Source: Thermoanaerobacterium xylanolyticum LX-11
GTDB taxonomy: Bacteria; Bacillota; Thermoanaerobacteria; Thermoanaerobacterales; Thermoanaerobacteraceae
Direction of reading: 5' to 3'
DNA length: 64,000 bases
Assembly: GCF_000189775.2 (NCBI RefSeq)
Contig: NC_015555.1
Span: forward strand, 941,001-1,005,000
Position numbers and translations under genes: made by a program. The notes under the pieces are model-generated. The model searched no databases. It was given only the letters and a program-made list of their open reading frames with translations, and was not told where the DNA came from. Positions 1-64,000 of this stretch are shown piece by piece. Positions within the stretch are counted from its first letter, which is position 1; every line of letters begins with the position of its first letter.

Positions 1-587
1 GTACACTTCTTGTCCAGCATAAAAAAATTATAACGAAATAACTTGTTTTTTGACAAACTTTTTTCTTTCCAATTACCATTGGCAACAAAGTACATTTTAA
101 ATTCTCCCAGTGGAATGCATGAAATATCATCATCTGTGTAACAACCTTCTATAAAGCCAATATCTATACCTTTTTCTTTAATGTTATAGATTACTTCTGC
201 TGTTAAATTGTAATCTACATTAACTATAACATTTTCATGTCTTCGATTAAATTCGTGAATTAAGCAAGGTAAAGCATATTGACCAACATTCAGGCAGGAA
301 GAAATTGTGAGTCTATTTGTACAGTCATTTTCGAAGCATTCCAAATCTTTAATCATATTATCGTATAAATTTAATATTCTTTCTGCATATTGATATACTA
401 ATTCTCCAGGTGGGGTAGTTATGACTCCTTTGTTGCTACGCATTAAAAGAATAACCTTTAAGTCTTTCTCTAATGCTTTTATTTGTTGACTTATAGCCGG
501 CTGGGAGAGATATAATTCTTTTGCTGCTAATGAAATGTTCTTATGATATACGGTTTTATAAAATGCTCTCAAATTTTCAATATTCAC
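1..587 (-). CDS. LysR-family transcriptional regulator (3' part cut by window edge)
   Basis: The open frame runs from a GTG at 587 off the left edge, giving 195 codons of an expected ~290-300. The GTG is preceded by AGGTGG seven bases upstream. The protein opens MNIENLRAFYKTV and carries the typical LysR winged helix-turn-helix (SLAAKELYLSQPAISQQIKALEKDL split over residues ~18-43), followed by the start of the periplasmic-binding-like effector domain. It is divergent from the sulfur-relay operon beginning at 779, the usual arrangement for a LysR protein that controls its neighbour and itself. Effector unknown; a sulfur compound is a reasonable guess from context only. Confidence 0.9.
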   Translation of the reverse strand, partial: MNIENLRAFYKTVYHKNISLAAKELYLSQPAISQQIKALEKDLKVILLMRSNKGVITTPPGELVYQYAERILNLYDNMIKDLECFENDCTNRLTISSCLNVGQYALPCLIHEFNRRHENVIVNVDYNLTAEVIYNIKEKGIDIGFIEGCYTDDDISCIPLGEFKMYFVANGNWKEKSLSKNKLFRYNFFMLDKKC

Positions 588-778
588 AGTAATCCCACCT
601 TTTTTAACAAAAAGTTATCACAGTACAACGTTTTATTTTGCTAAGTTTTATTATACTATAAAGTTTGTTATAAATAAAATTAATATTATATAAGAATTTT
701 AAATAACATAAAGAATAAAAATATAGTGTATAATAAAATTGAAATGTTAAAATAATAACATGATGAGGAGGTATTAAA
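588..778. promoter_or_regulatory. Divergent promoter region between LysR gene and sulfur operon
   Basis: This is a 191-bp very AT-rich intergenic stretch. For the rightward operon a good -10 (TATAAT, 729-734) is visible, but the hexamer 17 bp upstream (706-711, ACATAA) is far from consensus. A weak -35 would fit activation by the divergent LysR protein. The ribosome-binding site GAGGAGG precedes the ATG at 779. No clear LysR box could be fixed by eye. Confidence 0.45.
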
Positions 779-1021
779 ATGGGAAATGATGTTAAACCCA
801 CATATACTTTAGATGAGAGAGGTGAAGTATGTCCAATTCCAGATGTAGACACGAGAAGAAAACTTAAGGAAATGAGATCAGGAGAAATTCTTGAAGTACT
901 TATTGATTATGCACTTTCAAAAGAGAGAATTCCGGCTGGGGTTAAAGAAGTAGGAGGTGAGGTTATCTCTATTGATGAAATTGGATCCAGTGAATGGCGA
1001 ATTTTAATTAAGAAGCTATAA
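779..1021 (+). CDS. TusA/SirA-like sulfur-carrier protein
   Basis: 80 aa, the normal TusA size. The signature Cys-Pro-x-Pro is present (RGEVCPIPDVDTRRKL, Cys20), the cysteine that carries persulfide in TusA proteins. Fold: beta-alpha-beta with the active Cys at the first helix, as in the family. It heads an operon with a YeeE-type transporter and three DsrE-fold proteins, which together resemble a TusA-TusBCD sulfur relay. The electron or sulfur acceptor in this organism is not evident; the set could serve thiosulfate or sulfur assimilation, selenium handling or tRNA thiolation. Start is firm (GAGGAGG eight bases upstream). Confidence 0.85.
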   Translation: MGNDVKPTYTLDERGEVCPIPDVDTRRKLKEMRSGEILEVLIDYALSKERIPAGVKEVGGEVISIDEIGSSEWRILIKKL

Positions 1022-1045
1022 AAATAAAAAAATGGGGGAGATCTT

Positions 1046-2062
1046 ATGGATTCAAGGCTCCAAGGATTTTTTGTAGGCATACTTTTTGGTATAGTTTTGC
1101 AAAGAGGTAGGATTTGTTTTAACTCTGCTATTAGGGATGTCAAAATGACAAAAGACAATTATCTAATGAAAATAGCTTTGCTTGCAATATTGGTAGAAAC
1201 AATAGGATTTCAATTTGCAGCACAAATGGGCTGGATTAAATTAAGCCCAATAGCATTTGTGCCACTTGCTCAGATAGTTGGAGGATTTTTGTTTGGAGCG
1301 GGAATGGTATTGGCAGGAGGATGTGCTAGTGGTATTACTTACAGGATAGGCGAAGGATATATAACTGCTTTTGTTGCTGCGGTGTTTTTTGGAGTTACGG
1401 CTTCAGCAGTAAGAGGTGGACCTTTAACATTTGTTAATAATTGGATGGGTAAAGCCATAACTACTACAAATAATCCAGGCGGATTTTATGCAGCGAAAGA
1501 CGGAATTGTTAATTTAACTTTGGCGAATCTTTTAAATATAAATCCTTGGATTGTAGCAATAATTTTCACAATTTTACTTTTTATTATACTAATATTTTGG
1601 AAAACTACAAAAAGAGATGTTTCTGGTTTTAATTGGATTACAGCGGGTATAGCATTGGGACTTGTTGGAATTATAGCATATCTATCACAAAAAAGCTATC
1701 CTCTAGGTATAACAGGAGGTTGGGTAAACCTTTTTAGAACAACTACTGCTAATTTGGATCCAACTCAGCCTATTCCGTATAATTGGATCGGTATGGAAAT
1801 AGTCGGAATTATAATCGGAGCATATTTAGCAGCACTTTATTCTAAAGAATTTAAATTAAGGATTCCAAAAGATCCTAAAACATTTGTGCAGGTGGCATTA
1901 GGAGGTATTTTGATGGGGCTTGGTGCCGGAAGTGCAGGAGGATGTAATATAGGGCATATTCTTTCTGGACTTCCACATCTGGCTATAAGTTCAATAGTGT
2001 TCACTATATTTGTTGTATTGGGCAACTGGCTTATGGCATGGTTTCTTTTTGAAAGAAGATAA
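1046..2062 (+). CDS. YeeE/YedE-family membrane transporter (TsuA-like, thiosulfate or sulfur-compound uptake)
   Basis: 338 aa, polytopic membrane protein. Two pseudo-repeats each contain the family signature with a conserved cysteine: GAGMVLAGGCASG (Cys93) and GLGAGSAGGCNIGH (Cys300); a third, Cys24, lies in the first helix (RGRICFNSA). In the characterised relative TsuA these pore cysteines relay thiosulfate. GGGGGAG ribosome-binding site before ATG 1046. It lies 24 bp after the TusA-like gene, as in many bacteria where YeeE and TusA (YeeD) are paired, so import followed by hand-over to the carrier is likely. Substrate identity is inferred from the family. Confidence 0.88.
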   Translation: MDSRLQGFFVGILFGIVLQRGRICFNSAIRDVKMTKDNYLMKIALLAILVETIGFQFAAQMGWIKLSPIAFVPLAQIVGGFLFGAGMVLAGGCASGITYRIGEGYITAFVAAVFFGVTASAVRGGPLTFVNNWMGKAITTTNNPGGFYAAKDGIVNLTLANLLNINPWIVAIIFTILLFIILIFWKTTKRDVSGFNWITAGIALGLVGIIAYLSQKSYPLGITGGWVNLFRTTTANLDPTQPIPYNWIGMEIVGIIIGAYLAALYSKEFKLRIPKDPKTFVQVALGGILMGLGAGSAGGCNIGHILSGLPHLAISSIVFTIFVVLGNWLMAWFLFERR

Positions 2063-2067
2063 ATGGG

Positions 2068-2086
2068 GGAAGGGCTTTGCCCTTCC
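2068..2086 (+). other. Intercistronic hairpin in sulfur operon
   Basis: GGAAGGGC-TTT-GCCCTTCC forms a perfect 8-bp GC-rich stem just after the transporter stop codon. It has no following T-run, so it is unlikely to be a strong terminator. It more probably protects or trims the upstream message, or attenuates the DsrE-like genes. Confidence 0.6.
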
Positions 2087-2114
2087 TACGAAATCTTAAA
2101 AGGAGTGAACAAGT

Positions 2115-2468
2115 ATGCATATAACAATACAAGTAAATGTATCACCTTATACAAATGAGGATATTGATACAGCGATTCATTTAGCACAAGTACTAATGAA
2201 TAGGGGGCATAAAATTTCAATATTTTTGTTTGCTGATTCTGTTATTGCTACAAATAAACTAATAAAACCTATGAAAATTGATAGGAAGATTCCATCAAAA
2301 CTTCAAGAACTTTCAGATAAGGAAGTAGAGATTCACATTTGCGGCCTTTGTGCACAGTATAGAGGAGTTACAGAAGATATGAAAATTGAAGGCGCGGATT
2401 TTTCAGGTGTACCAGAGATGGCCGCACTTATTTACAAATCAGATAGATATATTAATTTATTGCCATAG
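2115..2468 (+). CDS. DsrE/TusD-like sulfurtransferase-family protein
   Basis: 117 aa, DsrE fold: an N-terminal beta strand (MHITIQVNV), a helix with HLAQVLMNRGHKISIFLF and a late CGLC motif (Cys76, Cys79), the position of the persulfide cysteine in DsrE/TusD proteins. Ribosome-binding site AAAGGAGTG. It is the first of three adjacent small DsrE-superfamily genes (2115, 2480, 2852), matching the DsrE-DsrF-DsrH (TusD-TusC-TusB) heterohexamer order. Those complexes accept sulfur from or donate it to TusA, which the first gene of the operon supplies. Confidence 0.8.
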   Translation: MHITIQVNVSPYTNEDIDTAIHLAQVLMNRGHKISIFLFADSVIATNKLIKPMKIDRKIPSKLQELSDKEVEIHICGLCAQYRGVTEDMKIEGADFSGVPEMAALIYKSDRYINLLP

Positions 2469-2479
2469 GGGGGTATAGA

Positions 2480-2839
2480 ATGAAAAAAGTGTTGTTTGCA
2501 GTATACAATGCACCTGCAGGAAGTATATGGATTAATGAAGCATTGAGAAGTGCTTTTGGAATGTATGGAGAAGATCTTGAACCTGTTATACTTTTTTTAA
2601 ATGAGGCAGTTTTGGCAGTTCGTAAACAATGTAAACCAGAAATAATTGAATGTTTGCCACTCTCTATTACATTTAAATATTTGGAGAAATACAATACCCA
2701 AGTATATGCAGTAAAAGAAGAACTTGAAAAATATAGCATAGAAGAAAATGAAATTGAACCTCATTGGAATTTAAAGACCATGATAAAAGAAGAACTTCCA
2801 GAGTTCGTACATTCTTTCGATAAGGTAGTATTCTTTTAG
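2480..2839 (+). CDS. DsrF/TusC-like protein
   Basis: 119 aa. The N-terminus MKKVLFAVYNAPAGSIWINEALRSAFGMYG is typical of TusC/DsrF-type DsrE-fold subunits (strand, then a helix that normally supports nucleotide-like packing). Cysteines at about 50 and 58 do not match the catalytic DsrE position, consistent with a structural subunit. The ribosome-binding site GGGGGG overlaps the end of the previous gene; 11 bp separate the two genes. Confidence 0.72.
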   Translation: MKKVLFAVYNAPAGSIWINEALRSAFGMYGEDLEPVILFLNEAVLAVRKQCKPEIIECLPLSITFKYLEKYNTQVYAVKEELEKYSIEENEIEPHWNLKTMIKEELPEFVHSFDKVVFF

Positions 2840-2851
2840 GAGGGGAAAAAT

Positions 2852-3130
2852 ATGGCATTAATAATTGTCAAGAAAAGTCCAGATGCTAAAATTTCAGAAT
2901 TTTTGTTGAAGCTTGCATTGCCTCAGGATAAAGTTATTTTTATACAGGATGGTGTCATTTTTGCAATTGAAAAAAATCTAAAAAACTTTATAAAAGAAGG
3001 GATTGAACTTTTCGCGCTTAAGGAAGATTTTATTGCAAGAGGATTTGAAGAGAGTGAAAGCCAAATTCCTTTGATAGATTACGAAAGATGGGCTGATTTT
3101 ATAGAAATGAATGAAAAAATAATTTCTTAG
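2852..3130 (+). CDS. DsrH/TusB-like protein
   Basis: 92 aa, the usual TusB/DsrH length. Sequence opens MALIIVKKSPDAKISEFLLKLALPQDKVIFIQDGV, the pattern of DsrH (strand, long helix, strand with QDGV). No cysteine is present; the catalytic Cys of some DsrH proteins is therefore absent. It is the last gene of the sulfur operon before the IS110 insertion; GGAGGGG lies 7 bases upstream of the ATG. Confidence 0.7.
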   Translation: MALIIVKKSPDAKISEFLLKLALPQDKVIFIQDGVIFAIEKNLKNFIKEGIELFALKEDFIARGFEESESQIPLIDYERWADFIEMNEKIIS

Positions 3131-3369
3131 AAATATGATTGGCTATTATTTTGTAGATATGCTTAAAAGGATAAGCTTATCTATTAAATTCATTGCAAGA
3201 AAAGTGTAATTTTTTAATACAATAGTTGTCAAAAGCAAAGTTTGATAGCTTTTTGAGTGAAGAAAATATTTTCTAAAAAAGTATTTCGGTAATATGTCAA
3301 GGGGTGATTAAAAAAATCAAAAAAATTTTTTTAAAAAATAGCTAAAAAAGAGTATAGCAAAGCTAACCA
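3131..3369. other. Non-coding stretch between sulfur operon and IS110 transposase
   Basis: AT-rich with no credible gene. An imperfect hairpin (GATATGCTT/AAGCTTATC, 3154-3180) could end the sulfur operon but lacks a good T-run. The right part (3300-3360) is A/T-homopolymeric and presumably contains the transposase-distal end of the IS110 element, whose exact boundary I could not fix. Confidence 0.5.
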
Positions 3370-4593
3370 TTACCAAAAACAGCAATGGAAATATAGAGCA
3401 AAGACTAACCTTACAGCTTTGCGTGCTGTTAAAACTAAAGCACGTTTGTGTTTATGAGTTTTACTTTCATTAAATTTGCGAGCATAGTATTGTGAAAACT
3501 CAGGACAATATTTCCTAAGTTGGTCGACTGCTTGAATAAAGTAATATCTGAGATACTCATTACCAGTGCGTTTTAAATAAGTGTCCTCCGCTTTAAAATC
3601 CGCAGACTGGTATTCTGACCAATATATGCCGGAAAACTTTGCAAGAGCATTATCATTATCAAACCTTGATATTCCGCCTATCTCAGATATTAGGACAGCT
3701 GCTATAGTTGGACCAATGCCATTTACTGAAGTAAGACAAAGAAATTGATTCTTAAATCCTTTGACTTCATTGACAATGGTCTTTTCAGAAGCTTTCTTCT
3801 GCTTTTCAAGATACTGTATATTATCAAGACAAGACTTGATAACAAAATTCAAAGAATCATTTACATTAGCGTTGATTCTATAAGATTTGCGTACAGCCTC
3901 TTGGAGTAATTTAGCTGTAGCATTAGGGTCATTAAAGTGGTCTCTACCTTTATCAACTAAAAAGGCAACAAGATCTTCAAGCGGTCGAGCCGCAATATCA
4001 TCAAGAGTTAAAAACTCATTAAATATTTCAGTAGCAGTCGTACCAAAATTATTGCTAAAAACTTTAGTTTGACATAAGCCACTGAATTTAAGAAACAGAT
4101 TGCTTAGGAAATAATTTTTCTCCCTGACAATACTATCAACAATGTGAAAGCGATGGCGGGTAAGCCTTTGGAGAGCAAGGTATCTAAAATCTACAGGACA
4201 AGATTTAGGAAGCCTTCCAAACCTTAATTTTTCAGCAATGACAAAAGCATCAACCCAGTCATTCTTAGGCAAATTGCCAAGAGACTTTTTAAAAGCCTTG
4301 ACAGTATTAGCATTAAAAGTAGTTACAGAAGGATTAAAAGGCTTCAAAGAAGCATGGTCAGCTAAATAATACTGAATATGCCAACCATAGACTGAAGTAG
4401 ATTCTAGGCCAATAAAAACCTTCTGAATGTTGTATTTATTACAACAATCCAATATATGAGACACTAAAATATTGCAACCAGAAGGATTATTATCTATAGA
4501 AAAACGAGAGCAAGCATCAATGCCGTCTTGGTCGAGAATATGAACCTTGACATCATCCAAGCTTATATCCATGCCTACAAAAAGTTTATTCAA
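3370..4593 (-). CDS. IS110-family transposase (DEDD recombinase)
   Basis: 407 aa from a TTG at 4593, chosen because AAAGGAGGTG lies eight bases upstream; a longer frame from 4614 would translate the ribosome-binding site itself. N-terminal RuvC-like DEDD domain: FVGMDIS (Asp9), FIGLESTS (Glu64) and NDWVDAFVIAEKL (paired Asp). The C-terminal Transposase_20 part has the helix-hairpin-helix-like LTSVNGIGPTIAAVLISEIG followed by FSGIYW and a region with the catalytic serine expected in this family. Length is normal and no frameshift is seen, so the enzyme looks intact. It would act with the bridge RNA proposed just upstream. Confidence 0.95.
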   Translation of the reverse strand: MNKLFVGMDISLDDVKVHILDQDGIDACSRFSIDNNPSGCNILVSHILDCCNKYNIQKVFIGLESTSVYGWHIQYYLADHASLKPFNPSVTTFNANTVKAFKKSLGNLPKNDWVDAFVIAEKLRFGRLPKSCPVDFRYLALQRLTRHRFHIVDSIVREKNYFLSNLFLKFSGLCQTKVFSNNFGTTATEIFNEFLTLDDIAARPLEDLVAFLVDKGRDHFNDPNATAKLLQEAVRKSYRINANVNDSLNFVIKSCLDNIQYLEKQKKASEKTIVNEVKGFKNQFLCLTSVNGIGPTIAAVLISEIGGISRFDNDNALAKFSGIYWSEYQSADFKAEDTYLKRTGNEYLRYYFIQAVDQLRKYCPEFSQYYARKFNESKTHKHKRALVLTARKAVRLVFALYFHCCFW

Positions 4594-4659
4594 AGCTATA
4601 GCACCTCCTTTCAAAGGTAATGGTGTAGATGAAAGTTAATTTGAGATAACTGTAGGCCA

Positions 4660-4832
4660 GATTATGTAGCAACCTCGCAATTAGCTATTAGTATATAAAC
4701 CTTAATCCTCTGCTGCCAGGGGTTTATATACGACAAAGCAGATTTCGCGTTAGAAAAGGCAAATCTGGTGTAGGGACTATACTTAAAAGAGTGGAAAAAC
4801 CGCAAGGAGGACAAAAGCCTGTCCCATATTAA
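4660..4832 (-). ncRNA. Candidate IS110 bridge RNA
   Basis: Reading the minus strand from a predicted start near 4832, three hairpins occur in bridge-RNA order. First is a short 5' stem-loop (GGACA/TGTCC, 4809-4824). Next is a 7-bp stem with a 15-nt internal loop (CAGATTT/AAATCTG, 4739-4767), a candidate target-binding loop. Last is an 11-bp stem with a 19-nt loop (GTATATAAACC/GGTTTATATAC, 4691-4731), a candidate donor-binding loop. The ~170-nt size and the location between element end and recombinase start match the IS621-type arrangement. Loop-to-target pairing was not checked. Confidence 0.6.
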
Positions 4833-4838
4833 CTTTAC

Positions 4839-4866
4839 AGTATAATAATGCTACAAGTTATCTCAA
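4839..4866 (-). promoter_or_regulatory. Promoter for IS110 leader RNA/transposase
   Basis: On the minus strand TTGAGA (4861-4866) and TATACT (4839-4844) are separated by 16 bp. The -35 box falls inside the inverted repeat shared with 4640-4655. Confidence 0.6.
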
Positions 4867-4867
4867 A

Positions 4868-5076
4868 AGTAAACATAAAGGCCGTAAAATAAAAGATGTG
4901 GCGGCCTGTGCCATGTACTTAATCATTTGATATTTTAGATACATGGCAATAGATGTAATTTCTAAATAAGGTTTTAAAGAAGAGGTAATTTCCAATTATC
5001 AATGTGTTTTATTAAGTTTTAAGATGTGAGACAAATTTATTGTCTTTAATAATAATTATACGAGGAGGTTTTTTAA
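4868..5076. other. Leader region upstream of GcvH-like gene
   Basis: Two inverted repeats are visible: GGCCG/CGGCC (4880-4906) and TGCCATGTA/TACATGGCA (4909-4948, 22-nt loop). Neither is followed by a T-run. It may contain the outer end of the IS110 element and the promoter of the next gene; no convincing -35/-10 pair was found. Confidence 0.4.
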
Positions 5077-5454
5077 GTGATAGTTTTGGAAGGACTATAC
5101 TATTCTAAGAATCATGTATGGCTTAAATTGGAAGGGAATAATGTATATATAGGAATAACTGATTATGCACAGGATTCTATAGGTGATATAGAATACATTG
5201 AATTACCAGAAGTGGGTACGGAATTCACTGTTGGCGATGTACTTGGAGTTTTAGAATCAGCAAAAACAGCTTCTGAAGTTTATATACCAGTAGACGGAAA
5301 AGTGGTTGAAATAAACAATAAAATTATTGATGATCCCTCTTTAATAAGCAGTGATCCTTATGATAGCTGGCTTGTACTAGTGGAACTTAAAAACAAATTG
5401 CAACTTGAGAATTTGATGACAGCCGAGGAATATAAGAAATTATTGGGAAAATAA
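5077..5454 (+). CDS. GcvH-like lipoyl carrier protein (second copy)
   Basis: 125 aa starting at GTG 5077 behind GAGGAGG. Full H-protein fold with the lipoyl-lysine site [13 protein letters not shown] (Lys63), aligned residue for residue with the gcvH at 31449 ([11 protein letters not shown], also Lys63). It is not in a gcv operon. Its upstream neighbours, beyond the IS, are TusA and DsrE/F/H-like genes. GcvH-like lipoate-binding proteins associated with TusA/DsrE sets are known in sulfur metabolism (LbpA of the sHdr pathway), but the Hdr-like subunits are absent here. It could therefore be a spare glycine-cleavage H protein or a specialised sulfur/lipoyl carrier. Confidence 0.9.
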
Positions 5455-5459
5455 TAAAA

Positions 5460-5720
5460 TTGGTTTTTGATGCTTTTATGAGATGGTATCCTCTGTTGAT
5501 TTTGCTTTTACCACCTTTTTCATGGTGTTCAACGTAGTAAGGCAATACTACTTTACTACATAATAGCATCGTGGCAAGAAGTTGATGTCTTCAAACTTGC
5601 TTTCATTTGTTCCACTCCTATGGTTGCAGATTGTGTAAGACCTGTTGTGAATAACAGCAGACAACTGTCAATGAAATAGAAAGCTCCATCCTCTATAGGA
5701 TGGAGATGGTTCACATACTT
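5460..5720 (+). mobile_element. Decayed 3' end of an IS200/IS605-type element
   Basis: There is no intact frame. A plus-strand frame shows a TnpB-like C-terminal pattern (DCVRPVVNNSRQLSMK then stop) interrupted upstream by stops. Directly after it is the subterminal palindrome CTCCATCC-TCTATA-GGATGGAG (5684-5705) followed by TGGTTCAC, the arrangement of IS200/IS605 right ends. The left part and tnpA are missing. Confidence 0.6.
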
Positions 5721-6934
5721 TCTACGGCACAGTCTATAAAATCTTTAATATTTATTATATTTGTAGCATCGCTTGTATATATTTTTTTGTTATTAGCTTT
5801 AAATACAAAGTATGGTGCTGAATTAAATATATCTGGTGATGCTACAATTATATCTGCTTTTTTGTTTTCTAATATCCATAATGCTACATTAATTCCTCTT
5901 TTTTCCGAAAGATTTATTTTTTCATTGCTACATATTTCTTGATTTAATATTTTTTTGTCTTTTAAATCGTATGTTATAAAAGCGAAATATGGAGATTCAC
6001 CAAATTTTTTAGAAATTTCTTTAATCTCAGGCTTTTGCAGAGGAATAGCTATTTTAATTTGCTGCTTTTCGTAAGGTTCATAGTGCAATGTTATGCTATC
6101 AATATTAGGCAAATTATCATATATTTCTTCTTCTATCATATTTGATAATTTATGAGCTTCCTCTAAAGTTACTATATCGAATTTCACATCAATTTCTATA
6201 AATATGTATCTTCCAGCTTTTCTACCTTTAATTTTTGTTATTTCGCTTACTTGTGGGAATGACATAATTATACTTCTTATTTCTTCAATAGTATTATAAT
6301 CTATGCTTACATCTAGCAATACCATTATGGATTCTTTAAGCAATTTCCATCCTGAATAAGCAATAAGAACAACAATCGCCATTGTTATGTACTTATCAAT
6401 ATTTATTTTGAATATATTCAATAAAATATTTACTGCCAAAACTAACATTGAAAGCATATCTGATTTTATATGTTCAGAATCAGCAATAATTCCAGGCGCA
6501 CTATACTTGATTCCAATTTTTCTTTCAAATCTGCTGTATAAAAATATGACAAATGTTATTAAACAAAGTATAGCTATAGTTATAATTTTGCTTTCAAATG
6601 AGGAATTTAAAGATTTTGAATTTTCAAAAATACCTTTACCTATTTCAAAAGCAGTTAGTATAATTAAAATTGATACAAATGCAGATGTAAAATTTTCTAT
6701 TTTATAAAGCCCGTATGGGTAGTTTTTTACTTTTCTTGAAGATAAATATATTCCTGATAACACTATAAAAGATGAAAATACGTCTAAGCCTGAATGTACA
6801 GCATCTGCTGTGAGAGCAGTACTACCAGAATATTTTCCTAAGAAATATTTTGTTATAGCTAATGCTGTATTAAGAATTATGGAATATGTAGTTACTAAGT
6901 ATATGATTTTGTTGCTTAAATTTTTATTTTCCAT
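5711..6934 (-). CDS. CDF-family cation exporter with C-terminal NifX-like domain
   Basis: 407 aa. Residues ~1-210 are a cation diffusion facilitator with six membrane helices and the two metal-binding HxxxD pairs (ADAVHSGLD in TM2, DSEHIKSD in TM5). Residues ~210-290 are the ferredoxin-like cytoplasmic domain (VLLDVSIDYNTIEEIRSII onward). The last ~115 residues (from IKIAIPLQKP) match the dinitrogenase iron-molybdenum cofactor-like (NifX/NafY) fold, also found in the stand-alone proteins at 14870 and 16950. Probable export of Fe2+, Mn2+ or Zn2+ with an added cofactor- or metal-sensing domain. ATG 6934 overlaps the end of the small zinc-ribbon gene, implying co-translation. Confidence 0.9.
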   Translation of the reverse strand: MENKNLSNKIIYLVTTYSIILNTALAITKYFLGKYSGSTALTADAVHSGLDVFSSFIVLSGIYLSSRKVKNYPYGLYKIENFTSAFVSILIILTAFEIGKGIFENSKSLNSSFESKIITIAILCLITFVIFLYSRFERKIGIKYSAPGIIADSEHIKSDMLSMLVLAVNILLNIFKINIDKYITMAIVVLIAYSGWKLLKESIMVLLDVSIDYNTIEEIRSIIMSFPQVSEITKIKGRKAGRYIFIEIDVKFDIVTLEEAHKLSNMIEEEIYDNLPNIDSITLHYEPYEKQQIKIAIPLQKPEIKEISKKFGESPYFAFITYDLKDKKILNQEICSNEKINLSEKRGINVALWILENKKADIIVASPDIFNSAPYFVFKANNKKIYTSDATNIINIKDFIDCAVESM

Positions 6935-7088
6935 ACCTACATCTCCAAAAATTATTTTGACACATAGGATTTATCCTTTTAATATTACGAGAAAAACATT
7001 TAGGGCATACTATTTGTCTTCCTGTACCATATGGTACTTCCCAAAGATATCCACAGTCATAACATTTAAATTTCCTCATAGGCTCCAT
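6924..7088 (-). CDS. Small zinc-ribbon protein
   Basis: 54 aa, too short for most gene callers. Starts MEPMRKFKCYDCGYLWEV with a second pair CPKC about 17 residues later, a classic CxxC...CxxC zinc ribbon, then two further Cys near the end. AGAAGG lies six bases before ATG 7088. Its stop (6924) lies inside the start of the CDF gene, so the two are transcribed and probably translated together. A metal-binding or regulatory role beside the exporter is likely, but the function is unknown. Confidence 0.72.
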   Translation of the reverse strand: MEPMRKFKCYDCGYLWEVPYGTGRQIVCPKCFSRNIKRINPMCQNNFWRCRYGK

Positions 7089-7230
7089 AGTTTACCTTCT
7101 TTCGTTTTTAAAAATTATTTTACTTATGTTTATTATAACATAAAAATGCTTTTTTAATATTGTTTTTTTTATAGATAAAAGTACAATTGCAAATTGTTAA
7201 ACTATTTTCTTAACAAATTTTGATATTTTA

Positions 7231-7259
7231 TTGACATAAGTTTATTATAATTTTATAAT
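7231..7259 (+). promoter_or_regulatory. Strong sigma-A promoter with palindromic AT operator
   Basis: TTGACA (7231-7236), 17 bp, TATAAT (7254-7259). The spacer and -10 contain ATTATAATTTTATAAT, resembling the PerR/Fur-type operator (TTATAAT-n-ATTATAA). A Fur-family regulator is encoded just downstream at 8819, so repression by it is possible. Confidence 0.75.
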
Positions 7260-7307
7260 TGAGTTAATGATATGAAATAAACATTTAAAAAATAGGAGGT
7301 AATTAGA

Positions 7308-8651
7308 TTGATAGAAACAGATGTTTTGGTTGTAGGAGGAAGCGCAGGAGGAATTCTTGCAGCATTGTCGGCAAAAAAAACTTATAAAGACAAGAAAGTA
7401 ACAGTTGTTCGTATGACTAAAAAAGTGATGGTGCCTTGCGGTATACCATATATATTTGGTACGCTGAAAGACACAGCAAAAAATGTTATACCTGATTCAA
7501 TGCTTACAAATGCAGGTATAGATATAATAATAGATGAAGTTTTAAAAATAGATAAAGACAACAATTTAGCAGTTACAAGAGAAAATGGTGAAATAAAGTA
7601 TGACAAGATGATCATGGCCACTGGTTCATTGCCACTTATGCCAACTTTTATTCCTGGATATGATATAGAAAATGTGTATCCAATAAAAAAAGATGAAGAT
7701 TACTTAAAGATCGTTCAAGAGAGCATTAACAATGCTAATGATATTGTTGTTATTGGTGGAGGTTTTATTGGCGTTGAGATGGCAGAACAAATAAAAGCAT
7801 TAGATAAGAATGTGACATTGATTGAAATTGCTGATAAACTTTTGTGGCAAGCATTTGACGCTGAGTATAGCGATATGGTTGAAGCAATAATTAAGCAAAA
7901 AGGTGTAGTGATAAAAACAAATACTAAAGTTACGAAGATTTTAGGTGAAACAAAAGTAGAAGGTGTAGAACTTGAAAATGGAGAAATAGTAAAAGCAGAT
8001 ATTGTAATATTAGGAATGGGCGTTGTACCAAATACAAAATTAGCAAAAGAAACTGGAATAAAGCTTAATGAAAAAGGAGCTATTGTAGTTGATGAATATA
8101 TGAGGACAAGTGCTGCTAATATATTTGCTGTTGGAGATTGTGCAGAGAAAAAATGTTTCTTTACCAGAAAAAATGTTCCTATTTTATTGGCTTCAACAGC
8201 TGCAAATGAAGCGAAAATTGCAGGAGTAAATGTGTTTAATCTAAGATTGGTTAAAGAAAATAAAGGAACGATAAGTGCTTTTTCTACAAAAATATATGAT
8301 ACTGCTTTTGCTGCTGCAGGTTTAACAGAAGTCCAAGCTAAAAAGGAAGGTTTTGATATAGTTATTGGTGAATTTTCAACAATGGATAAACATCCAGGAT
8401 CGTTACCAAATGCTAAAAGTATAAAGATGAAGCTAATATTTTCAAGGTATTCTGGTGTCATAATAGGTGCTCAGATATCTGGTGGTGAAAGCGTTGGCGA
8501 AATGATAAATATTTTGAGTCTTGCTATACAAAAAGGGCTTACAGCTTCAGAGTTAAATACATTCCAAACGGCAACACATCCATTGTTGACAGCATCTCCA
8601 GTGTCATATCCTATTAACTCAGCAGCTCTTGACGCTTTATCTAAAATGTAA
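7308..8651 (+). CDS. FAD-dependent pyridine nucleotide-disulfide oxidoreductase (NADH oxidase/CoA-disulfide reductase type)
   Basis: 447 aa from TTG 7308 (AGGAGGT eight bases upstream). N-terminal FAD site VVGGSAGGILAAL, single redox cysteine at MVPCGIPY (Cys44; the Nox/CoADR class), second nucleotide-binding fold VVIGGGFIGVEMAEQ (~145-160), and FAD-binding NIFAVGDCAE (~270). The C-terminal dimerisation domain is complete. These enzymes reduce O2, peroxide, polysulfide or CoA disulfide with NAD(P)H. With an adjacent Fur-family gene and a PerR-like box in the promoter, an oxygen- or peroxide-defence role is the best guess; a polysulfide-reducing role cannot be excluded. Confidence 0.88.
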   Translation: MIETDVLVVGGSAGGILAALSAKKTYKDKKVTVVRMTKKVMVPCGIPYIFGTLKDTAKNVIPDSMLTNAGIDIIIDEVLKIDKDNNLAVTRENGEIKYDKMIMATGSLPLMPTFIPGYDIENVYPIKKDEDYLKIVQESINNANDIVVIGGGFIGVEMAEQIKALDKNVTLIEIADKLLWQAFDAEYSDMVEAIIKQKGVVIKTNTKVTKILGETKVEGVELENGEIVKADIVILGMGVVPNTKLAKETGIKLNEKGAIVVDEYMRTSAANIFAVGDCAEKKCFFTRKNVPILLASTAANEAKIAGVNVFNLRLVKENKGTISAFSTKIYDTAFAAAGLTEVQAKKEGFDIVIGEFSTMDKHPGSLPNAKSIKMKLIFSRYSGVIIGAQISGGESVGEMINILSLAIQKGLTASELNTFQTATHPLLTASPVSYPINSAALDALSKM

Positions 8652-8701
8652 TAATAAAAATGTAATTAACTTTTATGATTACAAAGTAAAATTAATCATA
8701 G

Positions 8702-8739
8702 AAATTACCTCTGTTTAAGTAAATAGGGGTAATTTTTTT
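8702..8739 (+). terminator. Rho-independent terminator after oxidoreductase
   Basis: AAATTACC (8702-8709) pairs with GGTAATTT (8728-8735), followed by a T-run. Confidence 0.8.
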
Positions 8740-8746
8740 ATGATTA

Positions 8747-8793
8747 TTGACATATGAAGAAATTAATTATATCATATATAATGAACATATGTT
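8747..8793 (+). promoter_or_regulatory. Promoter of Fur-like gene with TTGACATATG element
   Basis: TTGACA (8747-8752), 17 bp, TATCAT (8770-8775). The -35 is embedded in TTGACATATG, and a perfect palindrome AACATATGTT (8784-8793) lies just after the start site. The same TTGACATATG occurs at 10627 and 14797. Confidence 0.6.
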
Positions 8794-8818
8794 AATTACG
8801 ATCTAAGCGGTGATAGAA

Positions 8819-9268
8819 TTGGAAAATGTATATTTACAAAATTTAATAGATTTTTTAGAAAAGATAGGTGTAAAAATCACATTAACCAGATTGATACTTC
8901 TAAAGACATTTACAGACAATCCTGATGTTCATTTTGATTTCAATAGTTTGCTGAAAATTGTCAAAAAAGAAGATCCTAATTATGGTGTAGCTACTCTTTA
9001 TAGAAATTTGGACATGTTGATTAAAAAAAATATCATTTCTGTCAATACAATCAATAATGTAAAATATTATGAGATTATTACACCTCAAAAAGGCAATATT
9101 CATACACATTTGATTTGTAAATATTGTAACAATGTGGAAGAGTATTCAGGATATGAAGTCATACAATTTTTAAATTTAATTAAAGATAAGTATGGATTTG
9201 ATATAAATTATGGCAGCATTAATGTATATGGTATATGTAAAAAATGTAGAGAAAAACTCAAAGAATAG
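8819..9268 (+). CDS. Fur-family transcriptional regulator (Fur/PerR type)
   Basis: About 149 aa. I place the start at TTG 8819 because AAGCGGTGAT just upstream resembles the anti-SD complement; GTG 8810 is the alternative and would add three residues. Winged-helix N-terminus with TLTRLILLKTF and the recognition segment GVATLYRNLDMLIKKNII. C-terminal dimerisation domain with the structural zinc site CKYC...CKKC and HTHLIC metal ligands. Stand-alone gene flanked by terminators. Targets may include the oxidoreductase at 7308 and, judged by the shared promoter element, its own gene and the DUF5320 and NifX/MinD units. Whether it senses iron, peroxide or zinc cannot be told from sequence. Confidence 0.92.
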   Translation: MENVYLQNLIDFLEKIGVKITLTRLILLKTFTDNPDVHFDFNSLLKIVKKEDPNYGVATLYRNLDMLIKKNIISVNTINNVKYYEIITPQKGNIHTHLICKYCNNVEEYSGYEVIQFLNLIKDKYGFDINYGSINVYGICKKCREKLKE

Positions 9269-9271
9269 AAA

Positions 9272-9314
9272 ATTAATAGTAGCATCTTTATAAAATATAA
9301 GAGCTACTATTAAT
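9272..9314. terminator. Hairpin between convergent genes
   Basis: A perfect 12-bp stem ATTAATAGTAGC/GCTACTATTAAT (9272-9283, 9303-9314). U-richness on either side is modest, so it is probably a weak bidirectional terminator. Confidence 0.6.
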
Positions 9315-9323
9315 AAAATTGAT

Positions 9324-10478
9324 TTAGTTTTGGGCTTTTATACTTAAGCTTATTAAACCTGCTAAAATTGGTATGATTGCCATTAATAAAATTGCTGATG
9401 TAATACCATTAAAATCAATGAGTATTCCAAATAATCCTACGCCAAGACCACCTATTCCTGTCCCAAATCCAAGTGCCAAGCCAGAAGCCATTGCAGCATT
9501 TTTGCTCAGCAAACTTTGAGCAAGCACGGTAGTAATTGAGAATGATGCTAAAAGCATTGTACCTGCAATAATAAGCATTATATAACTTAACATACCGGTT
9601 GTTAAAATAAAAATAAGAAAGAAAAAGCTGGAGAGTATTAATGAAGTAGTTAAAATCAACTTTTTACCGTACTTATCAGCTAACATTCCTCCAATAAGGC
9701 CACCAAGAGCACCTGCAAATAGCATAAAGAAAAGCAATTTGCTTGATAAAAGGACAGATACATTTTTATGTTTTAAATAAAGGGCTAAATACGACAACAT
9801 ACCATAATATGTTAATGAACGCAATGCAACGACAATCATGATTTTAGTAAGTTCTTTCCATGATGTGCGTAGAGTTATAAGCAAGGGTGAATATTCTTTT
9901 TTTACATTTGAAGATGATGCATTATTTTTACTAAGAGATAAAAACAATAAAATAAAAGCAATCAAGCCTGGGATTACAAAAATAGGCGTTATTGATAAAC
10001 CGTACTTTTCCACAAACGGAACAACCGTTAATGGAGTGAGAGCCCATCCTATGTTGCCTAATGTCACGAAAAAAGCTTGATTTGTGTTTCTTTTTTCAAC
10101 GGAGCTAAATTCAGTTGTCATAGCAGATGCTTGTGGATGAAAAGCAGCAGTACCAATACCAGCAATTCCAGAGATTATTAAAAGCAGTGGGTAACTTTTC
10201 ATTATCCCTAATAGGCTAAGCAAAACAGCCATAAACAATGTCCCAATATAGACAAACCATTTTTGATTTTTAACATCAACAATATATCCAATGATTGGTT
10301 GTATTAATGATGATGTTATTGTAAAGACAGATACTAAAAATCCTGCTTTGCCTGCACTAAGTCCTGCAGCAATTAAAAACGGCATAAGTGTTTGAATGAA
10401 ATTCATGTAATAATCATTTACCATGTGAGAAAGAGAAAGAATAAATAATTTTGTTTTGTTTGTTTTTACAATGGTCAT
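9324..10478 (-). CDS. MFS efflux transporter, fosmidomycin-resistance (Fsr) type
   Basis: 384 aa, twelve predicted membrane helices. The sequences SHMVNDYYMNFIQTLMPFL at the N-terminus and GIAGIGTAAFHPQAS in TM4 are characteristic of the Fsr subfamily, along with ADKYGKKLIL in the central loop. AGGAGGAAT precedes ATG 10478. The natural substrate is unknown; Fsr proteins export fosmidomycin and unrelated small molecules. It lies in the group of genes around the Fur-like regulator but on the opposite strand. Confidence 0.9.
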   Translation of the reverse strand: MTIVKTNKTKLFILSLSHMVNDYYMNFIQTLMPFLIAAGLSAGKAGFLVSVFTITSSLIQPIIGYIVDVKNQKWFVYIGTLFMAVLLSLLGIMKSYPLLLIISGIAGIGTAAFHPQASAMTTEFSSVEKRNTNQAFFVTLGNIGWALTPLTVVPFVEKYGLSITPIFVIPGLIAFILLFLSLSKNNASSSNVKKEYSPLLITLRTSWKELTKIMIVVALRSLTYYGMLSYLALYLKHKNVSVLLSSKLLFFMLFAGALGGLIGGMLADKYGKKLILTTSLILSSFFFLIFILTTGMLSYIMLIIAGTMLLASFSITTVLAQSLLSKNAAMASGLALGFGTGIGGLGVGLFGILIDFNGITSAILLMAIIPILAGLISLSIKAQN

Positions 10479-10626
10479 ACAAAATTCCTCCTAGACAATA
10501 GTTATAAATCGTAATATTAAATAAGTAAAAATTACTATTTAGGATTTTATAACTATTTATATACAATGTCAAGTTAGAGTCTTACGACGATAGAGATAAA
10601 AAATGTCAAAATTTTTTATTTTATTA

Positions 10627-10680
10627 TTGACATATGACAAAAATAGTGATACTATATAATTGTGAAACGGTCATAAGACC
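10627..10680 (+). promoter_or_regulatory. Promoter of DUF5320 gene with TTGACATATG element
   Basis: TTGACA (10627-10632), 17 bp, TACTAT (10650-10655). TTGACATATG is identical to 8747 and 14797. A downstream inverted repeat GGTC-ATAA-GACC lies at 10669-10680. Confidence 0.6.
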
Positions 10681-10705
10681 AAAATATTTTAAAGGAGTGG
10701 TTTAC

Positions 10706-10999
10706 ATGCCAAGAGGAGATGGCACAGGCCCAATGGGATATGGTCCAATGTCTGGAAGAGGTATGGGATTTTGTTGTGGTCATGGTGCTCCAGGATATAT
10801 GAGTGGACATGGTATACACAGAGGATATAGAAACATGTATTACGCAACTAAAGCACCGTTTTGGGCAAGATATGGCAGTGCTGTGGACGAGAAATCTTAC
10901 CTTAATGCACAAGCCCAATACCTCAAGGATCAACTTAAATATATAGAAGACAGATTGAAGGATTTAGACGATAACGACGAAGACAAAAATAACAAGTAA
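10706..10999 (+). CDS. DUF5320 family small glycine-rich protein
   Basis: 97 aa from ATG 10706, behind AAAGGAGTGG. An in-frame ATG at 10634 lies inside the promoter and is rejected. The N-terminus MPRGDGTGPMGYGPMSGRG is the DUF5320 signature, followed by FCCGHG, Gly/His/Tyr-rich repeats, and a C-terminal amphipathic coiled-coil segment (QAQYLKDQLKYIEDRLKDL) with an acidic tail. DUF5320 genes often sit near NifX-like and MinD-ferredoxin genes like those at 14870-17306; the shared promoter element supports co-regulation here. The Cys/His-rich head suggests metal or Fe-S handling, but the biochemical function is unknown. Confidence 0.9.
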   Translation: MPRGDGTGPMGYGPMSGRGMGFCCGHGAPGYMSGHGIHRGYRNMYYATKAPFWARYGSAVDEKSYLNAQAQYLKDQLKYIEDRLKDLDDNDEDKNNK

Positions 11000-11008
11000 A
11001 TATTATGA

Positions 11009-11048
11009 AAAGCTGGTGGCAATTATTGCTACTGGCTTTATTTTTTTT
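11009..11048 (+). terminator. Terminator after DUF5320 gene
   Basis: AAAGC...GCTTT outer stem with inner GCAA/TTGC (11009-11039), followed by eight or nine T residues. Confidence 0.85.
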
Positions 11049-11258
11049 GAAAGTACATATAAAAATTTATGCATAATTATTTTAATTTTTATGAATATAA
11101 ATGTATCAGAATAGCATAAATGAAATTTTTGTTTTTTAAAAAATTATTTTGAATAATTTATTGCATAATTAGCTGATATAGTTTAAACTTAATTTTGGAA
11201 GAAACTCCATTTGATATATTTGGTGCTTTATATAAGACTGTGGGAGGCAATTATAATA

Positions 11259-12131
11259 ATGTTTGTTGGCAATAATAAATTAAGAAGCAGATTAAGCGTA
11301 AAAAATATACTGGGAATCCTCTTTGGCACTTTTATTTATTCAATTGGAATTAATACATTTATCGTACATGCAAGACTTTTAAGTGGTGGTGTATCTGGGA
11401 TTTCTCTAATTGTACAGTATTTGACAGGACTTCCTGCCGGATACACGATTTTCATGCTGAATATACCATTGCTTATTTTAAGCTACAAAAAAATAGGTTC
11501 TCGATTTACTTTCTATACGATATTAGGTACAGCTTCTCTATCTGTTTTTTTGATATTAACTCAGTTTTTAGATAAATTAATCAATTTTGACGATCCCATA
11601 TTGTTATGCCTTTACGGTGGTGTACTTACAGGTGCAGGCATGGGAATAGTCTTTGCTAATCATGGTTCAACTGGTGGACTTGATATCATATCTGTACTGG
11701 TAAAGAAAAAATATGAGAATTTTGAATTGGGTAAGACAAACCTATATATTAATTTTTTCATAGTCTTGGCTGGAGCAATATTTATAGGACTTAAAAGTGC
11801 TTTATACACACTTGTTTCAATGTCTATAAATTCGTTTGTATTAGACAAAACGATAAATGGATTTAACAGGCGAAAGATGCTTTTTATAATTACAAATGAT
11901 GAGGAAAAGATTAGCAATGCAATCATGAATGATTTAAAAAGAGGTGTTACGTTTATTCAAGCTGAAGGCGCATATACAAAGACTAATCGCAGAATACTGT
12001 ATTGTGTTGTATCACTTTCACAAATTCCATATATTAAACACTTAGTTTACAGCATTGACAGCAATGCATTTATATCAATATTGGACGTTTCTGAGGTAAG
12101 AGGGAAAGGATTTATGGACGATTTATTTTAG
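11259..12131 (+). CDS. YitT-family membrane protein (DUF161/DUF2179)
   Basis: 290 aa from ATG 11259 behind GGGAGG; the longer frame from 11211 has no ribosome-binding site. About six membrane helices in residues 10-210 with typical YitT sequence ARLLSGGVSGISLIVQYLTGLPAG and GGVLTGAGMGIVFANHGSTGGLDI. The soluble C-terminal DUF2179 domain (MLFIITNDEEKISNAIMNDLKRGVT...) has a PII-like ferredoxin fold. Function is not established for the family; transport of a small solute regulated by the C-terminal domain is a common proposal. Monocistronic. Confidence 0.9.
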   Translation: MFVGNNKLRSRLSVKNILGILFGTFIYSIGINTFIVHARLLSGGVSGISLIVQYLTGLPAGYTIFMLNIPLLILSYKKIGSRFTFYTILGTASLSVFLILTQFLDKLINFDDPILLCLYGGVLTGAGMGIVFANHGSTGGLDIISVLVKKKYENFELGKTNLYINFFIVLAGAIFIGLKSALYTLVSMSINSFVLDKTINGFNRRKMLFIITNDEEKISNAIMNDLKRGVTFIQAEGAYTKTNRRILYCVVSLSQIPYIKHLVYSIDSNAFISILDVSEVRGKGFMDDLF

Positions 12132-12144
12132 CAAAATTTTATTG

Positions 12145-12173
12145 TTGAATATTTAACAAAATAGGTATATAAT
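12145..12173 (+). promoter_or_regulatory. Promoter of hydG
   Basis: TTGAAT (12145-12150), 17 bp, TATAAT (12168-12173), about 60 bp before the ATG. Confidence 0.7.
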
Positions 12174-12235
12174 TTTATTATAAAAATACTAAGCCCAAGG
12201 GAATTACTGAGGGCAAGGGAAGGAGAAATTAATAT

Positions 12236-13636
12236 ATGGATAGGCAGATTGCAGATTTTATTGACGACGAGAAGATAAAAGCGGCTTTAAGATATGGTGA
12301 AAGTGCATCAAAGGATGAAGCTTTAAAAATCATTGAAAAAGCTAAAAATTTAAAGGGCATTACGCCTGAAGAAGCAGCAGTTCTTCTAAACTTGGAAGAT
12401 GATGAGATTCTTGAAGAAATGTACAAAGTTGCGAGATACATTAAAGAGCAGATTTATGGCAACAGAATAGTTATATTTGCACCGCTTTATATAAGCAATT
12501 ACTGTGTCAATAATTGTAGATATTGTGGCTATAAACATTCTAACGAGCAAGAACGAAAAAGACTTACTATGGATGAGGTAAGGCGTGAGATAGAAATATT
12601 AGAGGAAATGGGGCACAAAAGGCTTGCAGTCGAGGCAGGTGAGGATCCTGTAAATTGTCCTATTGATTATGTATTGGATGTTATCAAGACTATTTACGAT
12701 ACAAAGTTGAAAAATGGCAGCATAAGAAGAGTCAATGTAAATATAGCTGCTACGACTGTTGAAGATTATAAAAAGTTAAAAGATGTAGGAATAGGGACAT
12801 ATATATTATTTCAAGAGACTTACCACAGGCCCACATACGAATACATGCATCCGACAGGGCCAAAACATGACTACGATTATCACACAACTGCTATGGATAG
12901 AGCCATGGAAGCTGGTATTGATGATGTAGGCATGGGAGTCTTGTATGGACTTTATGACTACAAGTACGAGACAATAGCACTTTTGTACCACGCAAATCAT
13001 CTTGACGAAAAATTCGGTGTTGGGCCACATACTATATCTGTTCCAAGGCTTAGACCTGCTTTAAATATTACTCTTGATGAGTATCCATATCTGGTGTCTG
13101 ATAAGGATTTTAAAAAACTTGTAGCAGTAATACGTCTGGCTGTGCCATACACAGGTATGATTTTATCTACGAGAGAGCTTCCTGAATTTAGAGAAGAAGT
13201 TATAAGCGTAGGTATATCTCAGATAAGTGCAGGTTCTTGCACAGGTGTGGGTGGCTATTACGAAGAAATATCGAAAAAGGCTGAAACGAAGCCACAATTT
13301 GAAGTAGGAGATCATAGGACGCCAAATGAGATATTGAGGACACTATGTGAGCAGCATTATCTGCCAAGCTATTGTACGGCATGTTATAGGATGGGGCGCA
13401 CTGGTGACAGATTTATGAGCTTTGCTAAAACAGGGCAGATTCACAACTTCTGCTTGCCAAATGCGATACTTACATTTAAGGAGTTCCTCTTAGATTATGG
13501 CGATGAAGCTACAAAGGCTATAGGTGAAGAAACGATTGCTGCAAACATAGAAAATATTCCTTCTGAGAAGGTAAGAGAAGAAACGAAAAATAGACTCAAA
13601 CGGTTAGAAAATGGTGAAAGAGATCTGTATTTTTAA
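12236..13636 (+). CDS. hydG: [FeFe]-hydrogenase maturase HydG (radical SAM tyrosine lyase)
   Basis: 466 aa. The radical-SAM cluster motif is the HydG form CX3CX2C (NYCVNNCRYCGY; Cys90, Cys94, Cys97). The C-terminal auxiliary-cluster motif CX2CX22C that separates HydG from ThiH is present exactly (SYCTAC...HNFC; Cys380, Cys383, Cys406). The enzyme cleaves tyrosine to p-cresol, CO and cyanide and builds the Fe(CO)2(CN) synthon of the H-cluster. GGAGAAAT lies before ATG 12236. hydE lies immediately downstream in convergent orientation; hydF and the structural hydrogenase genes are not in the window. Confidence 0.96.
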   Translation: MDRQIADFIDDEKIKAALRYGESASKDEALKIIEKAKNLKGITPEEAAVLLNLEDDEILEEMYKVARYIKEQIYGNRIVIFAPLYISNYCVNNCRYCGYKHSNEQERKRLTMDEVRREIEILEEMGHKRLAVEAGEDPVNCPIDYVLDVIKTIYDTKLKNGSIRRVNVNIAATTVEDYKKLKDVGIGTYILFQETYHRPTYEYMHPTGPKHDYDYHTTAMDRAMEAGIDDVGMGVLYGLYDYKYETIALLYHANHLDEKFGVGPHTISVPRLRPALNITLDEYPYLVSDKDFKKLVAVIRLAVPYTGMILSTRELPEFREEVISVGISQISAGSCTGVGGYYEEISKKAETKPQFEVGDHRTPNEILRTLCEQHYLPSYCTACYRMGRTGDRFMSFAKTGQIHNFCLPNAILTFKEFLLDYGDEATKAIGEETIAANIENIPSEKVREETKNRLKRLENGERDLYF

Positions 13637-13638
13637 GA

Positions 13639-13660
13639 AAATCCGGGTTATCCCGGATTT
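13639..13660. terminator. Bidirectional terminator between hydG and hydE
   Basis: AAATCCGGG-TTAT-CCCGGATTT, perfect 9-bp stem with T-runs in both directions. It overlaps the hydE stop codon. Confidence 0.9.
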
Positions 13661-14724
13661 TTCCATATCTTTTTGCGGTCACCTTTGTCGTGCCCAATTA
13701 TTCTATTTTCTGAAATAATCAATTTCTTGATATTTTCTATATCATTAACTACTTTAGAACCATCATCAGAAGTTTTTCCTGGATACAGAGCATACAATTT
13801 TTTATATTCATTAAGCCCCATATTTGGCATTATGACATTTGCACCTGCTCGTAATCCTTGCAAATATCCATTTTCAGCTTTGACACCTAAAGCGGTGGTA
13901 GCTGGCATATTAATGTCTGGAAGCAAAAGTCGAGTCAAGGCTATCATTTTTAATACAAGATCTACATTACCACCTTTTTTGTTTTCTAATGGAGTATTTG
14001 GAGTTGGTATAAATGGACCCATTCCTATCATGTCAGCATCAATTTCTTTAAAGAAAAGAATATCTTCAGCCAGCATATCTAAAGTTTGTCCAGGTAATCC
14101 TATAAGGCATCCAGTACCTACTTCATAACCCAGTTCTTTCAAATCCATTAAACATCTAACGCGATTATCAAAACTCATATTTGGATGAAATTTTTTGTAA
14201 AGATCTCTATTTGTTGTTTCTATTCGAAGCAAGTATCTATCTGCGCCAGCTTTTTTTAGATCTGCATATTCCTTTGTTGTCAATTCACCAATGCTTAGTG
14301 TAATAGACAAATCAAGATCCTTTATCTTCTCTACGATGTTGCATAAATCTTTAATTTTAAAATATTTATCTTCACCACCTTGTAGTACTACAGTTTTTAA
14401 TCCAGCATCTTTTGTAGCTTTTGCGCATTGCAAAATTTCATTTTCGTTCATCCTATACCTTTTTATTGACTTATTGTAGACTCTAAGGCCACAATAATAG
14501 CATGTTCTGCAGCAATAATTGCTTATTTCAATCAAGCCTCGTAAATGAACCACATCACCAACAAATTTTTTCCTTACTCTATCTGCGGCTTTGCAGATTT
14601 CATCAGTGTATTCAGAATTTAGTAGAGTAATAAGATCTTCCTTGCTTAATGTGTGCTCATTTTCAACATATGAAATTAAATATTTTATGTGATCATGATT
14701 AATTTGATAATCAATTCTACTCAT
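13648..14724 (-). CDS. hydE: [FeFe]-hydrogenase maturase HydE (radical SAM)
   Basis: 358 aa from ATG 14724 (MSRIDYQIN). The longer frame to 14772 would start upstream of the predicted -10 box (TATAAT, 14759-14764), and the shorter length matches known HydE (~350 aa). The radical-SAM motif CX3CX2C is at Cys71, Cys75, Cys78 (CCRTCYYCGL), followed by VLQGGED, GTGCLIGLPGQT and IGMGPFIPTPNTP typical of HydE. HydE processes the HydG-derived iron synthon toward the 2Fe subcluster. GAGAGG is 12 bases from the ATG, a little far. Convergent with hydG. Confidence 0.94.
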   Translation of the reverse strand: MSRIDYQINHDHIKYLISYVENEHTLSKEDLITLLNSEYTDEICKAADRVRKKFVGDVVHLRGLIEISNYCCRTCYYCGLRVYNKSIKRYRMNENEILQCAKATKDAGLKTVVLQGGEDKYFKIKDLCNIVEKIKDLDLSITLSIGELTTKEYADLKKAGADRYLLRIETTNRDLYKKFHPNMSFDNRVRCLMDLKELGYEVGTGCLIGLPGQTLDMLAEDILFFKEIDADMIGMGPFIPTPNTPLENKKGGNVDLVLKMIALTRLLLPDINMPATTALGVKAENGYLQGLRAGANVIMPNMGLNEYKKLYALYPGKTSDDGSKVVNDIENIKKLIISENRIIGHDKGDRKKIWKNPG

Positions 14725-14758
14725 TTCAAAAATCAGCCTCTCATTTTTTATAATTAAC

Positions 14759-14764
14759 ATTATA
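14759..14764 (-). promoter_or_regulatory. -10 box of hydE promoter
   Basis: TATAAT on the minus strand; the -35 (about 14782-14787) is weak. The region is shared with the divergent promoter at 14797. Confidence 0.5.
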
Positions 14765-14796
14765 TCATACAAAAAATAAAAATTTTAATATTTTTG

Positions 14797-14848
14797 TTGA
14801 CATATGCCTAAAATAATTATATATTTATAATTGTATATAACGTATGTT
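14797..14848 (+). promoter_or_regulatory. Promoter of NifX/MinD cluster with TTGACATATG element
   Basis: TTGACA (14797-14802), 17 bp, TATATT (14820-14825). TTGACATATG is identical to 8747 and 10627, and a downstream AACGTATGTT (14839-14848) differs by one base from the palindrome AACATATGTT after the 8747 promoter. Confidence 0.65.
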
Positions 14849-14869
14849 TAAAATGTTGGAGGGTTGTTT

Positions 14870-15235
14870 ATGAAAGTTGCGATTTCTTCAGAAGGTGATA
14901 ATTTAAATTCAATTGTGGATTCAAGATTCGGCAGAGCAAGGTATTTTATCGTTATTGATACTGAATCAATGAATTACAAAGCTATTGATAATACTGCAGC
15001 ATCATCTGCAGGTGGTGCTGGCACAAAGGCAGCACAACTTCTATTAGATGAGGGAGTTGACTCAATTATATCAAGTAATGTTGGACCAAATGCATTAGAA
15101 GTATTTCAGGCGGCTGGGATAAATATTTATAAATCGATCAATGATACTATTGAGAAAAATGTAGAAGAGTTAAAAAAGGGTACGTTAGAGAAAATTGAAT
15201 TGCCTACTAATAATGGTCATCATGGAGAGCATTAA
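14870..15235 (+). CDS. NifX/NafY-like (dinitrogenase cofactor-type) protein
   Basis: 121 aa from ATG 14870, six bases after GGAGGG; an upstream TTG at 14864 is less well placed. Single DiNase Fe-Mo-co domain: KVAISSEGDNLNSIVDSRFGRARYF, then the GGAGTKAAQLLLDEGVDSIISSNVGPNA core, and a His-rich C-terminus (NNGHHGEH) that could bind metal. First gene of an operon with two MinD-ferredoxin ATPases and a second copy of the same fold at 16950. No nitrogenase genes are present, so a role in Fe-S or other metallocofactor trafficking is more likely than nitrogen fixation. Confidence 0.9.
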   Translation: MKVAISSEGDNLNSIVDSRFGRARYFIVIDTESMNYKAIDNTAASSAGGAGTKAAQLLLDEGVDSIISSNVGPNALEVFQAAGINIYKSINDTIEKNVEELKKGTLEKIELPTNNGHHGEH

Positions 15236-15237
15236 AA

Positions 15238-16083
15238 ATGAGAGGTTACAAGATAGCTGTTTTGAGTGGCAAGGGTGGAACTGGAAAAACTACAGTTTCT
15301 TCCAATTTGGCTAAGATTCAAAAAAGCATTTATGTAGATTGCGATATAGAAGAACCTAATGGATATTTGTTTTTAAAACCTGAAATAGAGAAAGTAAAAG
15401 ATGTAAATGTAATGATTCCTGACATAGATTATGATAAATGTACCCTTTGCGGTGAATGTACAAGAGCGTGCAGATTTGGTGCACTAACAAAGTTGATAAA
15501 GAAAATACTTATTTTTGACCATTTATGCCATTCATGTGGAGCGTGTTATGAAATATGCCCATATAATGCTATAAAAGAAATACCAAAGAAAATTGGTACT
15601 ATAAGGGTTGGACATTCAGATGATATAGACTTTATAGATGGCAAGTTAAATATAGGTGAAGCTTCAGGGGTTCCTATAATAAAAGAAATTAAAGATTTGA
15701 TAAAAGATACAGATAAAAACGTGATCATTGATAGTCCACCTGGGACATCTTGTTCTGTCATCCATTCTATTGAAGGAAGTGACTATTGCCTTTTAGTTAC
15801 TGAACCTACTCCTTATGGACTACATGATCTGAAACTGGCTGTTGAACTTGTAAAAGAGATGAATTTGCCATTTGCAGTCATCATCAATAAATCAGGAGAA
15901 GAAGATAGCATTATAGAGAATTATTGCAAAGAAGAAAGTATAAATGTGCTTGCAAAAATTCCATTTAAAAAAGAATATGCTGAACTATATTCTAAAGGGA
16001 ATCTGCTAATTGAAGAAGATGATGAAATAAGACATATATTTGAAAATTTATCACAGAGATTAATGGAGCTGATTGAAAGATGA
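15238..16083 (+). CDS. MinD/ParA-type ATPase with inserted 2x[4Fe-4S] ferredoxin domain (first copy)
   Basis: 281 aa. Deviant Walker A LSGKGGTGKTTVSSN (residues 9-23), then an inserted ferredoxin with two CX2CX2CX3C motifs (CTLCGECTRAC and CHSCGACYEIC, ~60-105), then the switch segment IIDSPPGTSCSV. This is the COG1149 architecture, found almost only in anaerobes. It begins two bases after the NifX-like gene and overlaps the next ATPase by four bases (ATGA). It is assumed to load or move Fe-S clusters using ATP, in partnership with the flanking NifX-like proteins; the client protein is unknown. Confidence 0.93.
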   Translation: MRGYKIAVLSGKGGTGKTTVSSNLAKIQKSIYVDCDIEEPNGYLFLKPEIEKVKDVNVMIPDIDYDKCTLCGECTRACRFGALTKLIKKILIFDHLCHSCGACYEICPYNAIKEIPKKIGTIRVGHSDDIDFIDGKLNIGEASGVPIIKEIKDLIKDTDKNVIIDSPPGTSCSVIHSIEGSDYCLLVTEPTPYGLHDLKLAVELVKEMNLPFAVIINKSGEEDSIIENYCKEESINVLAKIPFKKEYAELYSKGNLLIEEDDEIRHIFENLSQRLMELIER

Positions 16084-16949
16084 AACAGTTGGTTATATTA
16101 AGTGGTAAAGGCGGGACTGGAAAGACAACAGTTGCAACGACGTTAAGTGAAATTATAGAAAATAAAGTAATGGCGGATTGCGATGTTGAAGCTCCTAACC
16201 TAAATATACTTTTCAACGGAGAAATACAAAAAGTTGATAATTTCTATGGTAAAGAAGTAGCATTAATAGATGAAGAGAAGTGCATAAAATGTGGTTTGTG
16301 TGAGACATTGTGCAGATTTGACGCGATTTCTGATTATAAGGTGAATCCATATTATTGTGAAGGCTGTGGACTTTGCTCTTATAAGTGCCCCAACGGCGCA
16401 ATTAAGATGATTGAAGAAAACACAGGTGAAATTATAGTAGGAGAGAATAAGAAAGGTGAAAAAATAATATATGCCGAGTTGTTTCCAGGTGCTGATGGTT
16501 CTGGAAAGTTAGTAACAGAGGTGAGAAAAAAAGCTACTGAGAATAAAGGTGACTGTGACTATATTATAATTGATGGTACGCCTGGAATAGGATGTCCCGT
16601 TTTATCTTCTGCAACAGGTGCAGATGTTGCTCTTATTGTTACTGAGCCGACTGTTTCAGGTTTTGAAGATATGAAAAGAGTGCTTAAAGCAATTGAAAGC
16701 TTTAAAATAAAATCTCTTGTTTGCATAAATAAGTGGGATATTAATAAGGATATTTCTAATAATATAGAGACATATTGCAATGAAAACAATATAGATATTG
16801 TAGGAAAAATAAATTTTGATGAAACAGTAATTAAAGCTTTGAAAAGATTTCAAAGCATTAATAAATATCCTGACAGCATTGCATACAGACAGATTTTAGA
16901 TATGTGGAGAAAAATAAAAAAATATTTAGATGAAAGGATTGATGTTTAA
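16080..16949 (+). CDS. MinD/ParA-type ATPase with inserted 2x[4Fe-4S] ferredoxin domain (second copy)
   Basis: 289 aa, paralogue of the preceding gene: Walker A LSGKGGTGKTTVATT, CIKCGLCETLC and CEGCGLCSYKC in the ferredoxin insert, IIDGTPGIGCPVLSS switch region. Start overlaps the upstream stop. The two ATPases keep the same domain order but differ clearly, as is usual for tandem COG1149 pairs, suggesting a heterodimer analogous to NUBP1/NUBP2-type scaffolds (inference). Confidence 0.93.
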   Translation: MKQLVILSGKGGTGKTTVATTLSEIIENKVMADCDVEAPNLNILFNGEIQKVDNFYGKEVALIDEEKCIKCGLCETLCRFDAISDYKVNPYYCEGCGLCSYKCPNGAIKMIEENTGEIIVGENKKGEKIIYAELFPGADGSGKLVTEVRKKATENKGDCDYIIIDGTPGIGCPVLSSATGADVALIVTEPTVSGFEDMKRVLKAIESFKIKSLVCINKWDINKDISNNIETYCNENNIDIVGKINFDETVIKALKRFQSINKYPDSIAYRQILDMWRKIKKYLDERIDV

Positions 16950-17306
16950 ATGAAGATAGCTGTTGCTACTGATGGAAGAAATGTTTCAATGCATTTTGGA
17001 CATTGTGAAGGATTTACGATTTTTAATGTTGAAGGAGATAAAATAGTAAATGCCAATTTTATTGAAAATCCTGGACATAGGCCAGGATATTTGCCGGCAT
17101 TTTTGAAAGACAAAGGTGTTGAATGCATCATTTCAGGTGGAATGGGTTCCAGTGCAATAGATTTGTTCAATTCTTACGGCATTGATGTTATTACAGGAGC
17201 ATCTGGCGATGCTGAAGATGTTGTAAAGAGATATATAGATGGAACGTTGATATCTACAGGTAGTGCATGTGAAAAACATGAGCATGAAGGACACTGTGAA
17301 GACTAA
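16950..17306 (+). CDS. NifX/NafY-like (dinitrogenase cofactor-type) protein, second copy
   Basis: 118 aa starting directly after the previous stop. MKIAVATDGRNVSMHFGHCEGFTIF and IISGGMGSSAIDLFNSYGIDVITG define the DiNase domain. The C-terminus is Cys/His-rich (GSACEKHEHEGHCED), a plausible metal site not present in the first copy. Last gene before a strong terminator. Confidence 0.92.
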   Translation: MKIAVATDGRNVSMHFGHCEGFTIFNVEGDKIVNANFIENPGHRPGYLPAFLKDKGVECIISGGMGSSAIDLFNSYGIDVITGASGDAEDVVKRYIDGTLISTGSACEKHEHEGHCED

Positions 17307-17308
17307 AA

Positions 17309-17350
17309 AATGAGGACTGTCTACTCTCTTGTAGATAGTCCTCATTTTTA
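17309..17350 (+). terminator. Strong terminator after NifX/MinD operon
   Basis: A 15-bp stem (ATGAGGACTGTCTAC with its complement, one mismatch) with a TCTCTT loop followed by TTTTTA. Confidence 0.9.
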
Positions 17351-17368
17351 TGGAAAAGAGGTGTTTTG

Positions 17369-18187
17369 ATGGAATTACAAGTGTTAATTGAAAATGTAGT
17401 TTATAAAAAAGGTTTCTTAGCTGAACACGGTTTATCAATGCTTTTAAAAAAAGAAGACAAATCAGTTTTGGTAGATACGGGGCAGAGTGGCAATTTTATT
17501 ATAAATTCTGGATTGATGGGTATAAACCTAAAGGATGTAAACAAGGTAATACTGACACATGGTCATTATGATCATGTTGGTGGACTTAAAAATCTTTTGG
17601 AGGAAAATAAAGACGTGCGCATTTATGCAAATCATAAGATACTTAATAGAAAATATGCTGTACGTAAAAATGGCACAATTGATGAAATAGGTTTTGATTT
17701 GTCATTATACGAAAAAAACAAAGGAAATTTTGTGCTAATTCATGAAGATGCAGAAGTGGAAAAAGATTTTTTCGTAGTTAACAATATTGATGAGAAATAC
17801 AACAACGATTTTACGACTAAAAATTTTTTAGTTGAAAAAGATAATACAAAAATAAAAGATAGTTTTTTGGATGAAATATTTGTTGTTGTTAAAGAGAATG
17901 ACTGTATAAACATAATTACAGGATGCTCGCATTTAGGTATTTTAAATATACTGTATACAGCAGAAAGTAAATTTAAGGGCTATAAAATAAAATCACTTAT
18001 TGGTGGATTTCATTTAAAGGGGATGACTGAAGAAGACATTGTGAACATTTCAGAAACAATGAAAGATTATGATATACAATATATTTATACAGGTCATTGT
18101 ACAGGTATAGATGAGTACGGAATCATGAAGCAAATTTTAGGAGACAGGGTATCTTATTTGACTACCAGTTCATCTATAATTTTGTAA
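17369..18187 (+). CDS. MBL-fold metallo-hydrolase
   Basis: 272 aa from ATG 17369 behind AAAGAGGTG. Metallo-beta-lactamase motif THGHYDHVGG (His64, His66, Asp68, His69), later ligands GCSHLGILN and GGFHL, and C-terminal YTGHCTG. The pattern matches the MBL subgroup annotated as beta-ribofuranosylaminobenzene-phosphate synthase-like, common beside COG1149/NifX clusters in anaerobes. It is separated from the operon by a terminator and has its own ribosome-binding site, so it may be transcribed by read-through or from a promoter inside the terminator region. The reaction is unknown. Confidence 0.88.
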   Translation: MELQVLIENVVYKKGFLAEHGLSMLLKKEDKSVLVDTGQSGNFIINSGLMGINLKDVNKVILTHGHYDHVGGLKNLLEENKDVRIYANHKILNRKYAVRKNGTIDEIGFDLSLYEKNKGNFVLIHEDAEVEKDFFVVNNIDEKYNNDFTTKNFLVEKDNTKIKDSFLDEIFVVVKENDCINIITGCSHLGILNILYTAESKFKGYKIKSLIGGFHLKGMTEEDIVNISETMKDYDIQYIYTGHCTGIDEYGIMKQILGDRVSYLTTSSSIIL

Positions 18188-18198
18188 AAATATAAAAA

Positions 18199-18232
18199 AT
18201 ATGGTCGTGGGATAAATTCCTACGACCATATT
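18199..18232. terminator. Hairpin after MBL gene
   Basis: AATATGGTCGT...ACGACCATATT stem of about 13 bp; the T-run is short, so termination is probable but not certain. Confidence 0.65.
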
Positions 18233-18272
18233 ATATTGAATCGATAAATTGTTTAGTGCCAATCATTAGGAA

Positions 18273-18785
18273 TCAGTTATTTTCTGATTGAAAATGTATA
18301 TTTTTACCGAAACCTGCTCCATGTCCTTTGCCATATCCATTACCTGACATTCCATTTCTTCCAAAGCCTATTCCAAGTCCTGTACCACCATTGCCAGTAC
18401 CATCACATGCATTTATTCTTTCTTTAAGTAGTGATTTTAGCTCTGTTGCTCTTTCTTCTGTAATTACACCATTTTTAACCATTTGGTCTATATAGTCGGT
18501 TTTTTGTTTTAACAAAGCATTTTTGAAGTCTTCTAATTTTACGCCATTTTCAACCGCTATTTGTTCCAGTGTCTTACCGGAATTTAAAAGTTTCAATGTT
18601 TCGTCTGTAGACTTTCCTAAAAGATTTGCCATAAAATCTACCATTTGAGCTCTGCCATACCTTGGTGCAGTATACGATGTGTTTGTTTGAGGCGAATTGT
18701 TATTTGCTGTTTCTGCATATGCAGCAATGCCTGTTAAAAGTAAACCTCCTACCATGATTGATGCTACTAATTTTTTGATGTTCAT
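18273..18785 (-). CDS. Secreted small protein with glycine-rich tail
   Basis: 170 aa from ATG 18785, five bases after AAAGGAGATG. Clear signal peptide (MNIKKLVASIMVGGLLLTGIAAYA, cleavage after AYA). Mature residues ~25-115 are helical with RAQMVDFMANLLGKSTDETLKLL and TLEQIAVENGVKLEDFKNALL, resembling DUF2680-type secreted proteins. The last 40 residues are Gly/Asn-rich (GNGGTGLGIGFGRNG). Located next to a divergently transcribed two-component system that may regulate it. Function unknown. Confidence 0.8.
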   Translation of the reverse strand: MNIKKLVASIMVGGLLLTGIAAYAETANNNSPQTNTSYTAPRYGRAQMVDFMANLLGKSTDETLKLLNSGKTLEQIAVENGVKLEDFKNALLKQKTDYIDQMVKNGVITEERATELKSLLKERINACDGTGNGGTGLGIGFGRNGMSGNGYGKGHGAGFGKNIHFQSENN

Positions 18786-18944
18786 AAAAACATCTCCTTT
18801 CAAAATTTATTTATCTTACACTTTTATTTTACCCATTATATTTGATACATCTTTAATGAAATTGTGATGTTTTTGTGAAGATTTTTTGATTGTGTTGTAA
18901 ATGGTTTTTAAAATATGTAAACTAAAATTGGAGGTGTTTCATTG

Positions 18945-19613
18945 ATGGCAAAGGTTTTAGTCATTGAAGACGAGGAAGGAATGAGGGACATTTTAAAAAC
19001 TTACTTAGAGAAAAATAATTTTGATGCTTTATTTGCTGAAGATGGCAGTACAGGAATAAATATGTTTAAAAATAACTCTTTTGATATAGTTTTGTTGGAT
19101 GTAATGTTGCCAGATATGAGTGGTTGGAATGTTTTAAAGACAATAAGAGAATCATCTAAAATACCTGTGATGATGATAACCGCCCGAAGTGAAGAATACG
19201 ACAGACTTTTAGGATTTGAGCTTGGCGCTGATGATTACGTAGTTAAACCATTTAGTCCTAGAGAAGTCATAGCAAGGATAAAAGCTATTTTATCGAGATC
19301 TAAATGGGCTGAATCGGATAATTCAATATCTTTTTCAGGCATTACTATTGATACTGATTCAAGAGTTGTTAAAGTTGATGGAAAGAAAATAGACCTTACT
19401 CCAAAAGAATTTGATCTTTTAAGTTTGCTTGCACAAAACATGGGTAAGGCATTAAGCCGTGAGAAATGCCTTAATATTGTTTGGGGATATGAATTTTTTG
19501 GCGATTTAAGGACAGTCGATACACATATAAAGCAATTGAGAGAAAAACTTGGCGATAAAAGGGACATTATAAAAACAGTATGGGGTTATGGATATAAATT
19601 AGGTGGTGATTAA
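18945..19613 (+). CDS. OmpR/PhoB-family response regulator
   Basis: 222 aa. Receiver domain with phospho-acceptor Asp52 (IVLLDVMLPD), acidic pocket EDEE and switch Lys in DDYVVKPFSPRE; C-terminal winged helix ending HIKQLREKLGDKRDIIKTVWGYGYKL. Start taken as ATG 18945; a TTG at 18942 is an equally spaced alternative behind GGAGGTG. It is followed after one base by its histidine kinase. The divergent secreted protein is a possible target. Confidence 0.95.
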   Translation: MAKVLVIEDEEGMRDILKTYLEKNNFDALFAEDGSTGINMFKNNSFDIVLLDVMLPDMSGWNVLKTIRESSKIPVMMITARSEEYDRLLGFELGADDYVVKPFSPREVIARIKAILSRSKWAESDNSISFSGITIDTDSRVVKVDGKKIDLTPKEFDLLSLLAQNMGKALSREKCLNIVWGYEFFGDLRTVDTHIKQLREKLGDKRDIIKTVWGYGYKLGGD

Positions 19614-19614
19614 A

Positions 19615-20964
19615 GTGAGAGGCATAAGAAAAAAGCTTTTTATTACGTATCTGATTATAACAGGAATAATCTTTTTATTGTTTTATTTATCTCAAGTCGT
19701 CTTTATAGGTAAGATATACACTTATTATAAGATTAACCAGCTAAAAAACTACAGCTTAGAAATTGCCAATGCGTTATCTAAAAATGATGATAAGACTGCT
19801 AATGAGCTTATTGAAGAATCCAATTCAAAAGTAATTGCAGTAACTGATACAGGTATATTGATTTTTGGAACTCGTGGAAACGGACAAGGCTATGGAATAG
19901 GGTTGCCAAAAACTTTTCTTAATACTGATGAAAAATTAAGTGTGGTAGAATTTACGCATCCATCAATTGGTGTAGAGTCTCTTGCGGTTATAAGATCATT
20001 TTCATACAATAAGCAAAACGCAAAACTGGTATTGACTATTCCTCTATCGACTATTGATGATACTGCCATGATATTTAAAAGTGAATTTTTTTTGATGCTA
20101 CTAATATGTATTATTGTAATAATCATTATGTCAATTATCATGTCAAAAAGGCTGACAAAGCCAATTGATGATTTAAAATATGCAGCGCAAAATATAGCAT
20201 CTGGGAATCTTGACGTGAAATTAGATGTAAAGACAAATGATGAATTAGAAGATCTCGCTATGTCTATGAATAGCATGGCAGAAAATCTCAGTAAAGCAGA
20301 GAAATTTAAAAGAGATTTAATTGCCAATATAACTCATGACCTTAAGACGCCTTTAGGGCTTATAAAAGGATACTGTGAGATGCTATTGGACTTTTATGGT
20401 GATGATAAAGAAAAAAGAAACAGATATTTAAATGCTGCATTAAATGAAGTCGATCGAATGTCAAAAATGATAGATGATGTTTTATCATTATCAAAGCTTC
20501 AATCAGGTTTAGTGAAACTAAAGATATCGTCTTTTAATTTAAAAAATTTAGTTGATGATGTGGTTTTAAGCTTTGAACCATTGCTGCAAGGTAAAAATAT
20601 AAATATTGTCACGGAGAATCTTGATGTAATTGTAAATGGAGATGCTGAACTAATTAGAAGGGTTATAATGAATCTTTTGAGCAATTCGATAAAAAGTATT
20701 AATAAAGGGGGTTTAATTACTATTTCTTCGATATTAGAAAATAATCATGTGAAAGTTATTGTATCAGATACGGGTAAAGGAATAGAGAAAGAAAAGCTGC
20801 AAAATGTTTTTGAGAAGTTTTATAAAGTTGATAATAAAGGTACAGGTTTAGGGCTTGCAATAGTAAAAGAAATATTGGATTTGCATGGCAGTGAATATTA
20901 TATAGAGAGCGAGATAGATAAAGGTACTTCGTTTTATTTTACTTTAGATAAAGTAGCTATATAA
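19615..20964 (+). CDS. Sensor histidine kinase
   Basis: 449 aa from GTG 19615, directly after the regulator's stop and behind AGGTGGTGAT. Two membrane helices (about 8-31 and 158-180) bracket a ~120-residue extracellular sensor. HAMP follows (SKRLTKPIDDLKYAAQNI), then HisKA with ANITHDLKTPLG (phospho-His near residue 240) and HATPase_c (NLLSNSIKSI, DTGKGI, GTGLGLAIV). Complete kinase; signal unknown. An in-frame GTG at 19603 would overlap the regulator and lies in the ribosome-binding region. Confidence 0.94.
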   Translation: MRGIRKKLFITYLIITGIIFLLFYLSQVVFIGKIYTYYKINQLKNYSLEIANALSKNDDKTANELIEESNSKVIAVTDTGILIFGTRGNGQGYGIGLPKTFLNTDEKLSVVEFTHPSIGVESLAVIRSFSYNKQNAKLVLTIPLSTIDDTAMIFKSEFFLMLLICIIVIIIMSIIMSKRLTKPIDDLKYAAQNIASGNLDVKLDVKTNDELEDLAMSMNSMAENLSKAEKFKRDLIANITHDLKTPLGLIKGYCEMLLDFYGDDKEKRNRYLNAALNEVDRMSKMIDDVLSLSKLQSGLVKLKISSFNLKNLVDDVVLSFEPLLQGKNINIVTENLDVIVNGDAELIRRVIMNLLSNSIKSINKGGLITISSILENNHVKVIVSDTGKGIEKEKLQNVFEKFYKVDNKGTGLGLAIVKEILDLHGSEYYIESEIDKGTSFYFTLDKVAI

Positions 20965-21038
20965 TTGTAGTATCCCCTATACAATGGGAGAGGTATGTGA
21001 TATAATAATATTGAATACAGTATACAAGGAGTGATTTT

Positions 21039-21632
21039 ATGGATTCGATATTTTCTTGTGCAGTATGTCCTAATAAGCCTTGCGCAAAAGGTGATGATAA
21101 TTTTCCTAAGAATTGTCCTACAGTTATGGAAAAAGATATTATCAATGATTCAATTGAAAAATACAATAATGACGAAAATGTAAATAAGATTATGAAAATA
21201 GCAAATACACTTCCTGTTGACGAAAATGGCGAATTAAGGAGCAGAGCAGAAGAAATAATCAATTTAATTATGAAAATGGGTATGAAGAAAATAGGTGTTG
21301 CTTTTTGCTATTCACTGGAAAAAGAGGCAAAGAAATTTGTCAAGATGCTTAATAAATACGATGTAACTGTAGTACCTGTGTGTTGTAAAGTAGGATCAGT
21401 CGATGTAAAAGAAATTGGGATAGAGAAAAAGAGGGATAAATTCATTGCAACATGCAATCCTATTACACAAGCCGAAATTATGAACAAAGAAAATACAGAA
21501 TTAAATGTGGTTGTTGGGCTTTGCGTTGGACACGATATATTGTTTAATAAAAATTCTAAAGCATATGTAACAACTTTAGTCGCTAAGGACAGGAAGTACA
21601 GTCATTGCCCTGTAAAAGCACTTGAGGAATAA
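21039..21632 (+). CDS. DUF1847 domain protein (predicted metal-binding)
   Basis: 197 aa. The N-terminal cysteine cluster CAVCPNKPCAKGDDNFPKNC plus further paired cysteines (PVCCKVG, ATCNPITQ, GLCVGHD, SHCPVKAL) is the DUF1847 pattern, common in Clostridia and methanogens. Probably an Fe-S or zinc protein. AAGGAG before ATG 21039; single gene ended by a good terminator. Function unknown. Confidence 0.88.
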   Translation: MDSIFSCAVCPNKPCAKGDDNFPKNCPTVMEKDIINDSIEKYNNDENVNKIMKIANTLPVDENGELRSRAEEIINLIMKMGMKKIGVAFCYSLEKEAKKFVKMLNKYDVTVVPVCCKVGSVDVKEIGIEKKRDKFIATCNPITQAEIMNKENTELNVVVGLCVGHDILFNKNSKAYVTTLVAKDRKYSHCPVKALEE

Positions 21633-21638
21633 AAAAAG

Positions 21639-21669
21639 AAGCTATCCATGATATAAGGATAGCTTTTTT
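21639..21669 (+). terminator. Terminator after DUF1847 gene
   Basis: AAGCTATCC...GGATAGCTT with 9-nt loop followed by T6. Confidence 0.9.
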
Positions 21670-21801
21670 ATTAAAATTTTTATTTTTTCTACAAATTATT
21701 TGCAAAAATACTTTAAGTTAAATTAAAATTATATTAACAAGTTCACATGTATTTGTTATCAGTTAATACGGAACAGATAAAAATTTTTTAGGAGGAGTCA
21801 A

Positions 21802-23001
21802 TTGATTATGACAAATTCAAAAAAGGAAGTTGTTATATCAAATATTGTACTGATAGGCATGGTAAGCATGTTAATTGATATGAGTACAGAAATGGTATAT
21901 CCGATAGTTCCGCTTTTCCTAACTGCAACACTTGGGGCTTCGCCCGCAATTGTAGGAATTATTGAAGGTATTGCTGAAAGTATAGCATCGATTTTAAAGG
22001 TTTTTAGCGGTTACATAGGTGACAAATATAAAAATAAAAAAGTCCTGACTTTTATAGGATATTCAGCTTCCGCTATCTATAAAATACTTCTCCTTTTAGC
22101 AGGATCATGGATAGGCGTCTTGATAGCTCGAATTCTAGATCGCACAGGGAAAGGCATACGCACTGCGCCGCGAGATGCTCTTATTGCGCAATCCAGCGAA
22201 AAGGATAAACTTGGCGGATCTTATGGACTTCACAAAATGCTTGATATGGCTGGATCATCTTTAGGAGCTTTTATTGCTTTTATCATAGTAACAATTGGGC
22301 TAAACTATAGATTTGCATTTATATGGTCGATTATACCTGCTATTCTTGGTATTATGATTATTCCTTTTATAAAAGAGGATAAAAATAAGAAACAAAAAAA
22401 TGAAAAATTGACATTCAAAAATTTAAATTTGAGCTTAAAATTAAAGCTCTATTTGGCTGTTATGTTCATTTTCAACCTTGGAAATTCATCAAATACTTTT
22501 CTTCTTTTGAAAGCACAGAACTTGGGCTTTTCTTTATCATACGTCATGCTTCTTTATCTCGTATTTAATGTTTCCACATCATTAATTGCCATTCCCTCTG
22601 GAAAGTTGTCAGATAAATTTGGCAGAAGGTTGATTTTGGTTTCTGGTTATGCCATTTATGGACTTGTCTATTTGGGATTTGCGTTGTCTAATTCAAAAAT
22701 CGTAATTTTTCTTTTATTTATATTTTATGGAGCTTATACAGCATTTATAAGCGGTGCTGAGCGGGCATTTGTAGCTGAAGTATCCCCTGATGAGTATAAA
22801 GGTACAGTATTGGGTATTTATGGTATGATGCAAGGCATAGGATTATTGCTGGCATCTATTATAGCAGGAGCTATGTGGGTACATATAAGTCCAGATGCGC
22901 CATTTTGGTTTGGTGGTGTTCTTGGGCTTACATCTGCAGCTTTAATTGCAGCTATATTAAGTTTAAGTCGATTTCAGGAAAATAAAGAATCAGTAATGTA
23001 A
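21802..23001 (+). CDS. MFS transporter
   Basis: 399 aa, twelve membrane helices. Family signatures [15 protein letters not shown] in TM1 and [19 protein letters not shown] in the TM4-5 loop identify a drug/solute-efflux MFS group frequent in Firmicutes and archaea. A second [16 protein letters not shown] loop is intact. Start at TTG 21802 (AGGAGG six bases before) or ATG 21808. The substrate is not predictable. Confidence 0.9.
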
Positions 23002-23020
23002 GAGAGAGTATTTTTTAAAA

Positions 23021-23119
23021 ATGGAAATTTCTTTAGGTTATATATATACAATAATAGGGCCGTCTGGCGCTGGCAAGTCTACCTTTATAAAATTAATAAA
23101 TAGGCTTATCGATCCAACA
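23021..23119 (+). pseudogene. Remnant of FetA/YbbL-type ABC ATPase
   Basis: Only the Walker A region survives: [28 protein letters not shown]. The ~25 residues that normally precede it are shortened and everything after DPT (Q-loop, signature, Walker B) is missing. The sequence joins directly, in another frame, to a permease fragment. Confidence 0.8.
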
Positions 23120-23454
23120 CGATATCTATTGCATTTGGTGCTGCTATCACACTTACAGCACTTATATTATTTGGTAGCATTCATTTTAGACCGCAGGAGG
23201 TGATTCCTGTATCTGGTATGATAATAGGCAATGCAATGGTTTCATCAGGCTTGACAGTGTCAAGGCTTAAAGATGAGGTAAAGAATAGAAGACACGAAAT
23301 TGAGACATATCTTGCTTTGGGAGCCAATTCAAGACAAGCATCACAAAAAATATTAAAAATAGCTATTAAAACAGGAATGATGCCTACCATAGACAGCATG
23401 AAAACGCTTGGAATTGTGCAGTTGTCAGGCATGATGACAGATATCTATATTTAA
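23119..23454 (+). pseudogene. Remnant of FetB/YbbM-type (UPF0014) ABC permease
   Basis: The frame beginning [18 protein letters not shown] and continuing [25 protein letters not shown], then the cytoplasmic EIETYLALGANSRQA and TIDSMKTLGIVQLSGMMTD, is the C-terminal half of a FetB-like permease. The N-terminal half is lost and the end (normally GMMTGxIL...) is truncated at DIYI-stop. Together with the ATPase fragment this is a fetAB-like operon collapsed by internal deletion. An AGGAGGTGAT at 23192-23201 lies before ATG 23218 but is probably fortuitous. Confidence 0.8.
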
Positions 23455-23485
23455 CTTTTAACGTGCTCGTAGTACATAAAATTAA

Positions 23486-23517
23486 GCTATCCTATATAAG
23501 GATGGTATTATTTTTTT
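23486..23517 (+). terminator. Short terminator after ABC remnant
   Basis: ATCCT-ATATA-AGGAT stem followed, after GGTATTA, by T7; weak. Confidence 0.5.
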
Positions 23518-23616
23518 AAACGTAAAAAAATATTTACAAAGTATTCACAAATTCTTAAAAAATGTTATTTATAATATAATCATGAAAAGAAAAAAATTGT
23601 AAGGAGGTTGGTGTAA

Positions 23617-24843
23617 ATGGAGTTCAACAATGGTTTTGAAAATTACAGGCTTTCTGATGTCAATCCAAAAAATGATAAGAAAAGTTTAGGCAAGATGGTT
23701 AAAAGATATAGAAGAAAAATGTTTATGTCATTTGTAGCTATAGCACTTGTTGCGGCATTGGCTGGTGGTGCTTTAGGAGCAGGAATTGTCAAATACGTTG
23801 ATACAGGCAATACTCAAGTTGTGAATAGATATTTACCGCTTTCATCTGACAACAACAATTTTAATTTGATTACAAACATTGTGAAGGCTGTAAGCCCATC
23901 TGTTGTCGGCATAGATACATATATTAATGGTTATGGGGCTTATGGATACGGTGGCAATTCTTATGTTGAGGAAGGAAGCGGCTCTGGAATAATCATAGAT
24001 TCGGAAGGCCACATTGTCACAAATGATCATGTTGTAGAAGGTGCATCAAAGATAACCGTAAACTTATCTGACGGAAGGAAATTTCCTGCACAATTGATAG
24101 GTAAAGATTCAAGAACTGATCTTGCGGTTTTAAAGATAAATGCTACAAATTTGACACCTGCAAAATTAGGAGATTCATCAAAGCTTGAAGTAGGAGAATT
24201 AGCAGTAGCTATAGGAAATTCATTGGGTGACAGTTTTGCTGGAACGGCGACAGCAGGCATCATAAGTGGTTTAAATCGAAATTTGCAAAGTGATTATGGC
24301 CCGGTAAATCTTATCCAGACAGATGCTGCAATAAATCCGGGAAACAGTGGAGGACCTCTTGTAAATAGCATCGGTGAAGTGATAGGAATAACAAGCATAA
24401 AGCTTACATCAACTGGCGATTCAAGTTCTGGGGATCCTTTTGGTCTATTTCAAAGTCAAAGTGTGCCGCTTGAAGGAATGGGTTTTGCGATACCTATAAA
24501 CGAGGCAAAACCTATAATTGAAGAGCTTATTCAAAAGGGATATGTTGAAAGGCCTGTTATAGGTATAAGCGTGCAACAAATAACGAGGCAGCAAGCAAAT
24601 CAATACAATATACCGGTAGGACTTTATATTGCACAAGTGCAGCAAGGAAGCGGTGCTGATGCTGCAGGTCTTCAAGCAGGTGATATAATAACCGCTGTAG
24701 ATAGAACTAATGTAACCACATTTAATCAACTTGAAAATATTTTAAATAAACACAATGTTGGCGATGTGATAAGCGTGACAATTTGGAGAAACGGTCAAAC
24801 ACTTACAGTCAATGTGAAACTATCAGGTTCAAATGGACAATAA
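23617..24843 (+). CDS. htrA: HtrA/DegP-family membrane-anchored serine protease
   Basis: 408 aa. A ~33-residue cytoplasmic N-terminus, one membrane helix (35-57), then a trypsin-like domain with the triad His138 (TNDHVV), Asp168 (SRTDLAV) and Ser244 (NPGNSGGPL), and one C-terminal PDZ domain (GLYIAQVQQGSGADAAGLQAGDIITAV). The architecture equals Bacillus HtrA. It degrades or refolds misfolded exported proteins outside the membrane. AAGGAGG before ATG 23617; TATAAT-like -10 sequences lie around 23573-23580. Confidence 0.95.
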   Translation: MEFNNGFENYRLSDVNPKNDKKSLGKMVKRYRRKMFMSFVAIALVAALAGGALGAGIVKYVDTGNTQVVNRYLPLSSDNNNFNLITNIVKAVSPSVVGIDTYINGYGAYGYGGNSYVEEGSGSGIIIDSEGHIVTNDHVVEGASKITVNLSDGRKFPAQLIGKDSRTDLAVLKINATNLTPAKLGDSSKLEVGELAVAIGNSLGDSFAGTATAGIISGLNRNLQSDYGPVNLIQTDAAINPGNSGGPLVNSIGEVIGITSIKLTSTGDSSSGDPFGLFQSQSVPLEGMGFAIPINEAKPIIEELIQKGYVERPVIGISVQQITRQQANQYNIPVGLYIAQVQQGSGADAAGLQAGDIITAVDRTNVTTFNQLENILNKHNVGDVISVTIWRNGQTLTVNVKLSGSNGQ

Positions 24844-24853
24844 TGAGTTTGAT

Positions 24854-24876
24854 GTGGCTTTCAAGCCACTTTTTTA
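24854..24876 (+). terminator. Terminator after htrA
   Basis: GTGGCTT-TC-AAGCCAC followed by T7. Confidence 0.88.
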
Positions 24877-24949
24877 TTTTTTTTATAGTTTTCAGATTTG
24901 TGTTATACTTAATGTATGAAGTAGTTTGTTTTGAGAAAGGGTGTACACT

Positions 24950-25930
24950 ATGATTTATATCTACAACAAGAGCACAGATCCTTATTTCAATTTAGCGGCA
25001 GAGGAATATGTGCTAAAGCAATTTAACGATGAATGTTTCATGCTTTGGAGAAATAGGCCAAGCATAATAATAGGGAAAAATCAAAATGCTTTGGCTGAGA
25101 TCAACCTTGACTACGTTAAAGAGCACAATATACCAGTTGTGAGAAGGTTGTCTGGAGGTGGAGCGGTATTTCACGATTTAGGCAATGTGAATTTTACCTT
25201 TATTGTAAACGATGATTTGAATGGGTTTAGCGACTTTAGAAGATTTACACAGCCTATTATTGATGTTCTAAGAAAGCTATCTTTAAATGCGGAGTTTTCT
25301 GGTAGAAATGACATAACGATCGATGGCAAGAAAATATCAGGCAATGCGCAGTACTATTATAAAAACAGGATACTCCACCATGGAACACTGTTGGTGTCGT
25401 CAAATATGGCGGATTTATCAGCGGCATTAAAGGTGAGACCTATAAAATTTGAAGACAAAGGCGTGAAGTCTGTATCTAAGAGAGTGACCAACATAAATGA
25501 ACATTTGGAAAAGCCTATAGATATAGAGGAATTTATTAACCTTATAATGGACGATATAAGGCTAACTACAGGCGGAAGTGGCCTTTACGAATTTACAGAC
25601 GAAAATATACGAAATATAGAAAAGCTGAGAGATGAGAAGTACAATACTTGGGAATGGAATTTTGGCATGTCTCCAGACTATAATTTAAAAAATGAAAAGA
25701 AATTTTCAGGCGGCACGGTAGAAGTGGATTTAAACGTGTCTGATGGGATAATAAGAGACATAAAGATCTACGGAGATTTCTTTGGAAAGAAAGATGTAAA
25801 AGATATAGAGGAAATTCTAAAAGGTGTAAAGCATTCTGAAAATGATGTTAAAAATGCGCTTTCATCAATAGACATTGGAGAATATTTTTCAAACATAACA
25901 TTAGAAAATTTACTTGATGTTATGTTTTAA
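24950..25930 (+). CDS. lplA: Lipoate-protein ligase A
   Basis: 326 aa from ATG 24950 behind AAAGGGTG. The lipoyl-adenylate motif RRLSGGGAVFHDLGNVNFTFI and the catalytic lysine region DGKKISGNAQYYYKNRILHHGTLL are intact, and the C-terminal LplA domain (residues ~245-326) is included, so the protein should both activate and transfer lipoate. It supplies lipoylation for the carriers in this window: both GcvH copies and the lipoyl domain fused to the dihydrolipoyl dehydrogenase immediately downstream. Confidence 0.95.
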   Translation: MIYIYNKSTDPYFNLAAEEYVLKQFNDECFMLWRNRPSIIIGKNQNALAEINLDYVKEHNIPVVRRLSGGGAVFHDLGNVNFTFIVNDDLNGFSDFRRFTQPIIDVLRKLSLNAEFSGRNDITIDGKKISGNAQYYYKNRILHHGTLLVSSNMADLSAALKVRPIKFEDKGVKSVSKRVTNINEHLEKPIDIEEFINLIMDDIRLTTGGSGLYEFTDENIRNIEKLRDEKYNTWEWNFGMSPDYNLKNEKKFSGGTVEVDLNVSDGIIRDIKIYGDFFGKKDVKDIEEILKGVKHSENDVKNALSSIDIGEYFSNITLENLLDVMF

Positions 25931-26078
25931 TAGAAAATTATCTTTAAAATATTGAACTATCGCTTAGATGGTGCTAAAATATGGTTAGAGTGAGTTGTCA
26001 AATAATTAACCTGATTAAGAATTCTGATTTAAGCAATAATAATTTAGTGAATAGCAATTAAAATTGGAGGTGTACCTT

Positions 26079-27743
26079 GTGGAATTAGAAGTTAAGGTAC
26101 CTGTTTTGTCTGATACTATTAATGAGGGCAAAATAACTAAATGGTATATTAGTGAAGGGCAATTTGTTAAAAAAGGAACTTGTTTATGCGATATATCGGT
26201 TGGTAAAATGAATTTTGAAGTGTATTCAGAATATGATGGCATAATTTCTAAGATTATTTTTCCTGCCGGTAGTACAGTAAAATCAGGAGATGTCATTTCG
26301 TTGATATCAGAATCTGAAGAAGTTCCTCAAAAGTCAATTTTAAACAATGCAGATACAATTTATGATGAAGTGAAGGATTACGATTTGGCTGTCATAGGTG
26401 GCGGCCCTGGAGGTTATGTGGCTGCTATAAAAGCTGCAAAAAAAGGTGCAAAAGTGGCACTTTTCGAAAAAGATAAAGTGGGCGGTACTTGTCTTAATAG
26501 AGGCTGCATACCCACAAAAGCTTATGCAAGAGTTGCAGAAGTTTATGACATTATAAAAAGGGCAGATGAATTTGGCCTAAGTGTAGATGTAAAATCATTT
26601 GATTACAAAAAAGTGGTTGAAAGAAAGGATAGCATAGTAAACGAGCTTGTATACGGTATAAATACATTGCTTAAAGCTAATGGTGTTGATTTGTATTCTG
26701 AAGAAGCAAAAATAGACAAAGATAAAAATATACTATTTGGAGAAAATAAGATAAAGGCAAAAAACATAATAATAGCAACTGGTTCTGAGCCTCAAGAATT
26801 GCCTATTGAAGGCATAAAATCAAAGAATGTCATAAATAGCAACGATATTTTGGAGATTACATCATTGCCTGAAAGTTTGTGCATAATAGGCGGTGGAGTA
26901 ATTGGCATGGAGTTTGCCTTTATAATGAACCAATTTGGAGTAAAAGTATCTATCGTTGAGATGATGCCAAGACTTCTTCCTCAACTTGATAAAGAAGTAA
27001 GCAATTTAATAAAGTCTGAGGCGCAGAAGCGTGGCATGAAGATTTACACATCTTCTAAGGTTGAAAAGATTTTAGAAGAAGAAAATGGTGGAAGCATTGT
27101 AACGATAGAAAAAGATGGTGAGACAAAATGTATATATGCTGACAAAGTGTTTATTTCCATTGGCAGAAAACTAAATACGGACGTAGGGCCAATTTCAGAG
27201 CTTTTAGAATTCGATGGAAAAGCTATAAAAGTCGACGAATACTTAAGGACGAATATTGACAATGTATACGCCATTGGCGATGTTACAAATAAAATGATGC
27301 TGGCACATGTGGCATCAGCGCAAGGAGAAGCAGCAGTTGACAATATTTTTGGAGGCAATGTTGCTCTCGATTATATGAAAATACCTGCTGCTGTATTTAC
27401 AGAGCCGGAGATAGGTTATTTCGGCTATACAGAAGAAGAGGCTAAGAGCAAATTTGGAAATGTAAAAGTAGGTAAATTTTACTTTGCAGGTAATGGCCGA
27501 GCAAAAACGTACGGTGAAACAAAAGGTTTTGCTAAGATCATATCCTCCGAAGATGGAGATGTCTTAGGAGCATGGGTTGTGGGGAGCGATGCATCTGAAA
27601 TTGCTCAGATAATATCTACTTCATGTCAAAGTGGTGCAAAGGCAGATGATCTTAAAAAAGCCATATACACTCATCCTACCAGAAGTGAGACTATAATGGA
27701 GGCAGTAAAAGATATTTTTAAAGAATCGATACATAAAGTATAA
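26079..27743 (+). CDS. lpdA: Dihydrolipoyl dehydrogenase with N-terminal lipoyl domain
   Basis: 554 aa from GTG 26079 (GGAGGTG eight bases before; the longer frame includes the ribosome-binding site). Residues 1-75 are a lipoyl domain whose lysine sits in SVGKMNFEVYS (Lys43) rather than the usual ETDKA context. Residues ~105-554 are the E3 flavoprotein: FAD site VIGGGPGGYVAAIKAA, redox disulfide GGTCLNRGCIPTKAY, NAD site CIIGGGVIGMEFAF, and the C-terminal catalytic His-Glu region THPTRSE. It regenerates lipoyl disulfide for glycine cleavage and, through its own lipoyl arm, could feed the AhpD- and OsmC-like proteins that follow. Confidence 0.95.
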   Translation: MELEVKVPVLSDTINEGKITKWYISEGQFVKKGTCLCDISVGKMNFEVYSEYDGIISKIIFPAGSTVKSGDVISLISESEEVPQKSILNNADTIYDEVKDYDLAVIGGGPGGYVAAIKAAKKGAKVALFEKDKVGGTCLNRGCIPTKAYARVAEVYDIIKRADEFGLSVDVKSFDYKKVVERKDSIVNELVYGINTLLKANGVDLYSEEAKIDKDKNILFGENKIKAKNIIIATGSEPQELPIEGIKSKNVINSNDILEITSLPESLCIIGGGVIGMEFAFIMNQFGVKVSIVEMMPRLLPQLDKEVSNLIKSEAQKRGMKIYTSSKVEKILEEENGGSIVTIEKDGETKCIYADKVFISIGRKLNTDVGPISELLEFDGKAIKVDEYLRTNIDNVYAIGDVTNKMMLAHVASAQGEAAVDNIFGGNVALDYMKIPAAVFTEPEIGYFGYTEEEAKSKFGNVKVGKFYFAGNGRAKTYGETKGFAKIISSEDGDVLGAWVVGSDASEIAQIISTSCQSGAKADDLKKAIYTHPTRSETIMEAVKDIFKESIHKV

Positions 27744-27801
27744 TAAAGATTTTAAAGCGATAATGCTTTAAAATAAATTAAATTTAGAAAGGAAAGGTAT
27801 T

Positions 27802-28134
27802 ATGGCAAAGGTTGATTTAAATCAAATGTATGCAAATTTAAGCAAGATAGGTCAAAGCATTCCATCAGTTATGAAGGCATTTGAGGAGCTTCATGTTTCA
27901 GCTGTTGGCAACGGAGCACTTTCAGCTAAAGAAAAGGAACTAATTGCATTAGGCATAGGCGTTGCTGTTCACTGCTCATACTGTATAGCCGATCATGTAA
28001 ATTCATGTTTAAAAGCTGGAGCAACTCGAGATGAGATAATGGAAGTATTAGGTGTTGCAATACTTATGGGTGGAGGTCCTGCTGCAGCTTATGCTACAGA
28101 AGCTGTCCAGGTATTAGAAGATGCAGGTAAATAA
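27802..28134 (+). CDS. AhpD-like carboxymuconolactone decarboxylase-family protein
   Basis: 110 aa, all helical. AhpD active-site motif CxxCxxxH is present (VHCSYCIADHV; Cys58, Cys61, His65). In Mycobacterium AhpD accepts electrons from a lipoylated protein reduced by Lpd and passes them to a peroxidase. Here it lies 58 bp after a lipoyl-bearing Lpd and 27 bp before an OsmC-like protein, so the same electron route is plausible. GAAAGGAAAGG upstream of ATG 27802. Confidence 0.88.
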   Translation: MAKVDLNQMYANLSKIGQSIPSVMKAFEELHVSAVGNGALSAKEKELIALGIGVAVHCSYCIADHVNSCLKAGATRDEIMEVLGVAILMGGGPAAAYATEAVQVLEDAGK

Positions 28135-28161
28135 AAATATAGCTAAAAGGAGGTAATTAAA

Positions 28162-28605
28162 ATGGCAGTGGAAACTTTTAAGGCGGTTTCTAAAAAGTTG
28201 CCGGAAGGATTGGCAGTGGAAAGCGAAGTAAGAGGCTTTAAGATGGTTTTAGACGAGCCGAAAGAAATGGGCGGTACAAATAAAGGAATGAATCCTGTAG
28301 AGGCATTGCTTTGTGCTTTGGGCTCTTGCCAAACCATTGTAGCATCAGCTTTTGCAAAGGCTAAAGGCATAAATCTTCAAGAGTTCTGGGTAGAACTAGA
28401 AGGCGATATTGATTTGGATGGCTTTATGGGTAAATCCGACGTAAGACCAGGTTTCCAAGAGATAAGATTTAAGATGCACATGAAGACAGATGCTCCAAAA
28501 GAAAAAGCAGAGGAGTTTGCAAAATTTATAGAAAAAACATGCCCAGTAGGCGATTCTATAGCGAATCCTGTAAAATTAGTTTTGTCAGACGTTGTTGTAG
28601 AATGA
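28162..28605 (+). CDS. OsmC/Ohr-family peroxiredoxin-like protein
   Basis: 147 aa. Both OsmC cysteines are conserved: ALLCALGSCQTIVAS (Cys56) and EKTCPVGDSI (Cys127). OsmC/Ohr proteins reduce organic hydroperoxides and take electrons from lipoylated proteins and Lpd, both encoded just upstream. AAAGGAGG precedes ATG 28162. End of the lplA-lpd-ahpD-osmC run, closed by a convergent terminator. Confidence 0.92.
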   Translation: MAVETFKAVSKKLPEGLAVESEVRGFKMVLDEPKEMGGTNKGMNPVEALLCALGSCQTIVASAFAKAKGINLQEFWVELEGDIDLDGFMGKSDVRPGFQEIRFKMHMKTDAPKEKAEEFAKFIEKTCPVGDSIANPVKLVLSDVVVE

Positions 28606-28611
28606 TATTAG

Positions 28612-28641
28612 AAAAGCCGGTGTCATTAGACACTGGCTTTT
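28612..28641. terminator. Bidirectional terminator between osmC and gcvPB
   Basis: AAAAGCCGGTGTC/GACACTGGCTTTT, 12 of 13 pairs, ATTA loop; overlaps the gcvPB stop codon. Confidence 0.9.
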
Positions 28642-30077
28642 ACTATTGGGTTTCTTGCTGCTTTTACTTCATCAAGCCTTCTTACAGGCGTATTGTGAGG
28701 TGCTGTCTTTAATATTTCTGGATTTTCTTCTGCTTCTTTAGCAATTGATTTCATTGCTTCTATGAATTCATCCAAAGTTTCTTTGCTTTCAGTCTCAGTT
28801 GGTTCAATCATCAGTGCACTATCTACTATGAGAGGGAAGTAGATAGTAGGAGGATGGAACCCATAATCTATCAATCTTTTTGCTACATCGAGCGTTGTTA
28901 TGCCAGTTTCTTTATTCTTGAGGCCACTTAAGACAAATTCATGTTTGCATATTGTATCATATGGAAGATCATAGTGGCTTTTAAGCTTTTCTTTAAGATA
29001 GTTTGCATTTAAAACAGCCATTTCACTGGCAAACTTAAGTCCTTCAGCACCCATAGTCAATATATATGCGTACGCTTTGACAAGCACGTTGAAATTTCCG
29101 TAAAAACTTCTTATTTTGCCTATTGTATGCGGTAAATCATACTTAAAATAATATTTATCATTGTTTTTTTCAACAACAGGTACAGGCAGAAAATCTACAA
29201 GATCGCCTTTTACGCCAACTGGTCCGCTTCCAGGTCCGCCTCCACCGTGTGGTGTTGCAAAAGTCTTATGGAGATTTATGTGGACCACGTCAAATCCCAT
29301 GTCGCCTGGTCTTGTTATACCCATGTTGGCATTCATGTTTGCTCCATCGTAGTAGAGAAGGCCTCCAGCATCATGAACTAGCTTAGCTATTTCTATGATG
29401 TTTTTTTCAAAAAGGCCGAGAGTATTTGGATTTGTAAGCATCAACCCTGCCACATCATCGTTAAGCATCAATTTCAATGAATCTATGTCTATAAGGCCAT
29501 CATTTCCGGATTTTATCTCTACAACTTCAAAACCAGCTGTTGCGGCGCTGGCTGGATTTGTGCCGTGGGCAGAATCAGGTACTAAGATCTTTTTCCTTTT
29601 GTATTCACCGATGCTTTCAAAGTATGATTTAATTATCACCATTCCAGTAAGCTCTCCATGAGCTCCTGCAGCAGGCTGAAGCGTTATCCCATCCATGCCT
29701 GTTATTTCTTTTAGCATTTCTTGTAAATTGTACATAAGCTTTAATGCACCTTGTACAGTATTTTCATTTTGCAGTGGATGTATATCAGTAAATGCTTCAA
29801 AGCTGGCAATATCTTCATTTACTTTTGGATTGTACTTCATAGTACAAGACCCTAATGGATAAAATCCCTTGTCGACACTGTAGTTTTTATATGACAAATT
29901 TGTATAATGCCTTACAAGATCTACTTCGCTGACTTCAGGAAGGATTAAGTCTGTATGTCTTAAAAGCTCGTCTGGAATGGATTTTTCTAATTCAAAATCA
30001 TCTACATCTAATGGTGGAAGGCTGTACGCTGTATGGCCTGGTTTTGATACTTCAAATATAAGTTTATCGTAGCTCAT
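28626..30077 (-). CDS. gcvPB: Glycine dehydrogenase (decarboxylating) subunit 2
   Basis: 483 aa from ATG 30077, six bases after GGGAGGTG. PLP-binding lysine in [22 protein letters not shown]-terminal [20 protein letters not shown] and [14 protein letters not shown] are typical of the P-protein C-terminal half encoded separately in Gram-positives. With GcvPA it decarboxylates glycine and transfers aminomethyl to lipoyl-GcvH. Overlaps gcvPA by 14 bp; last gene of gcvTHPAPB. Confidence 0.97.
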
Positions 30078-31419
30078 CAATTGCACCTCCCATGACACTT
30101 ACAAGCTTATCAATTTCTTCCTTAGTCCTTTTTTCAGTGACGCAGACAAGCATTGAATTCTTGTACTTTTTGTACTCTTTTTCAAGGTTGTAACCACCAA
30201 TTATGCCATTTGACAAAAGAAGATCATTTAAGTCATCTACGTTATTTTCACAATTAATTGCAAACTCCATAAAAAATGGCTTTTCAAATATAGGCTTAAA
30301 TTTTCCTGTTTTTAGTAGCTTATTGTATGCATAATGAGCCTTTTTGTAGCACTGTGAAGCAACATCTTTAATGCCGCTTTTTCCAAGTGTTGCCATATAT
30401 ACGGCGGCAGTCAATGCGTTCAGTGAGTGATTTGTGCAAATATTTGATGTGGCTTTTTCTCTCCTTATGTGCTGTTCTCTTGCTTGCAGCGTCAATACAA
30501 ACCCTCTTTTTCCATCTACATCGTTTGTTTCTCCTATGATCCTACCTGGCAATTTTCTCATTAATTTTTGTGTAGTTGCAAAGAATCCCAGGTGAGGGCC
30601 TCCAAAGTTAAGGTTATTTCCAAGAGGCTGGCCATCACCTACTGCTATGTCTGCACCTATTTCTCCAGGTGTTTTTAATATAGACAATGATATTGGTTCA
30701 ACGTACATGATGAGAAGTGAACCATTTTTATGAACAAGTCTTTCTACATCATCGAGGTCTTCTATTATGCCGAAAAAATTCGGATTTTGTGCTATGAATG
30801 CTGCAGTATTGCTATCAATAGAAGATTTTAAAAGATCTACATCTATCGTGCCTTCTTTATCATCTATCTCAACAATTTCTATATCGCTAAATCTCATGTA
30901 AGTACGAAGTACTTTCTTTGCTTCAGGATTAACTGACGATGATACAAGCACTTTTTTTCTGTTTGTAACAACGGAGGCCATTTTTGCAGCTTCGCTTAAA
31001 GCTGTAGCACCATCGTACATAGATGCGTTTGAAACATCCATATCAGTCAAGTTGCATATCATCGTCTGATACTCATATATGGCTTGCAATGTACCTTGAC
31101 TTATCTCAGGTTGGTACGGCGTATAAGCTGTATAAAATTCAGGCTTTGATACTATGTGCTTTACAACAGATGGTATAAAATGATCGTATACGCCTGCACC
31201 TAAGAAACAAATAAGATCATCTGTCGTCTTAATATCTTTAGCCAATTCTTTCATGCTTTTTATAAGCTCTGCCTCTGACAACGGTTCTGATATATTAAGT
31301 TTCTGATTTAACCTTATGTTCTCTGGAATGTCCACAAATAAATCTTCGATTGATTTTACATTCACAGATTTAAGCATTTCGCTTTGTTGGGCTTTGGATG
31401 CTGGGATGTATTTGTGCAC
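30064..31419 (-). CDS. gcvPA: Glycine dehydrogenase (decarboxylating) subunit 1
   Basis: 451 aa from GTG 31419 (AAGGAGTGG upstream), matching the ~448-aa standard. Begins [15 protein letters not shown]; contains [35 protein letters not shown] and [21 protein letters not shown], all diagnostic of GcvPA. Partner of GcvPB in the heterotetrameric P protein. Confidence 0.97.
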
Positions 31420-31448
31420 TATACCCACTCCTTTTAGAAAAATTTTGA

Positions 31449-31823
31449 TTAATTGCAAAAATCTCTATATTCTTCTGGTGACATAAGTTGATCTAATTCA
31501 CCCTTGTCATTCATTTCGACGCAAATCATCCAGTTTTCGTATGGATCGCTGTTTAAAAGTGATGGATCGTCTGCGACGGCTTGGTTTACTTCAACTACTT
31601 TGCCGCTTATAGGGCAGTAGACATCGGATGCTGCTTTTACTGATTCAACAGTGCCTAATGTATCACCTGCATTTAATGCTGTATCAATTTCAGGAAGTTC
31701 TGCGTAGACTATGTCGCCTAATGAATGCTGAGCAAAATCAGTTATTCCAACGTATGCCTTGTCGCCTTCAACTTTTACCCATTCGTGATTTTTTGAGTAA
31801 TAAAGACCTTCTAAAATTTTCAT
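31449..31823 (-). CDS. gcvH: Glycine cleavage system H protein
   Basis: 124 aa, lipoyl-lysine Lys63 in [24 protein letters not shown] lies before ATG 31823. Sits between gcvT and gcvPA in the riboswitch-controlled operon, so this is the housekeeping H protein. The copy at 5077 is its paralogue. Confidence 0.97.
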
Positions 31824-31835
31824 AAAAACAACCTC

Positions 31836-32936
31836 CTATTTTTTGTAATTTTTCTTGTAAAAATTTTTGCTTGTCACAAAAGCCTTATATGGCTTGTTGC
31901 GTATTATTATGTTTATTTCATTGCCAATGGTGGCAAATTGACTTTTTATTAACGCCATACCTATGTTTTTCTTTAGCGTAGGCGATAAATATCCTGTTGT
32001 CACATATCCGATCTTTTCGCCTTCTGCATAAACATCATAACCATGGCGCGGTATAGCATTATCCGCCATTTCAAATCCTACTATTTTCCTCTTAAGTCCT
32101 TCTTCTTTTTGATTTAAAAGAGCTTCTTTCCCTATGAATGATTTATCAAGTTTAACAAATGAACCTAATCCAGCTTCTAATGGTGTTATGTCATCAGAAA
32201 GTTCATTGCCGTATAGTGGAAGTCCTGCTTCGAATCTCAGCGTATCTCTGGCGCCTAAGCCTGCAGGCTTTATGCCAAGATTTTCTCCGACAGATAAGAT
32301 TTTTTCCCACATATTTGCTACATATTCGTTTTTTAAAAATATTTCGAAGCCGTCTTCACCAGTATAACCAGACCTTGAAACAAGGCAATTTATTCCGTCT
32401 AAATCCATATAATCAAAATGGTAGTATTTTAAACTGTCTAAATCGTAATTTGTAATTTTCTCAAGTATTTCTTGAGATTTTGGCCCTTGCAAAGCAAGTT
32501 CTGAGATCTCCCCTGATTCATCTTTTATTTCTACATCAAAGCCATTTTTGTTTTCCCATAGCCATTTGTAATCCTTATCTATATTGCTGGCATTAACTAC
32601 TAACATGTATTTTTCATAAGAAAATTTGTACACTAATAAATCGTCTACTGTTGTGCCATTATGATAGCACATAGGAGAATACATTGCTTGATTTTCAGTA
32701 ATTTTTGTGATGTCGTTTGTAACCATGTAGTTTATGAATTTTTCAGAGTCCTTGCCTTCCACAATTATTTCACCCATGTGTGACACGTCAAAAAGACCTG
32801 CATTTTTTCTTACTGCTTCGTGTTCTTTAAGTATACTTTCGTACTGTACAGGCATTTCAAATCCTGCAAAATCTATCATCTTTGCACCATACTTTTTGTG
32901 GATGTCGTAAAGTGGGGTTCTTTTTAAGCTGTCCAA
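31836..32936 (-). CDS. gcvT: Aminomethyltransferase (T protein)
   Basis: 366 aa if started at TTG 32936, which is ten bases from GGAAGG; the ATG at 32945 nearly abuts that site and would add only MIR. Typical T-protein sequences: TPLYDIHKKYGAKMIDFAGFEMPVQY, GLFDVSHMGEI, SRSGYTGEDGFEIFL, AGLGARDTLRFEAGLPLYGNEL. Transfers the methylene group from GcvH to tetrahydrofolate. First gene after the glycine riboswitch. Confidence 0.95.
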   Translation of the reverse strand: MDSLKRTPLYDIHKKYGAKMIDFAGFEMPVQYESILKEHEAVRKNAGLFDVSHMGEIIVEGKDSEKFINYMVTNDITKITENQAMYSPMCYHNGTTVDDLLVYKFSYEKYMLVVNASNIDKDYKWLWENKNGFDVEIKDESGEISELALQGPKSQEILEKITNYDLDSLKYYHFDYMDLDGINCLVSRSGYTGEDGFEIFLKNEYVANMWEKILSVGENLGIKPAGLGARDTLRFEAGLPLYGNELSDDITPLEAGLGSFVKLDKSFIGKEALLNQKEEGLKRKIVGFEMADNAIPRHGYDVYAEGEKIGYVTTGYLSPTLKKNIGMALIKSQFATIGNEINIIIRNKPYKAFVTSKNFYKKNYKK

Positions 32937-32968
32937 TCGGATCATCCCTTCCTAACTAAATTTGTCAA

Positions 32969-33006
32969 TAAAAAAGGAATATGAAGACAAATGTCATCAT
33001 ATTCCT
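32969..33006 (-). terminator. Riboswitch-controlled terminator upstream of gcvT
   Basis: AGGAATATGA/TCATATTCCT (32976-33006) followed on the minus strand by a seven-base T-run, directly downstream of the second glycine aptamer. Confidence 0.88.
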
Positions 33007-33180
33007 CTGTATCATGACCTGAGAGTTTCTACCAAAAGGTATTGCCCCATCGGTGCCATATGGCTTTCCAGAGTCCCATCAAATAGCGATTAATTTGCCT
33101 GAGAGATTTTATGAAGCCGTGACCCACTTCATATTGCTCCTTCGGCCACCTTAAAAGGTGTCTCTCGCTATTCTCATCTG
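33007..33180 (-). promoter_or_regulatory. Tandem glycine riboswitch
   Basis: On the minus strand two successive aptamers are recognisable by their conserved blocks. Aptamer 1: GCGAGAGACACC, GGTGGCCGAAGGAGCAA, TCTCTCAGGCAAA. Aptamer 2: GATGGGACTCTGGAAAGCC, CACCGATGGGGCAAT, ACTCTCAGGTC. This is the glycine-sensing tandem found before gcv operons. With the terminator that follows, glycine binding should permit read-through into gcvT-gcvH-gcvPA-gcvPB. Confidence 0.95.
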
Positions 33181-33209
33181 GATTTTATTAAACTCATAAT
33201 GCTACTATA

Positions 33210-33238
33210 ATTATAGTGCAGCAAATTTATTAATTCAA
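33210..33238 (-). promoter_or_regulatory. Promoter of the gcv operon
   Basis: Minus strand TTGAAT (33233-33238), 17 bp, TATAAT (33210-33215). The -35 lies inside the end of the upstream amidase-like gene. Confidence 0.75.
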
Positions 33239-34117
33239 TATAGGAGAAGAAGAATTAGATTTAAAATACTCCAGTATTCCATTAAATACTGCTAATGCAA
33301 TTTTGCTTCTGTAGTCTATGTCTCTTAAATGTGCATCGTCTAATCTGCTGTTTTCTATGGCAGGTACAATTGTCACAATAGGTATTTCAAAAGGTTCATC
33401 GCTGTATTTTTTTGCATGTATTCCTAAATTGTTCAATGGAGATTTTCGCTCTACAGCTTTATTGAGGATTTCAGCAAGCCTTTTGGATTTGTTATTTTGT
33501 TCGTCGTAGTATATCTTAAATCCGCTTTCATCTTTTAAAGATGCTTCGGTTGCAAAACTTATTGCAATATCGTATTTTACATCATCATTTATGGCAATTG
33601 AGTCGCTGTAATTGCTTTCTATTATATGTGGCTTTGCATTTAGCGAATTCAACAATTCACTTACCTTTTTTGCGATATCGTTCATTGGCACTTGAGGTAA
33701 AAGATTTGTAGGGCTTTTAGTAGTTTTTTTATGTACAGGATTTAGTGCGATTTTTTTGCCTGATAAAATCTTTTTAAGTGGTGTTCTGTCAACGTAGAAA
33801 TCTATCTTAGCGGGTACTCCATTTGACACTTTAATGTCGCTATCTGATTCCATGGACAGTTTGATCGTCGCCTCTACTTTTTTTTCATCCTGCTTCAATA
33901 TGATCTTATCGATGATACCATCATCGACTGTATATGTTCCGACTGGCATATTCATGGAAGCATCTTTAAATACAATTATATAATCACCATCCGATTTTTC
34001 TACGCTGTATTCCGGAATATCTGTGTAAAAGTCAAAGCCTATCAGACTTTTATTTTCCTTTATACAGTTATTTGCGGCTTTTGTATCAAGCCTGATGTTT
34101 GTCAATATACTTTTCAA
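33230..34117 (-). CDS. N-acetylmuramoyl-L-alanine amidase-like protein, probably catalytically inactive
   Basis: 295 aa from TTG 34117 behind AAGGAGGTC. Residues ~30-125 look like a beta-rich AMIN-type domain (GFDFYTDIPEYSVEKSDGDYIIVFKDA). Residues ~135-290 follow the Amidase_3 layout: start IALNPVHKK where active enzymes have xxLDPGHGG, middle DIAISFATEASL where they have xxIHxNA, end VPAIENSRLDDAHLRDIDYRSKIALAVFNGI. The zinc His after DPG is retained as VHKK, but the Gly/Glu/second-His framework is not visible. Possibly a cell-wall-binding or amidase-regulating pseudoenzyme. No signal peptide is evident. Confidence 0.6.
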   Translation of the reverse strand: MKSILTNIRLDTKAANNCIKENKSLIGFDFYTDIPEYSVEKSDGDYIIVFKDASMNMPVGTYTVDDGIIDKIILKQDEKKVEATIKLSMESDSDIKVSNGVPAKIDFYVDRTPLKKILSGKKIALNPVHKKTTKSPTNLLPQVPMNDIAKKVSELLNSLNAKPHIIESNYSDSIAINDDVKYDIAISFATEASLKDESGFKIYYDEQNNKSKRLAEILNKAVERKSPLNNLGIHAKKYSDEPFEIPIVTIVPAIENSRLDDAHLRDIDYRSKIALAVFNGILEYFKSNSSSPILN

Positions 34118-34248
34118 ATAAAAGACCTCCTTCTTTCTTATATTGTTGACATAAATTTGATACATTTGTGATATAATTATTTATGTACAACCTTAATATA
34201 TCACAACATCAAGAAAATGGAAATAAGTTTTATTGGGGGTTATATTAA

Positions 34249-34950
34249 TTGACATACGGGAAAATTCCTATAAGGACCCATGTTATAACAAAAGATGACG
34301 ATATAGTTGATGTGGTATCAAAATACACAAAAGACATTGCAGAAGAAGGGGATCTCATAGCCATTGCGGAAAGCGTTGTGGCTATTACCCAGGGAAGGGC
34401 TTATATGCCTGATGAGATAAAAGTGGGATTTTTGGCTAAAGTCTTATGCAGGTTTACGGGGAGAAATGGAAGCCTAACTTCGCCACAAGCCATGCAGTGT
34501 GCTATAAACGAGGTAGGTTGGCTTAGGATTTTTGTGGCTGCGCTTGTAAGTGCTATAGGTAAAATATTTAAGAAAAGAGGACTTTTTTTCAAGATAGCGG
34601 GGAGAAAAGTTGCGCTTATAGATGACGTGGCAGGAACCATGGCACCTTATCACGAGTACATAGTATTAGGACCTGCTGAACCTGATTTGGTATGCGATAT
34701 GATAAAACAGAAAACAGGTATCGATACTGCTATAATCGATGCAAATGACTTGCATTGTGCTGATTGCATTGGCGCGTCTAAAGGTGTCTCAAAATCGTAC
34801 GTTGAGAAGCTTTTTTTAGACAATCCGTCGGGAAATTCAGAACAGCAGACGCCTATTGTTGTAATTAAATCATATAAAGAACAAACCGCAGAGATTGCTG
34901 ATGATACAAGATGTGAAAAAGAATTGCATGAGATTTTGCAAAATCAATAA
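34249..34950 (+). CDS. CofE-like (coenzyme F420-0 gamma-glutamyl ligase family) protein
   Basis: 233 aa from TTG 34249. The family core is seen in EEGDLIAIAESVVAITQGR, the metal/nucleotide segment KIAGRKVALIDDVAGTMAPYHEYIVLGP and IIDANDLHCADCIGASKG. The rest of F420 biosynthesis (CofC, CofD, FbiC) is not visible and Clostridia generally lack F420, so the substrate is probably another acceptor. Monocistronic; a TTGACA at 34146 has no well-spaced -10. Confidence 0.75.
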   Translation: MTYGKIPIRTHVITKDDDIVDVVSKYTKDIAEEGDLIAIAESVVAITQGRAYMPDEIKVGFLAKVLCRFTGRNGSLTSPQAMQCAINEVGWLRIFVAALVSAIGKIFKKRGLFFKIAGRKVALIDDVAGTMAPYHEYIVLGPAEPDLVCDMIKQKTGIDTAIIDANDLHCADCIGASKGVSKSYVEKLFLDNPSGNSEQQTPIVVIKSYKEQTAEIADDTRCEKELHEILQNQ

Positions 34951-35125
34951 ATAATATAAAAATTACTGTAGCAAATTTTGTATTGCTTGATTTTGCTATG
35001 GTTTTTTATTTTGTAAAACCATGATTTTATGCAATAAATGAAGATTGCAAGACAAAATAAGCTATAAGATTGATAAGAAGAAGATTGTATAGCTTTAATT
35101 GAGGATAATAAGGCTAAATTCGCGC

Positions 35126-35154
35126 TTAACTATGCAGCAGAATAATGCTATACT
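35126..35154 (+). promoter_or_regulatory. Promoter of ATPase-TrkA operon
   Basis: TTAACT (35126-35131), 17 bp, TATACT (35149-35154); predicted start near 35161, giving a ~115-nt leader. Confidence 0.6.
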
Positions 35155-35180
35155 GGAGAAAAATGTATGAGGTGATAGTT

Positions 35181-35192
35181 ATGCCTTTATGA
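35181..35192 (+). other. Possible leader minicistron MPL
   Basis: ATG CCT TTA TGA preceded at good spacing by GAGGTGAT. The stop overlaps a 6-bp hairpin. Too short to call as a gene, but well placed for leader control. Confidence 0.35.
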
Positions 35193-35238
35193 AGTGTTTT
35201 CACTTCTATAAAGTATTACTATATAGACTATGATTAAG

Positions 35239-35279
35239 AAGGAGGTGTGAAACCTGTTTGATACAGGTTTGCTGCTTTG
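35239..35279 (+). promoter_or_regulatory. RBS-hairpin-start module 1 (P-type ATPase)
   Basis: AAGGAGG (35239-35245), then TGTG, a 7-bp perfect stem AAACCTG/CAGGTTT (35250-35270, 7-nt loop), then six bases and TTG 35277. The linear gap is 31 nt; folded it is 10. An in-frame TGA at 35259 rules out any earlier start. Confidence 0.75.
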
Positions 35280-38051
35280 AAAACAGATGATATATTTAGA
35301 ATGACAGAAGATCAATTGTTTAAAGAATTAGACACATCTATAAAAGGCATTTCAAAAGAAGAGGCCAAAAAAAGGTTAGAAAAATATGGATACAACGAAA
35401 TAAAAGAAGTCAAAAAGACATCCATGTTTTCAAGATTCATAGCAAATTTTACACATCTATTGGCAATTCTTCTTTGGATAGCCAGCATACTTTCTTTTGT
35501 AGGTGGCATGCCACAACTTGGATGGGCAATAATACTTGTAATAATTGTAAATGCTTTGTTTAGCTTCTGGCAGGAGTTTAAGGCAGAACAAGCGACAGAA
35601 AGCCTTAAGAAGATGTTGCCATCGTATGTGAAAGTCATAAGAGACGGTCAACAAGAACAAATATTAGCACGTGAATTAGTTCCAGGAGATGTTATATACC
35701 TTGAAGAAGGCGATCATGTGCCTGCAGATGCAAGGCTCATCGAAGCTTTTGAGATGAGGACTATTAATGCTGCATTGACAGGGGAATCAGAGCCTGTAAG
35801 AAGGACATCTGACGTTGTCTTAGACGATGATGTATCGCTTATACAAGCGCCAAATCTGGTTTTTATGGGGACAAATGTTGCGTCTGGTTCTGGAACTGCA
35901 GTTGTCTACGCTACAGGCATGAATACCCAATTTGGCAAGATAGCTTCATTGACACAGACTATAAGCGCAGAGCAAAGCCCGCTGCAAAAGCAGCTTACGA
36001 GAGTTGCAAAGGTGATAGCGTATTTGTCTCTTGTGATGGGAGTATTTTTCTTCCTTTTAGGCCTTTTGATGGGAAGATCTTTGGTTGATACGTTTATGTT
36101 TGCAATAGGTATAATCACAGCCAATGTACCTGAGGGATTATTGCCGACTGTGACATTAGCGCTTGCAATGGGTGTACAGCGAATGGCAAAAAGACATGCT
36201 TTAGTGAAGAAACTTTCCAGCGTTGAGACATTAGGCGGTGCAACGGTTATTTGCACAGACAAGACGGGGACACTGACGCAAAATGAGATGACTGTAAGGG
36301 AAATCTGGACTAAAGTGGCATATTACAATGTAAGTGGTGTGGGATATGAACCAAAAGGCGACTTTTATGTTGATGACCAAAAGGTAGATGTCAAAAATCT
36401 TCCTAATGAACTTTCATTGCTGTTAAAAATAGGTTTATTGTGCAACAACAGCCGATTAGTTAGGCCTACAGATGAGAACCCCTCCTGGGGAATAATAGGC
36501 GACCCTACAGAAGGCTCGCTGGTGGTGCTGGCAGAGAAAGCTGGATTTACATTAGAAGAGATGTTGAGGGAATATCCGAGAATATCTCAACTGCCATTTG
36601 ATTCAAGGCGGAAAAGGATGACTTCCATACATAAGTATGGAAAAGAAATTTACGTATTTACTAAAGGTGCACCAAAAGAAACCCTATCAGTTTGCAATTA
36701 CATTTTAAGCGATGACGGCATCAAAAAATTGGAGCAGTCGGATATAGATGATATAGTTAAACAAAATGATAAATTTGCTGAATCGGGCCTTAGAGTGCTT
36801 GCAATGGCATACAAAAAAATAGATAATGAGATTAAAGAATATAGCATCGAAAATGTGGAAAACGACTTGATTTTTGTAGGCTTAGTTGCAATGATGGATC
36901 CGCCAAGGCCTGAAGTCGAATTGGCTGTCAAACAGGCACACAAAGCTGGCATAAAGATCATCATGATAACAGGTGACTATGGATTGACGGCTGAGTCAAT
37001 CGCAAGAAGGATAGGCATAGTGAAAGGACCAAGGCCAAGGATAATAACAGGCAATGAATTGGACAAGATGTCTGACGAAGATCTGAAGAAAGAATTGAAG
37101 AATAAGGAGATAATATTTGCCAGAGTTGCTCCAGAACACAAGATGAAAGTTGTGGCTGCTTTGAAAGATATGGGTGAAGTGGTGGCTGTTACAGGTGATG
37201 GTGTCAACGATTCGCCTGCATTAAAGAAAGCCGATATAGGCATTGCAATGGGAAAATCAGGAACAGATGTGGCAAGAGAAGTGGCTACGATGGTCCTGAC
37301 AGATGATAATTTTGCCAGCATTGTAAATGCCATAGAAGAAGGCAGAGCAGTTTACGACAACGTCAGGAAGTTTATAACGTACATCTTTGCACACTTGACA
37401 CCAGAGGCAATACCATATATCTTGTTTTCACTGTTTAATATTCCTGTACCTATAACGGTAATGCAGATATTGGCTATAGATTTAGGTACTGAGACGTTGC
37501 CAGCTCTTGCTCTTGGCGTGGAGCCGCCTGAGCCCGGTGTCATGGATAGACCACCTAGATCGCCAAAAGAAAAGCTTCTGAATTTGTCGTTGTTTTTAAG
37601 AGGCTACGTGTTATTGGGCATAATAAGCTCAATAGCTGTTCTATCTGGATATTTCTGGGTTCTGTACAGCGGTGGATGGCATTGGGGAATGACGCTTCCT
37701 CTGTCTGACCCATTGGCAAGAAAGGCTGCTACAATGAGCTTTTTGGGGATAGTCATTATGCAGGTGGCAAATGTATTTGCATGCCGTACAGAGGTTGCTT
37801 CAATGTTCAGTGTAAGTTTCTTCAAAAATAGATTGCTAAACATTGGTGTGGTCTTTGAGCTGGTTTTAACTGCGCTGCTTATATATGTTCCGTTTTTGCA
37901 GAAGATATTTGATACGTATCCTGTGCCATTTAAGAATTGGCTGTTTTACGTGGCGTTTATGCCATTACTCATAGGTGCTGAAGAGATAAGGAAGTATATA
38001 CTTCGCAGGAAAATTGCATCAAATCAAAAGGAGGTGAAAGGCTCTATATGA
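35277..38051 (+). CDS. P2-type cation-transporting ATPase (Na+,K+-ATPase-like)
   Basis: 924 aa. N-terminal cation ATPase domain, TGES (168-171), membrane motif ANVPEGLLPTVTLAL (residues ~282-296), phosphorylation Asp328 in CTDKTGTLT, and the hinge VAVTGDGVNDSPALKKADIGIAMG. ANVPEGLL and the C-terminal AIDLGTETLPALALGVE resemble the IIC (Na+,K+/H+,K+) subtype more than SERCA. About ten membrane helices. It is followed by two TrkA-like NAD-binding genes, which suggests potassium- or sodium-linked transport under nucleotide control. Initiation uses the hairpin-spaced TTG described at 35239. The C-terminus (NQKEVKGSI) encodes the next gene's ribosome-binding site. Confidence 0.93.
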   Translation: MKTDDIFRMTEDQLFKELDTSIKGISKEEAKKRLEKYGYNEIKEVKKTSMFSRFIANFTHLLAILLWIASILSFVGGMPQLGWAIILVIIVNALFSFWQEFKAEQATESLKKMLPSYVKVIRDGQQEQILARELVPGDVIYLEEGDHVPADARLIEAFEMRTINAALTGESEPVRRTSDVVLDDDVSLIQAPNLVFMGTNVASGSGTAVVYATGMNTQFGKIASLTQTISAEQSPLQKQLTRVAKVIAYLSLVMGVFFFLLGLLMGRSLVDTFMFAIGIITANVPEGLLPTVTLALAMGVQRMAKRHALVKKLSSVETLGGATVICTDKTGTLTQNEMTVREIWTKVAYYNVSGVGYEPKGDFYVDDQKVDVKNLPNELSLLLKIGLLCNNSRLVRPTDENPSWGIIGDPTEGSLVVLAEKAGFTLEEMLREYPRISQLPFDSRRKRMTSIHKYGKEIYVFTKGAPKETLSVCNYILSDDGIKKLEQSDIDDIVKQNDKFAESGLRVLAMAYKKIDNEIKEYSIENVENDLIFVGLVAMMDPPRPEVELAVKQAHKAGIKIIMITGDYGLTAESIARRIGIVKGPRPRIITGNELDKMSDEDLKKELKNKEIIFARVAPEHKMKVVAALKDMGEVVAVTGDGVNDSPALKKADIGIAMGKSGTDVAREVATMVLTDDNFASIVNAIEEGRAVYDNVRKFITYIFAHLTPEAIPYILFSLFNIPVPITVMQILAIDLGTETLPALALGVEPPEPGVMDRPPRSPKEKLLNLSLFLRGYVLLGIISSIAVLSGYFWVLYSGGWHWGMTLPLSDPLARKAATMSFLGIVIMQVANVFACRTEVASMFSVSFFKNRLLNIGVVFELVLTALLIYVPFLQKIFDTYPVPFKNWLFYVAFMPLLIGAEEIRKYILRRKIASNQKEVKGSI

Positions 38052-38063
38052 GCCTGATTTATG
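38028..38063 (+). promoter_or_regulatory. RBS-hairpin-start module 2 (first TrkA-like gene)
   Basis: AAAGGAGG (38028-38034 plus T/G), then TGAA, perfect 6-bp stem AGGCTC-TATAT-GAGCCT (38039-38055), five bases and ATG 38061. Linear gap 26 nt, folded about 9. The ATPase stop TGA (38049-38051) lies at the loop/stem edge, so translating ribosomes would melt the hairpin and release it on termination. Confidence 0.75.
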
Positions 38064-38705
38064 AATATAATTGTTGCTGGATGCGGCAGGCTTGGAGCTG
38101 AGTTGGCACAGATGTTAGATTCAGATGGCTATAGTGTCGTAGTCATAGACAAAGACGTAAATGCCTTTAAAAGATTGAAGCCTTCTTTTAAAGGAAAGTT
38201 CATTGAAGGCGTTGCTTTTGACAAGGCTACTTTAATAAAAGCAGGTATTGAACATGCAGATGCTGTTGCATCAACTACAAACGGTGATAACACTAATATC
38301 GTTACGGCTTTGATTGCAAAAAAGAAATTTAATGTTCCTACTATTGTGGCAAGGATATATGACCCCATAAGAGCTGAAATATACAGAAAAATGGGCATAA
38401 ATACTGTATCTCCTACATTATGGGGTGCAAATAAGATGAAGGATTTGATTTGTCATCCTGATCTTTTTAGGATTTCGTCATTTGGCAGTGGCGAAGTGGA
38501 AATAGTAGAGACAGAAGCTTCAGCTTATTTGGATGGGCGTTACGTAAAAGATTTAGTAATTCCGTCAGAAGTGAATGTAGTCAGCATAGTAAGAGATGGC
38601 ATCGCTATAATTCCAACACAAAGCACAGTTGTGAAAAAAGGAGATAAGATATTTATAGCCGTTACAGCTTTTGGAAAGACAAAGATGAAACAGATGTTTA
38701 TGTAA
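38061..38705 (+). CDS. TrkA-like NAD-binding potassium transport regulator (first copy)
   Basis: 214 aa. TrkA-N Rossmann domain MNIIVAGCGRLGAELAQML with the acidic residue in VVIDKD and ATNGDNTNIVTALIAKKKF; TrkA-C domain from ~135 (VEIVETEASAYLDGRYVKDL...). Such proteins bind NAD(H)/ATP and gate Trk/Ktr channels, but no TrkH/KtrB subunit is encoded here. The only transporter in the operon is the P2-type ATPase. Confidence 0.92.
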   Translation: MNIIVAGCGRLGAELAQMLDSDGYSVVVIDKDVNAFKRLKPSFKGKFIEGVAFDKATLIKAGIEHADAVASTTNGDNTNIVTALIAKKKFNVPTIVARIYDPIRAEIYRKMGINTVSPTLWGANKMKDLICHPDLFRISSFGSGEVEIVETEASAYLDGRYVKDLVIPSEVNVVSIVRDGIAIIPTQSTVVKKGDKIFIAVTAFGKTKMKQMFM

Positions 38706-38713
38706 ATATTGGT

Positions 38714-38776
38714 AAGGAGGTGAAAAAACCTGACGGAAACAATAAATATGTTTCCAAATTGCAGGTTATAATCATG
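38714..38776 (+). promoter_or_regulatory. RBS-hairpin-start module 3 (second TrkA-like gene)
   Basis: AAGGAGG (38714-38720), then TGAAAA, a two-part stem: outer AACCTG/CAGGTT (38727-38732, 38762-38767) and inner GGAAAC/GTTTCC (38735-38740, 38750-38755), then six bases and ATG 38774. Linear gap 53 nt, folded about 12. Confidence 0.75.
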
Positions 38777-39436
38777 TCAATAATGATCGTTGGTGCTGGT
38801 AGATTGGGCTTATATCTTGCTCAATTGATGAATGAAAGGCAAGAAAAAGTTGTCGTGATTGAAAAAGATGAATCAAAGATTGATAAACTAAGGAAAGAAT
38901 TAAAGTGTGACATAGTGATTGGAGATGGCTGTAATTCGGATGTTTTAAAAAAAGCTGGAATAATAGGAACGGATATTGTTGTCGCTGCCACAGGGCATGA
39001 TGAGGACAATCTTATAATTTGTCAACTGGCAAAATACGAGTTTGGCGTATCGAGAGTAGTATCCAGGATAAACAATCCAAAAAATGACTGGCTTTTTACT
39101 AAAGATATGGGAGTAGATGCGGCTGTAAGCAGTGCCAGGATAATTGCAAGGTTAATAGAAGAAGAAGCTGAAATAAGCGGGCTTACAACCATAATCAATC
39201 TTTCAGAAGGGAAAATCTCTATCGTAAGGAGCATCATTGAAAGAGGCTCCAATGCTGCCAATAAAATGATAAAAGACTTAATGTTGCCGAATAACTGCGT
39301 TATCATGTCGGTAGTAAGAAACAACAAAGTTTTGCTTCCAAACGGTAGCACATACATCTTACCGGGTGATGAGGTCTTAAGCGTCGTAAGCGATGAGAGC
39401 AAGGAAGCATTAAAAAATATTTTTGATGCAGAGTAA
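38774..39436 (+). CDS. TrkA-like NAD-binding potassium transport regulator (second copy)
   Basis: 220 aa from ATG 38774 (MSIMIVGAGRLGLYLAQLM). An in-frame GTG at 38720 lies within the ribosome-binding site and would add an extra non-conserved 18-residue leader, so it is rejected. TrkA-N Rossmann motif GAGRLG, VVIEKDE, ATGHDEDNLIICQLAKYEF; TrkA-C from ~140. Pairs with the previous gene; many Firmicutes carry two TrkA-type proteins, but rarely attached to a P-type ATPase. Confidence 0.92.
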   Translation: MSIMIVGAGRLGLYLAQLMNERQEKVVVIEKDESKIDKLRKELKCDIVIGDGCNSDVLKKAGIIGTDIVVAATGHDEDNLIICQLAKYEFGVSRVVSRINNPKNDWLFTKDMGVDAAVSSARIIARLIEEEAEISGLTTIINLSEGKISIVRSIIERGSNAANKMIKDLMLPNNCVIMSVVRNNKVLLPNGSTYILPGDEVLSVVSDESKEALKNIFDAE

Positions 39437-39437
39437 G

Positions 39438-39489
39438 AAAGACTTTTGCACAAATGACTGAATATGTCATAGTGCAAAGTCTTTTTTTT
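39438..39489 (+). terminator. Terminator of ATPase-TrkA operon
   Basis: AAAGACTTTTGCAC with its imperfect complement, nested inner TGAC/GTCA, then T8. Confidence 0.88.
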
Positions 39490-39666
39490 ATACAAAAAAC
39501 AATTTGAGGCTTTAACTGCTTTTTACGATCAGCTATGATTAATACTAACTGGTCAATAAAAAATATAAAATATTTTTTAAAAACATGAAGGAATTTTTTA
39601 TTCAGTGTAGAAATAATACTTTAGTAAACATATTAATTAAATAAATTATTAAAGGAGATGGTCTAA

Positions 39667-41802
39667 TTGAATTCCTATCTACTTATCATCTATGGAGTTG
39701 TTATTATTGCAGCTCTTGCCATCATTGGTTTTATTAGGTTTATTTTCAGTCAAGACAAAGGTGACGAGAAGATGCAGCAGATCTCAGACTCCATAAAAGA
39801 AGGTGCAATGGCTTTTCTAAACAGGCAGTATAAAACGATAACAGTCCTTGCACTGATAGTTGCTGTCTTAATTATAATTGCCAATTACTATGGACATCAG
39901 GCAGAAGGTGTTGGCTCTGCCATAAGCTATGCATGGCATGTTGGATTGGCATTTATATCTGGAGCTTTGTGCTCTGCTATATCCGGCTACATAGGCATGT
40001 ACATGGCAGTAAATTCAAATGTAAGAGCAGCCAGTGGCGCAAGAAAAGGTCTTAATAAGGCTTTACAGATCGCTTTAAGAGGTGGGGCTGTTACAGGCCT
40101 TGCAGTTACAGCATTATCACTTTTTGGCGTGGCAACTTTGTTTTTCGCTTACGGTGGGGCATCTGGTCAGCAGGAATTAGTTAAAAATGCTCCATCATTG
40201 ATAGTAGGCTTTGGCTTTGGCGCTTCTTTTGTTGCGCTTTTCGCACAGTTAGGTGGTGGTATATACACAAAAGCTGCTGACGTAGGGGCTGACCTTGTCG
40301 GCAAGGTAGAAGCAGGCATTCCAGAGGATGATCCAAGAAATCCTGCAGTAATCGCTGATTTGGTTGGCGATAACGTCGGAGATTGTGCTGGTAGGGGAGC
40401 CGACCTGTTTGAATCAACAGCCGCTGAAAATATAGGCGCTATGATTTTGGGTGTAGGCTTGTATCCTGTCTTTGGATTAAAGGGAATATTGTTCCCACTT
40501 GTAGCACGTGCAATAGGAATAATCGCTTCAATTATCGGCATTGTATTCGTAAACACAAAAGACGAATCAAAAGATCCTATGATTGCTTTAAACAAAGGAT
40601 ATTTTGTGACAACGATAATAAATATAATTGTGCTTTTCTTCGCTGTTAAAATTATGTTATCAGGTCATCTTTCAAATGGAAATAGCGTAAATTATCTGCT
40701 TCTATATGGTGCAGCAGTTGCAGGTATACTTTTAAGCTACGTATTTGTATTTTTGACAAATTACTACACATCTATGAGTAAAAGACCAGTTCAAGAGATC
40801 GCAAAGGCTTCAACAACCGGTGCTGCGACAAATATAATTACAGGTATTTCTGTAGGTATGGAGTCTCCGGCACTTCCTGTACTGTTTATTTCAGCAGCAA
40901 TAGTTATTGCATATAGGCTTGGTCAGCTTGCACTTCCTAATATAGCAACAGCAGGCTTCTACGGTACTGCTATAGCTACAATGGGAATGCTGTCTACAAC
41001 TGCTTATATATTAGCAATGGATACTTTTGGCCCTATTACTGACAACGCAGGTGGAATCACTGAAATGTCCGAAGCACCTGAGTCAGTAAGGCTTGTAACA
41101 GATAGGCTTGATGCATGTGGAAATACGACAAAGGCGTTGACAAAAGGCTATGCAGTAGGATCTGCAGCGCTGGCTACATTCCTCCTTTTCTCTGCATATC
41201 TTGATGAAGTTAAGAAAATACTTGGCAAACCTATCGATTCTTGGTTTGCTGTAGACATAGGCAAACCAGAGGTTTTCATAGGAGCATTTATAGGTGCTAT
41301 GATAGTATTTCTCTTTAGCTCAACAGCTATAAGAGCTGTTGGTAAAGCGGCACAATACGTCATACTGGAAGTCAGAAGGCAATTTAAAGAAAACCCAGGT
41401 ATTATGGAAGGCACATCAAAGCCAGACTACGCGAAAACAGTTGATATAGTTACAAAAGGTGCATTGAAAGAGATGGTTATCCCCGGTCTTATAGTCGTTG
41501 TGGCGCCTATCTTAGTTGGTATTTTGCTTGGCAAAGAATCTGCAGCAGCGTTTTTGATGGTTGGCACTATATCTGGTGTAATAATGGCTTTGTTCTTGAA
41601 TAACGGTGGTGGTGCTTGGGATAACGCTAAAAAATATATTGAATTAGGTAATTACGGTGGCAAAAAGTCTGAAGCCCATAAAGCAGGTGTTGTAGGCGAT
41701 ACAGTCGGTGATCCATTTAAAGACACTGCAGGTCCATCATTACACGTTTTGATAAAGCTTATAAGCACTATCACGCTTGTGTTTGCATCCTTGTTTAGAT
41801 AA
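39667..41802 (+). CDS. hppA: Membrane-bound ion-translocating pyrophosphatase
   Basis: 711 aa from TTG 39667 behind AAAGGAGATGG. About 16 membrane helices. Pyrophosphate-binding motifs DVGADLVGKVEAGIPEDDPRNP, IADLVGDNVGDCAGRGADLFE and the C-terminal GDTVGDPFKDTAGPS are intact. The position that decides K+ dependence is Lys489 in ACGNTTKALTKGYAVGS; the lysine form is that of K+-independent, H+-pumping enzymes, whereas K+-dependent ones carry Ala. Conserves energy from PPi, consistent with PPi-linked glycolysis in this group. Na+ pumping is unlikely but not excluded. Confidence 0.95.
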   Translation: MNSYLLIIYGVVIIAALAIIGFIRFIFSQDKGDEKMQQISDSIKEGAMAFLNRQYKTITVLALIVAVLIIIANYYGHQAEGVGSAISYAWHVGLAFISGALCSAISGYIGMYMAVNSNVRAASGARKGLNKALQIALRGGAVTGLAVTALSLFGVATLFFAYGGASGQQELVKNAPSLIVGFGFGASFVALFAQLGGGIYTKAADVGADLVGKVEAGIPEDDPRNPAVIADLVGDNVGDCAGRGADLFESTAAENIGAMILGVGLYPVFGLKGILFPLVARAIGIIASIIGIVFVNTKDESKDPMIALNKGYFVTTIINIIVLFFAVKIMLSGHLSNGNSVNYLLLYGAAVAGILLSYVFVFLTNYYTSMSKRPVQEIAKASTTGAATNIITGISVGMESPALPVLFISAAIVIAYRLGQLALPNIATAGFYGTAIATMGMLSTTAYILAMDTFGPITDNAGGITEMSEAPESVRLVTDRLDACGNTTKALTKGYAVGSAALATFLLFSAYLDEVKKILGKPIDSWFAVDIGKPEVFIGAFIGAMIVFLFSSTAIRAVGKAAQYVILEVRRQFKENPGIMEGTSKPDYAKTVDIVTKGALKEMVIPGLIVVVAPILVGILLGKESAAAFLMVGTISGVIMALFLNNGGGAWDNAKKYIELGNYGGKKSEAHKAGVVGDTVGDPFKDTAGPSLHVLIKLISTITLVFASLFR

Positions 41803-41815
41803 AAAGATCTATGCT

Positions 41816-41844
41816 AAGGTGGAGTTTAATGCTCCACCTTTTTT
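41816..41844 (+). terminator. Terminator after pyrophosphatase gene
   Basis: AAGGTGGAG/CTCCACCTT with a 7-nt loop, then T-run. Confidence 0.92.
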
Positions 41845-41871
41845 AATTGTCTTGAGCTCTGAAAAATTTTA

Positions 41872-41942
41872 TTGACCGAAGGGTGTATTAATGATATACT
41901 ATATATTGATATATCAATACAATCAAACACAATATATAGAGC
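41872..41942 (+). promoter_or_regulatory. nrdDG promoter with two NrdR boxes
   Basis: TTGACC (41872-41877), 17 bp, TATACT (41895-41900). Box 1 (41896-41911, core CTATATATTG) overlaps the -10. Box 2 (41927-41942, ACACAATATATAGAG) matches the NrdR consensus ACACWATATATWGTGT well. Box starts are 31 bp apart, three helical turns, the spacing NrdR uses. Confidence 0.75.
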
Positions 41943-42043
41943 TAATATTAGAAAATTTCAGATATGTTTGCTTATTTGGTTAACTTTTAAGTGGGATTTT
42001 AGTGGATCATTTTTACAGATGATAATTAATGGAGGGTTTGAAA

Positions 42044-44122
42044 TTGGATAAAAATATGAAAGTAATTAAAAGAAATGGCAAAGAAGAAGAATTTGACAGA
42101 GCGAAGATTGCAAATGCTGTTAATAAGGCGTTTGAAGCTGTCGGCGAAGGGGAATACAATGATGCTTTAAAGGTAGCTGAAGAAGTTACAGAGTACATAG
42201 GAAATAATTTTGAAGGGTGCGCAAGTGTAGAGGAGATTCAAGACATTGTAGAACAATTTTTGATAAAACATGGATTTGCAAAGGCAGCGAAAGCTTACAT
42301 ATTGTACAGAAAACAACACCAAGACATAAGAGAATTTAAAAATATGTTTATGGACATTGAAAAAATGGTGGACGAGTATATAGGCAAGTTAGACTGGAGA
42401 GTAAATGAAAACAGCAATATGAGCTATTCTCTCCAAGGCTTAAACAATCACATAGCAAGTACGATAACGGCCAATTACTGGCTGAATAAAATATACCCAA
42501 AAGAAGTAAGAGATGCCCATGTGAATGGCGATTTGCACATTCATGACTTAAGCCTTTTATCTGTGTATTGCTGTGGATGGGATTTGAAAGACCTCCTCGT
42601 ATCTGGATTTACCGGTGTAGAGGGAAAGGTGCAAAGTAGACCTCCAAAGCATTTTAGATCTGCTTTAGGACAGATAGTGAACTTCTTCTATACACTTCAA
42701 GGAGAAGCCGCAGGTGCACAGGCATTTTCTAATTTTGATACTTATTTGGCACCGTTTATATATTATGACAAGCTTTCGTATAAAGAAGTAAAACAATCTT
42801 TGCAAGAATTTATATTTAACATAAATGTCCCAACAAGAGTAGGTTTTCAGACTCCATTTACAAATATAACGATGGATCTGGTGGTGCCAGATATACTGGC
42901 TGACGAACCTGTCATAATAGGCGGTAAAGCCATGAATAGATCGTATAAAGAATTTCAGAAGGAAATGGACATGCTTAATATGGCTTTTGCTGAGGTTATG
43001 ATGGAAGGGGACGCAAATGGAAGGATATTCACATTTCCAATACCAACTTACAATATAACGAAGGATTTTGATTGGGAAAGCCCCGTCATCGATAAAATAA
43101 TGGAGATGACTGCAAAATACGGATTGCCGTATTTCAGCAACTTTGTAAATAGCGATCTAAACCCAGAGGATGCAAGGTCAATGTGTTGTAGGTTAAGGCT
43201 TGATAATAGAGAGCTTAGAAAGCGTGGAGGCGGTCTTTTTGGAGCAAATCCACTGACAGGATCGATTGGCGTTGTAACGATAAATATGCCAAGGATTGGG
43301 TATTTATCCGATTCAAAAGAAGAGTTTTTTGAGAGATTAGGAAAGCAAATGGATGTAGCAAGAAAGAGCCTTGAGATAAAGAGAAAAGTGCTGGAGAATA
43401 TGACTGAAATGGGTCTTTATCCATATTCTAAATTTTACCTAAGAGATATAAAGATGAGATTTGGCTCATATTGGCAGAATCACTTTAATACCATTGGTTT
43501 AATAGGAATGAATGAGGCGCTTTTGAATTTCATGGGATGCGACATTACGAGTGAAAAAGGCAGAAATTTCGCATTGGAAGTTTTGGACTTCATGAGAAAT
43601 AGATTGGAAGACTATCAGATAGAATCAAATTACCTTTACAACCTTGAAGCATCGCCTGCTGAAGGTGCGTCGTACAGATTGGCAAAAAAAGACAAAGAGT
43701 TATACAAAGACATCATCACTGCAGGAGGAGATGTGCCGTATTACACTAATTCTACGCAGCTTCCTGTCGACTTTACAGATGACATATTTACAGCCCTTGA
43801 TTTGCAGGACGAACTTCAGACAAAATACACAGGCGGGACAGTATTTCACGGTTTTTTAGGTGAAAACATAAGCGATCCTGATACATGCAAAGCATTGGTA
43901 AAAAAGATAGCCTACAATTATAGGCTTCCTTATTACACAATAACGCCGACATTTTCAATATGTGACAACCACGGCTACATATCAGGAGAGCATTTTAACT
44001 GTCCATATTGTGGCAATGAATGCGAAGTATACAGTAGAGTTGTGGGATACTACAGGCCGCTTCAAAACTGGAATGAAGGCAAAAGAGAGGAGTTTTCTGA
44101 CAGGAAGGAATTCGTAATATGA
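42044..44122 (+). CDS. nrdD: Anaerobic (class III) ribonucleoside-triphosphate reductase
   Basis: 692 aa from TTG 42044 (GGAGGG seven bases before; ATG 42029 overlaps that site, ATG 42056 is a further alternative). N-terminal ATP-cone (MKVIKRNGKEEEFDRAKIANAVNKAF), 10-stranded barrel, zinc site CDNHGYIS...CPYCGNEC and glycyl-radical loop RVVGYYRPLQNW (Gly668). Reduces NTPs to dNTPs without oxygen after activation by NrdG, encoded in the four-base overlap. Predicted to be repressed by NrdR. Confidence 0.96.
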   Translation: MDKNMKVIKRNGKEEEFDRAKIANAVNKAFEAVGEGEYNDALKVAEEVTEYIGNNFEGCASVEEIQDIVEQFLIKHGFAKAAKAYILYRKQHQDIREFKNMFMDIEKMVDEYIGKLDWRVNENSNMSYSLQGLNNHIASTITANYWLNKIYPKEVRDAHVNGDLHIHDLSLLSVYCCGWDLKDLLVSGFTGVEGKVQSRPPKHFRSALGQIVNFFYTLQGEAAGAQAFSNFDTYLAPFIYYDKLSYKEVKQSLQEFIFNINVPTRVGFQTPFTNITMDLVVPDILADEPVIIGGKAMNRSYKEFQKEMDMLNMAFAEVMMEGDANGRIFTFPIPTYNITKDFDWESPVIDKIMEMTAKYGLPYFSNFVNSDLNPEDARSMCCRLRLDNRELRKRGGGLFGANPLTGSIGVVTINMPRIGYLSDSKEEFFERLGKQMDVARKSLEIKRKVLENMTEMGLYPYSKFYLRDIKMRFGSYWQNHFNTIGLIGMNEALLNFMGCDITSEKGRNFALEVLDFMRNRLEDYQIESNYLYNLEASPAEGASYRLAKKDKELYKDIITAGGDVPYYTNSTQLPVDFTDDIFTALDLQDELQTKYTGGTVFHGFLGENISDPDTCKALVKKIAYNYRLPYYTITPTFSICDNHGYISGEHFNCPYCGNECEVYSRVVGYYRPLQNWNEGKREEFSDRKEFVI

Positions 44123-44802
44123 TGTATGATTATTTGCCTGTGTCTATGGTGGATTATCCAGGCAAAGTAGCTGCGACGGTATTTGTAAGTGGATGTAACT
44201 TTGTTTGCCCATACTGTCACAATAGCCAGCTTATTAAATCTAAAAAACCTGTTAAGAGTGAAGCTGAGTTTTTAGAATATCTGGATAAAAGAAAAAATCT
44301 AATAGATGGCGTTTGTATAACAGGTGGTGAACCTACGCTGTGGGATGGCTTATATGACTTTATTAAGGATATAAAGGATTTAGGGTTTAGCGCTAAGCTT
44401 GATACCAACGGATCCCGCCCGGATGTAATAGAAAGGCTTTTAAACGATGATTTGGTAGACTACATTGCCATGGATGTAAAGGCACCTAAAAATAAATATG
44501 GGTTATTTGTAAAAAACAATGAAGATATAGAGAGAATTGTAAAAAGCATTGATTTAATTAAAAACTCTGGGATAGATTATGAATTCAGGACGACTGTAAA
44601 TGACAAAATAATTAGTTTAGAAGATTTTTCGTCAATTGGTGATTTGATTTCTGGCAGCAGAAGATATGTGCTTCAAGCCTACAAATATTCTGACGGTGTC
44701 TTAGATAAAGACTTGTGCGGTAAACAACCATGTGATATTGAATTTTTGAATGGGATAAAAGAGATATTAAAAGACAAGGTAGATGAGATATTGATAAGGT
44801 AA
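44119..44802 (+). CDS. nrdG: Anaerobic ribonucleotide reductase activating protein
   Basis: 227 aa, radical-SAM enzyme with CX3CX2C in SGCNFVCPYCHNSQL, then CITGGEPTLWDGL and KLDTNGSRPDV. ATG overlaps the nrdD stop (ATGA). Of the longer NrdG2/PflA-like form common in Clostridia. Generates the glycyl radical on NrdD. Confidence 0.95.
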   Translation: MMYDYLPVSMVDYPGKVAATVFVSGCNFVCPYCHNSQLIKSKKPVKSEAEFLEYLDKRKNLIDGVCITGGEPTLWDGLYDFIKDIKDLGFSAKLDTNGSRPDVIERLLNDDLVDYIAMDVKAPKNKYGLFVKNNEDIERIVKSIDLIKNSGIDYEFRTTVNDKIISLEDFSSIGDLISGSRRYVLQAYKYSDGVLDKDLCGKQPCDIEFLNGIKEILKDKVDEILIR

Positions 44803-44831
44803 AAAAGAGGAGATTTTCTCCTCTTTTTTTT
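44803..44831 (+). terminator. Terminator after nrdG
   Basis: AAAAGAGGAG/CTCCTCTTTT hairpin with T8. Confidence 0.92.
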
Positions 44832-44910
44832 GGGAAAAATTATGGAAGATGTATAATTTTATTAGATGAGTTACAGGAAGTTCAATTAAAAATTTATTAG
44901 GGGGATTTTT

Positions 44911-45141
44911 ATGGACAAGAATTTGTTAGGTACCAACATCGTCACACAGATAGGCATAATAGTAAAGGACATTGATGAAGCATCAAAGACTTTTGCAGAC
45001 TTTTTTGGAGTTTTAAAGCCTAAGTGGAATTGGACAGATGGTTACGAGAAGTCACACGCAGAATTTAGTGGGAAACCATCTGATGCTCGTGCAAAGCTTG
45101 CTTTTTTTGATATGGGGCAAGTTCTCTACATAGAGCCATAA
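44911..45141 (+). pseudogene. Truncated VOC/glyoxalase-family protein
   Basis: 76 residues of a vicinal-oxygen-chelate protein (NIVTQIGIIVKDIDEASKTFADFFGV...MGQVLYIEP), stopping where the metal-binding Glu and second beta-alpha module should continue. Normal length is ~130-150 aa. It has a good ribosome-binding site (GGGGG) and may still be translated, but the fold cannot be complete. Confidence 0.75.
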
Positions 45142-45348
45142 ACAATCTTGGCAGTGTAAATCTTAGATTCTTAGATATTGATGAGTTGCAAAAGGAATTA
45201 TATAATTATATTTATTAATCATGAAGATGTTGATGTGAAGATTGATGCGAACATTTCTGGAAGAGTGAAAGATATAATAAGCAATAAAGAATTTGATTTG
45301 GAAAATTTCGTGATAAAAGCCGATGAAGCAGTTGCATTTTTGATGTAG
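45142..45348 (+). pseudogene. Debris including C-terminal end of a glycoside hydrolase-like gene
   Basis: Two short frames. One encodes NNLGSVNLRFLDIDELQKEL then a stop (unrecognised). The other (45181-45348) encodes NYIIIFINHEDVDVKIDAN then a segment ending FVIKADEAVAFLM, which looks like the C-terminal beta-sandwich that closes GH42/GH2-type hydrolases (INHEDxDV...L.L...VAFL). Family assignment is tentative. It marks a deletion between the VOC gene and the GH130 genes. Confidence 0.5.
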
Positions 45349-45362
45349 AAGGGGGTATTATA

Positions 45363-46271
45363 ATGTTTAGGCTAAGGAGGCTTACAGACAAACCAATATT
45401 GTCGCCTATAAAAGAACATGAATGGGAAAGAAAAGCTGTATTCAATGCCGCAGTTATATATGAAGATCATAAGTTTCACCTTTTTTACAGAGCTTCTAAC
45501 AATGGATTCGTATTAAACACAGAGAAGCCAGAAGAAAAGCATAAATTTGTGTCATCAATAGGCTATGCGATAAGCAATGATGGCATCAATTTTGAAAGAT
45601 TTGACAAGCCTATTATAGTAGGTGAGACAGAGCAGGAAGCATGGGGTGTTGAAGATCCCAGAGTGACAAAAATTGATAATAAATATTACATGCTTTATAC
45701 AGGTTTTGGCGGAAAAAGTTGGGATGATTTCAGGATATGTATGGCTGCATCTTATCACTTGAAAAATTGGGAAGGACATAGAGTAGTTCTTGACGAACCA
45801 AACAAAGATGCAGCACTTTTGCCTGAAAAAATAAACGGGAAGTATGTCATGTTTCACAGAAGAGAACACGATATTTGGATAGCATATTCAGATGATTTGA
45901 TAAACTGGACTAATCATAAGATAATAATGAAGCCTATTGAAGACACATGGAAGTCTAAGAAGATTGGCATAGCAGGGCCTCCTATAAAAAGAGATGATGG
46001 ATGGCTTCTTATCTACCACGGAGTCGACAAAAACAATGTATACAGGTTAGGTGCAGCACTTTTAGATTTAAAAGATCCTTCAAAAGTGGTAGCAAGGCAG
46101 AAAGAGCCTATTTTAGAGCCTGAACTTGATTGGGAAAGAGAAGGTCTTGTGCCAAATGTAGTTTTTAGCTGTGGTGCAGTTGAAGCAAATGGAATGTACT
46201 ACGTTTATTACGGTGGTGCAGATACACATATAGGTGTCGCAGTAGTAGAAAAAAATAAAATATCATTTTAA
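45363..46271 (+). CDS. GH130 family beta-mannoside phosphorylase (first copy)
   Basis: 302 aa five-bladed beta-propeller of GH130: FNAAVIYEDHKFHLFYRAS, SIGYAISNDGINFERFD, the invariant WGVEDPRVTKIDNKYYMLYTGFGG with catalytic Asp, DEPNKDAALLPEKINGKYVMFHRRE, and C-terminal YYVYYGGADTHIGVA. Two adjacent GH130 genes match the Thermoanaerobacter X514 pair Teth514_1788/1789, which act on beta-1,2-mannooligosaccharides and mannobiose with phosphate, yielding mannose 1-phosphate. GGGGGT before ATG 45363. No signal peptide: cytoplasmic. Confidence 0.88.
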   Translation: MFRLRRLTDKPILSPIKEHEWERKAVFNAAVIYEDHKFHLFYRASNNGFVLNTEKPEEKHKFVSSIGYAISNDGINFERFDKPIIVGETEQEAWGVEDPRVTKIDNKYYMLYTGFGGKSWDDFRICMAASYHLKNWEGHRVVLDEPNKDAALLPEKINGKYVMFHRREHDIWIAYSDDLINWTNHKIIMKPIEDTWKSKKIGIAGPPIKRDDGWLLIYHGVDKNNVYRLGAALLDLKDPSKVVARQKEPILEPELDWEREGLVPNVVFSCGAVEANGMYYVYYGGADTHIGVAVVEKNKISF

Positions 46272-46283
46272 GGAGTGGATAAA

Positions 46284-47177
46284 TTGATAAAGCTAAAAAG
46301 GCTAAGCGACAAACCAATTTTAGAACCAGTGACAGAGCATGAATGGGAGAGAAAAGCTGTATTTAACTGTTCTGCAATATACGACAATGGATTGTTTCAC
46401 CTTATCTACAGAGCGACGGACTTAGGACCACACAAAAAATACGGAAAATATATATCAAGGTTAGGCTACGCTGTAAGCAAAGATGGAATTAACTTTATGA
46501 GGCTTGATAAACCTGTTTTAAGTAATGACGTAGAACAAGAGCTAAGAGGGTGCGAAGACCCAAGGATAGTTAAGATTGACGATACGTACTACATGATGTA
46601 TACAGGCTTTGGAGATAGGACAGATGATGACTACAGAATATGCCTTGCGACTTCAAAAAATTTAATAAATTGGGAGAGAAAAGGTGTTGTTTTAGATGAG
46701 CCAAACAAAGATGCTGCGCTTTTTCCAGAAAAGATAAATGGCAATTATGTAATGTTTCACAGAAGGTATCCGGATATATGGATAGCATACTCCAGCGATT
46801 TAAAAACATGGTTTGGCCATAAATCAATAATAAAACCTATCAAAGGAACTTGGGAAAGCTCAAGGGTAGGTGTGGCTGGACCACCTATAAGGACTAAAGA
46901 TGGATGGTTTCTCATTTACCATGCTGCAGATGACGACAATGTCTATAGATTAGGTGCAGCACTTCTCGACATAAATGATCCATCGATAGTTTTAGCGAGG
47001 CAAAAAGAGCCAATTTTGGAACCTGAACTTGAATGGGAAAAGAACGGCTTTATATCAAATGTGGTCTTTAGCTGTGGCAATGCGGTAAGAGGCGATGATA
47101 TATTTGTCTATTATGGTGGCGCAGACACTGTAATAGGTGTAGCGTATATAAATATGAATGATATAAAATTTGATTAA
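46284..47177 (+). CDS. GH130 family beta-mannoside phosphorylase (second copy)
   Basis: 297 aa from TTG 46284 (AAGGAGTG six bases before), a start supported by alignment of IKLKRLSDKPIL with FRLRRLTDKPIL of the upstream paralogue. RGCEDPRIVKIDDTYYMMYTGFGD carries the catalytic Asp; VGVAGPPIRTKDGW and YYGGADTVIGVA are conserved. The copies are clearly diverged, suggesting different chain-length specificity as in the Teth514 pair. No mannoside importer is adjacent; the ABC importer downstream has its own promoter. Confidence 0.88.
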   Translation: MIKLKRLSDKPILEPVTEHEWERKAVFNCSAIYDNGLFHLIYRATDLGPHKKYGKYISRLGYAVSKDGINFMRLDKPVLSNDVEQELRGCEDPRIVKIDDTYYMMYTGFGDRTDDDYRICLATSKNLINWERKGVVLDEPNKDAALFPEKINGNYVMFHRRYPDIWIAYSSDLKTWFGHKSIIKPIKGTWESSRVGVAGPPIRTKDGWFLIYHAADDDNVYRLGAALLDINDPSIVLARQKEPILEPELEWEKNGFISNVVFSCGNAVRGDDIFVYYGGADTVIGVAYINMNDIKFD

Positions 47178-47231
47178 AACTAACCCCCTCACATCAAGAG
47201 TATATGTGATGTGAGGGGGTTAGTTTTATTA
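47176..47231 (+). terminator. Long perfect terminator after GH130 pair
   Basis: A 20-bp perfect inverted repeat (47176-47195 with 47208-47227) containing CCCCCTCACATC/GATGTGAGGGGG, flanked by A and T runs, overlapping the stop codon; can act in both directions. Confidence 0.95.
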
Positions 47232-47276
47232 CAGTGATTAATTCAATTAAGAAAATACAGAATTATCTTGAATATA

Positions 47277-47346
47277 TCAAACGGTTGACATATTTAGAAA
47301 TGCATGATATAATAAAACCATAATAAAAAGCTTTACAAAAAGCTTT
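47277..47346 (+). promoter_or_regulatory. Sucrose-operon promoter and operator
   Basis: TTGACA (47285-47290), 17 bp, TATAAT (47308-47313). TCAAAC-GGTTGA (47277-47288), a near-palindrome with central CG typical of LacI-family operators, overlaps the -35. Two AAGCTTT palindromic repeats (47327-47334, 47339-47346) lie just after the start site. The LacI-type regulator at 55581 is the likely ligand-responsive repressor. Confidence 0.7.
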
Positions 47347-47372
47347 AAAATAATTATGGAGAGGAGATCATC

Positions 47373-48698
47373 ATGAAGAGAAAAAAATTATTATCAATGA
47401 TTGTATCGTCGGCTTTGATACTTTCACTTGTTGCAGGTTGTGGCACGACGAACAACAACACATCAGCTAAAAGTAATACATCATCTAAGAGCTCTGAAAC
47501 CGTTAAAATTACTTTTTTAAATTCAAAAGGCGAAATAGAATCACAGTTAGAAGCTGCTGCTAAGCAATTTACAAAAGAAAATTCAAATATTACAGTAGAT
47601 GTAATTCCAGTGCCTGCAGGACAATCTCCTTTTGAAAAAGTCACTTCCATGTACGCTTCTGGTAATGCTCCTACTTTGGCTATGCTTGATCCTGGTGATG
47701 TTGCGAAATTTAAAGACAAATTTTTAGATTTAAGCAATGAAAAGTGGGTATCTGATGCAGTATCAGGTGCATTAAATGTTGCGACTATAGATGGTAAAGT
47801 TATGGCTTTTCCTTTTGCAATAGAAGGATATGGTTTTATATACAATAAAGCAGTTTTAGATAAAGCTTTTGGAGGTAATTTTGATCCGAAATCAATAAAA
47901 ACAAGGAATGACTTGGAAAATGCCTTTAAGAAAGTTGAAGCGAGTGGTGTGAAAGCACTGGAAATTTCTCCAATGGATTGGTCATTAGCAGGACATTTTT
48001 TACCTATTGCTTACGCTGATCAATCAAAAGATCCTGCTCAAGTAGATAAATTTATATCTGATTTAAAAGCTGGTAAAGCTGATCTAGCAAATAATAAAGT
48101 ATTTAACGGTTTAATGGATACGTTTGACATGATGAAAAAGTATAATTTAGATAAAAATAATCCTATGGCACCAACATACGATAAAGGTCCTCAAGTTATT
48201 GGACAAGGACAAGTTGGCTTTTGGTTTATGGGCAACTGGGCATGGCCTCAGATAAAGACATTTGATACAGCAAATGGTCAATATGGATTTGTACCTGTGC
48301 CAATAAGTAATGATCCAAATGACTATGGCAATTCTGGAATACCAGTTGGTGTTACTAAATTTATAGGAATAGACAAAACACAAAACAACCAAGCACAGCA
48401 GGATGCAGCGAAAAAGTTCTTGAATTGGTTAGTATACAGTCAGTCAGGACAAGATGCGCTTGTGAATCAATGTAGTGTAATTCCAGCATTCAAAAATATC
48501 AAGCTTGTGCCAAATGATCCATTAGCAAAGTCAATTGAGCAATATATAACTGAAGGAAACACATTAGAATTTATGACAACATTACCATCTGATCATTGGT
48601 CAAAATTAGGTGCTTCAATGCAGAAATATTTATCTGGAGTTACAGATAGAAAAGGCTTAATCAATGATATTGAAAGCTACTGGAAAAGTGTACAATAA
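47373..48698 (+). CDS. Sugar ABC transporter substrate-binding lipoprotein
   Basis: 441 aa. Lipoprotein signal peptide with lipobox LVAGC (Cys23), then a Ser/Asn linker and a family-1 extracellular solute-binding domain (EIESQLEAAAKQFTKENSNITVDVIPVP, GQVGFWFMGNWAWPQIK). Two permeases follow; no ATPase gene is in the operon, so a shared MsmK-like ATPase is presumably used. Context (GH32, sucrose phosphorylase, fructokinases) points to sucrose or fructo-oligosaccharides. Confidence 0.93.
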   Translation: MKRKKLLSMIVSSALILSLVAGCGTTNNNTSAKSNTSSKSSETVKITFLNSKGEIESQLEAAAKQFTKENSNITVDVIPVPAGQSPFEKVTSMYASGNAPTLAMLDPGDVAKFKDKFLDLSNEKWVSDAVSGALNVATIDGKVMAFPFAIEGYGFIYNKAVLDKAFGGNFDPKSIKTRNDLENAFKKVEASGVKALEISPMDWSLAGHFLPIAYADQSKDPAQVDKFISDLKAGKADLANNKVFNGLMDTFDMMKKYNLDKNNPMAPTYDKGPQVIGQGQVGFWFMGNWAWPQIKTFDTANGQYGFVPVPISNDPNDYGNSGIPVGVTKFIGIDKTQNNQAQQDAAKKFLNWLVYSQSGQDALVNQCSVIPAFKNIKLVPNDPLAKSIEQYITEGNTLEFMTTLPSDHWSKLGASMQKYLSGVTDRKGLINDIESYWKSVQ

Positions 48699-48708
48699 AT
48701 AATTTTAC

Positions 48709-48742
48709 TGAATAACGGATGGAATGTTCTATCCGTTATTCA
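48709..48742 (+). other. Intercistronic hairpin between binding protein and permeases
   Basis: TGAATAACGGAT/ATCCGTTATTCA, 12-bp perfect stem, 10-nt loop, no T-run. Such hairpins after binding-protein genes stabilise the upstream message and lower permease expression. Confidence 0.75.
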
Positions 48743-48771
48743 GCATTATTCAATGTTATGGAGGATTTAAT

Positions 48772-49656
48772 ATGAATATGGAGAAAAATTTCTTGAGTAG
48801 ACTAAAGACATACTTGATATTTGCTGGGCCTGTGACTATTGCTTTTTTTACAGTAGTAATATTGCCGTTTATATATGGAATATATCTTACTTTTACTGAC
48901 TGGAACGGTATTTCGGCCACACATTCATTTGTTGGATTTCAAAACTATTTACAAGTGTTTAAAGACAAAGTATTTTGGACATCTTTTTTGCTTACTTTAA
49001 AGTACGTATTTTTTTCTGTAATACTAATTAACGCTATTGCTTTCTTTTTAGCGTATTTGTTGACAAGTGGTATAAAAGGACAAAACTTTTTTAGAGCGGG
49101 ATTTTTTACTCCTAACTTAATTGGAGGTATATTGCTTGGCTTTATTTGGCAGTTTGTATTTTCAAATATCCTTGTCTACATTGGTCAACATTTTAATTTG
49201 CCTATATTTAGTGCATCTTGGCTTACTGATCCCAATAAAGCTTTTTGGGCGTTGGTTATTGTAACTGTATGGCAATACTCTGGATACATGATGGTAATAT
49301 ATATTTCGGGTTTTATGAATATTCCCAGAGATCTATTAGAAGCCGCAAGTATCGATGGTGCAAATTCATATCACAGGCTTAAAAATATAATTCTTCCATT
49401 AATGGTACCGTCATTTACGATAAGTGTTTTTCTAACATTACAGAGAGGTTTTATGGTATATGATATAAACTTGTCATTAACAAACGGTGGGCCGTATAAG
49501 AGTACAGAGTTGATTTCAATGCATGTTTATAATACTGCCTTTTTGAGTCAGCAGTATGGTATTGGCCAAGCAGAAGCGTTTTTCCTATTTGCTGTAGTTG
49601 CAATTGTCACTTTATTGCAAGTGTATTTTAGCAAGAAGATGGAGGTGGAAAGCTGA
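48772..49656 (+). CDS. Sugar ABC transporter permease (MalF-type)
   Basis: 294 aa from ATG 48772 (GGAGG seven bases before). Six membrane helices; EAA loop LLEAASIDGANSYHRLKNIILPLMVPS. Overlaps the next permease by one base. CUT1 family, di/oligosaccharide import. Confidence 0.94.
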   Translation: MNMEKNFLSRLKTYLIFAGPVTIAFFTVVILPFIYGIYLTFTDWNGISATHSFVGFQNYLQVFKDKVFWTSFLLTLKYVFFSVILINAIAFFLAYLLTSGIKGQNFFRAGFFTPNLIGGILLGFIWQFVFSNILVYIGQHFNLPIFSASWLTDPNKAFWALVIVTVWQYSGYMMVIYISGFMNIPRDLLEAASIDGANSYHRLKNIILPLMVPSFTISVFLTLQRGFMVYDINLSLTNGGPYKSTELISMHVYNTAFLSQQYGIGQAEAFFLFAVVAIVTLLQVYFSKKMEVES

Positions 49657-50483
49657 TGAAAAGAAAAGAATATATATTAAATGGCATAAAACTGATATTT
49701 TTAAGCATAGTATTTGTACTATATATTTTTCCATTTTTTATTGTATTAATTAATTCATTTAAAGAAAGAAAAGACATATTATTAAATCCTATGATGATAC
49801 CAAATAAGCTAAATTTAAGCAACTATGTTGATGCATATACAAAGATGGATTATCTGCATGCATTCGCAAACTCGCTAATCATTACAGTGTTTAGCGTTGC
49901 GCTGATAACATTGTTGTCATCAATGACAGCTTATATATTCGTGAGGAGGAAGTGGAAGTTCAACCAATTTATGTTTTTCTTTATGGTTGCATCTATGATT
50001 ATTCCGTTTCAAGGCATAATGATACCACTTGTAAAAATATATGGTTCGATAGGGATGATGGACAATAAATGGTCTTTAATCTATATGTATATTGGTTTTG
50101 GTGCATCATTAGCTGTTTTCATGTACCATGGCTTTATAAAAAGCATACCTGTAGAGTTAGAAGAAGCAGCGACGATCGATGGGTGTAGCCAACTTCAGAC
50201 ATTTTTTAAAATTGTCTTTCCACTTCTAAAACCGACGACAGTAACTATCGCTATATTGGATATTTTATGGATTTGGAATGATTTTTTACTACCGTATTTA
50301 GTTTTAATATCACCTGACCAGAGAACATTGCCATTATCTGTTTTCTACTTTTACGGGACATACACAATTGAATATGGTCCTGCAATGGCAGCATTAATGA
50401 TTGCGACTATTCCTGTAATAGTTGTATATCTGATAATGCAAAAACAGATTATAAAAGGTGTTTTACAGGGTTCAATTAAATAA
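49656..50483 (+). CDS. Sugar ABC transporter permease (MalG-type)
   Basis: 275 aa, six helices; EAA loop ELEEAATIDGCSQLQTFFKIVFPLLKPT; C-terminal QKQIIKGVLQGSIK usual for MalG-type permeases. Ribosome-binding site GGAGGTGG lies in the end of the upstream gene. Confidence 0.94.
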   Translation: MKRKEYILNGIKLIFLSIVFVLYIFPFFIVLINSFKERKDILLNPMMIPNKLNLSNYVDAYTKMDYLHAFANSLIITVFSVALITLLSSMTAYIFVRRKWKFNQFMFFFMVASMIIPFQGIMIPLVKIYGSIGMMDNKWSLIYMYIGFGASLAVFMYHGFIKSIPVELEEAATIDGCSQLQTFFKIVFPLLKPTTVTIAILDILWIWNDFLLPYLVLISPDQRTLPLSVFYFYGTYTIEYGPAMAALMIATIPVIVVYLIMQKQIIKGVLQGSIK

Positions 50484-50498
50484 TAAAGGATGAATTGA

Positions 50499-51956
50499 AT
50501 GAGCAAAATTAACAATGCGAATGAGTTTATAAGACGTAGTAAAGAAAAGTTAAAGCAAATGTACAGATTGAAATATCATTTAATGGGTGAATATGGGTGG
50601 ATAAATGATCCAAACGGATTTGTTCATTTTAAAGATAATTACCATTTATTTTATCAACACTACCCATATGATGCTGCTTGGGGACCAATGCATTGGGGTC
50701 ATGCTGTAAGCAAAGATTTGATTAAATGGACTTATTTACCTGTAGCTTTAGCACCTGATAAAGACTATGACAAAGATGGATGCTTTTCTGGAAGCGCTAT
50801 CGAAAAAGATGGGAATTTATATCTTATTTACACAGGACATATATATACTAAGAAAGAAAAAAATGATGATTACAAACAAGTTCAAAATATGGCCATATCA
50901 GTAGATGGCATTACCTTTGAAAAGTATGAAAGAAATCCGATAATAGATGTAGCACAGATTCCAGATAAAGCCAGCAAGAAAGATTTTAGAGATCCAAGAG
51001 TCTTTAAAATAGATAATACCTATTATCTTTTAATTGGCTCTAATGATGAACATGGAATTGGGCAGGCTCTAATGTATAAGTCAACTGATTTAGTAAAATG
51101 GGAATTTGTAAACATTCTTTTAAATGGCAATGAAAGTACAGGCATTAATTGGGAATGTCCTGACATAGTCAGATTTGATGATAGAGACATTTTATTTGTA
51201 TCAGCACAGTACATGAGACCTAATGGTATTTATTTCAAAAATACTCATTCTTCTATCTATTTTATTGGCAAGTTAAATGTAGATGAAGGGAAATTCGCAT
51301 ATACAGATTACTACTTGGTTGATTATGGATTTGACTTTTATGCACCACAGACGACTGTGGATAAGCATGGTAGAGTTATAATGATAGCTTGGATGAACAT
51401 GTGGGAGACAGATTTGGTCACGAATCGTCTGGGCCATAATTGGGCTGGTGCTATGACGCTTCCTAGAGAAGTTATAAAAATAGGTGAGGAGATATACTTT
51501 AAGCCAATATCAGAGATAGTTAAGTACAGGAAAAATGAATACAGTTTGCAAGACATAGAATTAAATGGTGAAGTTGATCTTGAAACGAATGGAATATGTT
51601 ATGAGATTGATGCTGAATTTGAACCACAAGATGCATATGAATTTGGAGTTAAGGTATTTAAGGGAAAGTGCGAAGAGACTGTTTTGTCATATAATTGCCG
51701 TGAAAGATTATTTACATTTAATCGAGAAAGATCCGGCATTGGTCCTAAAGGAGAGAGAAAGGCAGAAGTTGATCTAATAGATGGTAGATTAAGGCTTAGT
51801 ATTTTTGTGGATGTATCGTCTGTTGAAGTTTTTATAAACGGTGGGAAAAAAGTAATGACTGGGAGAGTTTACCCTGACAGTCAGTCTGTAAATATTTCAT
51901 TGTTTTCTAATGGACTTTGCAAAGTTGTGAATTTTAAAAAATGGGATATAGAGTAA
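50499..51956 (+). CDS. GH32 beta-fructosidase (sucrose/sucrose-6-phosphate hydrolase type)
   Basis: 485 aa, no signal peptide. Nucleophile Asp37 in GWINDPNGFVHFKDNYHLFYQ, transition-state motif FRDPRVF, acid/base Glu in NWECPDIV, and a C-terminal beta-sandwich ending SSVEVFINGGKKVMTGRVYP. Splits sucrose or short fructans in the cytoplasm after ABC import. The substrate is probably unphosphorylated because no PTS transporter is in this operon. Confidence 0.94.
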   Translation: MSKINNANEFIRRSKEKLKQMYRLKYHLMGEYGWINDPNGFVHFKDNYHLFYQHYPYDAAWGPMHWGHAVSKDLIKWTYLPVALAPDKDYDKDGCFSGSAIEKDGNLYLIYTGHIYTKKEKNDDYKQVQNMAISVDGITFEKYERNPIIDVAQIPDKASKKDFRDPRVFKIDNTYYLLIGSNDEHGIGQALMYKSTDLVKWEFVNILLNGNESTGINWECPDIVRFDDRDILFVSAQYMRPNGIYFKNTHSSIYFIGKLNVDEGKFAYTDYYLVDYGFDFYAPQTTVDKHGRVIMIAWMNMWETDLVTNRLGHNWAGAMTLPREVIKIGEEIYFKPISEIVKYRKNEYSLQDIELNGEVDLETNGICYEIDAEFEPQDAYEFGVKVFKGKCEETVLSYNCRERLFTFNRERSGIGPKGERKAEVDLIDGRLRLSIFVDVSSVEVFINGGKKVMTGRVYPDSQSVNISLFSNGLCKVVNFKKWDIE

Positions 51957-51982
51957 GTTATAAACTATTCGAGGTGGTTTAT

Positions 51983-52933
51983 GTGTATGATGTAGTGGCG
52001 TTAGGAGAGTTGCTGATTGATTTTACGCCTGCTGGAAAATCAGAAAATGGGAATACACTGTTCGAAATGAATCCTGGTGGAGCACCTGCTAATGTTTTGA
52101 CTGCAGTAACGAAATTAGGCGGCAAATGTGCTTTTATTGGGATGGTTGGCGATGATCAATTTGGGCATTTTTTAAAGCAGGTCCTTGATAAAAATATGAT
52201 TGAAACAAGAGGTTTAAAAAATACTGTTCATGCAAATACAACATTGGCATTTGTTCATCTGGATGAATTAGGTGATAGGAGTTTTACATTTTACAGAAAT
52301 CCAGGTGCTGATGTGATGCTTAGCAGTGAAGATATCGATAGAACACTAATAGACGAAAGTAAAATATTTCATTTTGGCTCATTATCATTAACAGATGAAC
52401 CTTCAAAGACTGCAACTTTAAATGCTTTAATGTATGCAAAACAAACTGGAAAAATAATATCTTATGATCCGAATTGGAGACCGACGTTGTGGAAAGACGA
52501 AATATCAGCAAAAGAAGTGATATTTTCTCCACTTAAATATGTAGATATAGCAAAGCTGTCATTGGAAGAATTGTATTTTTTGACTGATGAATCAGATATT
52601 CAAGTGGCCAGCAGCAAGCTGTACGACATGGGAATAAAGCTTGTATTGGTGACATTGGGAAAGGATGGTTGCTATTATATATATTCATCAGGTTCAGGAC
52701 AAATACCTGCATTTTTTGTAGATGTAGTTGACACTACAGGAGCAGGTGATGGATTTTTGGGAGGAATTCTTTATAACATATCGAAAATCGGATGTCCAAT
52801 AGAAAAAATTAGCCGTAGCGATATGGAAGAAATAATCAGGTTTTCTAATGCAGTTGGCGGGCTATGCACTACAAAAAAAGGAGCTATTCCCGCTATGCCT
52901 TCTATGGACGAAGTAAAAAAATTGTTATCTTAA
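51983..52933 (+). CDS. PfkB-family fructokinase
   Basis: 316 aa from GTG 51983, five bases after GAGGTGG; the frame upstream overlaps the GH32 gene and is not conserved. Ribokinase signatures GGAPANVLTAVTKLGGKCAFIGMVGDD and the C-terminal VDTTGAGDGFLGG with catalytic Asp. YDVVALGELLIDF start is standard for ScrK-like fructokinases. Phosphorylates fructose released by GH32 or sucrose phosphorylase. Confidence 0.92.
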   Translation: MYDVVALGELLIDFTPAGKSENGNTLFEMNPGGAPANVLTAVTKLGGKCAFIGMVGDDQFGHFLKQVLDKNMIETRGLKNTVHANTTLAFVHLDELGDRSFTFYRNPGADVMLSSEDIDRTLIDESKIFHFGSLSLTDEPSKTATLNALMYAKQTGKIISYDPNWRPTLWKDEISAKEVIFSPLKYVDIAKLSLEELYFLTDESDIQVASSKLYDMGIKLVLVTLGKDGCYYIYSSGSGQIPAFFVDVVDTTGAGDGFLGGILYNISKIGCPIEKISRSDMEEIIRFSNAVGGLCTTKKGAIPAMPSMDEVKKLLS

Positions 52934-52962
52934 TTTATAAATCTAAATGATGGAGGATAATC

Positions 52963-53949
52963 ATGTTTAATTTTAATGACAAGATTGTGTTTGACGATAA
53001 AAAGTATGATGTATTGACAGTTGGAGAAATGTTGGTAGATATGATTTCTACAGATTATGATGATGATTTTGAGTGTGATACTTATAAAAAATATTTTGGA
53101 GGCTCACCTGCAAATATTGCTATAAATTCTAAAATGTTAGGTATAAATTCAATTATTGTTTCATCGGTTGGCAATGACGGACTTGGAAAGTTTTTATTAA
53201 AAAAATTGCAAGAACACCATATTGAAATTAAATATGTAAGACAAGTCGACTATTCCACAAGCATGGTTCTGGTTACAAAAAGCAAAAGCAGTCCCACACC
53301 AATATTTTACAGAGATGCAGATTATCATATTGAATATTCAGATGAGCTAAAATACTTAATTGAGAACACAAAAATAGTTCATTTTTCTAGCTGGCCTATA
53401 TCGAGAAATCCGTCAAGGAGTACAGTGGAGATTTTGATTGATGAATGTAAAAAACACGATGTTTTAGTATGTTATGATCCTAATTATCATTCCATGATCT
53501 GGGAAAGAGGTCACGATGGAATAGAATATATAAAATCTTTAATAGCAAAAGTTGATATTATAAAGCCATCTGAAGATGATGCAGAAAGGATTTTTGGCAA
53601 AGATGCACCAGAAGATCAGCTTAAAAAATTTTTGGACCTTGGTGCTAAATTAGTGATTCTTACATTGGGGAAGGATGGGGCAATAGTTTCAAACGGAAAA
53701 GAAACAATTAGATTTAATACGTTAGCAGATGAAGTTGTTGATACTACTGGTGCAGGTGATGCATTTTGGTCAGGGTTCTATAGTGGTTTGATAAAAGGAT
53801 ATACTTTAAAAGAATCATTGGAATTAGGATTTGCAGTCAGCGCATATAAACTAAGGTATGTAGGAGCAATAGTTGATTTGCCAGACATTGATACAATAAA
53901 GTCTATTTATGATTTAAAAAAAACTGAGGTGGTATTAAATGGCGCTTAA
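52963..53949 (+). CDS. PfkB-family sugar kinase (second, fructokinase- or KDG kinase-like)
   Basis: 328 aa. GGSPANIAINSKMLGINSIIVSSVGNDGLG and VVDTTGAGDAFWSGF motifs intact. Differs from the preceding kinase in its longer N-terminus and SWPISRNPSR segment. Its stop lies 11 bp inside the sucrose phosphorylase gene, indicating coupled translation. Probably specific for fructose or a related ketose, but a different sugar is possible. Confidence 0.87.
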   Translation: MFNFNDKIVFDDKKYDVLTVGEMLVDMISTDYDDDFECDTYKKYFGGSPANIAINSKMLGINSIIVSSVGNDGLGKFLLKKLQEHHIEIKYVRQVDYSTSMVLVTKSKSSPTPIFYRDADYHIEYSDELKYLIENTKIVHFSSWPISRNPSRSTVEILIDECKKHDVLVCYDPNYHSMIWERGHDGIEYIKSLIAKVDIIKPSEDDAERIFGKDAPEDQLKKFLDLGAKLVILTLGKDGAIVSNGKETIRFNTLADEVVDTTGAGDAFWSGFYSGLIKGYTLKESLELGFAVSAYKLRYVGAIVDLPDIDTIKSIYDLKKTEVVLNGA

Positions 53950-55405
53950 TAATAAAGTACAGCTAATAACTTATCCAGATTCATTGGGCGGTGATCTAAA
54001 AACTTTAAATGATGTATTAGAAAAATATTTTTCTGATGTATTTGGCGGTATTCACATTTTGCCGCCTTTTCCATCATCTGGTGATAGAGGGTTTGCACCA
54101 ATAACATACAGCGAGATAGACCCTAAATTTGGATCATGGTACGACATTAAGAAAATGGCTGATAATTTTGATATTCTTTTAGACTTAATGGTTAATCATG
54201 TATCAAGAAGATCTATTTATTTTCAGGATTTCTTAAAAAAAGGAAGAATGTCAGAATACGCTGATATGTTTATTACATTGGATAAACTTTGGAAGGATGG
54301 CAAACCTGTCAAAACCGATATAGAAAAAATGTTTTTGCGAAGGACTTTGCCATATTCAACATTTAAAATAGAAGAAACAGGAGAAGAAGAAAGAGTTTGG
54401 ACGACTTTTGGAAAGACAGATCCATCAGAACAAATCGATTTGGATGTCAACTCACATTTAGTAAGAGAATTTTTATTAGAAGTCTTTAAAACATTTAGCA
54501 ATTTTGGTGTTAATATAGTCCGACTTGATGCAGTAGGATATGTAATAAAAAAAATGGGAACTAGCTGTTTCTTTGTGGAACCGGATATATACGAATTTTT
54601 AAACTGGATAAAAGGACAAGCAGCATCTTATGGAATAGAACTGCTTTTGGAGGTACATTCGCAATTTGAAGTACAATACAAATTGGCAGAGCGTGGATTT
54701 TGGATTTATGATTTTATTTTGCCGTTTACTGTTCTTTATACTTTAATAAACAGATCAAATGAAATGTTGTATGATTATCTAAAAAACCGTCCTATGAATC
54801 AATTTACAATGTTGGATTGCCATGATGGAATTCCTGTAAAACCTGATTTGGATGGACTTATTGATACGAAGAAAGCTAAAGAAGTGGTCGATATATGTGT
54901 GCAAAGAGGTGCGAATCTAAGCCTTATATACGGAGATAAATATAAATCAGAAGATGGTTTTGATGTACATCAAATTGGGTGCACATATTATTCAGCATTA
55001 AATTGTGATGATGATGCATATTTAGCAGCCAGAGCTATTCAATTTTTTACACCAGGTATACCACAAGTCTATTACGTAGGTCTTTTAGCTGGAGTAAATG
55101 ACTTTGAAGCAGTAAAAAGGACAAAAGAAGGGCGAGAGATAAATAGACACAATTATGGTTTAAATGAAATAGAGGAATCAGTTCAGAAAGACGTCGTTCA
55201 GAGATTACTAAAGTTGATCAGATTTAGAAATAGATATGAAGCTTTTAATGGAGAATTTTTAGTAGAAGACTGTAAAGATGATGAAATTAGGCTTACTTGG
55301 GAAAAAGATGATAAACATTGTAGTTTATTCATAGATTTGGGGTCATACAGGACAATCGTTAATTATGTAGATGAAAATGGAAAAGATGTGGAATATATAG
55401 TGTAA
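53939..55405 (+). CDS. Sucrose phosphorylase (GH13_18)
   Basis: 488 aa. N-terminus VQLITYPDSLGGDLKTLNDVL and GIHILPPFPSSGDRGFAPITY are diagnostic of sucrose phosphorylases. Catalytic Asp197 (VRLDAVGYV), Glu238 (ELLLEVHSQ), and the third carboxylate in MLDCHDGIPV. Converts sucrose and phosphate to glucose 1-phosphate and fructose, saving ATP relative to the GH32 route in the same operon. A related specificity (sucrose 6'-phosphate or glucosylglycerate) would need testing. Confidence 0.93.
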   Translation: MALNNKVQLITYPDSLGGDLKTLNDVLEKYFSDVFGGIHILPPFPSSGDRGFAPITYSEIDPKFGSWYDIKKMADNFDILLDLMVNHVSRRSIYFQDFLKKGRMSEYADMFITLDKLWKDGKPVKTDIEKMFLRRTLPYSTFKIEETGEEERVWTTFGKTDPSEQIDLDVNSHLVREFLLEVFKTFSNFGVNIVRLDAVGYVIKKMGTSCFFVEPDIYEFLNWIKGQAASYGIELLLEVHSQFEVQYKLAERGFWIYDFILPFTVLYTLINRSNEMLYDYLKNRPMNQFTMLDCHDGIPVKPDLDGLIDTKKAKEVVDICVQRGANLSLIYGDKYKSEDGFDVHQIGCTYYSALNCDDDAYLAARAIQFFTPGIPQVYYVGLLAGVNDFEAVKRTKEGREINRHNYGLNEIEESVQKDVVQRLLKLIRFRNRYEAFNGEFLVEDCKDDEIRLTWEKDDKHCSLFIDLGSYRTIVNYVDENGKDVEYIV

Positions 55406-55419
55406 ATATTTTTGTTGTT

Positions 55420-55457
55420 AAAGCAAGTTTACAAGCGATATTGTAGACTTGCTTTTT
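55420..55457 (+). terminator. Terminator after sucrose phosphorylase gene
   Basis: AAGCAAGT.TACAA with its complement TTGTAGACTTGCTT (one mismatch), then T5. Confidence 0.88.
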
Positions 55458-55580
55458 GATTGCTATTGCATTTTAGATTGTACTTCTATGCCCTTTTATA
55501 GACAAGCTTTTTTAAAAGTAATATAATATAGTAGGTTTATATTAAACAAAAGATGGTTTTATAAGTAGAAGGTGGATGCG

Positions 55581-56558
55581 ATGGCTACAATAAAAGATGT
55601 TGCAGAAAAAGCTGGTGTGACTGTCACGACAGTTTCGAGAGTTTTAAATAATAGAGGATATATAAGCGAAAAGACGAGAAAAAAAGTATATGAGGCAATG
55701 AAAGAGCTAAATTATCAGCCAAATGAATTAGCTCGTTCACTTTATAGAAGGAAATCTTATTTAATAGGGCTTTTGATTCCTAGCGTTTCACACCCTTTTT
55801 TTGCAGAACTTACAAACTATATTGAATATTATGCATATCAAAATGATTATAAGATATTGTTGTGCAATTCCCTGCAAGATGTAGAGAAAGAGAAAGGCTA
55901 CATTGATATGCTTAAAAGACATCAAGTTGATGGTATAATAATCGGAAGTCATACTTTGAAAACTGAACAATACCTTAATGTAAATTTGCCTATAGTTGCT
56001 ATTGATAGGTACTTCTCTGAAAAAATACCATATGTTGCGTCAGACAATTACAATGGAGGTGTATTAGCAACAAGGCTATTGATACAAAAGGGGTGCAGAA
56101 AAATTGCCCATATTAGTGGTCCGTTAGTTTTAAATACACCTGCGAATAATCGTTATAAAGCTTTTATGGATGTGGTAAAAGAGCATAACATTGAAAATGT
56201 CGTAGTGGAGACAAAGTTAAACGTATTTGATACCGACGAGTATAAAAAATTGATTATTAAGCTTTTTACAGACCATCCTGATATTGACGGTGTATTTGCC
56301 AGCAGTGACTTGATTGCAGCTACGATTATAAATGCAGCTAGAGAAATAGGCAAAGAAGTCCCAAAGGACTTAAAGATTGTGGGTTATGATGATATCAGCA
56401 TTGCAAAGACGATTGTCCCACCGTTGACTACCATAAGACAGCCTATAGAAGAAATGGCGAAAAAAACTATTGAGATAATTTTGGATCAAATTGATGGCAA
56501 GGAAGTAAGCATAGAAAATGTTCTGCCCATTACATTGGTTGAAAGAGAATCTGCTTAA
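55581..56558 (+). CDS. LacI-family transcriptional regulator of the sucrose operon
   Basis: 325 aa from ATG 55581 behind AGAAGGTGG. N-terminal LacI helix-turn-helix ATIKDVAEKAGVTVTTVSRVLNNRGYISEKT, hinge helix LARSLYRRKS, periplasmic-binding-like sensor with VDGIIIGSHT and VGYDDISIA. It has its own promoter region (TATAAT-like at ~55531) after the terminator. Likely binds the TCAAACGGTTGA site at 47277 and releases it with a sucrose-derived inducer. Confidence 0.92.
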   Translation: MATIKDVAEKAGVTVTTVSRVLNNRGYISEKTRKKVYEAMKELNYQPNELARSLYRRKSYLIGLLIPSVSHPFFAELTNYIEYYAYQNDYKILLCNSLQDVEKEKGYIDMLKRHQVDGIIIGSHTLKTEQYLNVNLPIVAIDRYFSEKIPYVASDNYNGGVLATRLLIQKGCRKIAHISGPLVLNTPANNRYKAFMDVVKEHNIENVVVETKLNVFDTDEYKKLIIKLFTDHPDIDGVFASSDLIAATIINAAREIGKEVPKDLKIVGYDDISIAKTIVPPLTTIRQPIEEMAKKTIEIILDQIDGKEVSIENVLPITLVERESA

Positions 56559-56588
56559 AAATAGTTAATTAATTAGGAGGCATTAATC

Positions 56589-57002
56589 GTGTGGAAGCTT
56601 TATGCAATATTGTCTGCTTTATTTGCGGCACTGACATCTATCTTAGCAAAAATCGGTATAAAAGGTGTAGATTCAAACCTTGCAACAGCCATACGCACAA
56701 GCGTCATCATATTTTTATCATGGGGCATTGTTTTTGCTACAGGTGTACAGAGCGGCATGAAAGTATTGACGCGGCAAAACTGGCTTTTTTTGATTCTATC
56801 AGGTCTTGCTACAGGTCTTTCATGGCTTTTTTATTACAAAGCCATAGTTTTAGGAGATGTTTCAAAAGTTGCTCCTATTGATAAGTCCAGTATAGTCATA
56901 ACACTTGTCTTGTCATACATAATTTTAGGTGAGCATTTTGATTTAAAGACCATAATAGCAGGAATTTTGATAACGGCAGGTACTTTTGTCATGATCATGT
57001 AG
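56589..57002 (+). CDS. EamA-family half-size transporter
   Basis: 137 aa from GTG 56589 behind AGGAGG. Four membrane helices, one EamA unit ([56 protein letters not shown]). Half-length EamA proteins work as dimers. It follows the LacI gene by 30 bp and may be co-transcribed. Substrate unknown. Confidence 0.88.
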
Positions 57003-57045
57003 CGTATATGCCTTCACAATGCCATAATTTTACCCTTCTTAAAAT

Positions 57046-57114
57046 TTGTCACGGAAAACAGATGACAGAAATGAAATTGTTTAAATTGAAAAGGTGTAAA
57101 TGGTGTCATACAAT
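57046..57114 (+). promoter_or_regulatory. Promoter of mtl operon with inverted-repeat activator site
   Basis: TTGAAA (57086-57091), 17 bp, TACAAT (57109-57114). Upstream, TTGTCA (57046-57051) and TGACAG (57063-57068) form an 11-nt-spaced inverted repeat at an activator position, a candidate MtlR site. Confidence 0.65.
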
Positions 57115-57154
57115 AGAATTAGAAAAAATAATAAATTTAAGGAGGGTAAAAATC

Positions 57155-58579
57155 ATGGACAGAAACATGGCTTTGACAAATAAAGGTGGAACTGCAAAAG
57201 CAAAACTTCAAAAGCTTGGCGGATTTTTAGCTGGAATGGTTCTTCCTAACATCGGCGCATTTATAGCATGGGGTCTTATAACAGCATTTTTCATTCCTAC
57301 TGGTTGGACACCAAATGCCAACTTAGCTAAATTGGTAGGACCTATGATAACATACTTGCTGCCTATCCTTATCGGTTATACAGGCGGTAAACTTATATAC
57401 GATGTAAGAGGTGGCGTCGTAGGTGCTATTGCTACAGCAGGTATTGTAATAGGTTCATCCATACCGATGTTTTTAGGTGCGATGATAATGGGACCACTTG
57501 GAGGGTATCTTATCAAAAAGTTTGATGAAGCAGTAGATGGAAAGATACCGACAGGCTTCGAAATGTTGGTAAACAATTTCTCGGCAGGTATATTAGGCGC
57601 AATATTAGCAATCTTAGCATTTCTTTTCATCGATCCGGTCGTTACAGGTATATCGACAGGTTTAGGTGCAGCAGCACAATGGGTAACTGCAAAGGGAATA
57701 CTTCCTTTGATAGCAATATTCATTGAACCAGGTAAAGTATTATTCTTAAACAATGCAATAAACCACGGTATATTGTCACCACTTGGAATACAGCAGGCTA
57801 AAGAAGTTGGCAAGTCCATATTCTTCTTGTTAGAGACAGATCCTGGCCCAGGACTTGGTATACTCATGGCATACTGGATTTTTGGCAAAGGCACAGCAAA
57901 GCAATCAGCACCAGGCGCTGTGATCATCCACTTCTTTGGTGGTATACATGAAATATACTTTCCATATGTTTTAATGAATCCTATACTGATATTAGCTGTA
58001 ATAGGTGGTGGAATGGCTGCAGATGCTACATTCGTTCTAACACACGCAGGCCTTGTTGCAACACCATCACCAGGAAGCATCATAGCTGAAATTGCCATGA
58101 CACCAAAAGGCGGACTTTTACCAGTATTGACAGGTATAACAGTAGGTGCTGTTGTATCATTCTTAATAGCTTCTGTATTTGTAAGAAGAGCCAGCGAGGA
58201 TACAATGAGCGAAGAAAACATGGCATTTGCTAAGTCAATGGTAAGCAATCTAAAAGCGCAAAGCAAAGGACAAGCTCCTGTATCAAATATTGCAAAAGCA
58301 GAACCTAAATTAATAGTATTTGCTTGTGATGCAGGCATGGGCTCATCTGCGATGGGTGAATCAATACTCAAAAAGAAACTTAAAGATGCTGGACTTGATA
58401 TAACCGTCAAACATTCTGCAGTAAACCAGATACCAAAAGAGGCTGACATAGTATTTACGCAGGAAAGCTTGGCAGAAAGAGCGTCACAGGTGGCACCATC
58501 AGCACAAATAGTGAAAGTGAATAATTTCCTTGATGGCAAAGTATATGACGAGTTTATTTCGACGATTAAGAAGAAATAA
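57155..58579 (+). CDS. mtlA: PTS mannitol-specific EIICB component
   Basis: 474 aa from ATG 57155 behind AAGGAGGG. The longer frame from 57008 runs through the promoter and is rejected. EIIC membrane domain ([36 protein letters not shown]) and a C-terminal EIIB domain with phospho-cysteine Cys391 ([16 protein letters not shown]). EIIA is separate (60656). Imports mannitol as mannitol 1-phosphate. Confidence 0.96.
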
Positions 58580-58599
58580 TAAAAACGGTGAATGATGAT

Positions 58600-60642
58600 A
58601 TGAAGGATTTAAGCGATCGTCAAAAATTCATAATTAAATCTTTAATAGAGAAAGGTCCTTTAAGTATAGAGGACCTTTCCAAATTAATGAATATCAGCAA
58701 GAGGACTATTGATAGAGAAGTCCATGAAGCGAATAAGATTTTGAAAAGCTACCGTTGTGTTATAACTGAAAATGAGTCAAAGTATGAAATACACGGTGGA
58801 AATGAAAGCTTAGAAGAAATAAGCAAAGAAATTGGCCCTATATCGTATGGCAGCATATTAAGCCAAGAGCAGAGGCAGATATATATGACTTTAAGCATGC
58901 TTTTGTCAAAAGAGCCATTAAAATCAACTTATTTCAGCTATCTTTTCAATGTATCAGAAGGCACAATAAGCATGTACCTCGATAAGATAGAGATATGGCT
59001 TAAGGTGAGAAACTTAGAGCTTATAAGGAAAAGAGGCATAGGCATAAAAGTTGAGGGGACAGAGATAGACAAGAGAAAAGCGGTAATAGAGCTAATGTAT
59101 AGTTATTTGCCATTGGATGAAATGCTTATGTACGTGTACGGCGACAAACAGGATAAGTTCATTACGGAGTTTTTTAATAATATATTTAGCAGTGAAATTA
59201 TAAATACCGCTAAAAAATTGGTGAAGCTTATTAATGAGACAGTCGTAAAGATAAATGACGACAACAATTATTTCGCTTTATTTTTGCATTTGGCAACGGC
59301 TATATATAGGTACATGCAAGATGAAAGCATAAAGTTAAATAAAGATATTGTGGATGACATACTGTCGTCAGAACAGTTTAGCTTTATCTATAAAGTAGAT
59401 GAAATAATGAAAGAACACGGCATAAATCTAACAGATGATGAGCTGGCATACCTGGCAATACACTTAAATGGCAAAAAGTATATTTACAAGAAAGAAGGTT
59501 TCATTGAGCTTGGAATCACATTAGATGACCTTTCGAAAGAGCTTATCGAAGAAGTCGCAAAGATATTGAAGACGGAGATAAAGTGCGATGATAAACTTAT
59601 ATACGGCTTGTCGCAGCACATAGAGACACTTATTTACAGGCTTAGTATGGGCCTTCAGTCCAGAAATACTTTAATAGATCAAATAAAAAAGTATTATGGG
59701 GAATTGTTTGAAGCGGTAAATAAAGCTTGCAGGCTTATATTTTCAAAGTACAACATAACAGTGCCTGCAGAGGAAATAGGTTATATAACGATGCACGTAG
59801 GTGCTGCTATTGAAAGGCAAAAGTCAGAAAAAAGGTTGAGGGCTTTAGTAATATGTCCTAACGGCATAGGAACGGCAAAGATATTGTCAGAGAAATTAAA
59901 AAGCGCTTTTCCTGAGATAGATTCTATAGAAATTGGTTCAATACGCAATAAAGACGATGGTAAAGATTATGATATCATTATCTCTACAGTAAAGCTGTAT
60001 GAAGATGAAGATTCTTTAGACAATGTAATAACGGTATCACCTTTTTTAACTTCTGACGATATACGAAAAATAAGAAATTTAATCGACAAGATAGGCTTTA
60101 ATGAAGATGACAATTACCTTTTGCCACTTAAGTTAAATGACATAAGCAGATCAGAAAGCGAAAGCAGCATAACTAAGTATTTTGGTGAAACTTTAAAAAA
60201 TTTGAATATAAGCAAGATAAGCGCAAATGGCTTAAATGAGCTTATAGATGTAATTGTAGATGAAATATCAAATATAGACGTCATGTCAGATAAAGATGAA
60301 ATAAAAGAGCTTATAAAAAAGCGGGAGATGATGGGCAATACGGTCATACCAGGCACAAGGATCGCTCTTTTACACACAAGAAGCGACAAGATGATCATAC
60401 CGTACATCGGAATATACAGACTAAGTAGTCCTATCAAAATGAGAAGCATAGGGTTTACGTATGAAGAAGTTGATACGATTCTTGTGATGTTGGCAAGGAA
60501 GAAAGAGGATAACACCGTACTGGAAATGCTGGGTGAGATAAGCATTGCACTTGTAGAAAACGATGATTTCAAAGATGCCTTAAAATATGGTAATATTGAT
60601 GATGTAAAAAATATTATTATTAACGTATTAAAAAAGTATTAG
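58600..60642 (+). CDS. mtlR: Mannitol operon transcriptional activator (PRD-type)
   Basis: About 680 aa; ATG 58600 preferred (GGTGA eight bases before), GTG 58588 possible. Domains in order: DeoR-like HTH (LSIEDLSKLMNISKRTIDREV), Mga-type HTH, two PRDs (~190-400; DELAYLAIHLNGKKY, EIGYITMHVGAAI), EIIB-Gat-like (VICPNGIGTAKILSEKL) and EIIA-like (GTRIALLHTRSDKM). Phosphorylation by HPr/EIIA and EIIB controls activity. Located between mtlA and mtlF as in Bacillus-type mtl operons. Confidence 0.94.
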   Translation: MKDLSDRQKFIIKSLIEKGPLSIEDLSKLMNISKRTIDREVHEANKILKSYRCVITENESKYEIHGGNESLEEISKEIGPISYGSILSQEQRQIYMTLSMLLSKEPLKSTYFSYLFNVSEGTISMYLDKIEIWLKVRNLELIRKRGIGIKVEGTEIDKRKAVIELMYSYLPLDEMLMYVYGDKQDKFITEFFNNIFSSEIINTAKKLVKLINETVVKINDDNNYFALFLHLATAIYRYMQDESIKLNKDIVDDILSSEQFSFIYKVDEIMKEHGINLTDDELAYLAIHLNGKKYIYKKEGFIELGITLDDLSKELIEEVAKILKTEIKCDDKLIYGLSQHIETLIYRLSMGLQSRNTLIDQIKKYYGELFEAVNKACRLIFSKYNITVPAEEIGYITMHVGAAIERQKSEKRLRALVICPNGIGTAKILSEKLKSAFPEIDSIEIGSIRNKDDGKDYDIIISTVKLYEDEDSLDNVITVSPFLTSDDIRKIRNLIDKIGFNEDDNYLLPLKLNDISRSESESSITKYFGETLKNLNISKISANGLNELIDVIVDEISNIDVMSDKDEIKELIKKREMMGNTVIPGTRIALLHTRSDKMIIPYIGIYRLSSPIKMRSIGFTYEEVDTILVMLARKKEDNTVLEMLGEISIALVENDDFKDALKYGNIDDVKNIIINVLKKY

Positions 60643-60655
60643 GAGGATTATTACA

Positions 60656-61096
60656 ATGAATAGTGAAATCTTAAATGAAAATAACATCGTATTGAATGAA
60701 GCTTCAGAGTCTAAATTTGATTCTATCAAAAGAGCTGGAAGACTATTAGTTGATAGAGGATATGTTGAAAAAGAATATATTGAAGGCATGATAGAGAGAG
60801 AAAATGACGTCACCACATACATTGGCAATGGCATAGCAATTCCACACGGTGTATCCGAATATGTGAAATATATAAAGAAATCGGGAATAGTTGTGATACA
60901 GTATCCAGATGGAGTGGATTTTGGCGATGGCAATATTGCATACGTGGTTATAGGCATTGCAGGCAAAGACGATGAGCACTTAGAGATACTGTCAAGCATC
61001 GCCTTAACATGCCAGTATGAAGAAAATGTAAAAAGATTGAGAGATGCAAAATCGCCACAGGAAATAATCCAAATACTTAAAGAAGGTGGAGAATAA
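60656..61096 (+). CDS. mtlF: PTS mannitol-specific EIIA component
   Basis: 146 aa, complete EIIA-Man/Fru fold. Phospho-His64 in [25 protein letters not shown] before ATG 60656; last base shared with mtlD start. Passes phosphate from HPr to the EIIB of MtlA and to MtlR. Confidence 0.96.
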
Positions 61097-62256
61097 TGAA
61101 GAAAGCTGTACACTTTGGAGCAGGCAATATAGGCAGAGGATTTATAGGCAGTTTACTATATAAATCAGGCTATGACATATACTTTGTGGATGTATTTAAA
61201 GAATTGGTGGACAACATCAACAAATTTAAAAGCTACAATATCTTCATATTAGGGAATGACATTAAGAAAGAAGTTGTAGATGGCGTCAAAGCAATTCACA
61301 TAGACGATGAAAAAAATCTTTTAAAAGCCATTGAAGATGCAGACGTAATAACAACATCTGTAGGTGTCAACAATCTTTACGGCATTGGTGAAAAATTGGC
61401 GTATTATCTAGAAAGAAGATTTGAGAAAAATGATTTGCCACTAGACATAATGGCCTGTGAAAATGCCTTGTTTGCGACAAATATTTTAAGAGATAGCATT
61501 TACAAAAATTCCAGTGAAACTTTAAAAGCATATTTAGATGAAAAAATCGGTTTTCCAAATACTGCTGTAGATAGAATAGTGCCAAATGTAGACATAGAGA
61601 AAGAAACTCCTATAGACGTGGCAGTCGAGGAATTTTTTGAGTGGGACATTGAGAAAGATGCTGTAAAAGGCGACTTTGATATAAAAGGCTGTGAACTTGT
61701 TGATGACTTAGAACCTTATATAGAAAGGAAGCTTTTTCTTCTAAACGGTTCACATGCCACGACAGCATATCTTGGTTACTTAAAAGGGTATAAGTACATT
61801 CACGAAGCAATATTGGACGAAACCATAGATAAAATAGTGAAAAACCTTCAGTTAGAAGCTTCTTTCGGGCTTAACAATAAGCACAAGATAGGCATAGATA
61901 AGCTAAAAGAATACTCAGATAAAGTCATAGAGAGATTTAAAAATCCTCATTTGAAAGATGAGGTTGTAAGAGTAGGCAGAGACCCAGTGAGAAAGCTTTC
62001 AAATGGTGATAGGCTTGTATCGCCTGCCAAGTTAAGCTTTGAGACAGGTTTGATGCCTGAAAACATACTTTATGGCATAGCTGCAGGATTTGCATTTGAC
62101 TACAAAGACGATCCAAAAGCTATGGAAATACAAGAAAGCATAAGCACTTTAGGACTTGAGGAAACAGTGAAGAAAGTGACAGGGCTTGATGAAACAATCC
62201 TTATAGATAAGATAGTAAAAAAGTACAAAGAACTTAAATCTGGAAAGATAAAATAA
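61096..62256 (+). CDS. mtlD: Mannitol-1-phosphate 5-dehydrogenase
   Basis: 386 aa. NAD-binding start [21 protein letters not shown]; catalytic polyol-dehydrogenase region [26 protein letters not shown] with the conserved Lys/Asn/His. Oxidises mannitol 1-phosphate to fructose 6-phosphate. Overlaps mtlF by one base (TAATG). Confidence 0.96.
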
Positions 62257-62262
62257 ACTTTT

Positions 62263-62311
62263 TAGCCATGGTCTTAAACCTTAATTATATGGTTTAAAAC
62301 CATGGCTTTTA
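62263..62311 (+). terminator. Terminator of mtl operon
   Basis: AGCCATGGT.TTAAACC with its complement (two offsets) around a TTAATTATAT loop, then TTTT. Confidence 0.88.
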
Positions 62312-62319
62312 TTGTAATA

Positions 62320-62883
62320 TCAACTAAAAACATCTTTCAAATCTATAGAGAGATCATCAAAGATAGAAACTCTAATCTTATCTTCTTCAGTATAAATTTC
62401 AGGCCTGCCATATCTATTATTTTCCTGCAATACAAATACATTAACTATTTTAAGATCGGGTTCTATTATCCAGTATTCTTTTACTCCATATTTCTCATAC
62501 AAATTAAACTTTTCTACCCTATCTCTTCTAACAGTTGAAGGAGATGTTATCTCAACAATCAAATCAGGAGCACCTTTGCATCCTTCATTATCAAGCTTCG
62601 ATTTATCACATACTACTACGATATCAGGTTCTACAACAGTTTTAATATCTTTTTCGTTTTTTTCAGTAAATTTTACTCCAAAAGGTGCATAATAAACATC
62701 GCACTTCTTGTCTTTTAAATAATTGGCAAATTGTATATATATTGCACCTGAAATTTCTTGATGTATTCGTGATGGAGGAGCCATCAAATAAATCTGTCCA
62801 TCTATTAACTCAATTCTTTGATCATCTGTCCAATTTAAGTAATCATCATAAGTGTATACTTCTTTTTTATTAGGTAATCCCAT
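62320..62883 (-). CDS. Uma2-family (DUF820) putative endonuclease
   Basis: 187 aa from ATG 62883 behind AGAGGTG. PD-(D/E)XK-like core: ELIDGQIYLMAPPSRIHQ, VVEPDIVVVCDKSKL, APDLIVEITSPSTVRRDRVEKFNLYEKYGVKEYWIIEP. DUF820 genes are abundant in some thermophiles and cyanobacteria and often travel as single genes; the biological role is unclear. Convergent with mtlD. Confidence 0.92.
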   Translation of the reverse strand: MGLPNKKEVYTYDDYLNWTDDQRIELIDGQIYLMAPPSRIHQEISGAIYIQFANYLKDKKCDVYYAPFGVKFTEKNEKDIKTVVEPDIVVVCDKSKLDNEGCKGAPDLIVEITSPSTVRRDRVEKFNLYEKYGVKEYWIIEPDLKIVNVFVLQENNRYGRPEIYTEEDKIRVSIFDDLSIDLKDVFS

Positions 62884-63074
62884 AATTGACACCTCTTTAT
62901 TATATCTTTATCAAGATAGAAACTATTTATGGATTAATCAAAATTTTCCCTCATTAACTTGATTTTATCATGCGTATATTATATATGCAATATATGATAT
63001 AATATAACACGTACATTTTATGCCATCCATTATGGCATATTTTTTGCATTATTTTGTTGTGGGAGGATGATAAT

Positions 63075-64000
63075 GTGGATGAAATCGTAAAGATAATAAA
63101 GAATGAAGACAAGAAAAATCCTCTGACAGATGAAAAAATAGCTTCTATGTTAAAGATAAATAGAGAAGAAGTGACACAATATAGGCTTGAAAATGGAATA
63201 CCAGATTCTAGAGAGCGGAGAAAGCCATACCTTTATGAAGATGCAAAAAAGATTCTAAGCGAAGATAAAGAGATCTCTGATAGGAAGTTTACAAAGAGAT
63301 TAAACGATTTAGGCTATGACATATCAAGATTTGCGGCGTCACAGGTAAAGAAAGAAATATTAAGTTCAGAACTTATAGTGGCTGATAATGTAAAATACAA
63401 TGATGATGGTAAAGATGATGGGATAGGTCGAGAAAGTGATTTTATGTCTTTTAAAGAGATAATAGGACACGATGGAAGTTTAAAGACGCAGATAAGCCAA
63501 GCCAAAGCCGCCATTCTATATCCGCCACATGGTCTTCACACATTAATACTGGGCCCATCTGGTGTTGGAAAAAGCCAACTGGCAGAAGCCATGTACGAAT
63601 TTGCGATAGAATCAGGCATGTTAAAGGATGGTAGCCCTTTTGTTGTCTTTAACTGTGCAGACTATGCAGATAACCCACAACTTTTAATGTCACAGCTTTT
63701 TGGATATGTAAAAGGAGCGTACACAGGTGCAGAGTCGTCAAAAGCTGGTCTCGTGGAAAAGGCCGACGGTGGAATACTGTTTCTTGACGAGGTTCACAGA
63801 CTTCCCAGTGAAGGTCAAGAGATCTTGTTTTTTTTACTTGACAAAGGAAAATTTAGAAGACTTGGAGAGACCGACAGCGAGCGTCAAGCTAATATAATGC
63901 TTATTGCAGCAACGACAGAAAATCCAGAATCATCGCTATTACTCACGTTTAGAAGACGAATTCCAATGGTAATAGAACTGCCACCGCTTAAAGACAGGCC
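63075..64000 (+). CDS. LevR-like sigma-54-dependent PTS regulator (3' end beyond window)
   Basis: 308 codons visible from GTG 63075, behind GGGAGG. The N-terminal HTH region (~15-50; [32 protein letters not shown]) resembles the sigma-54 DNA-binding domain, as in LevR. AAA+ domain with Walker [10 protein letters not shown] (159-167), sigma-54-contact loop GAYTGA (214-219) and Walker B GGILFLDE (232-239). PRD and EIIA/EIIB domains would follow beyond the edge. It probably activates a mannose/fructose-type PTS operon downstream that is read by sigma-54 RNA polymerase. Confidence 0.9.

Follow-up and report, generated by a model that had tools for sequence, protein, structure and literature searches.

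Probable hairpin-split ribosome-binding sites at all three genes of a P-type ATPase/TrkA/TrkA operon in Thermoanaerobacterium

The locus described here lies in a 64,000-nucleotide stretch of DNA from Thermoanaerobacterium xylanolyticum LX-11 (the window; coordinates count from its first nucleotide), whose genome comprises 2.53 Mb in a single contig. An operon on the plus strand (35239-39436) encodes a P-type ATPase followed by two TrkA-type proteins, and each of its three genes has a Shine-Dalgarno (SD) sequence that is separated from the start codon by an inverted repeat able to form a hairpin. In 5' to 3' order, the features are:

35239-35247, + strand: SD of gene 1, AAGGAGGTG, kept in 8/8 genomes (GGGAGGTG in L045)
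35250-35270, + strand: hairpin 1, AAACCTGT-TTGAT-ACAGGTTT, 8 bp, arms 35250-35257 and 35263-35270
35277-38051, + strand: gene 1, P-type (type II) cation ATPase, 924 aa, TTG start; Pfam Cation_ATPase_N, E1-E2_ATPase and Cation_ATPase_C
38028-38036, + strand: SD of gene 2, AAGGAGGTG, within the 3' end of gene 1
38039-38055, + strand: hairpin 2, AGGCTC-TATAT-GAGCCT, arms 38039-38044 and 38050-38055; includes the gene 1 stop codon (38049-38051)
38061-38705, + strand: gene 2, TrkA_N/TrkA_C (RCK-type) protein, 214 aa; Pfam TrkA_N from residue 3
38714-38722, + strand: SD of gene 3, AAGGAGGTG; AGGAGGTG invariant in 7 distinct alignment rows
38727-38767, + strand: hairpin 3, AACCTG/CAGGTT, arms 38727-38732 and 38762-38767; nested GGAAAC/GTTTCC at 38735-38740 and 38750-38755
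38774-39436, + strand: gene 3, second TrkA_N/TrkA_C protein, 220 aa, ATG start; Pfam TrkA_N from residue 3

The best solved relative of the ATPase is the Ca-ATPase lmo0841, and the nearest solved relatives are a bacterial Ca-ATPase and the Na,K-ATPase; in the NCBIfam comparison, the ATPase equivalogs all stayed below cut-off. The gene 2 protein is 96-97% identical to its counterparts in Thermoanaerobacterium saccharolyticum NTOU1 and a Thermoanaerobacterium MAG. The neighborhood also holds a large membrane protein gene resembling H+-translocating pyrophosphatase, located 3' of the operon (39667-41802) and provided with an ordinary SD, and a tandem glycine riboswitch with two aptamers (Rfam RF00504) on the minus strand at 33005-33177. 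Genome G018 additionally has, away from the operon (~431-434 kb, L051), another pair of TrkA-domain genes, which has diverged.

Measured from the end of GGAGG, the start codons of genes 1, 2 and 3 follow at 31, 26 and 53 nt, the same values as in an earlier note on this DNA that had described near-perfect SDs too far from their starts. These distances are beyond the spacing of ordinary initiation, the first characteristic of a split ribosome-binding site of the T4 gene 25/38 type. All three hairpins announced in that note are there, the first having 8 bp and thus one more than had been written, and subtraction of the full stems leaves the 10 (gene 1), 9 (gene 2) and 12 nt (gene 3) that had been claimed. 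The arms AACCTG/CAGGTT are common to genes 1 and 3 and the stem of gene 2 differs, such that the notion of varying stems within a kept geometry holds for the geometry but not for every stem. The upstream SDs are predicted to pair with the 3' end of 16S rRNA at -16 to -18 kcal/mol (-16 for gene 1), and anything near the start codons at about -3.5 kcal/mol.

The TTG at 35277 is present in 8/8 genomes as the start of gene 1, and the frame upstream of it is closed by a stop codon (TGA or TAA) inside the hairpin in seven of the eight, in the window by the TGA at 35259 to which the earlier note had drawn attention. The internal ATG at 35301 was rejected as a start for this gene, as it is ATT, TTG or TTA in other genomes. 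Candidate starts upstream of gene 2 are out of frame or then run into stops, and ATG 38061 itself lies after in-frame stops. For gene 3, GTG 38720 and TTG 38759 are lost elsewhere through indels, substitution or an in-frame TAA (a TAA of this kind lies upstream of the start in L047-L050), and ATG 38774 is constant across genomes. Earlier starts of genes 2 and 3, described in that note as poorly placed, are excluded by frame breaks, stops and codons lost in other genomes. The Pfam domains of the three proteins begin at residues 3-9.

Conservation was assessed in the Thermoanaerobacterium-genus genomes covering the locus (n=8 for gene 1, n=9 for genes 2 and 3), with duplicate records of one assembly (e.g. 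L046/L022, L048/L024) counted once. The order SD, hairpin, start codon was found in 8/8 genomes for gene 1 and in 9/9 for genes 2 and 3, one of them with a mismatch in the gene 2 stem. When the three spacers were pooled, 4/52 stem columns varied versus 26/55 unpaired ones (Fisher p = 3.3e-6, to be taken as indicative since columns are not independent events). At gene 1, 35 of the 44 columns upstream vary versus 1/9 in the SD and 0/16 in the stem arms; the loop of hairpin 1 reads TTGAT, TTAAT or TTAT and differs in length by one in L050, the linear spacing is 30-31 nt, and the remainder is always 10. At gene 2, the spacing is 26 nt with a constant remainder, and the hairpin is kept in 8/9 genomes, in one of these 8 minus a terminal pair. 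In the MAG L023, with a coverage of about 4x, AGACTC stands opposite GAGCCT, which introduces an internal mismatch, and this version of hairpin 2 is predicted to be unfolded at 60 °C. The C-terminal residues of the ATPase are encoded within hairpin 2, where third codon positions hardly vary; in the 54 nt of coding sequence 5' of the gene 2 hairpin region, 28 columns vary.

The linear spacing of gene 3 is 52, 53, 54 or 55 nt and the looped part measures 39-42 nt, with a remainder, counted from the ACCTG arms, of 13 everywhere except in the window (14); the flanking pieces offset each other, being 6+7 in one clade and 7+6 in the other. Indels combined with a near-constant remainder are what a looped-out site predicts, and are predicted neither by a protein-coding nor by a simple linear reading. 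Of the cells of the 12 pairs in hairpin 3, 98.8% are paired, and ten pairs never vary; one pair changes from A-U to G-U in three rows and one stem-end pair is broken in one row. Alignment of the leaders of relatives, suggested earlier as a search for compensatory changes, thus confirmed that the stems are conserved but yielded no double-sided change in the genus alignments, the one G-U-compatible change being that in hairpin 3, because the stems vary too little. Pairing has been kept almost unchallenged, so primary sequence may be what selection acts on, and in these alignments the two cannot be separated.

How often such a layout arises by chance was gauged in 764 kb of the source genome, taken as stretches that make up about 30% of the total and on which the genome-wide frequency rests. 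SD-like sites numbered 730 at ordinary spacing in this sample; a further 62 were distant. With a stem defined by a pairing score of at least 16 and 5-13 nt left over, four of the 62 distant-SD leaders qualified, whereas 200 shuffles of the spacers gave 0.4 on average and never more than 3. The four stems were those of genes 1 and 2, of a fourth gene elsewhere and of an FtsQ-like gene that was later rejected; gene 3 does not appear in this count, as the scan chose an in-frame TTG as its start. Taken alone, the shuffle count is modest evidence, and it is the comparative evidence that decides: chance is ruled out because the layout is conserved across the genus. No further convincing case turned up in 200 kb of genome G017 or in 200 kb from another genus of the family, which indicates that the design is rare. 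As to the FtsQ-like gene, its 12-bp hairpin was discarded as part of a split site since the SD-like AAGGA is not kept and a downstream start has a site of its own; the hairpin as such (L089:3959-3998) is kept at this junction in 9/9 genomes (L159-L167) and overlaps the upstream stop codon. Candidates in L094, L096 and L084 sit within longer open frames and were likewise set aside.

The fourth leader lies at about 898.6 kb of the source genome (L087:18644), in front of a 439-aa gene whose product, judged by reading its sequence, appears to be phosphodiester glycosidase-like. It reads GGAGG ataa[GGAATAAC..GTTGTTCC]aattgat ATG, and the layout is found in 4/4 genomes with the gene (L106-L109), two of which show an A to G change in the stem (A-U to G-U) together with a different loop. 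In genome G012 (~840-841 kb; L109, L110), the glycosidase-like gene is split into two parts and contains an internal TGA.

In other families (L111-L113, L115), the gene order ATPase-TrkA-TrkA is the same at about 40-50% identity. Here, the SD adjoins the start codon of the gene 2 homologs (aaggaggtctgatg ATG or aaggaggtaagtaga ATG), and of the gene 3 homologs, those of L113 and L115 are preceded by an ordinary SD, those of L111 and L112 by a G-rich site. Inspection by eye of the homologous operons in other families revealed no hairpin-split site, although L114 is ambiguous and the start of gene 1 is not evident in these operons. When 61 relatives were screened for the pattern, no leader beyond the genus was convincing, and no close gene 2 homolog was found in those other genera of the family that were searched. 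The design was thus probably derived within Thermoanaerobacterium, the distance to these homologs being too large for dating.

With a probability of about 0.72, we consider all three genes to carry constitutive split, or looped-out, ribosome-binding sites resembling those of T4 genes 25 and 38, in this case throughout a chromosomal operon. The RNA between the strong SD and the start codon would fold into a short hairpin that the 30S subunit would accommodate without unfolding it, and SD and start codon would end up 9-12 nt apart; by analogy with T4 genes 25 and 38, the hairpins would enable rather than block initiation. This structural reading had been put forward in the earlier note, and it is well supported by the conservation, the near-constant residual spacing and the exclusion of other starts. 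Geometry, conservation within the genus, residual spacing and start codons are direct observations, from which we infer that the hairpins form in the cell, raise initiation and are constitutive rather than switched. Gene 2 may be served in an additional way: the gene 1 stop codon lies within its hairpin, which ribosomes completing the ATPase must therefore open, and reinitiation coupled to this termination, at an ATG 10 nt further on, would probably add to expression. As isolated elements at 60 °C, hairpins 1, 2 and 3 have predicted free energies of -4.2, -4.8 and -5.7 kcal/mol and are mostly folded, and about -2.5 to -2.9 kcal/mol is still predicted for the stems at 70 °C. In a longer context, hairpin 2 competes with downstream pairing and forms in only about 60% of the ensemble predicted at 60 °C, and parts of the SDs enter other weak pairings in the predicted folds.

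The upstream SD might instead act as a standby site that only docks the 30S subunit, with a weak SD in the 3' arm being used after the hairpin has opened, in which case the hairpin would restrain translation. In E. coli, structured leaders are known to bind 30S subunits in this way (PMC3936740). In line with this, both gene 1 and gene 3 have AGGT in the 3' arm, at 6-8 nt from the start codon and with a 16S pairing of -3.7 kcal/mol, and the arms AACCTG/CAGGTT common to these two genes would be accounted for. However, the 3' arm of gene 2 offers just GAG and the fourth leader nothing SD-like (-1.2 kcal/mol), and the near-constant remainder after looping out is not predicted by such a mechanism, which we therefore regard as unlikely.

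A switch that gates the whole operon, with hairpin folding governed by temperature, ions, a small molecule or an RNA-binding protein, is suggested by the presence of three hairpins within one ion-transport operon, by the same arms at genes 1 and 3, and by the strong conservation of primary sequence. The earlier note had suggested gating, for example by temperature, Mg2+/K+ or a ligand, a proposal that, unlike its structural counterpart, found no support: the stems are predicted to be folded at 60-65 °C, at and above growth temperature, which makes thermal gating in the growth range unlikely on the folding model, and no melting in the physiological range, as expected of an RNA thermometer, is predicted. 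Moreover, the loops vary, the gene 2 stem is different, the leaders matched no family in an Rfam scan of the window (the only hit being the glycine riboswitch elsewhere), and the unrelated glycosidase-like gene has the same layout. Control of this kind is thus rather improbable. We are equally skeptical of a more elaborate version in which the three split sites act together as a single regulatory unit, where folding sensed via ions or an RNA-binding protein would set translation and stoichiometry of ATPase and TrkA proteins, with the shared AACCTG/CAGGTT arms as recognition element.

At the DNA level, hairpin 1 could be a repressor-bound operator, since it constitutes a perfect 21-bp palindrome near the probable transcription start before the first gene and is kept in 8 genomes, hairpins 2 and 3 then being unrelated. 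This is very unlikely: the palindrome occurs once per genome, which argues against a regulon sharing the hairpin, the one-nucleotide change in loop length in L050 shifts the half-sites, and genes 2 and 3 are left unexplained. Intercistronic hairpins are common, and a conserved one of 12 bp that is not a split site exists at another gene junction of this genome, but that the operon hairpins merely serve mRNA processing or stability and lie between SD and start incidentally is scarcely credible in view of their exact placement in three genes, the near-constant residual spacing and the hairpin preceding the first gene.

In the literature searched, split sites whose hairpin separates SD and start codon are described for two phage genes. 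In T4, the hairpin shortens the spacing between SD and AUG from 27 to 11 nt in gene 25 and from 22 to 5 nt in gene 38, destabilizing mutations lower initiation, and the gene 25 arrangement is limited to close T-even phages (PMC3014915). The arrangement in Thermoanaerobacterium has a similarly restricted range, namely one genus in what was searched. It differs from T4 in that the operon is chromosomal and has three separate hairpins at three consecutive genes, one of them spanning the stop codon of the preceding gene and one being compound, and in that its function is predicted from sequence. In E. coli thrS, the hairpin precedes the SD rather than separating it from the start codon. The likeness to the thrS split ribosome-binding site would consist in the ribosome accommodating a hairpin that stays folded (PMC3936740); standby sites in structured 5' UTRs are similar in that structure parts a ribosome-binding segment from the start region (PMC3936740), but in the operon the upstream segment is a near-perfect SD.

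Software that locates start codons on the assumption of a linear SD-to-start distance can put those of split-site genes in the wrong place, and the natural variants of the operon, with spacers of 26 to 55 nt and simple as well as nested hairpins, are usable for testing how the ribosome measures the distance from SD to start. A bacterial operon with a split site at every gene, conserved throughout its genus and accompanied by at least one further case elsewhere in its genome, would show that this design is in use, and has been kept, on bacterial chromosomes.
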